Positions 1 to 64,000 of a stretch of 64,000 nucleotides of DNA are shown in pieces (the first letter of the stretch is position 1; each line of letters starts with the position of its first letter). This DNA comes from Lojkania enalia (Eukaryota; Ascomycota; Dothideomycetes; Pleosporales). Location of the stretch: assembly GCA_010094045.1 (NCBI GenBank), contig ML986602.1:384718-448717 (forward strand), given 5' to 3'. The translations under genes were made by a program, and so were the position numbers. Below the pieces are notes generated by a model. That model had not been told where the DNA came from. It ran no database searches and saw only the letters and a list, made by a program, of their open reading frames with translations.

Positions 1-162
1 GCCTAGGGGAAGCTGCGGGCGTATACGTTAGCATTAAGCTCTATAGAGGGATGTCGCATTAAGCACAAAACTGCCTACCATTGGATGTCAAGGACTTGCG
101 ACCTGCAGAGCGAATGTAGTGGGGGCCGAGAATGATACGCGTAGTTCTGAAAGACGCGGGTT

Positions 163-870
163 TCAGATTGGGGCGTGCTTTTCTGAAGGGCGGAATGTGG
201 GCGATCTGGTGAAGCGGGTTGGTTGCAGCGCCGCGAGGAGTCTCGAGAAGAGAGCTTGGGCCACCTCAACGTCGGAGGGGTCCTGGCCTGGGTCTACCTG
301 CGGAGCATCCTCTGCGTCGTCACGCTGCTGACCCCCGCGACGGGCACGGTGCCATTTTTTGTTTAGTTTCGCTGGCAGGAAGCTCTTGAAACGGCCGGCG
401 AATTCTGGATGAACATTCTGCAATCGCTCACGAATGTACGATTGAACCAATAGTGGAACCTCGGAGGAGAATGCAGTCTCCTTCGGACGAAGAAGCACCC
501 AATGCTTCACGCATATCACGGTTCGAATCATGATCTAGTCTCTCTACGATTCAGCCAATACGACCGACCTTTCAAATCCAGATGCCGTGTATTGCGTCGA
601 CGAGTTTCGGTCAGAAAACGAGCACTGAGGACAAGCCCGAGTCTCGTGATCAGCTAATACACTGTACGCGCCTTCAAGCTGCGCGGGTGCCAGAGAGGGA
701 ATATTGCCCGGACGAAGCTTGATCGTGCAGGTTGCATGGTATGTAGTGTGATATCTCGCGATCCCGCTGCAGACTGGACAGCCCGCAGAGCTGCTCCGCT
801 CTGTTGCAACCGCTGGTTCCTGCGTTCGGAGTCCTTTCCAGCCCGTCTGCCTTTGACACAATCTCAACAT
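163..870 (-). CDS. Doubtful minus-strand gene of unknown function
   Basis: Two open segments lie on the minus strand. The first (870-544) is cysteine-containing, with CPVCSG and CPQCSF pairs about 43 residues apart that could be two halves of a metal-binding site. The second (531-163) contains VQSYIRERLQ and a basic stretch KLNKKWHRARR, and ends near 163. They lie in different frames with a stop between them, so either a short intron joins them or the locus is broken; I could not find a convincing donor/acceptor pair. G/C at third codon positions supports coding in the second segment. I do not recognise the family. The gene may instead be two unrelated fragments. Confidence 0.3.
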
Positions 871-1258
871 TCACCGTCAGAAATTATCACTGCATGCCTG
901 TTGGAGCCGCCCGAACTCTATCACAAACCGTTCCAGTTCTCCTGATATGGATCCATCTCGAGCTGAATCATGCACCGGCGTGTGAAGTGCTAAGCCTCGC
1001 TGCTCCGGACTCGAGCCGACAGGGCCACGCGTCCCTAGCGCTGAGGGCTGGGGGCTTCAACAGCGGCCTTCTCCTGTAAAGAAACACTGCCTCCCGCCTG
1101 CTGGCTGGTGCCTGATCCCACAAGAACACGCTGTTCTTCTGGCCGGTTCCCTTCAAACAATTCTGATTCCTCGTCTTGCTCGAGTGGTAGTCGTAGGTGC
1201 TGTGCTGCTAAGTCGTTCACTTTTATTCTCCTACGTTCCTTTTCGTTTCTTCTAAGCC
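871..1258. other. Intergenic region upstream of the secreted/membrane protein gene
   Basis: No convincing coding frame is seen. It is the promoter and 5' leader region of the gene starting at 1259, with a pyrimidine-rich stretch (about 1221-1255) just before the start codon, which is common in fungal promoters. Confidence 0.5.
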
Positions 1259-3291
1259 ATGCGGTCCTTCAAATCGAAGGTTCTGTCCGCCTGGGCATGG
1301 GCCATACCCGCGCTCTCTGCTGCCGTCCCGCGAGCAGCCCACGAACATAGTGTTGGTCAGAGCGATGCAGTACCTCGTCTCTTGGAGTTAGGTCCGAGAT
1401 CCATTTCTTATATCTCGTTCTTTTCGCCTCTTCTAGGCATCTACTAATTGACCTGTAGACTTGCAAGAGCACTACGCGCAAGCTACCTTCAACGTACCCT
1501 GCGCCGGATGTATTCTTGGCCATGGCCAAGAAAACGATGACGACTCTCTTGTAAGCCCTCCTCAGGCAACAATATTATCATGTACTTCGCTCACTTCTGC
1601 TATAGATCCTGAGCTTCAAGACGTACTCTTCTGAAGAACCTTGTGGGACTTCTTCTAACATTACTTTGAATGGCATCTACCTACCACAAGAATGGAACGG
1701 TGACCTCGCCTCAGGATCTGGATCCTTCACAGGCACGCCAGACGCCCAAGAGAATGCATGGTTTCTTCAGCACGACTTGGACCTTGAGTGGGAATCTGCC
1801 TGTCTTCATAGCATCGGGAACACAACAGATGAGCAGGCCGACAATACTGCCCAAGTCTTTACCGTAGCCATCAAAGGTATCGATGGCCGACCTATGGAGA
1901 AGCCGTCCGGGTTTACCATTTCGTTCAAACAATTGTCCCCGCCCGAGCTCTTGAGACTCGAAGTCGTTCCCAACCGTGACGCCAAGAAGGAAGAGAACGC
2001 CCAAGACTGGCGTGCCCCTCCTTCGCACCTTAGGCTTATCGTAACTCCTACTCCAAGCGGGCACTCTACCCAAGGTTCTCTAGAGGACGAGATCCAGGAG
2101 TTGAGAGCGCTCCAAGCCGAGCTCCAAGAGCTCCACAAAGCCATCAAGGACAAGAAGCAGCACATCAAATCCCAACTCAAGAAGGAAGCCACAAGCTTCA
2201 AGGAAGAGTTGCAACAGTGCGACGGCATCAAGTGTATCGTCAAGGCTATTGCTAACAAAGCACATGGTGCTTGGAGGGTCATCTACATTACCTTCCGGCC
2301 GCACGACTACCACCACCATTCGAGACCTCACCACCCAGAGATGGGCCGCCCCAACGAACAGGATCAATATGATCGTGTCTGGCGTCCTGGCAATAACAAG
2401 CAATTACCCGAGGCTACTATACACACGGATCCAGATTCAGATTCGGTACAATCATTCGAGTCATTTCCTCCGCCTCCACCTCCTCCACCTCCCCACTTTG
2501 GGCCACCTCCGCCTCATCACCGTCCTCCTCCACTACATGGTCACCGACGACATGAGTCTCCCCTTGTGATGTCTCTGAGCATTGTTGTTGGTGTTCTTTG
2601 CTGTGGCTGTCTATTCGCCGTCATCCGGAACTGTTGCTGCTCGCTTCGTAGCCGCACTGAGCGCGCCGCCGCTCGAGAGGAACGACGCAATGCCCGCGCC
2701 TATCGTCGTGCTGCAAGGAAACTTGCCTGGACCCGATGGTGGCGTCGGAACTGGCGCGACGAGGAACGGCGCCAGGACTACGAAGAGAAGCGTGCTCTAA
2801 TCCAGGAGCAGGAATCTGTCCTCGAGGAAGCCATGCAAGAGGAAATCCGAGCGCTAAGGGAAGCGCATGGAGTCGTGAATTCCCTCGTGTCAGCTGAAGA
2901 AGGACGGATGCCTCCACAGGCTGGCGCTCATATGCACTGCCATTGCCATGCACCTCACCCTCCGACACCTTACTCTCCTATCTCGACCGCATCCGTCTAT
3001 ACGTCGTCTTCCCTTGCCGAACTCCCATCACGGCCCTTGTCGCGGACGAACAGCCTCCCAGATTACCGATCCGATGCCTCGACGGCGCCACCGGCGTACG
3101 AGGAAGACGAAGACACATCCGACGTCGTGGCCAATGGCTTTAGAGAATACACCCCTTCCACAACGTCATCCACCACGAGCAGCAGATGGACGCCGGATAG
3201 TAGCGTCATCGATGTGAGTCCCCGGCCTAGTGCAGACACGCTGCGGTACGCCGAGACCACAGATACCGGCGTCGGCGATGCGAAGAATTGA
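1259..3291 (+). CDS. Putative secreted/single-pass membrane protein of unknown function
   Basis: Three exons restore one frame: 1259-1391, 1459-1550 and 1606-3291 (about 636 residues). Intron 1 ends after a CTACTAAT-like branch site; intron 2 has a GTAAGC donor. The first 22 or so residues are a plausible signal peptide (AWAWAIPALSAA). The extracellular part has paired cysteines (VPCAGC, EEPCGTSSNIT), which only appear when the first two exons are included. A Glu/Lys-rich coiled coil follows (about 233-280), then a proline tract (about 362-386), a hydrophobic segment (about 394-416, SIVVGVLCCGCLFAVI) followed by CCC and a strongly basic stop-transfer region. The Ser/Thr-rich tail contains PPAYEEDE. 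The layout suggests a type I membrane protein with a cytosolic tail. The family is unknown to me. The weak point is the GTCCGA donor of intron 1; a GTACCT donor at 1370 is the alternative but breaks the frame. Confidence 0.8.
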
Positions 3292-3868
3292 AAACTCCCA
3301 TTCGTTGGACACGGTTTACAAGGTGTTACGACCCGTCATGGCGATATATCATTCAGGCTTTTTTTTCTGGTCCTAGGGGAGATTTCACTACATTTGGTCT
3401 CCTTTAGCTAGGCTCTTCGTTCTGGGTGGCGGGGCCGGGCGGGTTCCTTGGTCGCGTTAGGTTTCTTTTTCATGCATTGTACGATTTTATTTTGTTTTTT
3501 TATGGCATGTGATTTATTTTTTTGGCCTCGGTGCTCTCTGGATGCGGGATAGTCAAAGGCAGACTTTATTAAGTGGCCCCGATAATAACGGATCTCTTAC
3601 AGTTTTCTTTCTTGGAACTGTAATATATGGGTATTGGCTTATGTCTAGCAATAATAAAAGACATGCAATAACCGGCCTACTTGGAAAGGAAGGCAGAGTC
3701 GGAAATTCAACCAAGACAAACGTTTCTAATATGGTGAATGTGAACTCTTCATTTATAGTAAAAGCACCTTGTCCAAGTTGTAAGACGGGTGAGATTTTAC
3801 ATCTATACCACAATATTGTACAGTAGCTCCAATCCTTAAATACATCGTACAACCTCTCATACATTTTT
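3292..3868. other. Convergent 3' intergenic gap
   Basis: This separates the ends of the plus-strand membrane protein gene and the minus-strand uS4m gene. T-rich runs and short A+T-rich stretches fit 3' untranslated and polyadenylation sequence. The open frames here have no coding character. Confidence 0.5.
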
Positions 3869-5217
3869 TTACCGCCTTCTCAGGTACCAATTGAACGCCA
3901 ACTGCCCAGTCTCATATGAGAAGGGACTCGGCACCTCTGCCAACCCTGGCCTTGCTACGGGGTGTCGTAGATATACCGCCGCGCAGACATTCTGGTTGAC
4001 CTCGAGGTACCTAGGGATAAATGCAAATGCCGACATGTAGTCCCTTGGTCGCCAAGGTGTCAAGTATGGTTTCGAAGCATCGCGCTTGTTCCACGTGGAA
4101 TTGTAATCTGCTTCCTCCTTCAACTTTTCGAATGCCTCCTTCAGCTTATTCGTCTCCTCTTTGGTGAGCGTGACGGCCTCCTCAGGAGTATCTGATTCTT
4201 GGCGGAATTTGGATAGAGCAGATTTCAGGAAGGTGAATTGGTTGTCGAGCGTCGATACGCTGTCGGGCGATGCAATCCGCCATAGCGAAATGGCTCGTCG
4301 TACCGTCTGTCGGAATTCCCTAAGCTTCTGCTTGTCCTTGGCTTTCACATCCGTCGCTAATACGCCCTCGACGTCTGCCATTAGCTCTTGGAGGTGCTTC
4401 TTTAGTCGAGCGGGAGTGGGATCAGGCTTCGAGGCGTCGAGAACGGGAACCTCGGGGGCGGGCTGAGCGGGTTTGGCCTTGACGGCTTCGCCTCGAGCAG
4501 CTCGTTTCTCTTCAGCAATGCGGCGGGCGACGGCAGAGCGGGTTTTGGGGGCGCCGGTCGCAAACATGACAGTTTCGGGGACGACCTGGAACATGTCCCC
4601 CGGGTTGAGGAGGTAACCCGGGAAGCGCATCTAGAGTGAGAGTCAGCCCATGTTCATGAGGACATCGAACACAGAGAGATCGAGAATCAGCGCACCTTCT
4701 TGCCATTGACTTTGACCAAGCCATGCACGCAGAATTGTCTGGCCTGCCTCACACTGCTCGCAAAGAGCGCCCTGAAGATAGCAGTATCTAACCTCCTTTC
4801 CACTGGCCAGTATGTCATCTGCATGTATGGGGTCATCATTGGCACTTGTGTCTTGCGCTGACTATCTGCTCCGCCTCCTCGACCAGCGGCCTGCTCTGAT
4901 CCGTCGTGCTGTGCCAAATACTTGTGGCTCATGGGCACCACGGCAGGAAGGTTCCTAGTGAAAAGACGCTTCCATTTCTTCTCTCGAATTTGTTCGCCAT
5001 GGTAGGCTCTTGTGTCCGACTTAGCAGTCCATTTTTGCTGGAAGTATGTTCTTATATATGACTTTGGCGGCTTGAGACGTGCGAGATTGTATAGGGTCCA
5101 GCGTGACCAGTCGGCTCTGACTTTCTGTTCACAAACGCGTCAGAACCGCTCGATTTCACCTGCAACAGGGCGACGTACTATTCTCTTGATGGAATGGAAC
5201 CTAGGCTTCTTCCTCAT
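3869..5217 (-). CDS. NAM9: Mitochondrial small-subunit ribosomal protein uS4m (Nam9)
   Basis: Exons 5217-5179, 5124-4696 and 4630-3869 give a 409-residue protein. Exon 1 encodes the short basic start [13 protein letters not shown]; the 54-bp intron runs from GTACGT to ACAG. Exon 2 carries the family signature [10 protein letters not shown], then [13 protein letters not shown] and [14 protein letters not shown]. The S4 RNA-binding domain begins around residue 122 ([14 protein letters not shown]) and crosses the second intron (VNGKK / [16 protein letters not shown]). The tail is Lys/Glu-rich and coiled. uS4 binds 16S-like rRNA early in assembly of the mitochondrial small subunit, and yeast Nam9 is required for mitochondrial translation. 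The gene is divergent from the La gene with 328 bp between start codons. Confidence 0.93.
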
Positions 5218-5545
5218 GGCGATGAACAATCAATTGGCGGCGATGCGGATGGGTTCGTGGCCTATGTGCCCTGTTCACGATGTTGGCAAACCAGCCCGGC
5301 TCAGAAACTGCGTCGGAGGATCGGCGCCTTTGCTCCGGGCACCGGCTTTGGCGCCGCGCCGCAAAATTATTCGCTACAGAGCTCTCGCCCCACCACAGCT
5401 TTCCCTTCTCTCGCGGCCTCCGACTTTTTCTGCCTGCAAAATCCCCGTCGCACTGCACAACGCTCCTTCAAGCACCCTCAATTTCCTACGCACGCGTCGT
5501 GCCGGAGACAGCGATTTCTAACTTGTCATCTCCAAACAGTGCTCT
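5218..5545. promoter_or_regulatory. Shared divergent promoter of uS4m and La genes
   Basis: The start codons of the minus-strand uS4m gene and the plus-strand La gene face away from each other across 328 bp. The segment is CT-rich on the plus strand near the La start (about 5395-5545). An apparent 169-residue frame across part of it is an antisense artefact of the uS4m exons. Confidence 0.55.
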
Positions 5546-7193
5546 ATGTCCGACGGACGCTCCGCTGTTGCCGCTGAGTCGGCTCAGCACCCCGCAGAGA
5601 AGGCCGCTGCCCAGAACGTTCAAGACGGCGACGCCACGTACCCCACGGTAGAGACTGCAAACAACAGCAAGGCCGAAGTAGACGCTAAGCAGGCTGAGGA
5701 AATCCAGAAAGCCATCATGGAAGGAAAAGAGACCGTTGCCGAAGCTGTTGAGTCATCCAATACTGCCGAGAAAGTAGCTACGGACACCAACCCCGAAGAT
5801 GCCAATTGGGACTCTGAGAACAATGATGAGAATGGTGGTTACGAGAAGAAGCGCCGCTATGACGACAGGAAGCATCACCGACGCAATAACTATAGCCGCG
5901 GCAACATGCGCAATTATAGCGACTTTAGGGACAGCAAGTTTAGGTGCGGCTCCTCAATGTTCGCCCACCAGACATTGCACTAACCATGATTGAGTAGGAA
6001 CCCGGACTTCGATAATCTCCCTGAGTCCAATGACCCGGTCGAGATTCGCAATCAAGTATGCTCTTTTACCAAGCAATGTACACTAGTGATTTAACCGCTC
6101 TCAGGTTGAATTCTATTTCTCCACCCAGAACCTGTCGACGGACTGGCATCTCTTTGAAATGATGGAGGGCCCTAAGAATCTCCCTGTCCCGATCAAACAT
6201 CTTCATGACTTCAAGCGAATGCGACGTTTCAAGCCATACAGCGATGTTGTTGCGGCTCTACGCGAGAGCGAACACCTCGTTGTCGTTGGCGATAGTACTT
6301 TCGCGGCCACCGGCCAGGTCACGGGCAATGAAGCCGTGAAGCGGAAGGAACCGCTCCTAGTCCCAACCTCCAAGAACGATGAGAAGTACAAGCCCAGCCT
6401 TTGGTCGCTTTTCAATCGTGTGCGCAAGCAGTCCCAACACAAAGTAGAGACGAGCATATATGCAAAGGACTTCGGCGCAGAAGCTCAAGCCGGGCAGATT
6501 GCTCTCGAGAACTTCTTCAAACAGTATGGAGCTGTCGTGGTTCGTAAGCGCCGTGATAACAACAACCTTTGGAAGGGGAGTGTCTTCGTCGAATTTGAGA
6601 ACGAAGAATTGCAACAGGAATTTCTTAAGCAGAACCCCACGCCAAAGTACAACGGTCGCAATATCATAGTCATGAGTAAGAAAGCTTACATTGAGATGAA
6701 ATGTAAGGAGAAGGGAATTACTCCGCCTTGGGAGAAGGATCATGAGGCCGACGAGGGAAAGCACCGTGGTGGTTACCGAGGCCGTGGGTATCGCGGTAGA
6801 CGAGAACAATACAGTAACCGCCGAGGAGATCGGGACCGGTACCGATCTCGCTCTCCTCGTGGACGGCGCCACTATTCCTCGGAAGATGATGAGTATGGCC
6901 GTGACCAGTACGGAGACCGCTCCCCCCGTGAACACCGAGACAATTCTTCCGAGGATAGCCAAGACTGGAATAGCCGCCGCAACAAGTTCCAGAAGTCAAA
7001 GGAGTTCCGTGGTGGCAAGCGCGATCGCCGTAATACCGACATTCCTGTCGACGAGGACGGTATTCCCATTCTCCGCGATACCACCAAGGAAGACGACTCC
7101 ATTTCGAAGTCGACCAAGCGCAAGGCTAACGATAATGAGCACTATGACGGCCCGTTGAAGAAGACTAAGCTTGTGATAAAAGAGGATGACTAG
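5546..7193 (+). CDS. LHP1: La-type RNA-binding protein (La/Lhp1 homologue)
   Basis: Exons 5546-5943, 5998-6055 and 6105-7193 give 514 residues. The first join is AG|G inside an Arg codon and the second is in phase 0. The N-terminal 120 residues are acidic and Ala/Glu-rich. The La motif (about 133-205) reads through the joins as NPDFDNLPESNDPVEIRNQ, VEFYFSTQNLSTDWHLFEMM and IKHLHDFKRM. An RRM follows (about 250-340) with GSVFVEFENEE as RNP1-like core. The C-terminus is rich in RGG, SR and GRR and ends in a basic KRKAND...KKTK signal. La proteins bind the 3' UUU-OH ends of RNA polymerase III transcripts and protect them during maturation. Compared with yeast Lhp1, the long N-terminal extension and RGG/RS tail are typical of filamentous fungi. 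Confidence 0.93.
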
Positions 7194-8503
7194 GCTGGCA
7201 TGTCATAAGTAGTCTAGGCTCACCGTCGGATCATCTGGATTGTTCCTACAGTCTGTGCTACCTAGGTGCTCGGGCTTAGTCATCAAGCTTTCTTTCTTTT
7301 CTATCATCTGCTGCATAGCATGCTCAGTGTCTTCGGGCTGGGTTTCTGTACACATCCTATCCTATGCATATTAGGGTATTGGGTATTAAAGTTTTCAAAA
7401 TGGCGTCGGTGGGTCTATTTGCATATTGTGGTCGTCCTCTTCTGAGATACCATGGATGAGATAGAACATCGGGCTTCTTTCATAATCTGATGAGGTGGAG
7501 GGTTATTCACGTAGGCCAAGATGATACGAGATACATGAAATCAGAAGCGATCTGATGAATCGAGTGCTTTTGCCTTTGCCTTTACCTTGTGAATTTGCGA
7601 TGCGATTTCCTCCTGGTAGTGAGCGGTGTGATGTGCTGTACTCGGTTATGAGTGCGCCTCTGAAGTCTGGGTTGGGTTCATCATTGGGAATATGGGTCAT
7701 ATTTATTTTGCATTAATAAATGTCCGTGCGATTGAGGATTGTTAGTTTTAGCGTTCAAGACGAAGGTAAGATTTATTAGTCTGTATTACTTCTGACAGTT
7801 CTTAGTATAGGGGTGCTCTAGTTTTTCACTGCTGAACCACAATTAAGAGGAAAGCCAGATAATCTTTGGCGGCTAAAGGACATTATGTAGTCATCTGTAC
7901 CCTACACCCGGGGAGCTACTGCGGAGTGTTTCAAAATGTCGCCAAAGCATGACTGATAAGGGTCAAACTCCACGGCACGACTGAGGAAAGCAAGACCACG
8001 GAAGTAATTCCTCATTCAAGCATCCTTTGGACTTGATCGCCGTTTGGTGAGAGCGTTTTTAAATATTGAGCACCTAGCTCGTAGGCAATATGTGAAGCAC
8101 AAGGTCAAGGGTAGTGTTTACATTATGCCGTGTCTCTTTTACTATCGAGGAGTACGGTTCTATCTAAAACCCATTCTCGAACCGATGGGAGTTTTCTAGG
8201 GGTGATGATAACTGGTTGTACTGGATATGAGAATCTTTCAAGTTCGGCTTGGTATTGTGGCATGACGAAGTTTTTAGCTACTTCATGTACTGGTTGCGCG
8301 GCCTAACGTAAGAAGGGCTGTCTATAACTTATCCTTGGCGCGGTGTCGTTGATTACCGTGAAGGGAAAGATGTCATTGAAAATTTCTGGTATAGCATTGA
8401 GACGATAAGGGTAGAAGCTGCATAGGGGGCATTACTGACCTGTTCAAGTAAGATTGAAAGCATCACAACATATACACTGTCACGTGTCTGTCAGTCTTCT
8501 TTG
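7194..8503. other. Intergenic region without recognised genes
   Basis: This holds the 3' region of the La gene, followed by moderately A+T-rich sequence with only short accidental frames. I see no RNA gene, repeat or protein relic. Confidence 0.45.
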
Positions 8504-10106
8504 TCAAAGAACTTTCGACGTCCAAAGTTCAGCATCTAGGCACGATATAAGTCGAACTACTACTTCGTGTTCTCTCTTCTTTTGTCCTTTGATTCGAACT
8601 CGACGAAATTCTTGAATCGTCTCTTCTAGCTCTCTCGTGTCTTGTTTATCTGGCGCTCTCTCCGGCCTATTCACATACGCATCAGGGACTGGCAATACTG
8701 TAAGCTGTGTTCTCTCTTCGTCTTTGTCTCCAACTCTGCGGTAGATCAATCTGCACATATCATTTGAACTTGGACTAGATATCAGCATTGATCATGTACG
8801 TTGAATATTACAATACATTTTGGAACGGACATAGCAGGAGATAAAGGAATCGGAGCATCCATCATTGACTATATTACATCCTGGACAGTTCCGGTGCGGA
8901 ATTGAAGGGCCACTGAAGATGATGCTCATAACTATGTGTCTGCCGGGCCGGAAAGAGCTCGCCCAATACCCTTGCCAACTGATTTCATGCCGAGAGACGA
9001 AATCCTCTAGTGCATATTCACCTCTCTTAATCTTTTCGTGACCAGGTGTGTCCTTAAACTTTGAACAGAGTAAATCCTCGAAGACCTAAGAACTCCATTA
9101 ACTGTTGGCATTGTGATTTGAACGTAGAACACATCCCCAAAGAATCAATAAGATCCATAGGGATTGGGTAGGCCCTGCCATGAGCGTTGTCAAAGGTTAC
9201 AGGAGCTTACGTCCATGGATTTAGAGGCTGTTGGAGTCGCGCCTGGATCACAGTAACAACCTTCCAAATGTCGAAGCTAAGGCGCCTGTATTGTTCGTGT
9301 GTTAGTAAATTAGATTATCCGATAACGCCAAGTAAGAAAGATGCACGACCCATATCACTTATATGCGCTTAGCAAGACCGTCTTTCAAATGCCAGACGAA
9401 GGTCCTTATTTGCGTTAACATCAGCATCATCCCAGAAGAAATCCACTCACAGCTCCAAAGTCCCAATAACTGAACCATACTAATTCACAAGCCTATTGTT
9501 CTCCTTAATCCTATTTTTAATTTCGTCAATTGCAATTCCTTGTTCAAACTGTGCTGTCCGACTGCGTTGCCCCATATCCTCAATCCGCTCTCGTAATCGT
9601 TCATCGTTTAGCATAGTCACGTTTCTACACCGGGTATCAATCTCTTCTACATCGCAGACCCAAATATACCTACAATTGTACCGTAACAAGCGATAGATTC
9701 ACCGCTTCTGTCCTTGTATATCGCTCCGAAACGAGGCTAAACACTCGCTCTGCGTTATACGCCAATGTAGTTTCTAGTACGCATCTTGCATGATATTCCC
9801 ACTCCCTCCCTCCTTCAAGTTCGCATTATATTTCTTAATTCTCACGTAGAAGTCGTTTACCAACCCATGGCACTCGAGAGCCTTCTGCCTTACCGTCTGG
9901 CCGAGCGCAACGTATTTTGTCATCGTTCGCAAGTGCGGTATAGGAGGTCGAGCTCGAGAAGTGCACACTCGAGGATGTAAAGGTAGGCTATGACATTTTG
10001 ATATGCTGATGCAAAGCCTCGATTGTCGTCTAGCGTCTTGACGGGATCTTTGGATGAGGAGACAAATGGCAACAATATCACTGATCGAGCCTAATGTAAC
10101 AGACAT
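8504..10106 (-). pseudogene. Decayed member of a fungal-specific protein family of unknown function
   Basis: Reading the minus strand gives family-like segments in order, broken by frameshifts and stops. Segment 10106-9774 starts MSVTLGSISDIVAICLLIQ and ends with CHGLVNDFYVRIKKYN. Segment 9689-9480 contains TMLNDERLRERIEDMGQRS. Around 9300-9240 lies LSFDIWKVVTVIQARL, near 9180-9120 HGRAYPIPMDLIDSL, and 8788-8504 ends with LEETIQEFRRVRIKGQKK. This order resembles large fungal proteins with an N-terminal helical module followed by a conserved middle region (the DALGR..PIP..FI-like stretch). Function of the family is unknown to me. At least four frame breaks make it a pseudogene. Confidence 0.6.
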
Positions 10107-11636
10107 GTTGCTAATTTAGTTACAGAAGCCCTGTAAGGATATAGATGTGGGTCAATATTCAGAAGGACTTGCTCCTGGGAGTTTTCTGTGTCGAGGGACG
10201 TTGGACTCCACTATGATGATATTGCTGTTCTGCAGATACCCTTCCACTATCCTCAGCTGAGTCTCGGATGTGCTCACCCACAGCCACAGTGTTGCCTTGT
10301 ATAGCCTCCAAAAGGAAATGCAAGAGATTCACAGTTCTGGTAATGTATGCAGTACAACGCGGAGAGGTAGCTCATCTTCGCCTTATATTACTGCAGTAAT
10401 TTATATTTACATACAGACCATGTACAAATCAAAGCCCCCTAATAAGTCCCCTTGTTTTCCAAGGAGATGACAGAACGGAGGATTTGAATAGGTGGAAACT
10501 CTTACGTATGAATTTTCATTACTAAAATAATGAGCAGTTTTGAAAATCGACTAGGGACTGAAAGATCTCATTCCAAAAAAATAAAAAAAAATCTATGCAA
10601 AAGCCAAAGAGCAATAATTTTTTTTTTTGCAGATTTGTGATAATAGCACACCTTCAATACAGTTTCCCTAACTAGCCTTTTATACTCCAGGTATTCTCGT
10701 TTTAAGTCCCCAGCGCAAAAAGCTGTATAGACTGATCACATATTTGTACATTGTGACACTCCGAAATGTTCCGTAAAGAGCTAGAAAAAGACTACCTAAA
10801 AGTATCTAAATTATGGAGGTATATTGTAGATTTCTAAGATTATTTCATATCACGATGTAGAGCGATTCCTCTAGAAGAGCAATAGATTGAGCTTTTACCC
10901 TCTTACAATTCACTATCCGATGCACTAGTTATTCGACGGCTCTCCGCCTCAACACTGGCCTCACCGGCGCTTTACACAGCTTCAGAACTTATGATGCCCT
11001 CATTTCACGCTTCTCACAGAGCTGAGATGGCTCATATCTCACAGAGCCGCTCACATAGCCATTCATGTGGTCGCTCGTAGGATCGCTAACAGAGCACTCA
11101 CAGTCGCTATACACGTCAATAGCGAACGGATTATTAGGCAGGCTTACCATTAACTCAGTAAGCGATTCTGTAAGTAGCTCCGTGAGACGTGTGAAGGAAG
11201 GGAATCAGGAATCCGAGAGCAGCACTGAAGACTATGTAGTAGCGTAGTATAGCATGTGATATGTAGGAGTAGCCGGGGCCCGGGGAATTAGCCGAATTTC
11301 TCTGAGTCAAATTGATAGAGATATTGCTATAGAACGAACTCATAGCATGTTTATTTGGAAAGGCTAGTCAGCTTGGCTATTTCGTGACTAACGGATCATG
11401 TTTATTGACTAGTCATTTTAACGCCTTCGCTAATCATTTGCTAGCAGCTAGAACCGCAGTGTTCTATGCACTTCCATATATATGCTCGATACAGTTACTC
11501 CTAGAAAGGCACCCCGTGCTTTACAATAGCAACCAAGAATCTTAGACTTCGAAATGAGGCCAGCAAGACATTAAATCGCTCCATTACTTTCCACTTATAT
11601 CGTTCCCTTGATTTCTAAGAATACATAACACTTGCC
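10107..11636. other. A+T-rich intergenic region
   Basis: No supported gene is seen. The stretch has A/T homopolymers (about 10575-10625) and imperfect short repeats of CTCACAGAGC type around 11015-11100. Confidence 0.45.
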
Positions 11637-14600
11637 CTAAAACCCAACCTTCCCACTTTCCCACGGCCCCAAATACGAGCTCTTAACCCCACCCAAATCA
11701 ATTACGATCCGATGAACCACTGTTCCGGGCTCCAACAACCAAACACTCAACTCATGCCTCCCGGGCTCCACCCTTCCCAAATTTGCACTAACAACTCTCG
11801 CCCCATTGATCACGCTCTCGCTCCATCCACTTGGCATAGAGCCTAGAGTGTGACTTGGCACCGGCGTGATCGTCGTCGGGCCCGCGGAATCTAGGCCTAC
11901 GGCAAGCTTGAGAGGCGTGGAAGGCGCGACATTGAACGAAGGCGGCAAGTACAAGCTGATTTTGGCATTCGAGGCCGTCGAGACGGAGTAGAACGCGTAC
12001 ACTGCCTTCGGCGCTGTGGCTACTGTCTGTGTGCCCGCGGTAATGGGCATAAAAGTCAAACCCGAGTCCGTGCGGCCGTAGTTGGGGATGATTTCTACGC
12101 TGCTTCCGCCGCCTCCGCCTTCTTTCCGGGTAAAATGTTGCATTTCGATGGCGACGGCGCCGTTGGATTCTACGTAGCCTTTGAAATCTTCTGGAACGGC
12201 GAAACTGTTTAGCGGGAGGTTGAGCTTGACTTCAGACCCGGTCTTTGGTTTTATGGTAATGGATGCTGTGCTCGAGCCGGACGGAGCGGCGGACCAGTCT
12301 ACCCGGATTCTGGCGCGGATATCGGAGGTGCCAGACGGGTAGCTGATTGTGCCAGAGAAGGGAAGTACCCTGATATAAGACTCTGAAGATGTGATGGTAA
12401 AGTCCATGGAGCCAGAGCCGCGGGCGTAGATATCAATTGTTCGGTTCTCGGGGGTGTACGGATTTAGGCCTAGAAGTGTGGGCGTTGTGCCTCCGGGGAC
12501 GGAGGCTGCATCGTTCTGCACGGATACGCCTAGGATTCCAGTTGATGGTGCAGTGGTGCTGATCGTTCGGACGGAAGGCATGGTGCCTGGATATGCGGCA
12601 CCTGGGTCTTGCCTAATTTCTCATTAACATAAATGCGCTCGCCAATCTTCGTTGAGAGAGTAAATGAATCTACGGAGGAAAGTAGGAGTAGAAATACATA
12701 CCAATACGTATATCCAAAGTGCAATTGATCCATCATGTGGTTCCACTTTCCGTTTAACAACCCATGGTACCTCTGCTGAATGACCTTGTCCTGGGCATAC
12801 ATATTCCTCACACCGTCTGCAAGTGTATTCGCACTCATTCTCTTCTGATTTGCGTACGCTGCATTCCTCGCCGCATTAATATAACAGTACTGCACCACGC
12901 GTCCCGCCATGATAGGATGCAACACCATCTCGAAGAACGCAATCTGCGTATCCTTATCCAGACTATTATACAAAGTCTGAGCTGTATTTTCGAGCGCGGC
13001 CCATTCATCTATAACTTTTTCGGCTTCGTCGTAGTATGTTGTTGTGTAGGGGAAGTTGAGGTTAAGAAGCTCGTATTTGCGGCGGATGATCAGTTTGCCG
13101 TATGTTGCCATGGTTTCTGCGGTCCCCTCTGCAACCTCTGGGCCGAATTCTCGGGTGGCCCAGGCTTTGAGCCAGGAGTCTGTACTGGTAGGTGATGTGA
13201 ATTGGGACATGTCGTATGCCATATCTAGGAAGTGAGAGATTGGAAGTTCCTATGACGCCATTGCTATCAGCACCTCGACTTGATTAGTAGGAGAGAAATG
13301 TGAGGAGACGTACTAATGGCTTAAGGTCTCCAACGTTGACGATCCAAATTTGAGCTGCGTTACGCTGCCATGCTAGATGCATCTGCTGCCATGTCTTGCT
13401 CAATTGAATGCTGTTGATCCATTTGTAGTTCCTTGGATCTCCAACGTAATCAAAGTGATAGTAGACACCCGCGCCCCCACTCCTATTCACCTCGCTGGAT
13501 ATCGGAAGCCGCTGGATATTTCCGCTGTTGTCATCACTCCAAAGGATTGTGACGTCCTCGGGAACCTTCATGCCTGCCTGGTAATAACCGCCTACTTCTT
13601 TATACACACACCACATCATCGGCACATCCTTCAATTCACTCACACTGAGCGTACTTTTCAAGATCCCTTGCTGGAAGTTGATGACATCAACAAGAGTATT
13701 AGCATCGAGGGTAGGTGACGCAGTATCCCCGTCCCCGCGCATGCCTAATGTCCAGACGACTTCCCAATTCTTACTACGAGTAGCCCCGTCCTGCATATAT
13801 CTTTTCAAATTATTTTGATTGCTTTTCCAATCCCAAGGCTTAACCTTCTCTTTATCAGCGCGTGCCATGGGCTCTGTATGGCTCGTTCCCATTGCAATAC
13901 CCATCTCATCTGCCAGCGGTCCGTTCCTGCTGTCGTCAGTATGGAACCGCGAATTCCACATTGCCGGCCAGAAATAATTTGCTCTCAATCTGAGTAGGAG
14001 TTCGAAGACCTTGGCATGGAACCTCGAGTCGTACTTTCCACCATAATTTGCATTTACCCAGTTAGTGAGAGCAGGTTGTTCATCGTTTAGAAAGATGCCA
14101 CGGTATTTGACTGAAGGTGAACCCTGGATCTTCGTGCTCGGTAGCGCATAGATGGCTGTTTTCTTTTTGGGAGGAACGTCGGCCCACCAGTACCAGGGAG
14201 AGACGCCGATTTGTTCAGAGATGTCGTAGAGGGCATAGATGGTACCTCTTTTGTCGCTTCCGGCGAGAACAAAAGCGGAAGAAACGCCGTCGGCTGGATT
14301 CTCGACGATTTTGGTTATGAAGGATTCCCATTTGCCTTTGATAGATGATACATCAATCTTCCCGTCAGAAACCAAGCTGTCAATAAGAGGGGATTTTCCG
14401 ACGGTGCCTGCGATGATGACCGGAGTATTCGAGAGCCCGGAAAAGCTAGTGACAGTTTTGCCTTTTGTTCCGGTTACAAGTCCAAAGTCATTTGCAAGAT
14501 CATTACCCGCACGTGTTACTCCTGGCCAGTCTTTCGAATCAATGACAATCGTTGGCGCAGAACCAGCTCCTGCAAGCTTCAATCCACCTTCGGTTTCTGA

Positions 14601-14684
14601 GAATGCTAGACTTGCTGGTTGACCGATTGCCCAAACTTGTAGGGCCAAAGCTAGGAGGGAGAACAGAAGACCTAGAAACTCCAT
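11637..14684 (-). CDS. Secreted GH115 xylan alpha-1,2-glucuronidase
   Basis: Exons 14684-13314, 13249-12702 and 12612-11637 give 964 residues, the usual size for fungal GH115. Join 1 yields GDLKPL|ELPISHFLDMAYDMS; join 2 splits a Trp codon (YTYW|QDPGAAYPGTMP). Residues 1-22 form a signal peptide (LLFSLLALALQVWA). The N-terminal alpha/beta domain precedes the catalytic barrel, with SPWYWWADVPPKKK, RGIFLNDEQPALTNWV and LRANYFWPAMWNSRF. A helical domain and C-terminal beta-rich domains follow (GVSVQND onward). GH115 enzymes remove (4-O-methyl)glucuronic acid from glucuronoxylan outside the cell. A GGCTAA hexamer, the core of the XlnR/Xyr1 xylanolytic regulator site, lies about 175 bp upstream. 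There are no neighbouring CAZyme genes, so this is a stand-alone wood-decay or litter-decay gene. Confidence 0.93.
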
Positions 14685-15705
14685 ATTTGGTTTGACAGGT
14701 TGTGTAGGTCTGACAGGACAAATGAAGAGAAGACAGATTTACTTATTCCGTGCACCATCCATGGCTACGGCAAATGTATGGAGAAGATACTTACCCGGAA
14801 CAGAGAGATGGACGAGGAATGTAAATGCCATATTCCGATTGCAATATAGAAAGAGGCTGGCTAAGGGACTTACCAAGACGTTCATACAAGGGAAAAGTTG
14901 GGGAAATAAAGAGATTCACATAATATGAGACCCGGACAGTACAGGCCGGTAAATATGCCACATGATTACAAGAAACGCCATGAAACCCGACAGAAAGAAT
15001 TTCTTCTTGTTGGTGGATAATATTATTCCGTCCCCACCGACTTTGAACCGGAGGTTATTGAAAAGCTTTTTGTCTACGCATGGATAGGACTCCTGCTCTA
15101 AATGGGATAATCCGGGAAGGGACATAAGACCCTCATTGATGCTACAGAGGGGAATGACTCTGCGAGGTAATTGTCTGAGCTCGAGGATGTCGATTTGAGA
15201 AGAATGTGGAGATTCATCGTGGGGCGTTGCGGAGCCTAATTTGTTCTAAATTGAATAATTGTTTCGTTCTATTTACCCACATTTTGCACACAAACGACTG
15301 AAAGTTCAGCCATCAAGTGGTGTATCTGTAGGCCGGTGTCTACCGAGCGATGTGCGAGCTAAAAATTGTGTTGAACACAAGCGCTGATGTTCGACGAAGC
15401 CTGGTTTCCAAGCTTGGTAGTAGCTCGGGATCGGATCAACGAATCACCGTATCCTAACCCTTTTTCGCAAACAGAGAAATCATTTGAAGGGTGTATTCCA
15501 TACTTATGACAAATCTATGGACTGGTCTATCATAAAAATTACCATGAACTCTGACAAGCATTACATCGGGGAAAAAAAAAAAAGGTCAAATCGATTCATC
15601 CAGAATAGTGGAGTGTCGTTCCGATCCCAAAATGCTACTTTTCCACAACGCCTATCGGTCTACAGTAGGCTGATCCATCTCATCCTGTCCCAAACGCCGT
15701 TTTGT
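14685..15705. other. Promoter region of the GH115 gene and 3' flank of hsp88
   Basis: About 1 kb lacks a coding frame of its own. The GH115 promoter occupies the left part. The right end is the 3' untranslated region of the Hsp88 gene and contains an A-run at 15571-15582. Confidence 0.5.
14859..14864 (+). promoter_or_regulatory. Possible XlnR/Xyr1 site (GGCTAA)
   Basis: A GGCTAA hexamer lies about 175 bp upstream of the GH115 start codon. It matches the core bound by the xylanolytic activator in other ascomycetes. One hexamer can easily occur by chance. Confidence 0.25.
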
Positions 15706-18211
15706 CTAAGCAGAAGGCTCTTCAACCTCGTCTGGTTTCACAGCATCGGCATCCGACATTTCCGTGTCTTTGGCTTGCTGTTCTGCCTCAGCTTGCTTCT
15801 TAGCTTCCTCTTCACGCTTTTTCCTCTCGATCTCGGCTTGCTTGGCGGCGGCGGCCTCCTGCTGCTTCTTGAGGACTGCTTGTCGTTCTTCCTCGATTTT
15901 GTCGTTGTAGCGCTGGATTATGGGTCCAGCAATAGATCGGATCTCCTCCATCTTGCCTATATACTGGCCCTTGGTGGCATCGTCACCCTCATCGTATAGC
16001 CAGTCCTAAAGGATATATTAGTAATCTCTATATGAACAAAGCATTGCATCGTAACTTACCTCAATAGTCTCTAGCTTAGCAGAAAGCTTCGACTTCTCGT
16101 CATCACTAGCGAACTCGGAGTATACACTGATGATCTTGTCCTTAAGCTCGTAAATGAACGACTCAAGTTCGTTCTTCTGGTTCTCCGTATCGGCAACCAG
16201 CTTATCCTCCATTATCATCTGGTTCTCTCTCTCTGCTGCGGCATCTTTGCTAGCCTGATCTAGAGATGCTGTTCCGGCCGATAGAGGCAAGTCACCTTTT
16301 CGTTGCTGTTTCTTGACTTTGCGCATCTTTGGTGGCTCCTCTTTCGTTTCCTTTGAATCAACGTCCATTGCCTGGGTTTCAGATGTTAGCTCAGTCTTAA
16401 CGGGCAATGACGCAGAAGGACTTGGTACAGGAACAGAATAATCCAGCTTCGGCCTTTTGACCGCTCTTCCAGACATTTTTTCATGTGATTCTGCATCAGA
16501 ACTAGAAATAACAGCAGGCAAACTGGAAGTACGTACTTCACCGTCTTTCTTTTCTTCCTTTGGAGGTTCGGGGACGGGCTCCTCGACCTCGGTCTCCTCC
16601 ACATAGTAGCCAGACTCAACGTTGAGCACACCGTGTACGTTTAGGCGTGCCTTCAACTTGCAAATCATGAAGTCGCCCTTAGAATCTTCCTTAACACCCT
16701 TAACCGAGAATCGCCCGATCCAGGGATTTGTCTTGCCAGGAAGCATCTCTGGTTTGGCATATTTGGCTTCTAGATCGAAGGGGTGTTTTCGATAGAAGGT
16801 GAGGATTTTGGTTGAGGGCATGACGTTGCCCTTGTTGAAGACGGTTAGGCTGGTGTCCTCGTCGGGGATATCGTCTGACTTCTCCCAAGTAAACTCAATT
16901 GGGTAGTTAACTTGGTCATGAACGGAGAAGTCTCGGACACGGAAGACCGGGGATAGGATAGCGCAGCTGAATGCACACCCTCGAGCAACAGCCTCGTCCT
17001 GGTTAAGTGTGAACGAAAGGGTTTTCCCAAAGTAGTTCTGAATAGCAGTCTTGATGGCGGGGACACGCGTGGATCCACCAACCATCTCGATACCGTCAAT
17101 ATCTTCCTTCTTTAGCTTAGCATCCGCCAACGCTTGTTCAATAGGGATAGTGACTCGGTCGAGCATTGACTTGATTAGTTCTTCTAGCTCCTCACGCTTC
17201 ATTTGGCCCCGCACATCGATATCGTTCATTACGGATTCGATGTTAATGGGGGCGAAGGTGTTTGCGGACAGAACCTTCTTGAGTTTCTCTACGGCAACTT
17301 GAACACGGAATCGAGCCTTCGAGTTCTCATTGACGTCGATCTTGAACTTCTCCTTGAACTCTTTTGCGAAGTGGTCGACCATGGCCTTGTCGATGTAACG
17401 TCCGCCAAAGTGTCGGTCCCAAGCACTAGATTTAACAGCCAGCTCGCCTTTCTTGAACTCCACAACGGACGCCGTATAGTTGCTGTGGCCGATGTCCACG
17501 AAGACTATCCTTCTTGGCTTCTCCTCGGGAGGAGGAAGATCAGTCTTGGTGATGCCATATCCAAGCGCGGTGGCGGTGGTGTCGTTGATTAGTCGGAGGC
17601 ATTTCAATCCTGCAATCTCTGACGCATCCAAGATAGCTCTGCGCTGTGCGTCTGTATACCATACTGGAACGCTGAGCACGACATCGGAAACGGGGAGCTT
17701 CAGCTCGGCGGAGGCGGTTTGCTTGACCTTGGTCAAGAAAGCGGCGGTTATTTGGGTAGCGGTAAATTTCTCCTTCTTGCCCAGGTATGATACCTCGGCG
17801 CCGACCTGTCCGTTGATATCGACGAGCGCCGCTGAGACAAAATCCTTCTCAACCTGGACATCCGGGTCGTTGAGGCTGCGACCCGCCAGCCGCGTGAACG
17901 AGGAGACAGTGTTCTTAAGGTTGGAGACTTCCTGGTTCTTTGCCGTCTCGCCAATGTACCTGCTCTTTGGGCCGAAGCCTACCAGAGTCCTGCAAGTCGT
18001 CAGTTCTGAATCGTGAAGGGGAGCGGTGAAGGAGGGGCTTACGGGGTAGCGCGGTTCGAAACCTCATTTGTGATCTATGGCAGCGTCAGCATGTCTCAAA
18101 GTCTAGGGCAAGGGGGCAAAAAAATCGATCACATACCACATCGACGCCTCGATTCCGGGCGACTGCGATAACGGTGTTTAGGGTTCCCAAATCAACGCCC
18201 ACAACAGACAT
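15706..18211 (-). CDS. hsp88: Hsp110-class chaperone / Hsp70 nucleotide exchange factor (Hsp88, Sse1 homologue)
   Basis: Exons 18211-18137, 18074-18043, 17989-16537, 16371-16060 and 16005-15706 give 723 residues, close to Neurospora Hsp88. The two short first exons match the family: VVGVDLGTLNTVIAVARNRGVDV, ITNEVSNRATP and TLVGFGPKSRYIGETA. The actin-like ATPase domain contains VPVWYTDAQRRAILDASEIA, DIGHSN and GGSTRVPAIK. The substrate domain is followed by an acidic loop and a Lys/Glu-rich C-terminus ending TEMSDADAVKPDEVEEPSA. Hsp110 proteins release ADP from Hsp70 and hold unfolded proteins in the cytosol. The third intron (16372-16536) is 165 bp, a multiple of three, and has no in-frame stop; I removed it because it has a GTACGT donor, a GCTAAC branch site and a CAG acceptor. 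The gene is divergent from fta1. Confidence 0.95.
16372..16536 (-). other. Stop-free 3n intron in hsp88
   Basis: On the minus strand it starts GTACGT, has GAGCTAAC close to the end and finishes CCCAG. Its length is 165 bp and the frame stays open across it. Retention would insert 55 Ser/Pro/Lys-rich residues, including KRPKLDYS, into the acidic linker. Splicing gives KKDGE|AMDVDS, which fits other Hsp88 proteins better. Confidence 0.75.
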
Positions 18212-18752
18212 GTTTACTGTGTATGCGTCAGTGGCGGGGTAAAGTCAGAAGTTGAGAAAAAGAGAGGGCGGGAGAGAGGTGAACGCTTTTGAGTGGTTGA
18301 ATGTAAATGGGGAGCGAGGAGGGTTGCCTCTGTTTAGAGAATTTGTGTTGTTGTGGATTGCCTTGCGGGCTGTGATAAAATTCGAGGTTTCTCGGTCCTT
18401 CCAACAAATTCCATCCTTGTTCTTGGCGCCAACAGTGGCTGGTGCTGCCAGTCATGGATGGTGGGGCAGGGCCGCCGGGCAGACAGACAACCAAGAGGCC
18501 CGTGCTCGCCCGAGAGCCGCCGGCACCACCGGCGACCGCCAGCGCGCGACACAGAGATCGACAACACGCCGGCGTCATCATTGTTGTCCGAGTCGCCCTG
18601 CAGATTCTAGCTTGCGCCAGAAAGAGGAGTGTTTGGCTCTGGGCCCGATGCCCTCGTGAGCGCGCGTCTGCCCTGCCCCGACGCGTGGATCGCGCTCGTC
18701 CTTTCTCCCACCTTCTATTGTCAGCAGGTATCCTCGCGAACATCCTCAAACA
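18212..18752. promoter_or_regulatory. Divergent promoter of hsp88 and fta1
   Basis: This 541-bp region separates the two start codons. Several TTC and GAA triplets occur near 18345-18420, but I cannot build a convincing alternating heat-shock element from them. Confidence 0.5.
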
Positions 18753-19940
18753 ATGGCTGCCGCTCCTCCTTACCCGCTCTACTTTCGGACCTACTACCTC
18801 TATCGCGTATCGCCCTTCCATCACGGCGACTCGCCTCTTCTCGCCGATCGAGCGCTTCGAACCCATGCGACAAGACTCCGCGACCAGCTGAAAGGCGACA
18901 ATGTCCGCGGTGTTGAAGTTGACTTTGCCAGCACCGAAGGCGCGTTACCCAATCTAGGGCCGCTGGAGGAGTGCCATTGGGACCTGCTCGGGGACGAGGA
19001 TGCATTCATTGAGCGCCATCGCCAGCTCTTCGAGGATGTGGAAGCCTCGCAAATTTCTTCAGCGGTTGGCGCGAGCCAGGCACGCGGTATCCAAGTCACT
19101 TTGGACTACGAAAGACAGTCATACAGCGCACTCTTACTGCGCGATCCTGAAGCCAAAGTCTCTCCCGCCGGCTTCACGTCATTACCTCTGCTGCTAGTCA
19201 AGATGCCGGCGCTGATCCGCGACATCTTCCTCAACTACTTAAGGACCAACTTTGACGCCCATGTCGCGCCATTGAAGCTCCAATCTATATTCCTCACATC
19301 CACCCTCGAAAACTACTTTCGGCATCTCTCAGCGCCGCGCTCGAGGCAATCGATTCGTGATGTTGTCCGGCAGCTCCAGGTTCAACTCGCTTTCCCGGGT
19401 AGTACCACCGTCCTCAAACACATTGACGTAAACATCGCCGGCGCCGATGTCCTGGGCTTCTTCAAGCGTGGCAAACTCCTTCCAAACGCGAAAGATGCGC
19501 CCTTCACTACTGCATTACGCAGCTACCTACAAAATCATCTCGCCCTCGACATCTCGAATCCAAAAGTGCAAATTTCGAGAATCACATGCGGGAGCTTCAC
19601 TATCCAAAGCGACCGCATCAAGATCCTTGCACCGGACGCACCGGATGACTCGGCATCAGGTCGAAGCGGTACTCCGGAGACAACGGCTAGTCAACGCGCG
19701 GTCGATGATTTATATACTTCGCTTGTAAGAGAAGCGGCGGGATCGGGCAAGTTCTTGCCGGATAATATTCTGGAAGAGATAAGAGAGGAGACACCTTCAT
19801 CCACGGGTAGTGTGGTAAGACGGGGAAGGAAGAGGGCGGTTAGCAATACCGCGCCTGGGAACACAGCTGCGAAGAAGACACAAGGCAGGGGAAAAGAGAA
19901 TGGCAGAGCGGTAGATGGCGATGAAGATACTGAAATGTGA
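18753..19940 (+). CDS. fta1: Kinetochore subunit Fta1 (CENP-L-like, Sim4/CCAN complex)
   Basis: A single exon encodes 395 residues. The N-terminus has the pattern YFRTYYLYRVSPFHHGD followed by ATRLRDQLKGDNVRGVEVDF, and the middle has the TSLPLLLVKMPALIRDIFLNYL block with NFDAHVAPLKL, which I associate with fungal Fta1/CENP-L. The C-terminal third is disordered and basic (RRGRKRAVS, KKTQGRGKENG) and probably contacts DNA or provides a nuclear signal. In fission yeast Fta1 belongs to the Sim4 inner-kinetochore complex, and CENP-L pairs with CENP-N to read CENP-A chromatin. The assignment rests on motif memory and should be checked with a profile search. Confidence 0.72.
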   Translation: MAAAPPYPLYFRTYYLYRVSPFHHGDSPLLADRALRTHATRLRDQLKGDNVRGVEVDFASTEGALPNLGPLEECHWDLLGDEDAFIERHRQLFEDVEASQISSAVGASQARGIQVTLDYERQSYSALLLRDPEAKVSPAGFTSLPLLLVKMPALIRDIFLNYLRTNFDAHVAPLKLQSIFLTSTLENYFRHLSAPRSRQSIRDVVRQLQVQLAFPGSTTVLKHIDVNIAGADVLGFFKRGKLLPNAKDAPFTTALRSYLQNHLALDISNPKVQISRITCGSFTIQSDRIKILAPDAPDDSASGRSGTPETTASQRAVDDLYTSLVREAAGSGKFLPDNILEEIREETPSSTGSVVRRGRKRAVSNTAPGNTAAKKTQGRGKENGRAVDGDEDTEM

Positions 19941-20476
19941 GACGCGTAGATTTCCGCCGTTCTGTTACCCGAGAGTGCTGGATTCTAGTAGTCTACGGGC
20001 TCTCATGAGTTCTGATTGAAGGTAATGTCGTAGTAGTACGTTATACGCTATATACTCCGTTCTATCACCATTGTTCGCCAATTTGAACAAAATGTCCTCT
20101 TTCGTTAATCACCTGTTTGAATTCTCGCTCCCTCTCCTCAGAGCCTTTTGCCGGGTTCAGGATGTGAAGTGGACATTTCGTTCTCATGGAAATCAGTTGT
20201 CGATCTTAGTTCCTCCAAATTGGAAGGTTTGTCGGCTAAGACCTCAGTGGTTAGGTACCTTGGAAGGCTGGCCAGAGGGGAAAGAAAGATGATGAGGTAT
20301 CTCGGCTACTGTCGACCACCTTAAGGCACATAATGAACCTCACGTCGAAGTCTCAGGTTGTCTTCAAAAAAAATCTTTTGAAGGGGGCACGCAGTCTGCT
20401 TAATGTAGCAGCCACCATCGACTCATGCTCGCAATTGCACTACCTTGCAGCACCTCATCAACGCGCCCACAACCCC
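19941..20476. other. Convergent 3' intergenic gap
   Basis: It lies between the ends of fta1 and the flavin oxidase gene. It is C-rich on the plus strand toward 20476. No gene is seen. Confidence 0.5.
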
Positions 20477-21959
20477 TTACTTCCCCCTCCAACCCACTCG
20501 ACACAACGCCCCATCTTGCGTAAAAAAGCCCTCCCTTCCTCCACCACTACTCCCCCTGACTTCCCACCCGTCGCTCCCCACCCCACTGATTACCCAAAAC
20601 ACCCCCCACGGATCCCATCTCTTCTTGATCTTTTCCAACCGCCCATAATTAGGTCCATAGAAACTGTCTTTCCAATCTGGTTCCTGCGCATCACCTTCAT
20701 TAGTATAACTCCCGCTACCGGGTGTGATGTCGCGCCAGGCTTGCATGTACCGCATCAGCCGATCGTGACTGCGTTTCTCATCCGCCATGCTCAGCTGCGG
20801 ACTTGCGCCGTTCCAGTGCCGGTTACCGTCGTAGCCCTGCGCGTGTAGCACAGCAGTGCGCCATGCGGGGAGGACGGCGTTGTCCGGATGCCCGCCGGCT
20901 TCTAGCGTTGGCGAGGTCGCGATGCCGTGGTAGGTGTAGCCACCGTCTTCTACGAAGGTGCGGACTGCGGACACAGTTTCAGAAATGGAGATTGGGTTGT
21001 CGAGGTTTGGGCGCTGGAAGAGGCGGGAGGCTATTAAGGCGCTGGGAATGTTTTCGCCGAGGACGCGGGGTGTGAGGTGGGAGGGAGATCGTTTTGTGGT
21101 TGGTGCGGGGATTGGGATAGCGAGGGCATTGAGGCGGTCTAGGAGAGGGCGGACGAAGGCCTGGTATTCGGATGTGGTTTTTTCGGGGAGCCAGATGGAG
21201 GTTGAGAAGGTTAGATCTGGGCTGGAGGATGTGGGGGTGTGACGGATGAAGTCGTAGCTGATGTTTGTTAGTGTTCGATGAAGGCTATGGAATAGAGGGA
21301 GACGATTTACCCTAGCCCACCGGCATCGGTAATGGGGACGAGGAATGCGAAGTATTCTCTAATACCCGCCCAGAATGTATCTGTAGATATGGATGTGTTG
21401 GACCCTGGATCTGGCAGAGTTGAGAAAGTGATAGTGCCTGTAGCGGATCTTGGAGTGGACCACGCTTTGACAATGACAGAGGTGATAATTCCATAGTTTC
21501 CTACAAAATTTGATTAGAAAGGATACCTCCGAAGGGGGGAATTCTGGTATGGGAAAAGAGGTCAACATCGCATACCACCACCTCCACCTCTAAAAGCCCA
21601 AAACAGATCCTGGTTCTCTTTGGGACTCGCGGTCACAAATCTCCCATCCGCAGTAACAGCATAGATTAGTAGCGTGTTATCTGCTGCCAATCCATGCTGG
21701 GCAGAATTCCTAGAGTGACCACCGCCTTGCAAATAACCTCCTGCCATGCCTACTGTTGGACCTCCGGCAATATGCATGGTGAAATTGTTCCTGGCACTCA
21801 AGAGGCTGAGGTCTTGTGCTTGGGTACCGCCACCGTAAGCTACTGCTTTGCCTCTATATTTAGGGGATATGTAGTTTGGGTGATAAGTAGTCGCTTTTAG
21901 GCCACTAACCCAGATACCCAGGGAATTACCACCAATGCTTTTGCCGTTGACTAATGTCC

Positions 21960-22041
<82 letters not shown>

Positions 22042-22858
22042 TATAGGGGGGAATGAACAACATAGCCTAAGCTCTATTATCAATCCCTAATATTGCCTCA
22101 ACCACCTTTATCTAAGCTCCGGTAACGATGGATTACTATTACCGCCACCTAGCGTCATTGTGTGGAAGTAATATCATGAGATTATATTGGTAGACCTACA
22201 GTCATGTCCTCCATTCCTGCATTTTGTTAGCATGGGCAGCAAGAGAGGCCATAACCATGAGCTCACTTTATAACAACACGAATATTTCGATTACGGGCAA
22301 AGTTAACACCCAGTTGCACGTGACGGACGTTCGAAGCCTTGACAACATATACCGGCCAGCCTCCTTGTGTACATGTCGAGTTAGGGTCTGAAGTTGGCAC
22401 GCAAGAGTACCCAGAGGACCATTGAGACGTGATAGAAGTCGGGTCATTTGCACTGGATGTTCCGTTAGTACATGAAATTATATCATGCTAATGATAACGC
22501 ACTGTAAGGATGTATTGGAAGCCCACTGTGTCCTCAACGCCCTGCACCTTGCCTCATCGTAATTAGGTCCAGCATAGCAAGGTGTGGCTAGTGGCAATGG
22601 CTTCAGTAGCACGCCTCCTAAAGTCTCATTGAATTTTGCCCATTCTTCGCTGGTAGGCCAGGTCTCGTCCTCAGGGGTGTATTTGCATTCTTGTTCGGGT
22701 GGACTAGGCCCCTGGCCCGCGAAACGAACATCTGGCCATCCTGCGGCTTCATCTTCTGTCAATTGGATACTTTCATAGTCGAAATTGACGGCCAATGAGC
22801 TGGGCAACAAAGAGAAGATGAGCACAATTGGAAACAACATCTCGAGAAGACTCCTCAA
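20477..22858 (-). CDS. Secreted berberine-bridge-type FAD-linked oxidoreductase
   Basis: Six exons give 634 residues in one frame: 22858-22503, 22452-22267, 22216-22200, 21950-21576, 21500-21311 and 21257-20477. A signal peptide occupies residues 1-23. The FAD-binding PCMH domain includes QWSSGYSCVP, VVIKNGGHDFNGKS, GGYLQGGGHS and DLFWAFRGGGGGNYGI; the berberine-bridge C-terminal domain ends in YYG-like SFYGPNYGRLEKIKKRWDP and a final VGWRGK. His185 in GGHDF is the probable site for 8-alpha-histidyl flavin; the usual second attachment Cys (xCPTVG) is Gly here, so single covalent attachment is expected. Exon 3 has only 17 nt, yet it supplies the GGH core. The fourth intron position (21951-22199) holds a 75-nt A tract on the plus strand. 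The substrate cannot be predicted; such enzymes oxidise alcohols, sugars or alkaloid-like compounds. Confidence 0.85.
21962..22036. repeat. 75-nt poly(A)/poly(T) tract inside an intron
   Basis: A pure A run on the plus strand reads as T75 within the 249-bp third intron of the flavin oxidase gene, close to its 3' splice site. It could act as an extended pyrimidine tract. Its true length may be uncertain because sequencing of such runs is error-prone. Confidence 0.9.
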
Positions 22859-23991
22859 AGGAATGCAAACATGAATTCACATCAAGCTGGGGAGAAGATA
22901 TATCTGCACACAAATTCAAATACCGCAACTCCACGTCCCCATCTCGATACTAAGAAAATGACCACCGGACTTCGCTTGCTAGGGCTGCTCCCACAGTGTG
23001 GTTACTTCATCTATGCGCTCGTGTGTACCGTACGTTCGTCGCATCCAGTAGGTAAATTCTGGTAAATATCCATGCGCTGTCCAGCAGAACGTCGCGCATT
23101 GGAGGGGTAGGGCGTAAGCGGGCGAATGAAAGCATATGGAAGATCGGGTGTGATACCAATCGTAGGTGAGGATGGCCGAGTGCTGGGTTGTTGGTACGTC
23201 GAATACGGGATTGGGAACAGCCAAGAAGGATAAAGAAAAGTAGGCTACTTGGAACAGCAGGAGATCGTGAGAGGAGGGGAGCCGATATACAGATGCTCTT
23301 CCGTATTCGTTGTGGAAGGTGCGATGCTGCATCTCTCGGGACAGAGTAACTCCGAGCATTCCACCTCGAGCCTGGTATCCGTCCACTCCAAATACGCTTT
23401 GTTTGGGGTTTTACTTGTGCATGTGGTTACAGGCCGAATGCCTATCAATATGGACTTCAATAAACAGCATGTTGTTTCAGTTGCCCGTCTATAGCGCTGC
23501 CTCGCAGTATAGCGGTGGTCGCTTGGTGAACCTGAGGACCGGTCTAGGTGGTTCTGCAGCCTGATAGATGAATTCTGTCCTGCATTCCTCGACGCTAATG
23601 TGGCTTATTTGATCCCTGACATTCGCGCGGGAGTATCCAATATGGAAACAGAAACGCCGATCAGCCGTATGGTTGGTGAAAAAGTGAGCGCGGCAATTAC
23701 AAAGGAGGGCGATGGAGCAACCAAGGACGACGGTGGATGACGCATTAAGGAAATCTATGGCAATTTTGATTACAGGCTCTACATTGTAATCTCGAAAGAA
23801 CTGCTCTTTTGATACAGGCTGCTATGCAATTCGACCAAAGGGGACAGTCAGGAGAAGAAAAGATAGAGAAGCGGGAAGAGCGCGAAAGAAGAATTGTCAT
23901 ATCATTGTACAAGATTCGCCCCAGCCCGCTTGCTCCCAAAGGTCTACACCGTGCATACTCCCCAAACAAAGAAACTCACGTTGGTTAATTA
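22859..23991. other. Intergenic region between the flavin oxidase and PDH E2 genes
   Basis: It contains the oxidase promoter and the E2 3' flank. Open frames up to 135 codons exist on both strands but overlap each other and lack recognisable protein pattern or splice support. Confidence 0.45.
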
Positions 23992-25743
23992 TTATAATAT
24001 CAGCTCCAGCGGGTTCTCAATTACCTTCTTGAGCTCCCTCATAAACTCGCCACCGACTGCTCCATCCACGACCTTATGGTCGAAGCTGGCAGTCATGACA
24101 ATCTGGTCGTCCCATTCTACGCTTGGGGTTCCATCCTCTGAGGGCTCACCTGGTACAGCGATCTTCCGCGTCGCACCTATGGCAACAATAGTAGATTGAG
24201 GCGGGTTGATGACTGCCGTGAATCGCTCTACGGCTGGGTTCATGCCCATGTTAGAGATGGTGATAGTTCCACCCTGGTACTCCTCTGGTTTCAGCTTTCC
24301 ATCCCGTGCGCGCTTGCCAAGATCCTTGATCTGAGATGAGATGGCTTGGAGACCGAGCCCATTGACATTCTTTACAATGGGCGTCATCAAGCCAACAGGA
24401 GTCGCGACAGCGACAGATACATCTACAACGTTGTGCTGGCGGATAAGCACCTGGCCGCCCTCCTCACGCCATGATGAGTTGGCGGCTGGAACCTTGCGAG
24501 CAGCGACAGCAAGAGCTTTAATGAGGAAATCGTTGACAGATAGTTTGTACTTGCCCTCAGAGGAAGCATTTAGGGCCTCACGGAGCTTAAGAAGCTTAGA
24601 GACGGAGATGTTGGAAGCGACGAAGTAGTGAGGATTCTCGGTAAAGCTCTGGGTGAGACGGCTGGCGATGACTTTGCGCATGCTGGTAGCGGGGATGTCT
24701 TCGTACGAGGCCGCGGTGGTTGCAGCACCTGTTACTGCCGGAGCTCCGCCAACAGGGTTATATTTCTCAATATCCTCTTTGATGATCTTTCCACCTGGGC
24801 CAGACCCCTTAATTGATGAGAGAGGAACGCCCTTCTCCAGAGCGAGCTTCTTGATGGAAGGAGAGACGGAAGGTTGGCGATCGAGGGAAGTCTCTAACCG
24901 ACCACCGGTTGACTCCGACTCGATAGGCTCAGGAGTAGGCTCCTTCTCTGGGGGAGCGGTCCCGGATCCGGTCTTGGGCGGCTCGCTGGCTTCAGAAGCC
25001 TCGCCGCCTTTGGGTGTGGTTGCAGGAGACTTATCGCCTCCAGCATCCTCAATGGTAAAGGACTCGAAGGCGGAAACATCCTCGCCCTCTTCGACCAAGA
25101 CCGCAATAGGCTAGAAAAATATTAGCAGCTGTGCCCACTTGAAAACCAAATGCTGTGTAGAGGGTCCATAAATGGATCGTGCTCTCATAAAAGAGCAAAT
25201 TTCCGGGAGCGAAAGAAAAGGCTTACGCTTCCGACCGCAACATCCTTCTCGCCAGACTCCTTCAAAATCTTGGCAATGACACCCTCTTCCTGGAACTCGA
25301 AGTCCATCTGCGCCTTATCGGTCTCGATCTCGACTAGAACATCTCCGGGGGCGATTGGGTCTCCGACCTTCTTCTGCCATGCGCCAATGTTTCCGGCGGT
25401 CATGGTCGGAGAGAGGGCAGGCATGCTGACAACGGTATGGGAGGGGAAGGCTGTCGATATGTCGAATTAGCACTGCATTTAATGGAAGGAGGCCCGGAAA
25501 AAGATACGAAAGCTGTAGCTCACATTTTGAGGCATAGTATCGGGCGAGGGCAGAGAGAGCCGGTGTCCGTCTTCTATAGCTCCGATGTCAGCAAGCTTCG
25601 TTCCGGACGTATCTACAGCAGCCGGCCACGTACGCGATGAATTCGGAAGCTCTTGAGGTGCCTAGGCTTCCGCGCAGAGCAATTGAACCCCTCAGGCTCA
25701 TCTGGCCGCTGGCGCGGGCCAGAATTGTCGTGGTGGCAGGCAT
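23992..25743 (-). CDS. LAT1: Dihydrolipoyllysine acetyltransferase, E2 of mitochondrial pyruvate dehydrogenase
   Basis: Exons 25743-25634, 25573-25524, 25450-25227 and 25110-23992 give 500 residues. Exons 1-2 encode an Arg/Ser-rich mitochondrial presequence ending near [16 protein letters not shown]. One lipoyl domain starts MPALSPTM (63-70); Lys99 in ETDKA carries lipoamide. A Pro/Ala/Glu-rich hinge leads to the peripheral subunit-binding domain ([15 protein letters not shown]...GSGPGGKI). The catalytic core has [36 protein letters not shown] and the active-site motif DHKVVDG with His473 and Asp477. It ends in the usual hydrophobic residues (LELIL). The enzyme transfers acetyl groups from lipoamide to CoA in the mitochondrial matrix. 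It is divergent from sec7. Confidence 0.96.
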
Positions 25744-26531
25744 TGTGACGGGATGCCGATGCGTTCAGCGTAAATTACCCAGGAATGAGGGGATGAAGGG
25801 GAGAGCCACGACAGAAAGGAGAGAGACAGCGAGCGGGGGACCGAAGAGCAAGAGATGCTCGCTCGAGCTCGATAGATGGGCGGCGGTGAGGGTGATGGGG
25901 AAGATTGAATCTCAACAGATTTATGGAGACCCGCGACCTTCGGTCGGGCATTGACAGCGACTTTCCCGTTCCAAAGTTGTTGCTTGGCGCGCACAAGCCA
26001 CACTGGGGCTGCTGGTGTGGCTTGCTCGGGCGGGCAAGCTCGAGCTGGGCAGGCAGGCATTCGTCACGTCCAGTGAGGACTAAGGAGGCTGATGCAACAC
26101 GGGAAGACACTTTGCCATTACATACAATTGCATCGTGCCGCTGAGCTCCGTGCCGCGCTCCCTTTATTTTATTCCTTCTCACTCTTCCAGGACTTTTGGA
26201 TCGAACTGCGCCGTGAGCACCAGGCGCGCCATTTCGACGTACGTGCCGGTGCGCTCCTCCACCATACCTGTCCCCAGCATGGTCGTGGGCCCTTGAATTG
26301 GCCCCGCCAGACTCAAAGAAGGAGCCTCCTGAGAAATAATATTCTACCCAGCGCCGTGCATAGCAGAAGAGGTGTGTCGTAGCTCATGTCTTGTCTGCTC
26401 TCTAGAGCGCCTTATCGAGAACGCTGCAGCGCCCTCCGCACAATTGCAAGCAGGACAACTGATTGGGAGCATCTAGGCACTTCCAACCTCTGCATAGCCG
26501 ACGAGGACACACCCGGGAGCCGCCGCGAGGC
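25744..26531. promoter_or_regulatory. Divergent promoter of the E2 and sec7 genes
   Basis: This 788-bp region lies between the two start codons. It includes G/C-rich sequence and, near 26150-26200, a pyrimidine-rich stretch. No independent gene is supported. Confidence 0.5.
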
Positions 26532-29500
26532 ATGGCCGACACCGAACCCCCGCCCGTCATCGTGGATATTCCACACGGGAAGCTACAAGATGAGCCGCCC
26601 ACCGTAGAGGAGGACGAGAGGAATACGGATCCCGCCTCCGAGGCGACGTCGGAGGGGGTGGAGGAGAAAGTTACCCCATCTCCGCAGCCACCCCAGGATC
26701 AGGCGGATATGCTCACGCCCACGGCATCGACGCCAACGCTGGCGGTGCCGAGCGGAGATGATACACCTCGAACCTCTGAATTCTTCGAGACAGCAAATCG
26801 GCCGCGTACGGATTCCCAGTCCACGGCAGCAACGACCGCCACGCGACCATCCACTCGTAGCTCCCTTGTGTTCGTCGTCGCCGCGCTCGAAACCATAGCG
26901 GCCTCCAAAGATGCTAGAAGAACGAAGAAGCTGGGAGATTCAACTGCAGCCGCCCTAGCTGCAATCAAGCAGGAAGGTGATCCAGCGCACATTAATCCCG
27001 AGATACTCTTTGAGCCGCTCCAGCTAGCCTCCGAAGCGCAAACCGTATCCGTCTCCATCACGGCTCTGGATTGTATTGGCAAGCTCATCAGCTATTCATA
27101 TTTCTCCGTCCCTTCCGAGCCCCAAGGCGATAATGCCGAAGTGCCGCCTCTGATCGAGCGCGCCATCGATACAATATGCGACTGCTTCCAGGGAGAAGCT
27201 ACGCCTCCTGATGTCCAGCTGCAGATAGTCAAGTCATTGCTAGCAGCAATCTTGAACGACAAGATTGTGGTGCATGGTGCAGGGCTGCTGAAGGCAGTTC
27301 GATTGACGTACAACATCTTTCTATTATCGAAGTCGAGCGCAAATCAGCAAGTAGCACAAGGGGTATTGACGCAAATGGTTGGAACCGTTTTCGAGAGAGT
27401 AAAGACGAGACTTTCTGCAAAAGAGGCTAGAGTTAACCTGTCAAGGGTATCCCTAAATGAAAAAGCAAATTCCGAAGAGAGCATCCAGGAAGGGATGGAG
27501 GGCAGTACACAAGGCGTAGATGGCTCGGAGGTAAACGGAGACGGGGAAGGAGAGGATCATGACCCTGGAGAACCCAGCGACAAACCTGTCGATAAGCATA
27601 CTGGACCGAAGATCACTTTGCAGAGTTTCGAGCAAGGCATGAGCTTTAACGACGACAGGATCCATGACAATGCGCCCACCCTTGTAACACGAATTAAAGG
27701 AAAACCGGGATCGAGGCACGTATCTGGACATGATGCATCTCCTCTCAATCCTAGCGAGGACGAAGATGAAGAAGACGAGATTTTTGTGAAGGATGCATAT
27801 CTCGTGTTCAGGGCTATGTGCAGGCTCAGCACCAAGGCGCTTGCCGTGGACCAGGCCCTCGACGTAAGATCCCAAGGAATGCGTTCCAAGCTCCTTTCAT
27901 TGCATATTATCCACACGATACTGCATAATAATATTGCAGTTTTCGTGTCTCCCTATGCCACCATCAGCAGCAGTAGCGATCATGACCCAACTACTTTTGT
28001 CCAGGCGATCAAGCAATATCTCTGTCTTAGCTTGAGTCGCAATGGTGCAAGCTCGGTCAACAAAGTATTCGAGGTCAGTTGCGAAATTTTCTGGCTGATA
28101 CTGAAATATCTTCGCGTTATGCTCAAGAAAGAAATTGAAGTATTTTTGAAAGAAATCTATCTCGCTATTTTGGATCGGAAATCAGCGGCTTCCTTTCAAA
28201 AACAATACATATTGACCGTGTTCGGGAGACTCGCCGCCGATCCTCGGGCATTGGTAGAGATATATCTCAATTATGATTGCGATAGAACGGCACTGGACAA
28301 CATGTATCAGCGTGTGGTAGAGCATTTGTCGAGGATATCATCTACCCCGGTTGTGGTAACACCAATGCAGCAGCAGCTTTACCAGGAACAACGGGAGAAA
28401 AAGTCCAACCACATAGACTGGCAGACCCGTGGGACACTACCACCTTCTTTATCTACCGCATCCATGAGCATGCCTCACGAGATAGAGCATGCATATCCTC
28501 CAGAATATGCTATGAAACAAGAGTCGCTCGAAGCCCTGGTCGAAATTCTTAGGTCGCTTGTGAACTGGTCGCAACAGACAATGACGGAAAATATGAAAAT
28601 GCCCAAGGTCGATGCAAGATCATCGAATGATGATCTTAGGGTATCAATGGACACTCGAGGGTATACAGATTCTCCAATCCCTGGGGGGGACTCTGGAACA
28701 GCGACGCCGCTTGTCGAGGACGATCCGAGCGAGCTCGAAAGGGAAAAGAAGAGGAAGACTGCTCTTACAAATGCCTTGCGACAGTTCAATTTCAAGCCCA
28801 AGCGTGGGTTGAAAGTCTTGATCAAGGATGGTTTCATCGCATCAGAATCTCCAGAAGACATCGCTCGATTCTTCCACAAGAACGATCAATTGGACAAAAC
28901 GGCTCTTGGAGAGTTTTTGGGAGAAGGCGACCAAGAAAACATTGCTATTATGCACGCTTTCGTTGATCAAATGGATTTCACAAGGACCCGCTTCGTGGAT
29001 GCTCTCCGTCGATTTTTGCAGAGCTTTCGGCTGCCTGGGGAAGCCCAGAAGATCGATCGTTTCATGCTCAAATTTGCTGAAAGATATATTACAGGCAACC
29101 CAAATGCGTTTGCCAATGCCGATACTGCATATGTATTATCATACTCGGTCATTATGTTGAATGTGGATCAGCACAGTACGAAGATGAAAGGCAAACGAAT
29201 GACACTAGAGGATTTCATTAAGAATAACCGTGGCATCAATGACAATGCCGATCTTCCTGATGATTATCTTCGCGGTATTTTTGAAGAAATTGCGCACAAG
29301 GAGATTGTCCTCGATACGGAACGGGAAGCCGCTGCGAATATGGGTACTATTCCTCAGCCCACTGGCGGAATAGCCGCGAATATTGGACAAGCATTGACAG
29401 GCGGTGGACGCGACTTGCAACGAGAAGCGTTTGTACAGGCTTCAGAGCAGATGGCCAATAAAACTGAGCAGCTATACAAGCAGCTCTTACGTGCTCAAAG

Positions 29501-32448
29501 ACGGACAGCCACAACATTACCGGTCTCAAAGTTTATCCCTGCATCCTCTTCGAAGCATGTTGGACCAATGTTCGAGGTCACCTGGATGCCGTTCCTAACT
29601 GCACTTTCCGGCCAAGCCCAAGACCATAACATCGAAATTGTGAGACTATGCATTGAGGGCATCAAACTGGCCATTCGCATCTCATGTTTGTTCGACCTTG
29701 AGAACCCGCGACAGGCCTTTGTCTCATTTCTTGCACGCTTTACAAATCTCTACAACTTAAGTGAGATGAAGGCCAAAAATGTGGAAGCGTTGAAGGTTCT
29801 AATTGAGGTCGCACATACTGAGGGCAATTTACTGCGAGAATCATGGCGAGACATACTGACATGCGTTTCGCAGCTAGATAGATTCCAGCTGATCTCCACC
29901 GGGGTTGATGAGAGAGCTGTACCAGACGTGTTGAAGGCGCAGATTCAACCGAAGACGCCTGTATCTCGGAAATCTCTAAATGTGCCCAACACCCGCCGAC
30001 GGCAGCCATCTCATGCTAGTAACATCCACTACCAGGCTGATGTGGCCGAAGAAAGTAGGTCTACAGACATGATCCGAGGCGTTGATAGAATCTTCACCAA
30101 CACCGCGAATCTCTCCGGAGAGGCCATTGTCGATTTCGTTAAAGCGCTCACCCAGGTTAGTTGGCAGGAGATTCAGTCATCAGGCCAGAGCGAGTCCCCC
30201 CGAACGTATAGTCTGCAGAAGTTGGTTGAGATAAGTGGCTACAATATGACCCGTGTCCGCTTCGAGTGGACGAATATCTGGCAAATTCTTGGCGCCCATT
30301 TTAATGAAGTTGGATGCCATACCAACACCAACGTGGTATACTTCGCTCTCAACTCCTTGAGGCAACTTTCGATGCGTTTTATGGAGATTGAAGAATTGCC
30401 CGGGTTTAAATTCCAGAAAGATTTCCTCAAGCCATTCGAACATATCATTAGCAACACCAGTGTAGTGGCTGTCAAAGATATGGTGCTTCGTTGTCTTATC
30501 CAAATGATTCAGGCTCGCGGGGAGAATATTCGATCTGGCTGGAAGACTATGTTTGGCGTTTTTACCGTGGCGGCCAGAGAACCATACGGTAGGTATTTTA
30601 ATAGAAAATTCTCAGATTGCGTGCTCACACTAAGCAGAGGGTATTGTCAACCTTGCGTTTGAGAACGTCACACAGGTGTATAACACACGATTTGGTGTTG
30701 TTATTTCCCAAGGCGCATTCGCGGACCTCATCGTCTGTCTCACAGAGTTCTCGAAGAACTTCAAGTTCCAAAAGAAGTCTTTACAGGCAATTGAGCTGCT
30801 GAAGTCTTCCGTTCCAAAAATGCTTCGTACCCCTGAGTGTCCACTCTCTGCGCGGGCCGGATTTGTAAAAGAGACAGACCACGCATCCACAATTCCAAAG
30901 CAACCAAGCCGGCAGACGCAGGAAGAACAGTTCTGGTTCCCCGTACTCTTTGCTTTTCACGACGTGTTGATGACTGGTGAAGATTTGGAGGTTCGATCAC
31001 GAGCTTTGGGGTATTTATTTGAGACGCTCGTCACTTACGGTCGTGATTTCCCTCAGGATTTCTGGGATACTCTCTGGCGACAGCTTCTCTACCCGATCTT
31101 CATGGTGTTAAAATCCAAGTCCGAGATGTCGAAAGTCCTCAATCACGAGGAACTCTCCGTGTGGTTGTCAACAACCATGATCCAAGCTCTCCGAAACATG
31201 ATCAAACTTTTCACGCATTTCTTCGAGTCGCTGGAGTATATGCTAGATCGCTTTCTCGATCTCTTGGCTCTTTGTATTTGTCAGGAGAATGACACTCTTG
31301 CCAGAATTGGGAGCAACTGTCTTCAGCAGCTAATACTCCAGAATGTCCAAAAATTTCAACCCCAGCATTGGAGTCAAATAGTCAAGGCTTTTGTTGAACT
31401 CTTTCAGCGTACGGAAGCAACAGCGTTGTTCTCTGCCGCCGCTACATCATCTTATACTCCAACAAATGGAACTCGTAGCACTTCCGGCGGTAAGACGCCA
31501 AGAACTGAAACTTCTTCTCCCGTAGACCTTCAGTTGTCGACCCCCAGTGAAGAGGCCACGCCGGACAACGCCCTCGGCATTAATGGCCTTGCAGCTCCAC
31601 GCCGGCCATCTTTGGTGACTACTGAACCGGAGGCATCGGTTGACCACCAAATGCCTTCACCACTCCCGAAGCGGCAGACCCAAGATCTGGAAGACTATCG
31701 GCCGGATAATCAGGACCTTCAGCAGCCACCAATAGTGGTCACCGCTGCCCGTCGCCGCTTCTTTAATCAGATCATCACAAAGTGTGTTCTTCAGCTTCTC
31801 ATGATCGAAACGGTCCAGGAACTTTTCACAAATGACTCGGTCTATGAGAAGATACCCTCCGGAGAATTGCTAAGATTGATGGCTGTACTGAAGAAATCCT
31901 ACCACTTCGCAAAGCGGTTCAATGCAGATCGCGACTTGCGAACACGACTATTCCGAGAAGGTTTCATGAAGCAACCACCTAACCTTCTCAAACAAGAATC
32001 AGGTTCTGCATCTGTATATGTCAGCATACTATTCCGTATGTACCACGACACCAGCACTGATCGAGCCGCCTCGCGCTCGGACACGGAAGCTGCCCTCATT
32101 CCCCTATGTGAAGACATTGTTGCTTCATATGTTGAGCTCGACGAGGAGACGCAACAGCGTAATATAGTCACATGGCGACCTGTCGTGGTCAACGTTCTTG
32201 ATGGCTATGCCGGTTTCCCATCTGGTGAGTTTGAGAAGCACGTCGATGTATTTGCTCCGCTTGTAGTTGGATTACTTGGAACGGAGATGGCTCCGGACGT
32301 ACAACGAGCGGTGCAAGCGCTTGTTATGCGGATTTTTGAATCCAAGCTTGGTACCGAGAGGGTACAGCTCATGACTCCGATTGCAAGGAGTCCGAGGGGA
32401 AGCTTTGGCTCGCCGGTACTGGCGAGGAGGGCGAGTAGGACACGTTAA
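26532..32448 (+). CDS. sec7: Golgi Arf guanine-nucleotide exchange factor Sec7
   Basis: Two exons, 26532-30588 and 30638-32448, give 1,955 residues, similar to yeast Sec7. The join splits a Glu codon (EPY|EGIVNLAFENV). The open frame extends upstream but the first ATG is at 26532. Order: disordered acidic N-terminus; DCB region (about 80-300); acidic insert; HUS domain with the HUS box NYDCD at 580-584; catalytic Sec7 domain about 737-925 with the glutamic finger Glu837 in FRLPGEAQKI and VIMLNVDQHS; then HDS helical repeats. Sec7 activates Arf1 at the late Golgi for vesicle formation. The C-terminal region has a Ser/Pro-rich insert (about 1630-1710) before further helices. No sign of damage. 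Confidence 0.97.
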
Positions 32449-32784
32449 ACTTTGAAATTTCTTCCACCATGGCGGCATAGCTGTCGTATAGGGGGGTCAA
32501 TGCATCTAGATTTCATTTTTGTGCTTGTAATGTTCATCCATGTCCTTTCTCATCTTCATTGATAAGGCAAAAAGAAATTTGATCTTGTTACGCTCACTCT
32601 AGGTGTTCAAGAAAGGGGTGTTTGTATAGTATGATAAGCTAGCGGAGACTAGGTGTTGACGGTGTTGGTCAATATATATTTTACCTTCTCCATTCATCGC
32701 GTCGTTACTACTTTCAGCCTGACTAAGGCCGAGAGCCTCAACTCTTTTATTCGATTTTCCAAACCTGGTATTTGATCTCTTTCT
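32449..32784. other. sec7 3' flank
   Basis: 3' untranslated and downstream sequence of sec7; no gene seen. Confidence 0.5.
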
Positions 32785-33720
32785 AGACTTAAATCATGCA
32801 AAGAATTCTACTCCCACTATTCCGCAACCTCACCCTCAGCACGGCCTCAGGATATGTCCTCAGGTCTATCCTATTATTCCGCATGGGTTGATACGGCAGC
32901 TGATGTTCACGTACAAATACTCGTCCTCTGCAATCGTCACGGAATCCGGCCATATGATCCTCGGATCCCAAACTCACCTATGCGCCTGTAGGTTCCGAGA
33001 ATCGTAGTAGAATATCGCGTTGTGTCTGGGCACGAGCTGGTAGAGATTAGCACGTTGAAATCGCCTTCGAATCTGTTGGTGTTGCAGCCGCACTGACTGT
33101 GATTAGATATGTTGGGGTGCGCGGCGAGCGGGCTTTCGTCGCGCTCGCAGAGGTTCGAGGTTGGGATCGGGATCGAAAACAGGTAGTTGGAGGTCAGCAG
33201 CGAGTAGTATGTGGTCTCGCCGTTCGGCGTGATCTGGTTCCCGTGGAGACCTTCCTGGAGATGACGGTGCCTGAATCTAGCATTGTGAAACCTGGGTGGC
33301 CCTTGTTGCTGCTGTCGACTATGTAGGCGATGCTACTGCCAAACTCGGTCACGTTTCTGCGTAGGTCGAAGCGGATGTCGTTCATAATTGTCAGCCGCCT
33401 GGTGTCAAGGACTTATTGGTTTCGGGCCGGGAAGGGATTCGCGAGTTTATGTAGAAGGCTTGTGCTCGAAGTACCGAACGGGGTCCCGTTGAAACACGTA
33501 TGTAATTGGGAAACTTGAAGATTTAGGTTTGGGGGAGATGGCACTTCGCCGGTTTGGTGGATGGTCTCGCCCAGCGTGAAAGTATAGGAGTCCCGCGCGT
33601 AGCAAGCGAAGAAACGGCCTGTACTAGTCACTGCGAACCCGGTGGGCCGTTTGTTGTAGTAATAGTGGTATTCCTCTAGAAGGAAGCAATACTGGCCAGG
33701 GCCCGTATGCAGGAGTTTTT
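32785..33720 (-). pseudogene. Decayed major-royal-jelly/yellow-type secreted protein gene
   Basis: Minus-strand frames give family pieces in the correct order but in shifting frames. Near 33690-33560 lie YYYNKRPTGFAVTSTGRFFA and YTFTLGETI; near 33410 VLDTRR; 33385-33260 INDIRFDL-like MNDIRFDLRRNVTEFGSS and AYIVDSSN; near 33230-33180 NGETTYYSLLTSNYLFSIP; near 33080 NRFEGDFN; near 32980-32900 RRIGEF and TIAEDEYLYVNI, then YQPMRNNRIDLRTYPEAVLR. Stops and several frameshifts separate them. Functional fungal members are secreted beta-propeller-like proteins. This copy cannot make a full protein unless sequencing errors are unusually dense. Confidence 0.7.
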
Positions 33721-33792
33721 GATGTGTCGGTAGGTTATTTATGTGAAAACGAAGAGGAGAAAGAGGAAAAGCAATAACACTGTTAGAAGTTT

Positions 33793-33818
33793 AAAAAAAT
33801 TTTTTTTTTTTTTTTTTC
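33793..33818. repeat. A7T19 homopolymer junction
   Basis: Seven A followed by nineteen T, upstream of the decayed royal-jelly-type gene. Low-complexity sequence. Confidence 0.8.
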
Positions 33819-34919
33819 CAGGAGAATAAATTCGGAAGCTATTCTGTATAGGTGAGAGCAGAATATGAGCTGTGAATAGGGTTCGGCACTAGAAATCTGT
33901 AGGATCGCCTATGATGGAAACTCTGAGCTGTAAATATATCTTTATATACCCCCCACAAACTTCTCATCGTCTGGCAGAATAAAAATGCTCCGCTCACAGG
34001 GTTCTGCAATTGTCTAATCATTTACAGTCCATAGAACATTAGTGCCTGCAACACATACATGAACACTTCTAGTTCTTAACCCGAAGTAGAAATGATAACA
34101 TGTAGCACAGGGAATATACCAAGAGTACCTATATTTGAGATTGGGGAAATCTCCTTCCTCATATGTTTCCCGTTCTTTAAGAGCCAGGAAAAGCTTAATA
34201 ATTTGGTTATTAGTTCATCTTACGGCTTGGCTAAAACTAGTACTGGTGGGAACTTCTAACATCACAAAGGCGCCATTTGAAGTCCAGAGATATTCTCCGA
34301 AAAGATTCGTGTTGAGAATATCATTTATCGTCCACGTAGATACGCCAATCAAATTGGTGAATGCACACGGAACATGTGGATGGTGATGGACAATCTCATT
34401 GCCATTGAATGATCACTACACCACCTTGCTCCTGATTCGACAAGTCAAGCAGTTCCCTCAAATGCTATCTTGTCATGTGGACGGTAATTCAGATCCTAGA
34501 ATTTCCGTGTACCACATAACGCCCAATATCTCCGTATCGATACCTTTAAATAGATCTCAAGCAGCTCAACATGTCCATCTAGGTACCATACCGAGCTGCG
34601 CACATGAACCTTGTAGCCATCACTGTACTCCATGATTCGCCCTCCTAGCAGAGACCATACTAGATTAGAAGACCAAAACAGGCCTCCATATCAAATCGTT
34701 CAGGGTGTAGGATATGGAAATAGCCAGGAATTGAAGGCAATAATCGGAAACGTTCGCTTACCTCATGATACTGAAATCATCAAGAATTATTGGTACATGG
34801 TAATCATCAGGATCGAAAGATTTCAAGAAATGATTGCTTCACACTATGGTGATAGAGATCATACTTAGACCACTACGTAATGTCAGAATATTTCAAAATC
34901 GAGGACGGCTTAACCTATT
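33819..34919. other. Intergenic region without recognised genes
   Basis: Short open frames only, none with a protein pattern I can recognise. Confidence 0.45.
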
Positions 34920-35981
34920 TTAAATGGCCTTATAGCGACTCTCCAGGGTCTTCGGGTCATACAACTTGCCCGTCATGCGCTCGAGTTCGTGGGCAACAAA
35001 CGTCCAAATTCTGCTCTGAACAGTGCCATATGCTTCGACAAGGAGGGTAGTCAATCTTGCAGACTCCAACTCCTGGTACGAAGCATTCAGCTTGGACTTC
35101 TTACGGAGAGTCGTAGTAGGATTCTCGTCGTCGACACCGGAATCGGAGGATTTCGCGCCACCCTCTATCTCAGTGCGAATTCGCTTCACAGACTTGGACA
35201 ATGCGTTATTGCTGCTGGCAGCTGCACGAGCCGTGCTAATGCTCGGATAATGGCGGGGGTGCTTGAGGTGCATATAATCTTTAGGATCGAATCCAGCTTC
35301 CCCATCTGCGGCAGCGATGCGTGGGGCATTACGCACGAAGCGGGAGTAGACAGCAGGCTGTGTCATAGTCGGAGGATCCCCGCGCTCGACGCGCTTCTCG
35401 TTCAGGTAGTTTGCGATGGCTCCCCAATTCATGTTGTGCTCGCATCGAAGCTCCTTGATCTTGCGGTTCTCCGGATCCTGCTCCACCTTGGTACGGTAAG
35501 AAGCTGACTTGCTGACAGTCGTTGATTTGTCCTCGATTTCCGCTTTGCGGGCTCGTGCGTAGCCGATCGTGTTAGCGGGAACGGCCTTAAGGTCCGTAGA
35601 CTCGATTGTAGTAGATGGGGTGCGTGGAGTGCCAATGTTCCCGATAGATGAAGAGTCATTGTCGACGAAAAGCGGTGAACTACTCTCATCCGGTGTAGTA
35701 CCAATGCTAAGAGAGTGCTGCTGTGACGACTCCAGGCTGGCCAAGCTACTGAGGGGATCGAAGTCTAAAGAGCTTTGACTAGAAAGACTGTTCTCATTGC
35801 CGTCAGGGCTCGAAATCTCAGAGTATGTATGTTCGAACACGTAGCGATCTTGCGGCGGGGGGCGCTCCCGGTTGCTCTGCTCGGGGGTTCTAGGGCTACA
35901 GGCCTGATATGACATCGCCTGGGGGTTTCGGGTTAAAGAATGGGTGGCGGTTGGGAATTGACTGGTCGGATGTGGAAGCAT
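34920..35981 (-). CDS. Putative nuclear protein with Myb/SANT-like segment
   Basis: A single exon encodes 353 residues. The first 120 are Ser/Pro-rich and disordered. A helical segment (about 165-215) with KIKELRCEHNMNWGAIANYL and PAVYSRFVRNAPRIA looks like a Myb/SANT-type helix set, and a second C-terminal segment (WTFVAHELERMTGKLYDPKTLESRYKAI) resembles another Myb-like helix pair ending at the stop. A basic stretch between them (SVKRIRTE, LRKKSKLN) could be a nuclear signal. A role in transcription or chromatin binding is inferred. An internal Met at residue 23 (MSYQACSPRTPE) is an alternative start. Confidence 0.7.
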   Translation of the reverse strand: MLPHPTSQFPTATHSLTRNPQAMSYQACSPRTPEQSNRERPPPQDRYVFEHTYSEISSPDGNENSLSSQSSLDFDPLSSLASLESSQQHSLSIGTTPDESSSPLFVDNDSSSIGNIGTPRTPSTTIESTDLKAVPANTIGYARARKAEIEDKSTTVSKSASYRTKVEQDPENRKIKELRCEHNMNWGAIANYLNEKRVERGDPPTMTQPAVYSRFVRNAPRIAAADGEAGFDPKDYMHLKHPRHYPSISTARAAASSNNALSKSVKRIRTEIEGGAKSSDSGVDDENPTTTLRKKSKLNASYQELESARLTTLLVEAYGTVQSRIWTFVAHELERMTGKLYDPKTLESRYKAI

Positions 35982-38629
35982 ATTGTCGTGAGCAAATTCT
36001 TGAGAAATAGGAGTGTTGAAACTACGGGGATCGTCAAATACATTACTTTATATGTTAGCAAGGGGTAATATAAGATGGTGGCAATATGACGGGGAAGAGC
36101 GGGAGCCAGTCATAAGGAGGTGCTGGCACTATTGGTTGCCCGATGGGCAAACACAGGGGTATGGTGTTAAGGATCAGGCAACCGCAATGCTGATGATGAC
36201 CAAATGGGCAACTTACTCAACATTAAAAGCGAATAGATTATTCCCTACTCTGCCAGGGTCCATTGAACAACAAAGTTCGTACAGAACCCGTAGGAAAGTT
36301 TCAATCGCTAATTTTGTTCGAGATTGCGGGTCTTAGCCGGGTCTGATGAAAATATTGGCGTGGAGTGGTGGCGTTAGCTAAGGCTAGAGCAGGTTTTATG
36401 AATTGAGCAAACGGTGTAAACGATGGGAGGTAATGGTCACGAACCCGACCTGGTGGCAAGAGGGGATTCAGGTAGCGCAGTGAATGGCACTGCAATTTTC
36501 ATGCCAGACAAGCAGTAGATATAACTATCAACTCGGGTTAATGGTTAAGCTCTGAACCTGGAGTGAATGGTTGAAAAGAATACGTCTTGTTGGCTTGCAC
36601 AATAGGAGGATATGGACAGAAGTTCCGAGGAACTCTGGCGCGGAGGACCTGGATACAGTAGTGATGCGAACGCTCCGCGTGCGGTCGCATATCGGCAGAA
36701 CGCGAGTATTTTTGCGGTGTTTGTGTGCGCTTAAATTTTCCTTGGAGCGCGGTGTGAAGATTACCCAGGAAGATACCAGATTGCTATAGTTCAAGTAGCG
36801 GAGGAATTTTACCCAAATCTAGACATCCTTCAACATACAACTGAGTATGAGGGCCACTGAATTATTGGTCTAATATATATGGGGGATGAAAATCTAGCAG
36901 GACGTAGCCTCTATCGCATAGATGAAGAAAGTAACTAGTTGAACGGCAAACTAGAGCTATAGAGACTAAATAAAACAAAAACTACACCTCTAGCATACTA
37001 GACCTCAAGATTTACACCTTCGCTAAGACGTTACGGTGAAGATGATCGCTTTTGCGGAAATAGGAAACGAGGGTAAATGGAACGAGTCCATGCGTAGTAT
37101 GTGGAAGAGTACAAAAACATTTCATACGCTTGCCAATGTCCATGGGCCAAAAATGCCCGATATCGGTCGATCTCCTAGTTTCCGTGCAATTCGGGATACC
37201 GCAGCCATTTGCAAGATGATTTATGTGAGGCGGTGCATTGGTAGTTGGTATGAATATTCACCAAGTGCATGCGAGGGACATATTTAACCCCATCAATGCA
37301 GGACCCAGATCATCCGGGCCTCGGCTTTTGACCGTAGACATTCTGATTTATGTGCAGGTGTTTCATGTGTCTTAGCAGTCCTCGTGAACCTCCTTGGCCT
37401 AAAGATCGACTTGGCCAGTAATGTAATAGATAACATTGTTGATGTGGTCGTCATTGATGCCTGTGCCGAGGAGGGTGATCGAGCATGATTGTGATGCTAT
37501 TGTAGTTGGATATTGGTGTGGGGTCGAGAGAATAGCGGTGTGAAAAAGGCGAGATAGAGTTCATATGAAGCTTGGTCGTTTGAAATCGGAATTGCTTTTA
37601 CGTGAAGGAATTACATAAATTGGACTTACGTTTCGATTGGCCTACCTTTACTCAAATCTAAGCCCCAGATATCGGCCCCGAGTGCTGCATATTTAGACCA
37701 TGCTATGCCGTACACCTGTTGTCAAGCCACACGCGTCGCTCAGCAAAGCACGCCATCCGAACTCAGCCCCAACTCAGCCTAAAAGGGTTAAAAGGGGTCA
37801 TAATCAGCAACGTGTCTCGCAAGGTCACTAGATAAGGCGTAGGAGTGGTGCATGTGTGGTGGTGAAAGTTGAGTCGTGGTGCCTTGGTCGGGTGAGCCAA
37901 AAATTCTGGGATTATTAAACCTCTTTGAGGATAGCGTGATTTCAATTACAATGAATGGCTTTGAAGCAACCTTGGAACACTCGAACTTCGCACTAGTATT
38001 CCATCCGGCAAAAGCGTTGGAGCCCTTCTATTTAGTCTATACGGCGCAGTCAAAAGTAATTCTGGTTTAGACGATTTGTAAATGGCGACTTCATTGGTGA
38101 TGGTAGACATTATGGCGCTTCGAGGTATCTTAAATGCTGGCATCAATGGAGGCTAACCGTCTACAGCATCATTAACAGCATATTAGGCTCATATCCTTCT
38201 TCATTAATCATCCCTCAGGAACCAAGTTTATGAGCACATTTTGATACTGTACTTGGGACGATTATTTTGCCACTCAATGACTCTTGGATTTGACGGGAGT
38301 CACTGTGATATCATCCCGCTTGATTGATAGCCGAGAGCTAAAACACCTTTTTGTCGGAGACTTTGAGGCGAAGATAAGTACGTGAGAAAATTTCATCAAT
38401 GTATAAATAATGATACCATACCAGTTTGGAGCTTGATACTACTCATGTTGCGACGACGAAGGATTGTACTATCATACCTACAATCACAGTCACCATCATA
38501 GATGTATAGAAACCATTACCCGTGAACTATGTACAATGTAATTTAATTCTCCAGTCATGAATTGAGCCTCAATATTCTCTCCTCCTCACTAGAAGCGTAC
38601 ACATAGGCAGATGCTAAGTTTATTAATGT
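35982..38629. other. Gene desert, left part
   Basis: No intact gene is found. A short minus-strand coding-like trace near 37500-37390 reads SCSITLLGTGINDDHINNV followed by an in-frame stop after GQVDL; it may be a relic of a small secreted protein. The remainder is moderately A+T-rich. Confidence 0.4.
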
Positions 38630-39400
38630 GTAATGCCACAACTCGGGCAAAACGCCTCATACTTAACACTTGTGGCTTTCAGCGCAATCTGAACCTTACC
38701 TAGCACCCCCTCGCTCTCCATAAACCTATAAGTCTCTTCTATAATGGCAATGTAGTCGAAGTGCCCTTTCTGTGGAAGCCAGTTGTTTTAAAACAAGAAA
38801 TCGACATCAAGTTAAGGAATATCATCTTTCCGTCGTTCGACCTTGGCTTCGACGTTGTTGGCGATGTTGCACCTCCGTGGATCCTCTAAGACACCGTTTC
38901 TTCTAAATTTCCGGCAGTTTTTGTCGTCCCGGCTCGTGACTTTCACCGTACCAGCAACTTAGCCAATAAATGCTTCTCTGAGCCCAGCAGTATCCTCGTG
39001 GAACTAGTTGCCTTTGATCATCACTGCAACCCTGCCGTTGAAGATAGCATTATCGTGCTCGTTATCGTATGCGATGTTCGCGATATTGTAGTTCTCATTG
39101 GGGCCCAGTTTGTATAGATCTCTGGATTGGCTCTCGGAGCAGAGGTAGTCGACTGCCTTTTTGATCTAGTTTTAGAGTTCCTAGCCGTATAGGTCGCTAA
39201 CGTGCTGTTTGATGGTGTCGATCAAAGTCCTGAAAACTTGGCCGTTAAATGAACGTTGCGCGTCCATCTTGTGCATATAATAATCCCCAATAAGCGTCTC
39301 GACCCGCCTCCTAGTAGAACACGATAACTCGGAGACATGGATAGGGAAAGAGCCATCAAGCATAGAGGACCGGAAATTAAAAGCAATCACCTAACAATAG
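38630..39400 (-). pseudogene. Relic of an unrecognised protein-coding gene
   Basis: Minus-strand translation gives protein-like blocks separated by stops and shifts: RRRVETLIGDYYMHKMDAQR and FRTLIDTIKQHVSDLYG (39330-39181), KAVDYLCSESQSRDLYKLGP and YNIANIAYDNEHDNAIFNG (about 39170-39025), GTVKVTSRDDKNCRKFRRNG (about 38960-38890), and FMESEGVLGKVQIALKATSV with CPSCGIT (about 38730-38640). The length and low repetitiveness suggest a genuine former gene. I do not recognise the family. Confidence 0.5.
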
Positions 39401-39649
39401 CACGCCCTGCTTTGATATTGAGCAGCGGTAATGTCAGTGATGGTTAGGACGTGGGCAATGTGAACCCTCCCGGTCGTCACCATTTTGAGTACACATCCCA
39501 AATGACAACCTAGAAAACTTTTCTCTAACTAGGGCGGAATACTTTCCTATCTTAAATATATATGATTTTCAATTCTTCTTTAAACTATCTATGGCTAGAC
39601 AGAATTGCCAAGCATGGCCGTGATTATCTAGTTACAAGAGCATAGTCTA

Positions 39650-40085
39650 TGTGATAGGGATTTGGCGAGTCTACTGAGTACGATTTCCTACTACCGTACG
39701 GGAGCAAGTTATCCGGTTGCAGGTTGTATCGGATACCGTCGCACGATATCAAATCACGCTGGATATCAGCGGATATACCCTTCCTTATATATGTGTTGAG
39801 AGGCGAATCTTGTCTCAGGGAGGGAGATGAGGAGCTGAACTGGTTGATTGAAGATGGCCAGCGGGCCATATTTATGTACATGAAAAAGGGGTATATCAGC
39901 TGATATCCAGCGTGATATCCGGCGTGATATCGACCGTGATATCGTACGTCGATATCTGATACAGCTCGGCAGACTAGCCAAAAATCCCCATGACAATATA
40001 CATAAATATGGCCTACTGGCCATCCTCAATCAACCAGTTCAGCTCCTCATCTCCCTCCCTGAGACAAGATTAGCCTCTCACCACA
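39650..40085 (+). mobile_element. Older solo LTR, family A, split by a younger copy
   Basis: The two halves, 39650-39793 and about 39996-40085, join into an LTR that aligns with the copy at 42316-42519. It starts TGTGATAGGGATTTGGCGAG and ends CCTCTCACCACA. The flanking 5-mers are identical: GTCTA at 39645-39649 and GTCTA at 40086-40090, a target-site duplication. Many substitutions relative to the other two copies show it is the oldest. Confidence 0.85.
39794..39995 (-). mobile_element. Younger solo LTR, family A, inserted in the older copy
   Basis: On the minus strand it begins TGTCATGGGGATTTTTGGCT and ends CTCTCAACACA, 202 bp. It is nearly identical to the plus-strand copy at 42316-42519. 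It is bounded by ATATA on both sides (39789-39793 and 39996-40000), a 5-bp target duplication typical of LTR elements. It sits inverted inside the older copy. Confidence 0.9.
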
Positions 40086-42310
40086 GTCTAGTATTCCGGA
40101 ATATATTCGCTTATAACACGGAACGCGCATAAACCAAAAAATTCGGATCCTCGCATAAGTACGAACGGTGGTGAGTAGAAGAGATTGCTTTGATGCCCTA
40201 TGAATCTCGATAAGAGGTCTACTTACAGGTATCATGTGGAAGGATTACTACACTTCAATGCTTTGTTATATTCAACGGGCCAGTAACCTAGAAAGGCTTA
40301 GGTATATGCGAATTCCTTGACGGCCAGGCGGAGAATAAAATTTGTGAAATACTTTAGATATCCTTAAGGTATCCAACGGCTTCTGACTGGATAGCCCAAT
40401 TACAACGGTGGGTGATGCCGTTTCTTTCCTTCAGCGTTATAATTTCAGTTCTCGTTACAGGAATTCTGGAATGGGCCCTTGTATAATTTCGAGTGCTATT
40501 GCTTACTATATTAGAAAGTCCGAGCTAGGGAGGTACCGAACCGATAGATTGCTTAAGCACTCCACGGTAACTTAAAAAACCAGAATTATACTCTGCAATT
40601 ATTGTTTAGACATTTTTAATTTTCATGGTGTCTTCACTATTGGCTCCCAAGCGATTGAGAAGTTGGAATTTCCTACAATGTGGATATTCAAGTATATGGT
40701 TGCATGCAGCCGGCACACAGAGTAGATATGAGGAATAACCTCTGAACGTTACTATTTGCCATTTTTGTGGGAAACAGGGAGATACGTTCCTGGGACTGTA
40801 AGCCTTTGGTAGAATTAGAGGAGGCCTACCAGAGCTGGGTTACGATGTAGGTAGTAATACCATATTTTAAATTGTGCACTACATCTACGAATAGGATATG
40901 CAAGGCGTAACGCGTTACCCACGATGACCTGATTCCAACAGGTACCGATATATCTGATGATGCTGTTCCTTTCGATGGGATTAGAAGCATAGATGTGCTG
41001 TCCAAATACCGTTCACAACGCAAACTACTTTTGAGTCCTAATTAAATAAAATGTATATCTACTTGTTTTAGTATTCGGAGCTGCATTTTCTCTCCAAGTT
41101 CTTGAATCCTATCATAAGATCTGATCGAAAGACTAAGGATTGCACAACAATATGAATATCCTGGTTAACTATTTGATAGGCTATGAGCAATAAATTTAGC
41201 AAAGGTGCTGAATCCGTAGTAGCTGGACGCGGTATCTCTAGTCGCTGATGTCCTCTGGAGCTAGTGTTCTGAGCTTATTCTAGTTGTAGTCAACCGGACA
41301 ATCCTAACTTCGAGTTGGGACCTCTTTTCGAGAGGTCAACGGCAATCATATCAAGCTCGAGATCTCTATAGAATGCTTATAGCTTAATAAAAAATATGAT
41401 CCTGCCATATACTCCTCTTCTGGCAACAGTCACTGTATTCTCAATGCGAAGCGCGCGATTTTATAGGTTTAAGTCTCCCTATGTCTTAAGTGCGTCTAAC
41501 GCGCGGGGCGTACCTAGACGTTACGACAGTTGTATTCCTCGAGGTCTATCTTACATTTTTTACTCGAATTATTAAATGCTACTTCCTTGTAGTCATGTAG
41601 GAAGTCTGGAGAATAAGAATAGTGCATTCTGTTAGCCTACTACAACTTCTCTGCAACCACTCTACTCAATTGACCAACTGAACTCTAAATATAGCTACAA
41701 ATATTTGATTGGGCTAGCGCACATCCACATTATAGATAACTATAGAAGATTTTGAGGCGTACGCTTATCAGAAACTCGTGTGCGTTGATCAGAGACAGTG
41801 GGATACACAGATTTCCAGATAGATCAAGCGTGTTTGTCGTTATATATTGAACCTAGGTATTGAGCGCTAGTGCAGAAGAGCGTTAAGAGGCTTTTAACAC
41901 ATAATAGTTAGTGAGTCTGCGAAAATCACTGCGTCAAACGCAGACTAAGACGCAAAATTACCAGCATCAGCCTGTTCCTTCCGAGTCCCTCACCTCGGTA
42001 GAATCCCTATGGTGGCAGCACACCTCGCACCACGGAACTTACAAATATCTTGCAGTCAAGAATGGCGAAATTAGGGAGGTTGCTAATATGTCTACGAAGA
42101 CTACGATATCATACAGTATTCATTGAGGTGGGCTACTGAAGAAAATTGTACCTGTGCACAAAATCCTGTTCACTGGTGCGTGGCAGCCAACGACCGGACT
42201 GCTGACGCATAAGTAAACCTAGTGACGAAATACAAGATCTGCACTGAAAGAGATGCGATGACGCCGGCCGAGAGGGCAAAAGTACTTGAGCAAGAATGAG
42301 CGCTTCGATA
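40086..42310. other. Gene desert between solo LTRs
   Basis: About 2.2 kb flanked by inverted family A LTRs. No retrotransposon proteins are seen inside it, so these are independent solo LTRs and not ends of one element. Coding traces are weak. A minus-strand stretch near 42300-42180 looks like former transmembrane sequence (ALSAGVIASLSVQILYFV in one frame). Confidence 0.45.
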
Positions 42311-42315
42311 ATCTT

Positions 42316-42519
42316 TGTCATGGGGATTTTTGGCTAGTCTGCTGAGCTGTATCAGATATCGACGTACGATATCACGGTCGATATCACGCCGGATATCACG
42401 CTGGATATCAGCTGATATACCCCTTTTTCATGTACATAAATATGGCCCGCTGGCCATCTTCAATCAACCAGTTCAGCTCCTCATCTCCCTCCCTGAGACA
42501 AGATTCGCCTCTCACCACA
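42316..42519 (+). mobile_element. Solo LTR, family A
   Basis: A 204-bp sequence begins TGTCATGGGG and ends CACCACA, flanked by ATCTT on both sides (42311-42315 and 42520-42524). It contains five GATATC palindromes with starts at 42355, 42368, 42380, 42392 and 42404, and a TACATAAATATGG TATA-like box. It is the best preserved copy of the family in the window. Confidence 0.9.
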
Positions 42520-42524
42520 ATCTT

Positions 42525-43316
42525 CGATAATGAATCCGAATGCCCACGCTTTTTCATCCCACTATATTCCCTGGCAATGGCTGAATTTTATTTTGTCGAC
42601 TAGGTTCTTCTAATGCTCCACTCCTTCGCAGTTTCTTATTTGGTCGTCCGATTCTTTATTACTTCAATTGGGAACCAGATTCACAACTCGTGGATAAGGC
42701 AATCTATTTATCGTTCCATACTAGGCTTTACATTGATTATTTCCTTTTCTTGTAGAACCTGGTAATTCTTTGCGTCTCTAGGTTGTCTTTTGTAAGCTCA
42801 GGTCACGTGCCTGATTAGCTATGCAACCCTTGATTAAGCATTCTTATGTACTATATATTCCCCCACTGTATCTTGGTCGAGAGTTCAGGGACAACCATCA
42901 ATACATCCATCAATCCAACCCCCATACGGTCTCCACCCACTCCTGCTTACGTCTTTTCTTTTCCTCCACTTTTCCATTAGGCCATTGGCACAGCATTCGT
43001 CTTCTAAGTCTATACCTCTTTGAATTCTGCATCTCAGTTCACGTGTATATCTATTGGTCTAGTTATCAATTAAAGCATTTATAATATCTATCACGAGGGT
43101 TTTAATCCTATCAGCTTCAGTAGATTTCAAATCAATTAGAAAGGCACGTAAATGTACTTATAGGTGTAAGAGCTGGTTTGTGAAGCAAGGAAGGACGGAG
43201 AAGCGAGCGGAGTGTTATAATCTTTATCCACAAGACAGTATTCAATCATTATATTAAAGGAAAGATTAGCCTTCTAGTGGTCTATGTCCATGTACTACAT
43301 AAGACGTTACAGATAT
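42525..43316. other. Gene desert, right part
   Basis: A+T-rich sequence with short accidental frames; no gene or RNA recognised. Confidence 0.45.
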
Positions 43317-43610
43317 TATAAGGTTATATATATAGCAGGATCCCCATTAAAGACCAACCCTGATATCATGTGATACTAGGACAGAGAGTATAAATAGCCT
43401 TGATCCTCCATAGATACTATAAGGTTATATATATCGCACGATCCCTATTATGGATTAGCTGAATATTATGTGATACCTGGAGCAGACAGTATAAATAGCC
43501 TTGCTCATCTATAGATATCAAGCAATACAGTCTTTCCTCTTCATGTGCCCTGATACTTAACAGATATGAATCAATGCAGTTCTCCTACTCATCTGCCCCG
43601 ATACTTTACA
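43317..43610 (+). mobile_element. Solo LTR, family B (outer copy), split by an inner copy
   Basis: The halves 43317-43417 and 43568-43610 join to a 144-bp LTR. It starts TATAAGGTTATA (probably mutated from TGTAAGG) and ends CCCCGATACTTTACA. GATAT flanks it on both sides (43312-43316 and 43611-43615). It contains the TATAAATAG box seen in all copies of the family. Confidence 0.8.
43418..43562 (+). mobile_element. Solo LTR, family B (inner copy)
   Basis: A 145-bp copy, TATAAGGTTATATATATCGC to CCCTGATACTTAACA, is nested in the outer copy in the same orientation. Flanks are GATAC (43413-43417) and GATAT (43563-43567), a target duplication with one C/T change. Removing it restores the outer LTR sequence as seen in the copy at 53872-54015. 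Confidence 0.78.
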
Positions 43611-44326
43611 GATATAAATGACCTAGATTAAGAGCGGATGTCTTTAATCAGAATGTGAATGAGCGCTATTATAAGAAAAAGCATGGATAGATAAGAAAAC
43701 GTGCGCATAATATCTAAAGATGTTCATAGCCTAGCAGCGACGCCTTCTTACTACATCCTACGCCAAGTATTGCTCTAAGCCCGTAATAAGCCTTACCAAA
43801 GTTCGATTTCGACGAAAATGAAGACTTTCTTTTTTGCGTCGGGCGAGAGATACCTAGTAAGAGAGGAGATCGAAGCGGGAATAGTTAGTAGGGAAAAGAC
43901 TTGTAACGTTGATAGTTCCCTTATGCCAAGATGATGTCGGTCTACGTCATGGTATCTTTGTAAGAAGCTAGTAGAAGTTGCCGTTCGGGTCGTTGGGTTA
44001 CATGAGCACAACGTATCAGCGAATAGGATCTCGATGTTTAGATTGACGGGTGGGTTGGACTATGGCACGAAAGATGTCCGGCTCACAAGCAAACTTCCGA
44101 ATGTGGCGTTGATCCGGTTGGTCCAAGCTCAAGCTCGCTCGCCTTGAATCTGCAGCCCCGCTGAGCCGCCCATTCACTCGACGCCCACGCCCACGGCCTC
44201 GCTCACAAACAAGGAACCGCATATATATGCCCACCCCCCTACTACACACGGCTCATTTGCTCCTCTTACGAACCTCCATAAATCTCCATAAACCTCCAAC
44301 CTGCGCATTTCTACCATCGATCCAAT
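43611..44326. other. Upstream region of the macrodomain gene
   Basis: The left part is repeat flank. The last 300 bp before 44327 are C-rich and form the probable promoter and 5' leader, with a run of CCTCCATAAA repeats just upstream of the start codon. Confidence 0.5.
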
Positions 44327-45292
44327 ATGGCCGACGCAATACCGCTATCTGAGATCCCCACTCTGAGCTTGCTCTACAACCTTAATCGTATTGCTGTGTC
44401 CTCTGACCCTGCCGAGACCCAAGTCTATCCACCAAAGGCAGACTACAACGATAAGATCTCCGTTATCCGGCAAGATATCACCGTCCTCGCCGTCGACAGT
44501 ATCGTTAATGCTGCCAACAACTCACTGCTAGGCGGCGGAGGCGTCGACGGGGCTATCCACCGCGCCGCAGGTCCCGAGCTTTTTGACGAATGCAAGTTGC
44601 TTGACGGGTGCGAGACTGGATCTGCCAAGATCACGAACGGCTACCAACTGCCCGCCAAAAAGGTGATCCATGCTGTCGGGCCCGTCTACTGGAAGACAAA
44701 GGCGGAAAATAAGCACACTGAGTTGCTGAGCGGGTGTTACCAGAAGTCTTTGGAGCTAGCGGTTGAGAATAAATTGACAAGCATTGCGTTCAGTGCGCTA
44801 AGTACAGGGGTATACGGATATCCGAGCGATGAAGCTAGTGCGTGTGCGCTAGATACCGTAAGAAAGTTTCTTGATGAGGGCAAAGGCGATGCTCTTGAGC
44901 GAATTATTTTCTGTAATTTTATGCAGAAGGATGAGAATGCTTATTTCAAGAACATTCCGTATGGCATCTTCAAAATTATTATCTGTGATCCTCTTCGCTG
45001 ACAACATTGGTTTAGGAAATACTTCCCTCCAGCCCCGGCTGAGCCTAAGAAGACTGGAGAGCCTAAGGCGACTGAGGAGGCTGACCACACAAAAACAGAG
45101 ACAACGGATGAGACCGAGCTCGCAGCGAAGCTTCCAGATCCTCCAACGACTGAGCCCAAGGACCCCGAGGAACCTTCTGCTAAGAAGCAAAAGATAGAGG
45201 ATAACGATTTCGTTGTTGTCGATAGTGAAGATGCGAAGGAGGCCAAGGAAGCCGAGGTGAAAGATGAGGCAGCTCCAAAGGCGGACCTTTGA
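44327..45292 (+). CDS. Macrodomain (ADP-ribose-binding/hydrolase) protein
   Basis: Exons 44327-44958 and 45016-45292 give 302 residues; the join splits a Pro codon (FKNIP|KYFPPAP). The macrodomain (about 43-205) has ISVIRQDITVLAVDSIVNAA, NAANNSLLGGGGVDGAIHRA at 61-80, AKITNGYQLPAKKVIHAVGP and FSALSTGVYGYP, the complete MacroD-type ligand-binding set including the catalytic-loop GGGGVDGAIH. MacroD-class enzymes remove mono-ADP-ribose from acidic residues or hydrolyse O-acetyl-ADP-ribose. The C-terminal ~90 residues are Glu/Lys/Pro-rich and disordered, with a possible nuclear signal AKKQKIE. Without the intron the frame stops at 45001, dropping this tail. Confidence 0.92.
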
Positions 45293-45877
45293 TCCGACCC
45301 ATCTGTCGGAGCTAGCTTTGGATCCGTATTCGAGCTATTTGTTCTGTGTAATGAGTGACTCAGGCGGATCTAGGCAACTTCTCGGAATGGCGTTACGGGA
45401 CCAGATTACACACACATAGACTATACCCCTCGGTATGAGGAGCATTTAATTTGACGGGATCCTGGACTAGGCTTGTTTTAGCATGAGAGTTTGACAGAAA
45501 GTTCCGTGGATGCGTTTAGCAATCGTGATGGCCTGTTGATTCGCGTTGTGATAAATAGAATTATTTATGCCCCGCACTGGTAGTGAGCATGCGCTCAAGT
45601 GTGGTCATGCTTGGAACTGTCCACTGGCGTCTGAACGACCTCGGGACGAACGCAGCTAATTCGTGTTTATAGCATGAGTTCTCTGTGCAAGGACAGGCAA
45701 TGCGGCTGCAGCCAATCACAGCTATCCCCTAACTAAGTCGATCATCCCGCTCCGAATCCGTAACCTGCTCCGAAATACATGTGCGTCGCAACGTCGCTCC
45801 AACTTGTCCGCAGAGCTCTAGCTAAGTAAGCTCGCCACATCTGACACTGTTTCCTCTACTATCCCTCTACAACCACC
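45293..45877. other. Intergenic region upstream of the YIPF gene
   Basis: 3' flank of the macrodomain gene and promoter of the YIPF gene. No coding sequence is seen. Confidence 0.5.
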
Positions 45878-46933
45878 ATGGCGAACCGAGGGTATGATGT
45901 TGTCGTGGACGTCGATCAGGAGGGTGATCTAGGCCATACCGATCTCCAAGAAGATCTAGAATTCCATAGCTCCAGTAAGTCGAAACACTCCACATATGTG
46001 TTCGCTGCAAGCCCCTTTATCCTTCCTTTTCTTTCGCACGCACCTATCTAGTTTTCTAAACATCCAGCTAATAGAAGGGCATAGACTTTGAAAACATGCC
46101 CAACTCCCGCAACAAGATCCAGCCAGATTCGACTTCGTTCCTCCCTGGCCCAGCCGCCTCCAACTCCCGCCAGAAACACTTTCTCTGGTCCCTCTCCTTC
46201 TACCAACAAGCCTTCGATGTTGACACCGGCGAAGTCCTTCGTCGGTGTCTCGCAGCCCTCTATCCGCGCCAGAACTTCCTCGATGTGCTAGAAGGCAACC
46301 CTGACTTGTACGGGCCTGTCTGGATCGCTACGACCGTTGTTGTTATCCTCTTCCTCACCGGAACGATTAGCCAATATCTCGCGCATAATGGGAAGGAGCA
46401 CTTTGCGTATGACTTCAAGCTATTGAGTGGGGGCGCGGGACTGATATATGGGTACACGGCGCTCGTGCCAATTGGGCTTTGGGGAACTCTCAAGTGGTTT
46501 GGGAGCGAGAGTGCGAATGCTATGGAATGTTTGTGTCTTTATGGGTATGCGAATCTAATTTGGATCCCCGTGGCCTTAATTAGTTGGAGTAACCTGAGCC
46601 GTACGTTGACCCCCCTCGCTCATTGTTTCCTTAGCTCTTTCCACGTCCTATAGGATGTTATGGGACTACCTCTGTTCGAGATATGCTGACTGATTATCTG
46701 TAGTCCTTAACTTCATATTTGTTAGCCTCGGCTTCGCTGCATCCACTTTCTTCCTGGTTCGTAATCTCTACCCTCTCCTCTCCTCCACGGAACGTCAGAC
46801 TTCAAAAATTCTTCTCATTGTGGTCGTGGCCCTGCATGCTGGACTAGCTATCGCTATTAAGGTTCTCTTCTTCGCAAGCACAAGTCCACTGAAGAATGAT
46901 GAGCCGCCAAAGGACGGGGACCAAAGTAACTAG
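45878..46933 (+). CDS. YIPF1/2-type Yip1-domain Golgi membrane protein
   Basis: Exons 45878-45974, 46085-46600 and 46704-46933 give 280 residues. Both joins split codons (SS|NFENMPN and NLS|LLNFIFV). The N-terminus is acidic and cytosolic; the Yip1 domain follows FYQQAFDVDTGEVLRRC and NPDLYGPVWIATTVV, with five hydrophobic segments (about 127-147, 163-185, 194-213, 216-236 and 250-270). The DLYGP(V/F)W motif is a hallmark of Yip1-domain proteins. These act with Rab GTPases in ER-Golgi traffic; yeast Yip5 is the nearest functional parallel I can name. The start at 45878 puts a short cytosolic exon in front. Confidence 0.88.
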
Positions 46934-47195
46934 CTTCTGTAGAATCTCGCATCATGCCTACCAGAAGATGAGGTTCGGTAGTCAATCTTGTATTGTATTG
47001 TCTCCGGAGCCAGCAAATGTTTCCTTTCTTATCGAAGTCTCATTGCAATCTATTCACTAAGGTTTGCCAGCATAATAGCCATTCACTTTCCCTAATAAGA
47101 AACGCTACTATACACCTAAACTGCAATCCTCCCTTACCTATACCATTTATTCAGCTAGCCTGGTTCTATGCATCAGCAAACTTCGACTAACCCCT

Positions 47196-47738
47196 TCATG
47201 ACATATTGCCATTGAGTCCCCAGGAGGGCGCGAGGAGCGGACGCAGGATCTTCAGGATCCTAGTCCACCTCCCGGGGGCATTTTGGTCCTGAAGCTCTTC
47301 TGGGAGTGTGTCGATGACGCTCCCATTGATGATGACGTTCCCGTTCGGCATGATGAAGTCGTCTATGGTCACGTTGCGGGACGGGGCAGAGATATGTAGG
47401 CGCTCACCGTTGATGAGTTGGATGTAGGGCGGTTGTTGAACCGGTAGCGGAGTGGGTGCTGAAGCAGACATTGCGTCGCCTGGGAAAATGGGGCGCGAGC
47501 TTTTGGGGCTTGGTGGAAAATGAGGTAGGAGATAGGCCCGTGGTTGCTGTTGAATTTGGTGTGGTGGTAGCGGCGGTGGAATTAGACCTGGAAAGTAGGC
47601 AGGCAGAGCTGAATTTCTAGGTACTTGACCGAGTTTAAGAGAATTGTGTTCGTTTTCAACAATATCTTCAAGTTCACCTTTAATAAGGTTCCCGTGTTTG
47701 AGTGGGGGTGAGGGAGATCGTGCTTTTGGTGGCGCCAT
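47196..47738 (-). CDS. Proline-rich protein of unknown function
   Basis: A single exon encodes 180 residues. The first 110 are Pro-rich (IPPPLPPHQIQQQPRAY, FPPSPKSSRPIFPG) and probably disordered. A compact segment (about 118-165) reads ERLHISAPSRNVTIDDFIMP, NGNVIINGSVIDTLPEEL and looks folded. The gene is convergent with the YIPF gene, 262 bp apart. I do not know the family. The overlapping frame upstream (to 47913) is not supported. Confidence 0.5.
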   Translation of the reverse strand: MAPPKARSPSPPLKHGNLIKGELEDIVENEHNSLKLGQVPRNSALPAYFPGLIPPPLPPHQIQQQPRAYLLPHFPPSPKSSRPIFPGDAMSASAPTPLPVQQPPYIQLINGERLHISAPSRNVTIDDFIMPNGNVIINGSVIDTLPEELQDQNAPGRWTRILKILRPLLAPSWGLNGNMS

Positions 47739-48274
47739 TGTTGGTAGCTGGTGCCATAGAAGAGGAAGGGTCGCGTAGATTTACGTTGGAGGGCGGGGTG
47801 CGGGTCATATATGGCCAGGCGGTTACCTGCCTGGCACTTGTGGTCACAGCTTTCTGGTGAAATTTGGGCCCAAAGATTATGTTGTTAAAGGCGGCACTTT
47901 CACTCCAGTTCATGGGCGATAAGTGAGAGCGACACGATTCTCTTTCACTGCGGTTCTACACACCAGGAGTATGCGACAGGGATTTGCATTGAAGACTCTG
48001 GCTGTCGCTTTGTGAGGAAAGTTTTAGTGGTAGGCTTGCATTGTGTCGAGCACGGATAAGTTGATGATTTCATCCATCGAGGTTGCGAGTGTGGATGATA
48101 TCAGCCCTTCTGCTCGAATCAAGTGACAGCAAATCTTATCCAAATTGCCCATTGGAAGCGTGGGCTTCGTATGGGTCACCTTTGGAGGAACCTGTCCTGG
48201 TTCTGCACGAGATGTCAGTCATAACCATTGTGAGCTGCCGTTCAACATATGATCAAGCTAGGACCGAATTACGA
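47739..48274. other. Intergenic region without recognised genes
   Basis: Promoter of the proline-rich gene and undistinguished sequence. No repeat or gene seen. Confidence 0.4.
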
Positions 48275-48648
48275 TTCTAATCCAATAACCGGATCAATCG
48301 CACCTTTTCTGTAATGGCTATGTATTTCTGGATATTCTCATCGGTATTATATATCCGGCTCTCTAGCAGGGCCTGCTTCGTTAGCTCTAAGGCTGTAAGT
48401 TGCTCCTCAAGCTCACTTGGTTGAGCACCCTTCTTACGGCTCTAGACCACGTTTTGCCCATATATCGCTAAGGTAGTGAGTCTAGGAGGAACTAGTCAGC
48501 AACATAGCAGTATAAGCATTATCCCTTGTTAGGTATTAGGACATATGATTGATAGCTACGGAGGATCAATGCTATTTATACCTTCTATCCTAGTGTCACA
48601 TGATATAAAAGCTAGTTCTCAATAGGAGTTGTGCCTTATAACCTTACA
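48275..48648 (-). mobile_element. Family B LTR with attached internal retroelement fragment
   Basis: The LTR runs 48648-48527 on the minus strand, from TGTAAGGTTATAAGG to CCTAATACCTAACA, with a TATAAATAGC box. Beyond it, about 48420-48275, a coding-like frame reads ELEEQLTALELTKQALLESR and YNTDENIQKYIAITEKV, a helical sequence as expected for the start of an LTR-retrotransposon gag. It is cut off afterwards. This is the only family B copy with apparent internal sequence and indicates that the short repeats are LTRs. Confidence 0.65.
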
Positions 48649-50070
48649 TTTCTCACCAAAGTTAACGGTGCTATAGCGCGGAGACAGTTGTGAGTTTTCC
48701 GGACTCCACAAGGAACAATAAGGGGTATGATAACAATCTCCTGTTTTGACTAGAGATGCCCTTTTGATGTCTAGTGCGGAATTCATAGTCACGAGACTCT
48801 CTGTGGACACTGGCCAAGATTTTGTGTTATACGAATGAAATGGCACGCCTAAACTATGAATTGATGAGCACGATTCTCGGTCATTTGGAAGACAATGTAT
48901 GAGTTCTAAATAGGTTTTTTGTATTATATAAATGAAATGACATGCCTAAATTATTAATAACTTTTGTCAAGGAAATCAAGCTTTTACGGGAAGTGATAAT
49001 TTATCTTGAGAGGTTAAGAAATTGGCCAGGTACCTTCAAGTGTAGGACCGACACAGCATTCTTCTGATTTACTTTGGCGCAAGCGAATAGTTGCCGATAT
49101 GCCTCGTAATATCAGATTCTGTGGTTAAGACACAGTGGTGTACTTCGCTAGTAGAGCATGATTGAAAACTCCTCAATACTGAAAAGAAGAGGAGAGTAAG
49201 TAATAGATAAAGAAAAGCTGTTGTATCGAAATGATCATGGGAATACAAGTTCCGCACCAGTGAATGTCCGAGAATCAGAGCATTGATAATCGGGGACGAA
49301 TACCCAGGTTCCTTGTACAGTTGATGCTTTTTTTGTGTGTTTATATTGTCTTTCTTCGCTACAGTATCTAGTTTGGGGTGAACAAGTAGCTCGTTTTCTT
49401 ACATTTGCCCAGAGCCCACTCTTATCAGTCACTACGTAAAGAAGTGCTCCGTATTATTGTTCAGACTGTGAATAATGCTATTTCGGAGGCGGGAAAACCC
49501 CGAGGCGTCTCGTTCCGTTCTCAGCGCCAAGAAATCACAATATCAACAATAGCACGCGCAAATTAGATCACGTGCTAATCCGCGTTCACTGGCATAAGAC
49601 CAAAACAAACTGTCGTCTCACCCACTCAAAGCCAATACTAAATCCTCCACTCTTAAATTCCACACAACTCCACACGCATAGTCACAACTACCAACTCCGC
49701 GACCGCAGCAACCTATGTTTCTTGCCTCAAATCTTGATTCTTCTCATCTTCAGCTTCACAGTGCACACATTCTAGGTCAGTGCTAGCCTTCCACCGTGAG
49801 CCGTTCTCCAGAAAGTTGACCTGTGTCACTACGCTAGATTATCGCACGCCGCATTCAACGCTACTTTGACCATCCAGAGTCACTACACCTAAACCTTACA
49901 TGCTGCTCTTGAAGTTATTTTAGCGAGCCTCGTCACTCACGCCTAGAGTCTCTCTAGAGCCTCCAAAGTCTTCAAAGACCTTCATTGTTCTAGGAGACAG
50001 ATCGCATTGGTTTAGACGCCCTTTTTATCTTCAATTCCGAATTCTAATAACCACCCGTGTCATCCTCACA
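48649..50070. other. Intergenic region upstream of the repeat-protein gene
   Basis: The first part is A+T-rich and featureless. From about 49570 the plus strand becomes C/T-rich up to the start codon at 50071, consistent with a fungal promoter and long leader. Confidence 0.45.
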
Positions 50071-51717
50071 ATGGGCGCCTTCGCTCACATCGGTCCGGTC
50101 TTCGGCAAGAGCGCTCCCTCTAAGAATCTTAAGTTCCCTAGAAACGCCAATATGACCGCAGCCGAGATCCTCTGCTTCTTCCCCTACTGGCTCAAATCTG
50201 CTGACGTCGTCTACCGTCTTGTCGCAAACGGCATGACATCCAAGAACTGCACCATCATGATCAATGCTTTCCGAGCCTTCGAACCCGGCCCTACTACCTC
50301 CAATGGCATCTATCACATGCTCAAGGATACGATGAGGGGGTTTGGACACAAAGATTGGACTGTCACCAAACATCAGGAAATTGTTCCAGAGGACTGGACA
50401 CACAATGTTATCGCTGTTGGAGGGTTCCGTACTCACGCAGAGGACTTTCCCAAGCGTTCGCATCACAGCCCCCTTGTGCCCTCTGTGCCTTTCGCGGACC
50501 TAGGTGTAGACGTCAAGATGTTTCCGGACGGCGATGATGCCTTGGATGTCACTCGCTGCATTAAGTATGCCGTGGAACATCCAGACGAGAAGTGGAACTT
50601 TCCTACGGACTACGCAATGTTGCTCGAGAAGGTTGGGGGTGCGAAGAAGGTTGAACAAGAGCATTGGGACGGAAGCGTCTTCAATCGATGGAATGGCGTT
50701 AAAGGGTATCACACAAAGCCTGATGATAAGTTCAAGGCAAAAGGAAGGAGGTTGAAAAAGAAGAGGAAGACGGAAGAAGAGCAAGCCGGTGAGACGGAAA
50801 TAATTGAGCAAGCTCCAGCGCGAAAGAAAAAGAAGACTGGATGCAGGAAATCAACACCAGCAGATAATACTAAGTATGAAAAGATCAGCGATAAAGAGAA
50901 TCTTCTTCCTGTTCGTTTTGGAACGACAGAGACTGTGGCCCCTGACCAGGGTAGTGGTAGTCTGTGGTCGCCGCCGCATTTTCTCCCTCTCTCATTGGAT
51001 CTAGGCCATTTGCCAGCACACAGTTCTGAGCATGGAAAGGCCTGCTATAAAGAGAATATCCTCCCTAGTTATGCTGGCGCGACCGATATTATGGACCCTA
51101 ATCAGGGTGTTAGTGGTGCATGGTCGCCTTCACATCTATTCCCTTCTCCGCTAGATTCGAACCATTCAACGGCTTCGGAAACACCTATTCCCCACTCTAC
51201 CGGATTGGTCAAAGGGAATCCTGATCAGAATGCTGGCAGTTCATGGCCTCCCTACCATATATCTCCCTCTCAATTTGATTTAGACCATTCGACAATCCCA
51301 GAAAACTCTATCCCCTACTCTGGCGACTTGTTCGAGGGAAACTCTAATCTGCAGGGTGCTAGTAGTTTGTGGCCGTCTTCGTGTATCATTCCCTTCCCGC
51401 TGGATTGGGAGCGTTCGGCTATTTTGGACAACTCTTTGACCTACCCTACCGGCTTCGTCCAAGGGAACTCTGATCAGGGTGATAACTGTTTGTCGTCATC
51501 TCCACATCCGCTCCCTCCCCAGGTAGATCTGCACCCTCCACCATTTTCGGGAACTGGTTCTACTCCCTCCACAGCCTTCTTCGAAGAAGCTTTTGCGAGT
51601 ATGCCACCCTCGACACCCGGCATGCAGGCCCCTGTTGATCCATCCGGCGAGGCCCAACTTGATAATGGCCCGTATTACCAGGGTCTAAATCCTTATAACC
51701 TTATGTATCCGTACTAA
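50071..51717 (+). CDS. Unknown protein with a conserved N-terminal domain and five degenerate 41-residue repeats
   Basis: A single exon encodes 548 residues. Residues 1-212 look folded (NMTAAEILCFFPYWLKSADV, DWTHNVIAVGGFRTH, RCIKYAVEHPDEKWNFPTDY, WDGSVFNRWNGVKGY). A basic stretch with bipartite nuclear-signal character follows (226-256, RRLKKKRKT and RKKKK). Residues 276-488 contain five degenerate repeats of about 41 residues with the frame E/DNxxP...GN.DQ..GSSLW.P.H..P.PLDLDHS. The C-terminus is Pro/Ser-rich and ends in aromatic PYNLMYPY, like some activation domains. A decayed paralogue lies at 54430-54860. I do not recognise the family; a nuclear role is inferred from the basic stretch only. 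Confidence 0.75.
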   Translation: MGAFAHIGPVFGKSAPSKNLKFPRNANMTAAEILCFFPYWLKSADVVYRLVANGMTSKNCTIMINAFRAFEPGPTTSNGIYHMLKDTMRGFGHKDWTVTKHQEIVPEDWTHNVIAVGGFRTHAEDFPKRSHHSPLVPSVPFADLGVDVKMFPDGDDALDVTRCIKYAVEHPDEKWNFPTDYAMLLEKVGGAKKVEQEHWDGSVFNRWNGVKGYHTKPDDKFKAKGRRLKKKRKTEEEQAGETEIIEQAPARKKKKTGCRKSTPADNTKYEKISDKENLLPVRFGTTETVAPDQGSGSLWSPPHFLPLSLDLGHLPAHSSEHGKACYKENILPSYAGATDIMDPNQGVSGAWSPSHLFPSPLDSNHSTASETPIPHSTGLVKGNPDQNAGSSWPPYHISPSQFDLDHSTIPENSIPYSGDLFEGNSNLQGASSLWPSSCIIPFPLDWERSAILDNSLTYPTGFVQGNSDQGDNCLSSSPHPLPPQVDLHPPPFSGTGSTPSTAFFEEAFASMPPSTPGMQAPVDPSGEAQLDNGPYYQGLNPYNLMYPY

Positions 51718-52278
51718 AAGTAAACTGGTGCTTGCGATGTTGGTATCCCTGCGAAACTGGATTCGGAAACATCAGGAGGGGCTTGCTTGTTGGTAGGGCT
51801 CAAATGTGGTTTGAATTCCTCTAGTGGTAATTGATCTCTACGTTTGGACTGGTGAATCCCTGGGACGGGTACTTTTCCCCTCACGAGGTTGGCATTTTCC
51901 ACTTGATTGGTATTGTAATATTATTCAATGAGACGCCCATTATATCAAATGAATGTTCTGGATTACAAAGCAATAATTGACGTGGTTGATGAGATTTCTG
52001 CTACCGACAGAAGCACAAAGACAGAGAGAGGGGGGGGGGTTATTCACCTGTATGGCGAAAGATAAAGTGCTCCTAATAATATCCAGTTCCTTCTTCAAGA
52101 ATTGCCGTGAACTGGGGGCCTGGGAGACACCGATAATTGATGATTTAGCTACACAATCACTACCGATTCGTCTCCAATGCTTTAAAGTAGAGCCCATTTA
52201 ACGCGTCACACTTCGTAGGCATAATCTCCCTTCACCTCTTCACGGACCCTACAAGGCTCTCCTACCCTAACCCAAATC
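51718..52278. other. Downstream intergenic region
   Basis: 3' flank of the repeat-protein gene. It contains a G-run (52031-52039). No gene seen. Confidence 0.45.
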
Positions 52279-52836
52279 ATGGCTCACCTCTTGTCAATCC
52301 TAAAAGAGCCGAATCATCCGGTCGAATAGGAATGCTCTTCCCTTCGCAGAAATAGAATCAACTACAAGGAATCCGGCTCCGAAGAAGACGGCCTAGTCGG
52401 TGTTAGATTGGCTCCAAAGAAATTCAATAACTCTGAAACAGACCTGTCGTCTCCAACAGAGCTTAGCGAGGAGGCCGATTTCGAGGCTAGTATCGGCCTA
52501 GAGAAAGAAGAGTCAGAGAATTCAAGTAGTCCAGCTCCTCGACTAGATAGCCTCTTCAGAGTTCAGAGACGTGCTTTGGAAGATAGTGTAGAATTGGGAT
52601 TCTCAAAGAATGATAAGATAGATACGACACCAAACCCATCGATTCCACGCTCACGCCGCGCAGCTGGTCCTGGTAGAGCTAGCGGTGGTCTCGCCTGTGC
52701 ATGTGCTTGCCGAGGACGTCTACCTCGCAAAGACAATATCGACTGGCAGAGCGATCGCTCTAACTCTAGCAGAGACACTAACCGCGGCCACCTGGACAGT
52801 CGAGGTCGAGTCTTACAAGAGAGATCACGAAGTTAG
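52279..52836 (+). pseudogene. Unknown coding sequence with one in-frame stop
   Basis: From ATG 52279 the frame reads MAHLLSILKEPNHPVE, then a TAG at 52327, then continues open as ECSSLRRNRINYKESGSEED up to the stop near 52836. The downstream part is Ser/Glu-rich and then Arg/Gly-rich (SIPRSRRAAGPGRASGG, CACACRGRLPRKDN). One stop in 185 codons suggests a recently broken gene, an intron near the stop, or a start downstream at 52408. Family unknown. Confidence 0.4.
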
Positions 52837-52969
52837 CTAACCACTATGGACAAGATGATTGGTGCTAATGAAAATAAATTATTACCGGACTAAAAAAAAC
52901 AGAGCCTATCGATCCCATTATAATTGATGCGGGCAAAAACTACGGGAAGCGCACGCCTGCTTTGTTAGA

Positions 52970-52999
52970 AGGAGGCAATTGCACATGCCTCATCTAACA
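52970..52999 (+). repeat. 30-bp direct repeat, copy 1
   Basis: AGGAGGCAATTGCA then CTCATCTAACA with a few differences between; a near-identical copy lies at 53591-53620. Confidence 0.6.
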
Positions 53000-53099
53000 T
53001 GTTTACCTCAAGCCACCTGCGCTATCGAAGCACCGTAAGGTCATTACCAATTCCAACGGTATGTTGAAGGAGTCTATTCTATGTTTCTAACGAGACTGA

Positions 53100-53420
53100 A
53101 TACTGAAGATTGAAGCATCCTTCCACGCCGAAGACGGAGCGCCTCATCCATGGGCTAGCGCAATTTCATCTATTCGCTTCAATGGCCCACGCCGAAATCC
53201 TCGGCGGGAATTTCATCGGCTAGCGGGTCTAGACGACGAGGACGTGAGTGATTGGGCAGAAAACATCTGATGGGCGAAGGAGTAGTGGAGGATCTTCGGT
53301 AGCGTATGGGTCGAATACGACTACTACCTCGAGCTCATCACGGAACACAGGAGGAAGAATTTTTGGGCCAGCAAAGCGGCCGTGAAGAGCGGGAAGCTTA
53401 TTTACTAATCGGAGTAGGTT
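53100..53420 (+). pseudogene. Short protein-like relic
   Basis: Plus-strand frames give SFHAEDGAPHPWASAISSIR and FGSVWVEYDYYLELITEHRR followed by NFWASKAAVKSGK, in different frames with stops between. A similar trace (TVPTEDDYNPWAENVGWESQ) occurs near 55205-55265. Low confidence; family unknown. Confidence 0.3.
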
Positions 53421-53590
53421 TGGGCATGGATCTTTCAGAAATATGCCTCCGGATTGGAGCTGTTGACAGCAAGTGGGTTAAACAGTTGATTGTTAAGGCC
53501 ACTTGCAGAAGCTACCTATATACTTCTAAGCTAGTGTTACACGTGATCATGTAAACAGTATACTGGTAACCTTTTCCTACCGATCGTCTA

Positions 53591-53620
53591 AGGAGGCAAT
53601 TGCAACTGTCTCATCTAACA
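53591..53620 (+). repeat. 30-bp direct repeat, copy 2
   Basis: Matches 52970-52999 at most positions. The 621-bp spacing and lack of shared flanks leave its nature open. Confidence 0.6.
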
Positions 53621-53871
53621 GGAGCATCACGTGTGGAGCGACATTCGCAAGATTGCAGATATCATCGGCGGCCGATTGGAAGACTCCTCCTTACCAGAAT
53701 GATATTGAAGTCGAGAGTTGATGTAAGCATGTAGGAATAACATTTCGCTAGGGATTCATGAATCCCGTGGAAGGCGCGTATTGCACCCTCACAAATTCCG
53801 GAAAGCCCGATTGAGATGTATTGCGGTCTTCGTAATTCTGTTAAGTCTAGACTAATGATCATATGTCCACT

Positions 53872-54015
53872 TGTAAACTATCGGGGTAGATGATTAGGAG
53901 AACTGCATTGATTCATATCTACGGAGGATCAAGGCTATTTATACTGTTTGTTCTAATATCACATTTTATCAGGGCTAGTCCTTAATGGGAATCGTGCTAT
54001 GTATATAACTTTATA
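53872..54015 (-). mobile_element. Solo LTR, family B
   Basis: On the minus strand it begins TATAAAGTTATATACATAGC and ends CCCCGATAGTTTACA, 144 bp, with the TATAAATAG box. Flanks are CCACT (53867-53871) and CTACT (54016-54020), a target duplication with one change. Confidence 0.78.
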
Positions 54016-54429
54016 CTACTAATATCCACGCTTTCAATCACTATATTTCCGCACTGGTGTGATGGGGCTTTCTGCCAAGGATAGCGTCTTCTGTGCTCCA
54101 GCATTTAGCTGGAGATTGATTAGCTGCACAGCAACGACATGTACACAACAAACCGCATGCCATAACGCCCCGCCAACTCGACTGGAGACTCTTGCCAACG
54201 TCGGAATGGCAGCGTCAAAGTCCGAAGAAGCCTGACCGCATTGAGCATTAACGTTTCTTCCAAAAACCTCCGCCTTCCAGCACATGCGCCACTCACTATA
54301 GTCGAATTACTAGCTTTCTTCCCTTAGTCAATCACGTTGCCGACATCATGTATCGTCTCATTCCGAGCGGAGGAACACGCGTTACGATATGGAGTATCGT
54401 AGACTCTCAAAGCTCCTTACACAAATAAT

Positions 54430-54860
54430 GGGCTACAAATTCATGCAGCGTGATGATCCAAGCCACAATAAGGAACTCGAGATATGATGATTGGACTACT
54501 AGGAGCTATGATCATTGGCACTCGAAGCGCAAAGCGACATGGGATGAGAATAACATCGAGGTAGGCAGTTTCAAGATGCTGTGCGAAAGTAACAACCCAT
54601 GCAATATAGATATACCGATCCCGTTCTGCGCATTTGGCTGTCGATATCAAGAAGTTCCCTAATAGCGACAACGCGCTCGGCCTTCCCCGAACGGCTAAAT
54701 ACGCCATCGAGCATCTAGAACAGCTGTGGTATTACCCCTACAATTACGATAGGTTGCTGAGAGAGATTGGTGGGCCGCGTCTAGTGAAGGCCGAGAACAC
54801 TAATCGTTAGGCATTCATTCGATGGAAGGTTAATCCTAAAATCGCTGAAGACAAAAGCTA
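54430..54860 (+). pseudogene. Decayed paralogue of the repeat-protein gene at 50071
   Basis: In shifting plus-strand frames it shows DWTTRSYDHW and WDENNIEVGSFKM, matching DWT...W.HNVIAVGGF, followed by VDIKKFPNSDNALGLPRTAK and YAIEHLEQLWYYPYNYDRLL then EIGGPRLVKAENTNR, a stop and AFIRWK. These align in order with VDVKMFPDGDDALDV, KYAVEHPDEKWNFPTDYAML, EKVGGAKKVEQEHWD and FNRWNG of the intact gene (residues 95-210). Neither the N-terminus nor the repeat region is recognisable. Confidence 0.75.
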
Positions 54861-55332
54861 GATCTCGCCTACAGCTCTTGCATGCTTTCACACGTAAATC
54901 TGTTGACAGACATGAAGAATGACAGACGAACCCGGACAACAGATCAAAGGCACTGCGAACGGCAGGCTGATGATGCTAAGCGATCTCGATGACGTAGTCT
55001 CCCGGACAGCACGAGACCCAAACTTACGAGTAGCCGTTATCCACTCGAGTTCCTCCTCCTTGGCCACTACCTGCGCAACATAAGCTACGGTGAGATCACG
55101 CAAGCTTTCTGAAAGAAGGTGATTAGGGCAGATTCGACCCTTTCAGCGCCCACGCCTTTCCTGGTAGTGCGCGTAAATCACCACCTCAATGGTACCTTGC
55201 CAATATCACTGTACCCACCGAAGACGATTATAATCCATGGGCCGAAAATGTGGGGTGGGAATCCCAACAATGGTTGGCCATGGGCATTTGGGTTGGAATG
55301 AGAGCCTAGAGTATATTCGGTTGATTGATAGG
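54861..55332. other. Relic-bearing intergenic region
   Basis: Contains the weak protein-like trace near 55205-55265 described with the relic at 53100. No intact gene. Confidence 0.35.
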
Positions 55333-55477
55333 TGGAAGGTTATATATATGACACGACCCTTACCAAGGATTAGCCCTAATACCATGTGATGCTAGGACAG
55401 ACAGTATAAATAGGCTTGATCCTCCGTAGGTGTGTATTAATACAGTTTTCCCTCCTTATCTGCTTCGATACTTTACA
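55333..55477 (+). mobile_element. Solo LTR, family B
   Basis: Begins TGGAAGGTTATATATATG and ends CTTCGATACTTTACA, 145 bp, with TATAAATAGG in the middle. The flanking 5-mers (ATAGG and ATTAT) do not match, so the target duplication is lost or the copy is recombinant. Confidence 0.72.
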
Positions 55478-57246
55478 ATTATTAAAGTTACTGTTGTTGA
55501 CCATGGCACTCATTTGCATTCCGCGCTAGCCGACTCGCGTTCCTCTCCTGCTTTTCAACTATGAATGCCAGTCAGCATTTCATTTCGAAAACCAATCTCT
55601 CAATTACGGCTTACAACTCCGTTTTCGTCAACTTGTCTTCACCCAGTGAAGGTCCTAGTCTTTGCAAAATTAATGAACTGTCTTTGAGGTTGACGTTTCG
55701 TCACGCTTAGGTCTCACCAGAAGCGGACGAACACCTCGATCATGCCAGCACGGGGCGTGGGAGACCCGATCCGGCTGTGCCTTTGTAGTGATCTGCTTTT
55801 TCAAGTTAAAGTAGAAATGTGGAATGGCAGCGCTTCGCCGCGTAAAGGCTAGTGAAACGGGTGCGAAGCAACTTCTGTATAATTGGGAAATTAAGATGGG
55901 GACTCTCTATGGAAGCAATACCAGATTAAACCACACCGACTTGGATCCAGCCCTAGGCGGTTTTGTTCAGCATTGCTATCGGCCTCTTGGGCGCTTCCGA
56001 GCTGATGAAAAGTAAAAATCTGAGAACATAGAAAAATGCCTAGGTCGTATCTTATATACCACAAATATACTGTTGGTTTCGCTTGGGGACATATCTTGTC
56101 ATCCTTGTCCAACCGCCTATATGCTGCCCTGCGGTATGCCAACCTTACCATGACTCACTTTTATGTAGAGGAATTATAGTCTTGCACAAAAATTTTGGCG
56201 TGATTGGGATGGTACGAATATAAGACATTGTCGTTTTGTTTGCTTTGTCTTCAAGGTTTCAGTCAATGGAGTTCAAAGCGCGATGCTCTGGAATGGATCT
56301 ATCGCGTCGCACCGTCTAGCTGCCACCTGTGACACTGGCAACCCATACCGTTTCGAACTCTCCTTTAGGCAGATTTAATTTAGTAGGCTTGACACGTGTG
56401 GCCCTGACGGGATAGTCCTTGGCTGAAGCGGTCTCCGTTGTCATTATACTGTTAGATTCCATATCCTGTGTCTAGGGAGTAGGAGGACACCCTGTCTCCT
56501 GTCATGGCCTTGTCGTCCACACGGACGATAGTTTTCTCGGCGCTGTGGGTATATAGCGGGGCAGACGAGCCTCGTGGATATCTTCATCTATAGTCGGGCT
56601 AGCTCCGTTACTCTTCAAACTCAGGAACACGTGCTCTCTCTGGGCGCGCTCACGCCGCCTGCTATGGCCCTCAAAGGGTTGATTTGAGGTTTTGTAGAGG
56701 AAAATGCGTTGGCCGACATAGCGCGTCGGGATCAAGTTTGGCCTTTGAGTCGGGGCCATAGACATATAGCAGGGCCGTCATTCTGCATGCATCTCGCACT
56801 ATTCTTATCGTGGATAATCTCTAATATCTAGTGAAAATTATAGGGAAGCTAGTAACTCTAAGAATGTCCGCTGGCTGGAGTGAAATTGGGCTGCCGAACG
56901 AGATTGGGGGTGGATATCACCTGAGACGGCCCGCTGGTTTGAAATTTGTGTATTATTCTCCTCAATGTAACAGGCTGGCATGATGGATCGCAACGTAGCA
57001 ACATCAGATAGAACAGCAGGGGGTAATGTCCGTATATTGTGTAGAGAGAGACGAATCGCTACCATTACTGCAGGGTATGATTCGGCTATTTCAACCTGGT
57101 GTCAGGTGACCCTAGAGGATCAACCCCTAACACAACCATGAGATATTACGCTCAAAATGAAGCTGAAGTTGAGGCTTCTGGGCGGTTCCAAGGATGGAGA
57201 TGGAACAGAACACAATCCCTCCAAGGTCCAAGCATGGACTACATTC
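55478..57246. other. Intergenic region downstream of the fusion gene
   Basis: Several short frames occur. A 48-codon minus-strand frame near 56460-56310 (MESNSIMTTETASAKDYPVR onward) and an 87-codon minus-strand frame at 56765-56502 are the only ones with slight coding character. No family is recognised and I would not call either a gene. Confidence 0.35.
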
Positions 57247-60200
57247 CTAAGCACCGCCAAAGATCAAAAGGCTGTGGATCTTGACTCTGCCAAACCCATG
57301 CTGGCGCAATAATTGCCGGCCACGGTGAACCGGGAATTCCGCCACAACCATGACGCTAACATCATCGGCGCGGATGCCAGCTTTATCTAGCAGCTGTAGC
57401 ATCGCACAAAGCGTCTTCCCACTGGAAAGCACATCATCCACCACCACCACTAACGCGCCCCTAGGGACCACATCCTGCTCCATCTCAATGCGCTTCTCTT
57501 TCGAATTGTAGGATATGTGCGACGATGCCTTACCAACAGAAACGGTAGGCGGGGGCAGCTTGCCAGCCTCGCGAATCAGCACCAAAGGAATATCGACCCG
57601 CAAAGCCAATGCCGATGCGTAGACAAAGCCGCCAGCCTCGCAACACACCACCGCTCCGACCTTAGCCCAGTCACCAGTGAAGTGGGTTTGTAGCAGAGAC
57701 GCGCACAATGCCAGCCCGCCCGGCTGCTGGGAGATGCCGAGCAGGTGGCGGAACTCGATGCCCGGGCGCGGGAAGTCTGGTACCGCGCGCACCATGTTGG
57801 CCAGTCGCTCCAGGTCGTTGTGCACGAAGGGAAGCAGGTAACGTTTAGCAAAGCTCTCTGCAGCCTCGTTTCCGGTCGCGTGATTGTCGAAAGTGAGAGT
57901 GGAGCAGTAGTAGTCTAAGATCGATGGATCCGACCCACAATGGTTGCTGCCCTTGCTGTCCTTGCTGTCGCCGTGGCACCGTCGGCGAGCCCGCCTCGTC
58001 TGTTCGCTAGCCTGGACGTGAACGTCGAGCAGCCTGCGGTCTGGAACCAAATGCGACAAGACGGCGACCGGTGCCTCGTCTCTCATCCCAGTTATAAGCA
58101 GCACGTCCACGTCTGCAGCGCCGTACACCACATCGAGAAAATGCTCTTCTGGTAGTCGAGGCCGCTGCCGCGCCTGTTCCTGGTAAAACGTCGTCAACGC
58201 TGGCCGGTGTTGCTCCTTGTAGGCACGGTCCCAAAGCAGGCGGTCCAGATCGGCGCCCGTAGCCGCTGCGTATTCTCGCTTGGTCGTGTCGCTAATGCTG
58301 ACTGCGCGCGCCGTGAGGCTTCTATGGGCACAGTTGGCGAACACGGAGACCCAGACCTCGGCACAGTAGTCCTTGCCGGCGCCGCTTTCGCCCGTGACAA
58401 GAATGATAAGCTTCTGTTCCATCGACGCTTTCGGGATTGGGCAGGCGTAAGCCAGTATATGATGGGGGTCCAAGCGATGCTTGAGACGGGCAAGGTGCGG
58501 TCCGTTCCGTCCAAACGCCTTGGCTGCTAGCGGGGCGTCTCTAGGGTCCGGCCCAAGGTCGGCGCCGTACGCTCCTTCACTCCAAGGCAACAAGTCACTA
58601 GCGACGCCGTAAACCCAGCGCACGGCAGATCGTGCGGCCTCGGTGCCGTCTCGATCACGAGGCCAGACGCCGGTGATCACGCAGGCAAAGTCCCAGTCTC
58701 TACAGCCAAAAGCAGTGGCGTCGGCCGCAACGTCGCCCACCGCTCCGCCACCTTGCAGCAGATGGAGATAGCAGAGTGGCGAAGGACGAGTTTCAACGGC
58801 CGCTACCAAGCGGGCGGCGATGTTCGCTTCTCCGATGCATTTCAGGAACAAGCATCGCTTGAATGAGGACGTCTTGCCGCTGCCATGCCCGCCATGCATC
58901 CTCGACACGTACATCTCGGTCTCGAACAGACCGACGCCGTCCACGGTCTTTATATCAACTTCCACCCCCCATGTACTATTTCCAGGTGTAGGCACCGCCG
59001 TTGCAAAGGTGAGCCCAGTCGTCGAAGATTCGAACATAGCCACACCAAGATGGAGCAGACCGGCGTCCCAATACAGATACGCGTCTGCAGAACAGTTTTT
59101 GGAGAGCGCTCTAGCGAATCTATCAAACTCACCGAGCCTAAGTCGCGCGTCGAGGTTACTGCTAAGCGGGACAATCCACGTGCGGATGTTGTATATCTGA
59201 GCCGTGTAAGCCCTGAAGGTGACGCTGGTCACGATGCCAAAGTTGGTCCCGGCACCTTTCAACGCGCATAATAAATCCATTTCGTTTTCCGGTCGAACGG
59301 CGCTGGCGGGCTGGTGTTGGCTTGGTACACAGCCTACGCATAGAACCTGGCCAGAGTCGACGCTGACCACAACGGCGCCAATAATGGCGTCGCACGCGAG
59401 CCCATGCAGCCTAGCTAGGTGCCCAATGCCACCTTGCAGCCACAGGCCCGCACCTACGCTGGGGCGAGCCCCCAGGGGCACTGTCACACCCGCCGCCATA
59501 GTCTTGTGGACGATATCTCCCGTCGTACAGCCGGCTCCGGCGACGACCAAAGGACCGGAATCGAAACTGTCCCTCCCTTCTCGGAGAATGTGCACTTGGT
59601 CAAAGGCGCTCATGTCGACCGCGACAACGTTGGGCCAGAGACAGTGGCCGCTGTGGCCACCGCCGATGACGGTTAGGCTGGCCCCGTGCTTCAAAGCCCA
59701 TTGAACGCACTGCTGGACGTGTCGGTCCTCTGTTGGCCTCATAATCGAGGCGGGACGGTGGAGGCGCGCCTCCCAATTCTTAACCGTTTTGTTGACCAAT
59801 GACACCTGGCACGTAAGCTCCGGCAACGTAGTCGCGTTTTGGGTGAAGGCTGCCATAACTACGGGCGAACTGAACGAGAGATGATCTGGGTGGGCTTCCT
59901 CGCGACGGCCTAGAGTGCGGCATACTTGACGCCAACTAGCCCGGATAGCCTCGTCCCTGTCCACACCCTGCGTGATGAAACCCGCGATGAAAGGAGCAAA
60001 ATGGTTTAGTACCTCATCGTCATTTGCCACACGAACGACGCTAGTAGGGAAAGATGCTGTTCGATGGCACACCAAGCCGTCGAGGCGCAAGACCCCGTCA
60101 CGATAAAAAACAACTACCAGTCCGCCTTGTGGCTCAACAAACAGTTGTAGTGCACCTTCGATGAACCTTCGTTTGGGCTCCATGCCGTACATGCTGTGGC

Positions 60201-60690
60201 AGAATAGGATAATATCGTACTTTTCGTCATTAACACCCGCACCGGTTCGGGTATCGTTATCTTTGTCGTCCTGGGGTATGAATGGGATCTGATGGATGGC
60301 GGGCGCATTTTTCAGACAGGGCAGTGGGAGTCCTGCCTCGGAGGTAGAGCAAAGCCATTCTTTCAAATCTGCGGCATACAAGTTGTTAGGCTCGAATGCA
60401 GTGTATCCACTGACCCTGCGTCTTAGATTGTAGGGGAGAAACCCAAGTACGCTCTTCGGGCCGGGTCCGATTTCTAGTGCCGAAATTTGTGTACGTGAGT
60501 TGAGAAGAAGGACTAGTAGCTGAGATAGTTGAGGAATAATGAAGTCTTGGTACGTCGTCCACCCCGAGCCCTGCACTAAGATTTCGAAGCCGGCGCTGTA
60601 CTGTGTGTCGGACAGCGGCTGCTTTGGAACCAAGGCCAATGCCTTGGCTTTCCGCCTAAGTGCGTGCTTCAGGGAGTCAAGGGTGGCCAT
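57247..60690 (-). CDS. Four-domain fusion: methyltransferase, FAD oxidase, phosphomevalonate-kinase-like and adenine-phosphoribosyltransferase-like
   Basis: One intronless frame encodes 1,147 residues from ATG 60690 (MATLDSLKHALRRK); the frame stays open to 60849 but the upstream part lacks protein character. Residues 35-285: Rossmann methyltransferase-like, with SAM motif ALEIGPGPKS (71-80) and YDIILFCHSMYGM (158-170). Residues 310-755: FAD-linked oxidase, PCMH motif VIGGGHSGH (His346), GAGTNFGIVTSV (479-490) and a berberine-type end AFGRNGPHLARLKHRLDP. Residues 757-960: kinase, P-loop GESGAGKD (767-774), KREYAAATGADLDRLL, YKE and VQASEQTRRAR, as in animal-type phosphomevalonate kinase. Residues 960-1147: APRT-like, DFPRPGIEFRHL, REAGKLP (1040-1046) and PRPP loop VVVVDDVLSSGKT (1081-1093). 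All key motifs are intact. GC content is visibly above its surroundings. Product unknown; a role in modifying a phosphoribosylated metabolite is inference. Confidence 0.85.
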   Translation of the reverse strand: MATLDSLKHALRRKAKALALVPKQPLSDTQYSAGFEILVQGSGWTTYQDFIIPQLSQLLVLLLNSRTQISALEIGPGPKSVLGFLPYNLRRRVSGYTAFEPNNLYAADLKEWLCSTSEAGLPLPCLKNAPAIHQIPFIPQDDKDNDTRTGAGVNDEKYDIILFCHSMYGMEPKRRFIEGALQLFVEPQGGLVVVFYRDGVLRLDGLVCHRTASFPTSVVRVANDDEVLNHFAPFIAGFITQGVDRDEAIRASWRQVCRTLGRREEAHPDHLSFSSPVVMAAFTQNATTLPELTCQVSLVNKTVKNWEARLHRPASIMRPTEDRHVQQCVQWALKHGASLTVIGGGHSGHCLWPNVVAVDMSAFDQVHILREGRDSFDSGPLVVAGAGCTTGDIVHKTMAAGVTVPLGARPSVGAGLWLQGGIGHLARLHGLACDAIIGAVVVSVDSGQVLCVGCVPSQHQPASAVRPENEMDLLCALKGAGTNFGIVTSVTFRAYTAQIYNIRTWIVPLSSNLDARLRLGEFDRFARALSKNCSADAYLYWDAGLLHLGVAMFESSTTGLTFATAVPTPGNSTWGVEVDIKTVDGVGLFETEMYVSRMHGGHGSGKTSSFKRCLFLKCIGEANIAARLVAAVETRPSPLCYLHLLQGGGAVGDVAADATAFGCRDWDFACVITGVWPRDRDGTEAARSAVRWVYGVASDLLPWSEGAYGADLGPDPRDAPLAAKAFGRNGPHLARLKHRLDPHHILAYACPIPKASMEQKLIILVTGESGAGKDYCAEVWVSVFANCAHRSLTARAVSISDTTKREYAAATGADLDRLLWDRAYKEQHRPALTTFYQEQARQRPRLPEEHFLDVVYGAADVDVLLITGMRDEAPVAVLSHLVPDRRLLDVHVQASEQTRRARRRCHGDSKDSKGSNHCGSDPSILDYYCSTLTFDNHATGNEAAESFAKRYLLPFVHNDLERLANMVRAVPDFPRPGIEFRHLLGISQQPGGLALCASLLQTHFTGDWAKVGAVVCCEAGGFVYASALALRVDIPLVLIREAGKLPPPTVSVGKASSHISYNSKEKRIEMEQDVVPRGALVVVVDDVLSSGKTLCAMLQLLDKAGIRADDVSVMVVAEFPVHRGRQLLRQHGFGRVKIHSLLIFGGA

Positions 60691-61500
60691 TCTAGTTTGG
60701 CATGGGAATCTTTGATGACCACGATCGTTGGCGTGCAACTTATTAAGGCCAACAGCCGCGCGTCGGAGCGGGTTAAAGATAATGAGCAACACTGCCACGT
60801 CAGAGTGACGGGGAGATTGTGTAACACCATATGCCTCCCACATCAACAATGTCCATTACATCGAAGTCACTATATCTACCTTTGGATGAGAATCGACCCC
60901 GGCATACGACTCTTCCTTGCTGCTCTTGCTATTTGACATGGCTTTCGTTCTACCGTGAACTTTACGTAGGTAAATACATTCATTTTAGTTCGTGAGCCTT
61001 TCTTCTATGCTAGGAATTGCGGTGTAGCTGCAGAAAGCCTGCTAGCATAGATGTCACGGATTCGAACACGGATAAAGATGCCGCGCCGACTAGGTGGTGG
61101 CCTTCACTAATTCTGTAGGGAAATGACGATGCCTGATCAATCCACCACGTAGTGGGGGGGACGATGTCAGGCAGGACCGCCCACCAAAGGAATCTCCACA
61201 AGAATGACAGGTGATTAGTGAATGATTAGGAGATGATTAGAGGGCTAGAGCAAGGTGTTGAATGAATTACGTTAGAGAACTAGCTAGAGTTGGGCGGTTA
61301 CCAGGAGAATCATCTCATACTCACTTTCTTAGGCTTCGGTCTTCTTCTAAGTGAGTACTGAGCTTGAACTACGATTGGGGTTACTTGTGATCCTGAGCTT
61401 TGAGCCGACACAAGTCCACTATTATCCCGCCTAGTCTGCAATTGCCAGTATACGAACCCTGACGGCAATTAGCACGGTCTACGGCCGCTTCTAGACGACA
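60691..61500. other. Upstream region of the fusion gene
   Basis: Contains the presumed promoter (60691-61000). The rest has no gene; a minus-strand TTCGAATCC-like stretch near 61060 does not fold into a tRNA. Confidence 0.4.
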
Positions 61501-64000
61501 CTAGGTAGTTAGCTATGGAAGAATGTTGATATACTTGAAACTATTTAATCTTGAAAAAATACTTGTTATGACTATAGGGTGCGTGTGTTATCTGGCCCTT
61601 TAAACAGAAGCTGTTCTACCTTAGAATAGAAGTGCAAACCTCTAGTAATCTTAAGAACTTTAGTATCCCAGGTAGTCTACTTATCGTAAGAGGGTTAGCA
61701 TCCTGGATTATTTACCAATCTTAGGTCGGTCTCCTAAGACTACCTCTACAGTTAGTACTCCTATCTAATACTATTGTCTATTTCTAAGTAATAAAGCGGG
61801 CGATATATATATAGCATCTTTTAGTACTATAGTAGAAAACGAATTATATTATTTTCCTATAACGTATTCTACTATTAAAGCGGCTAAACTATCGAAGCGG
61901 CTACTTTTTCTTAGTACAACGAATACTATATATAAAAAGTTAATTTACTTAATACTAATAAGAGATTCTATATATAATATACTTTTATCTAATTTAGAAT
62001 TTTCTCTACTATCCTTTTAGCACGTACGAGCGTTATATCTAGTCTTACTATAGTTACTATAGTAGCGTTAAGCTGGTTAAGCTCTTTCTTAAGTATCAGT
62101 ACTACGAGTCTTCTTAAAGAGCTAAAAGCCTATAGATACTTTAGTAGCTATATATAAAGATCCCTTACTATATAATACTATACTACTATACTAAATATAC
62201 TTTCTTTTACGCATTTTACACTTAGTTACTTCTTCTAATTACTTTTTAAGCTTAGAGTTATAAGCTTAAAGAAGTATATTCTAATATAGTATTAATTTAA
62301 CACCTTTTATAAGCTGTAAGAATTCTTCTTATACTTCTTTTAGTAATTATATAAAGGACTTTTATATAAGTATTAATTATAACCTAAATTTATATATATT
62401 ACTTAGAGTTTTAGACTACTAGAAGTTTTCTTATAGAAATAGTTCTAGTAGGGTATACAATTATATATTAAGGCGATTTAATATAACCTACGCGTTTAAA
62501 AGAACAATTTCTATTACTTTAAAGGCCTTTTAATAGTTCTTATATATAAATATATTAAAAAACGTGTTCTTAAAAGCTAGAAGAAAGCTTTCTTTATTAA
62601 TATAGTAGATATATTAGTATACTTATAACAGTATAGGTAAAATAATAGGTCTAAATATAGTATAAATCTACTTAGAGGTATATAGGAGTATATAGGGGTT
62701 TAGAGACCTAGAAATTCTATTAACACCTATAGGCCTTATATAAAAGGATATAGAAGAACTACTAAGCTACTTATAAGAAAGTATACAACTATATATAGAA
62801 GGGAAAAGAGGTAGAGCTGGGGGTAGAATAAGATAAGTAAATAGCTTTAGGATAAGATTATATATAAAGCTTTTTATAGAACGATTTCTTCGTATTATTA
62901 TACTACCCCCCTTTTTATAGGCTAATAGTCTCTATCTATACTAGTTTAGGAGGGAATTAGAGCTATTATAGATAGGTTCTAGTATAAAGAAATTTCTTTA
63001 AAAAGGTATTTATTAGTAAAAGTTAATATATGTAGTTATCTATAGAGATATATTTATATATTAATATAATATTAAGTAAAGTTTTTATAGTAAGTATAAT
63101 TAACCTATATATTAGCTAGTAACTACTATTACGATAGTTTATTAATATTATAATTTCATCGCGTATAGTAATAAGTATTTACTAGCTTTAGTATATCGCT
63201 AGGTTGCTGTTAACTAAGCTTTCTTAACTAAACAACAACTTCTACTCTATATATATTATTATACGTCTCTAAAACTATTAATTATTAAAATATTACTAAT
63301 ACCTTATAGAAAAAATTAATTAATATACTACTCTACCCACCTTTTAAAGCCTTTTTAAAAACCTTCTAGGTTATTTACTTTTAAACTATATATATACTCG
63401 CCTATAAGCAGTATATAATATTTACTTTTTAGTTCCTAAGATTAAAAAAATATAAGTATTATATTATATGAAATAAAAAGTATAATCCTATATAAATCGT
63501 ATCTAATACTAGTAAAATACTTACTACTAATATACTTATAGATTCTCTTCTACTATAAGGAGGAGTTTCTAGTCCTCTAGGGCTATCTTAAACTATAGAT
63601 AGTAGTCTAATATATAGGAGATAAAGAGGATAAAAAGGTAGCTTTTAAGGCTATTTTAGAGTCTACTTATAGTCTAACGCTTATAGCTTAGGTTATAAAG
63701 AGTTAGGAAGATAGCCTTTTTACAGCTAGTATCTAGGTAGCTTTATTCTACTAGAGTACTAAATTACTCCGTTAGGTTTTAACTTTAGAAGCTCTAGTAT
63801 CTAGCCTTTAAGCTAATATTACAGCGCTCTTAGGCGGCTAAAGATAAGGTAAGAGAGGTTTAAGAGGAGTCTGGAGGGAAGAAAAGAGAAGAAGAGTAGA
63901 AGAGGAGAGGACTAGAGAGGTATCTAACAGCCTACTATTAGACCCTCTAGATTCTATAGAGGAGTAATTTTAGGCCTATAATTTAGTTTTCTAATCTACT
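61501..64000. repeat. Extremely A+T-rich block, probably RIP-mutated repeat or subtelomeric sequence
   Basis: By eye about three quarters of the bases are A or T. TA dinucleotides are very frequent and CG is rare, the composition left by repeat-induced point mutation. No frame of useful length survives on either strand, and no protein relic can be read. The block continues beyond the window. Confidence 0.7.

Follow-up and report, generated by a model that had tools for sequence, protein, structure and literature searches.

A fungal reading frame that apparently combines methyltransferase-like, flavin oxidase, small-molecule kinase and altered purine-salvage-type modules

The closest described counterpart of the gene reported here is Cns3, from the cordycepin/pentostatin cluster of Cordyceps militaris, which is described as a fungal fusion of a nucleoside/nucleotide kinase domain with a phosphoribosyltransferase domain, the latter of HisG type (PMC8719641). 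The same paper gives the role of Cns3 in heterologous cordycepin synthesis as unconfirmed (PMC8719641). We analysed a 64-kb stretch of the Lojkania enalia genome, referred to throughout as the window, in which one gene seems, from its sequence, to encode a single protein with four parts: a region resembling methyltransferases, an oxidase that uses flavin, a kinase for small molecules and a modified enzyme of the purine-salvage type. Like Cns3, this would be a fungal polypeptide with both a kinase and a phosphoribosyltransferase domain, but its transferase is PF00156/APRT-derived, its kinase is of the PF04275 type, and it has the methyltransferase-like region and the FAD oxidase in addition. 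A search of the open-licence literature aimed at this architecture found no described pathway with the same enzyme set, and the four-domain protein may be an undescribed metabolic enzyme. The reading we favour, tentatively and at somewhat less than an even chance, is a multifunctional small-molecule enzyme with a nucleotide-forming transferase and kinase pair at its C-terminus and modules for methylation and oxidation at its N-terminus; by analogy, the Cns3 precedent would speak for it.

The open reading frame occupies positions 57247..60690 of the minus strand, from an ATG at 60690 to a TAG stop at 57247, and encodes 1147 amino acids with no internal stop; measured from stop to stop it spans 1202 codons, extending up to 60855. 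In 200 dinucleotide shuffles of these 3444 bases, read in six frames, the longest open frame averaged 178 codons and never exceeded 339, against the 1147 codons of the real sequence. No fungal intron was found with the one strict consensus searched (GTRNGT, branch site, YAG), and DNA matching located a single copy of the frame in the genome. The preliminary description had reported an uninterrupted frame with four motifs in a given order, and this was confirmed, with ALEIGPGPKS at residues 71-80, GGGHSGH at 343-349, GESGAGKD at 767-774 and VVVVDDVLSSGKT at 1081-1093. Three of the four domain profiles, i.e., FAD_binding_4 (PF01565), P-mevalo_kinase (PF04275) and Pribosyltran (PF00156), pass their Pfam cut-offs. 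The four-part architecture, which was to be given up if two or more domain profiles failed, is borne out: only one, that of the methyltransferase, falls below its cut-off. The frame is presumably expressed as one protein. At gathering scores, Rfam had no matches in the 64-kb window.

The first module, residues 1-278 (59857..60690, minus strand), is a class I methyltransferase-like region. It contains a glycine-rich motif I, LEIGPG, at residues 72-77, a motif of a kind also found in 71 of 20,000 residue shuffles. The sole Pfam match listed for the segment, PF13489 at residues 55-193, scored 16.5 bits in the whole protein and 19.8 bits in the segment taken separately (E 7e-4), below the cut-off of 27. 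For the original assignment to the class I methyltransferases, the motif speaks in favour and the profile score does not. A PDB search with the region gave two chance-level matches and nothing more, no second genomic place was found for it at E ≤ 10 (one candidate scored), no plasmid matched it, and a model built from the single sequence, without an alignment, had a pLDDT of 37.5. The N-terminal region is a putative methyltransferase; the score below the Pfam cut-off and the pLDDT of its model count against the favoured reading.

Residues 279-756 (58423..59856, minus strand) form a VAO-type FAD oxidase resembling EncM and 6-hydroxy-D-nicotine oxidase (6-HDNO), which are its nearest relatives among solved structures (PDB search, E 4.3e-16 and 4.4e-16, respectively). 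PF01565 matches residues 313-450 at 50.4 bits, well over its cut-off of 26.4, whereas the berberine-bridge-type (BBE) subfamily element PF08031, for which a search had been proposed, reaches 11.9 of the required 20.6 bits. The GGGHS of this protein lines up with an identical motif in EncM and with SGGHN in 6-HDNO, and its His, which we take to occupy the position of the residue that bears the flavin, is a candidate flavinylation site. EncM matches weakly a second time, in the C-terminal lobe (i-Evalue 0.035), as far as residue 754, and the kinase begins with a Met at residue 757; this adjoining of oxidase and kinase counts for the favoured reading. The domain differs from both enzymes in being part of a four-domain protein. 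Its kinship with 6-HDNO and EncM would also suit a fused salvage or detoxification enzyme, in which a dietary or host N-heterocycle is oxidised and methylated and then captured as a nucleotide, with no secreted product made. The neighbourhood is compatible with such a role, as no cluster partner was recognised in the ten ORFs scanned, a scan that covered part of the neighbours and the lesser part of 52-57 kb. The same lack of recognised biosynthetic neighbours counts against the favoured reading, and a cns1/cns2-like oxidoreductase/HDc pair was also absent from these ten ORFs. EncM-type oxidases serve biosynthesis too, however, and we consider salvage or detoxification unlikely.

Residues 757-950 (57841..58422, minus strand) form a P-loop kinase of the PF04275 family, with a profile match at residues 765-882 of 77.8 bits in the whole protein and 82.2 bits in the segment (cut-off 33.8) and an alignment to the phosphomevalonate kinase 3ch4 (E 0.034). 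The P-loop Lys-Asp is retained, as in the animal-type enzymes, but the basic residues KRK of 3ch4, presumably the human enzyme and with these residues presumably acting in substrate binding, are replaced by ESG. The equivalog model for phosphomevalonate kinase, TIGR01223, scores 29.7 bits against a cut-off of 188.15. The domain is thus a PF04275 P-loop kinase, for which the label of animal-type phosphomevalonate kinase was too narrow. No other PF04275 match occurs in the genome, and in the structure model of the C-terminal half the kinase has a pLDDT below 50 across long stretches.

The last module, residues 951-1147 (57250..57840, minus strand), is an APRT-derived type I phosphoribosyltransferase domain with an altered base site. 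PF00156 matches residues 986-1110 at 64.5 bits (cut-off 26.3), a PDB search returned APRT at 2.6e-20, and identity to four comparator APRTs is 32-33%. In a structure model of the kinase-APRT half, whose input included 27 APRT rows, pLDDT exceeds 90 over most of the domain and the best PDB fold matches are APRTs. The PRPP loop VVVVDDVLSSGKT (57412..57450, minus strand) keeps its DD and G, and the flexible-loop Tyr is retained in three of four alignments. Like APRT in predicted fold and PRPP loop, the domain departs from it at 6 of 17 positions that are invariant in 81 comparators, namely the best 80 of 579 confirmed matches plus the APRT exon of this genome; this set leans to canonical APRTs because its members were picked for their likeness to an alignment and with the help of two peptide patterns, and the exon seems to enter an intron from position 1092, with all six changed positions lying before that point. 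Two of the changes are Gly for the Arg of [E/D]xRGF, which we take to be human position 67, and Ser for the adenine-site Glu (human 104), each conserved in all 81. Human Glu104 is placed in the adenine site by docking (PMC7414151). APRT equivalog models are also missed (TIGR01090, 89.8 of 185.85 bits; the nearest, NF002636, 102.6 of 125). The earlier name of APRT therefore holds for the loop and the predicted fold and is too narrow for the base site. Since residues invariant in the comparators are lost, adenine phosphoribosylation by the fused domain is doubtful. Elsewhere in the genome lies another APRT-like gene, carrying the usual EARGF and Glu-Tyr motifs, and this would leave the fused copy free for another acceptor, to which it may transfer phosphoribose; the changed base site could equally mean that transferase activity is absent.

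Judged by what the best Pfam and PDB matches are called, ordinary enzymes of mevalonate metabolism and adenine salvage would have been fused by chance, each keeping its textbook activity. In fungi this mevalonate step is carried out by Erg8, an unrelated enzyme of the GHMP type, the equivalog models all fail, and key residues of the kinase P-loop and of the APRT are changed; as a default reading these textbook activities were rejected, and we regard such a chance fusion as very improbable. Plain adenine salvage and mevalonate metabolism are likewise unlikely, because TIGR01223 fails, the basic P-loop residues are lost, APRT positions are changed and a separate APRT-like gene is kept. The APRT-like domain might alternatively be a non-catalytic PRPP or nucleotide sensor, of which the bacterial PurR repressor is an example, controlling the chemistry of the kinase, oxidase and methyltransferase. 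The kept acidic pair of the PRPP loop alongside the replaced base-site residues would fit a sensor, and PurR is among the sequence and fold matches; yet it stands 49th in the fold list, the best matches being APRTs, the flexible-loop Tyr is mostly kept, and Pfam found no DNA-binding domain in the whole protein. We judge this role improbable.

An AT-rich, RIP-like stretch (61800..64000, unstranded) separates the gene from the end of the contig, with a strong signature in the 62-64 kb bins and an intermediate one at 61-62 kb, and the 5' end of the gene is approximately 1.3 kb from the strongly RIP-like bins. This proximity, together with the changed APRT positions and uninformative codon bias, could indicate that the fusion, bordering a block affected by RIP, is decaying or unexpressed and has no integrated function. 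The 1147 codons are nevertheless free of stops, three domains score well above cut-off and the 1-kb bins over the ORF have no RIP signature, and we find decay quite unlikely. Two measures of composition count against the favoured reading: the FAD, kinase and APRT segments have a third-position G+C of 0.65-0.69, higher than the 0.52-0.64 of seven reference frames in the window, and by codon-bias scores the true frame could not be told apart from the opposite strand.

A bacterial origin of the kinase-APRT half was considered and is unsupported by scans of contigs, genomes and plasmids. A scan of genome contigs with this half matched 33 stretches, of which none encodes a relative by tblastn. PF04275 exceeded its cut-off in none of 396 genomes of one phylum (one weak match of 21.4 bits, cut-off 33.8), none of 398 of a second, and none of six single genomes, two of which also belong to these phylum sets. 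The 14 control genomes gave no PF04275 match either, so the genome studied here is the sole positive among those scanned. Thirty plasmid records matched the half, none covering more than 80% of the query; among the 20 listed, all matches start at query residue 156 or later, with ten annotated as APRT and ten in unannotated stretches. Viral contigs gave no match to the whole protein.

For the multifunctional small-molecule enzyme that we favour, the APRT-derived transferase would move ribose-5-phosphate from PRPP to a nitrogen in the ring of an acceptor other than adenine, and the NMP-kinase-like P-loop kinase next to it would convert the resulting phosphomonoester to a diphosphate, the reaction type of PMVK and NMP kinases. 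The small-molecule methyltransferase and the covalent-flavin VAO-type oxidase, of EncM/6-HDNO type, would modify the acceptor or the product. That each module is catalytically competent is a prediction, as are the acceptor and the order of steps; because they are fused, the four modules may plausibly work together in one pathway. A more specific proposal, which we think unlikely, is that the chain alone forms a whole pathway to a new fungal metabolite resembling a nucleotide: the APRT-derived transferase would have been retuned to a ring other than a purine, its NMP-kinase-like partner would make the diphosphate, and methyl and flavin tailoring would take place on the same polypeptide.

If the four modules co-operate, they would make up a compact pathway that turns a ring compound into a modified nucleotide, and fungi would have another kinase-phosphoribosyltransferase fusion, built from domain families other than those of Cns3. 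The last domain would then be a naturally occurring APRT whose base site has been rebuilt, and could help to show how acceptors are selected by such transferases; if it is only a sensor, the protein would be an unusual PRPP-regulated multienzyme.

The four-domain gene is read from one uninterrupted frame on the minus strand (57247–60690), which runs from ATG to TAG and encodes 1147 residues without an internal stop. This agrees with the preliminary description of an intronless fusion, and the motifs it had listed (ALEIGPGPKS, GGGHSGH, GESGAGKD and a PRPP loop) are all found in the protein in the order claimed. From stop to stop the frame extends over 1202 codons, up to 60855. Dinucleotide shuffling of the 3444 bases, repeated 200 times, left longest open frames of 178 codons on average and never more than 339 (1147 in the real sequence). 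The one strict intron consensus pattern tried had no match inside the ORF, and a codon-bias score did not rank the true frame above the opposite strand. Third-position G+C was 0.56 in the methyltransferase segment and 0.65–0.69 in the FAD, kinase and phosphoribosyltransferase (PRT) segments; seven other window frames ranged from 0.52 to 0.64. The gene has a single DNA-level match in its own genome; at protein level there is one full-length match and seven partial ones, i.e., one APRT-like gene and six FAD-domain stretches. A three-codon upstream open frame (60692–60703, minus strand, ATGCCAAACTAG) stops immediately ahead of the main ATG and could reduce translation of the main ORF.

Four enzyme types had been proposed, and Pfam profiles on the whole protein placed three of them above their cut-offs, namely FAD_binding_4 (residues 313–450), P-mevalo_kinase (765–882) and Pribosyltran (986–1110), while Methyltransf_23 (55–193) fell below. 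As a separate segment, the N-terminal 280 residues matched Methyltransf_23 at E 7e-4 and 19.8 bits (cut-off 27), with no other Pfam family listed. A PDB search with this segment gave two chance-level capsid-protein matches only (E 0.2 and 0.79), its single-sequence structure model was of poor quality, and no further genomic place was found for it at E up to 10, with one candidate scored. Judged from sequence, the N-terminal region is likely a methyltransferase.

In the oxidase module, residues of about 305–497 align with the VAO-type flavoproteins EncM and 6-hydroxy-D-nicotine oxidase (6-HDNO) in the PDB, and a second, weak EncM alignment covers residues 636–754 (i-Evalue 0.035). The His position of both enzymes is occupied here by the His of GGGHS. 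The GMHPKVG stretch of 6-HDNO, which we take to be the place of the Cys making the second flavin bond, reads GARPSVG in this protein, so no Cys for that bond is seen there. VAO-type enzymes that hold their flavin by a single covalent bond or by two are described in the literature, as are EncM and 6-HDNO as structural neighbours of a fungal member (PMC6017366).

Within the genome, PF04275 matches the kinase segment alone. A function taken from the name of animal-type phosphomevalonate kinase, to which the segment was earlier likened, is not supported: it scores 29.7 bits against 188 on the animal equivalog model and, as a single sequence, aligns weakly (E 0.034) with the phosphomevalonate kinase 3ch4. 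The P-loop Lys-Asp is common to both, but the KRK of 3ch4 is replaced by ESG. Family membership suggests that it phosphorylates some phosphomonoester. PF04275 was above cut-off in 0/396 and 0/398 bacterial genomes sampled from two phyla, in a search with 0/14 control genomes positive and sensitivity demonstrated by the own genome only; therefore nothing points to a bacterial origin of the kinase.

The best PDB sequence matches to the PRT domain are APRTs (2.6e-20). Its predicted structure has pLDDT >90 across most of the domain and <50 at model residues 301–305 (protein 1057–1061), and APRTs were its best structural matches in the PDB (TM-score by target 0.86–0.91, first ten), from an input that included 27 bacterial APRT rows, which bias the model toward an APRT-like form. 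The 81 comparators are the best 80 of 579 matches, all bacterial loci, and the own genome's APRT exon. Of the 17 columns that never vary among them, the four-domain protein keeps 11 and changes six (D982H, R1020G, K1041E, E1060S, A1089S and T1090S). R1020G, opposite what we take to be human Arg67, sits in a stretch without gaps in a five-sequence alignment. Positions 1060 and 1061 align with human Glu104 and Tyr105, which docking assigned to the adenine site (PMC7414151). The alignment at the Glu position may slip because an insertion adjoins it: three of four alignments place Ser1060 opposite Glu and retain Tyr1061, and the fourth, of five sequences, sets Ser1057 opposite Glu and His1058 opposite Tyr. 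Glu is thus Ser in all four and the Glu-Tyr pair, present in 81/81 comparators, is absent; L002, the genome's other APRT-like gene, has both EARGF and Glu-Tyr motifs. Such a base site points either to an acceptor other than adenine or to a loss of catalysis. We tentatively rank a non-adenine acceptor first, since the protein retains the fold, both acidic residues of the PRPP loop and, by three of the four alignments, the Tyr of the flexible loop.

A transferase making a 5'-phosphate beside a kinase family acting on phosphomonoesters suggests that the C-terminal half would convert a base to a nucleotide and then to a diphosphate, with the methyl and flavin modules tailoring the acceptor or the product. 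Kinase and phosphoribosyltransferase domains also share one chain in the fungal cordycepin/pentostatin pathway protein Cns3, from different families; a review gives its role in heterologous cordycepin synthesis as unconfirmed (PMC8719641).

Seven of ten window ORFs scanned with Pfam had a match (Yip1, macro domain, BBE, CENP-L, GH115 twice and La) and three had none, including 49924–51714 and 52330–52833; no gene cluster around the four-domain gene was found among these ten, which cover only part of 52–57 kb. The BBE ORF (20480–21358, minus strand, PF08031, 51.3 bits), far from the four-domain gene, is perhaps a piece of another FAD oxidase gene, and a fragmented glycosyl hydrolase family 115 gene, C-terminal domain included, lies at 11640–14738 (minus strand). 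Dispersed repeats of ~90 nt (43320–43514, 48546–48634, 53909–53997 and 55336–55485), some inverted and with ends like GTATAAATAGCCTTGATCCTCCATAG, are possibly a small transposable element. An inverted repeat has 205-nt arms (39792–39996 and 42315–42519), 99% complementary and 2.3 kb apart. The window ends with the contig, and the block leading there (61800–64000) is AT-rich and RIP-like in its 62–64 kb bins (TA/AT 1.8, (CA+TG)/(AC+GT) 0.14–0.15); the signature is intermediate in the 61–62 kb bin and absent from the bins covering the four-domain gene. Together with the genes of the window, this RIP-like DNA suggests an ascomycete-like fungus.

No published description of the architecture was found in the open-licence literature, judged by titles and abstract starts, and it may be common in fungi, already in databases but unstudied. 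The gene belongs with multifunctional fused enzymes, and what is unusual is its combination of modules, with a putative methyltransferase and all activities predicted, together with a rebuilt APRT base site.
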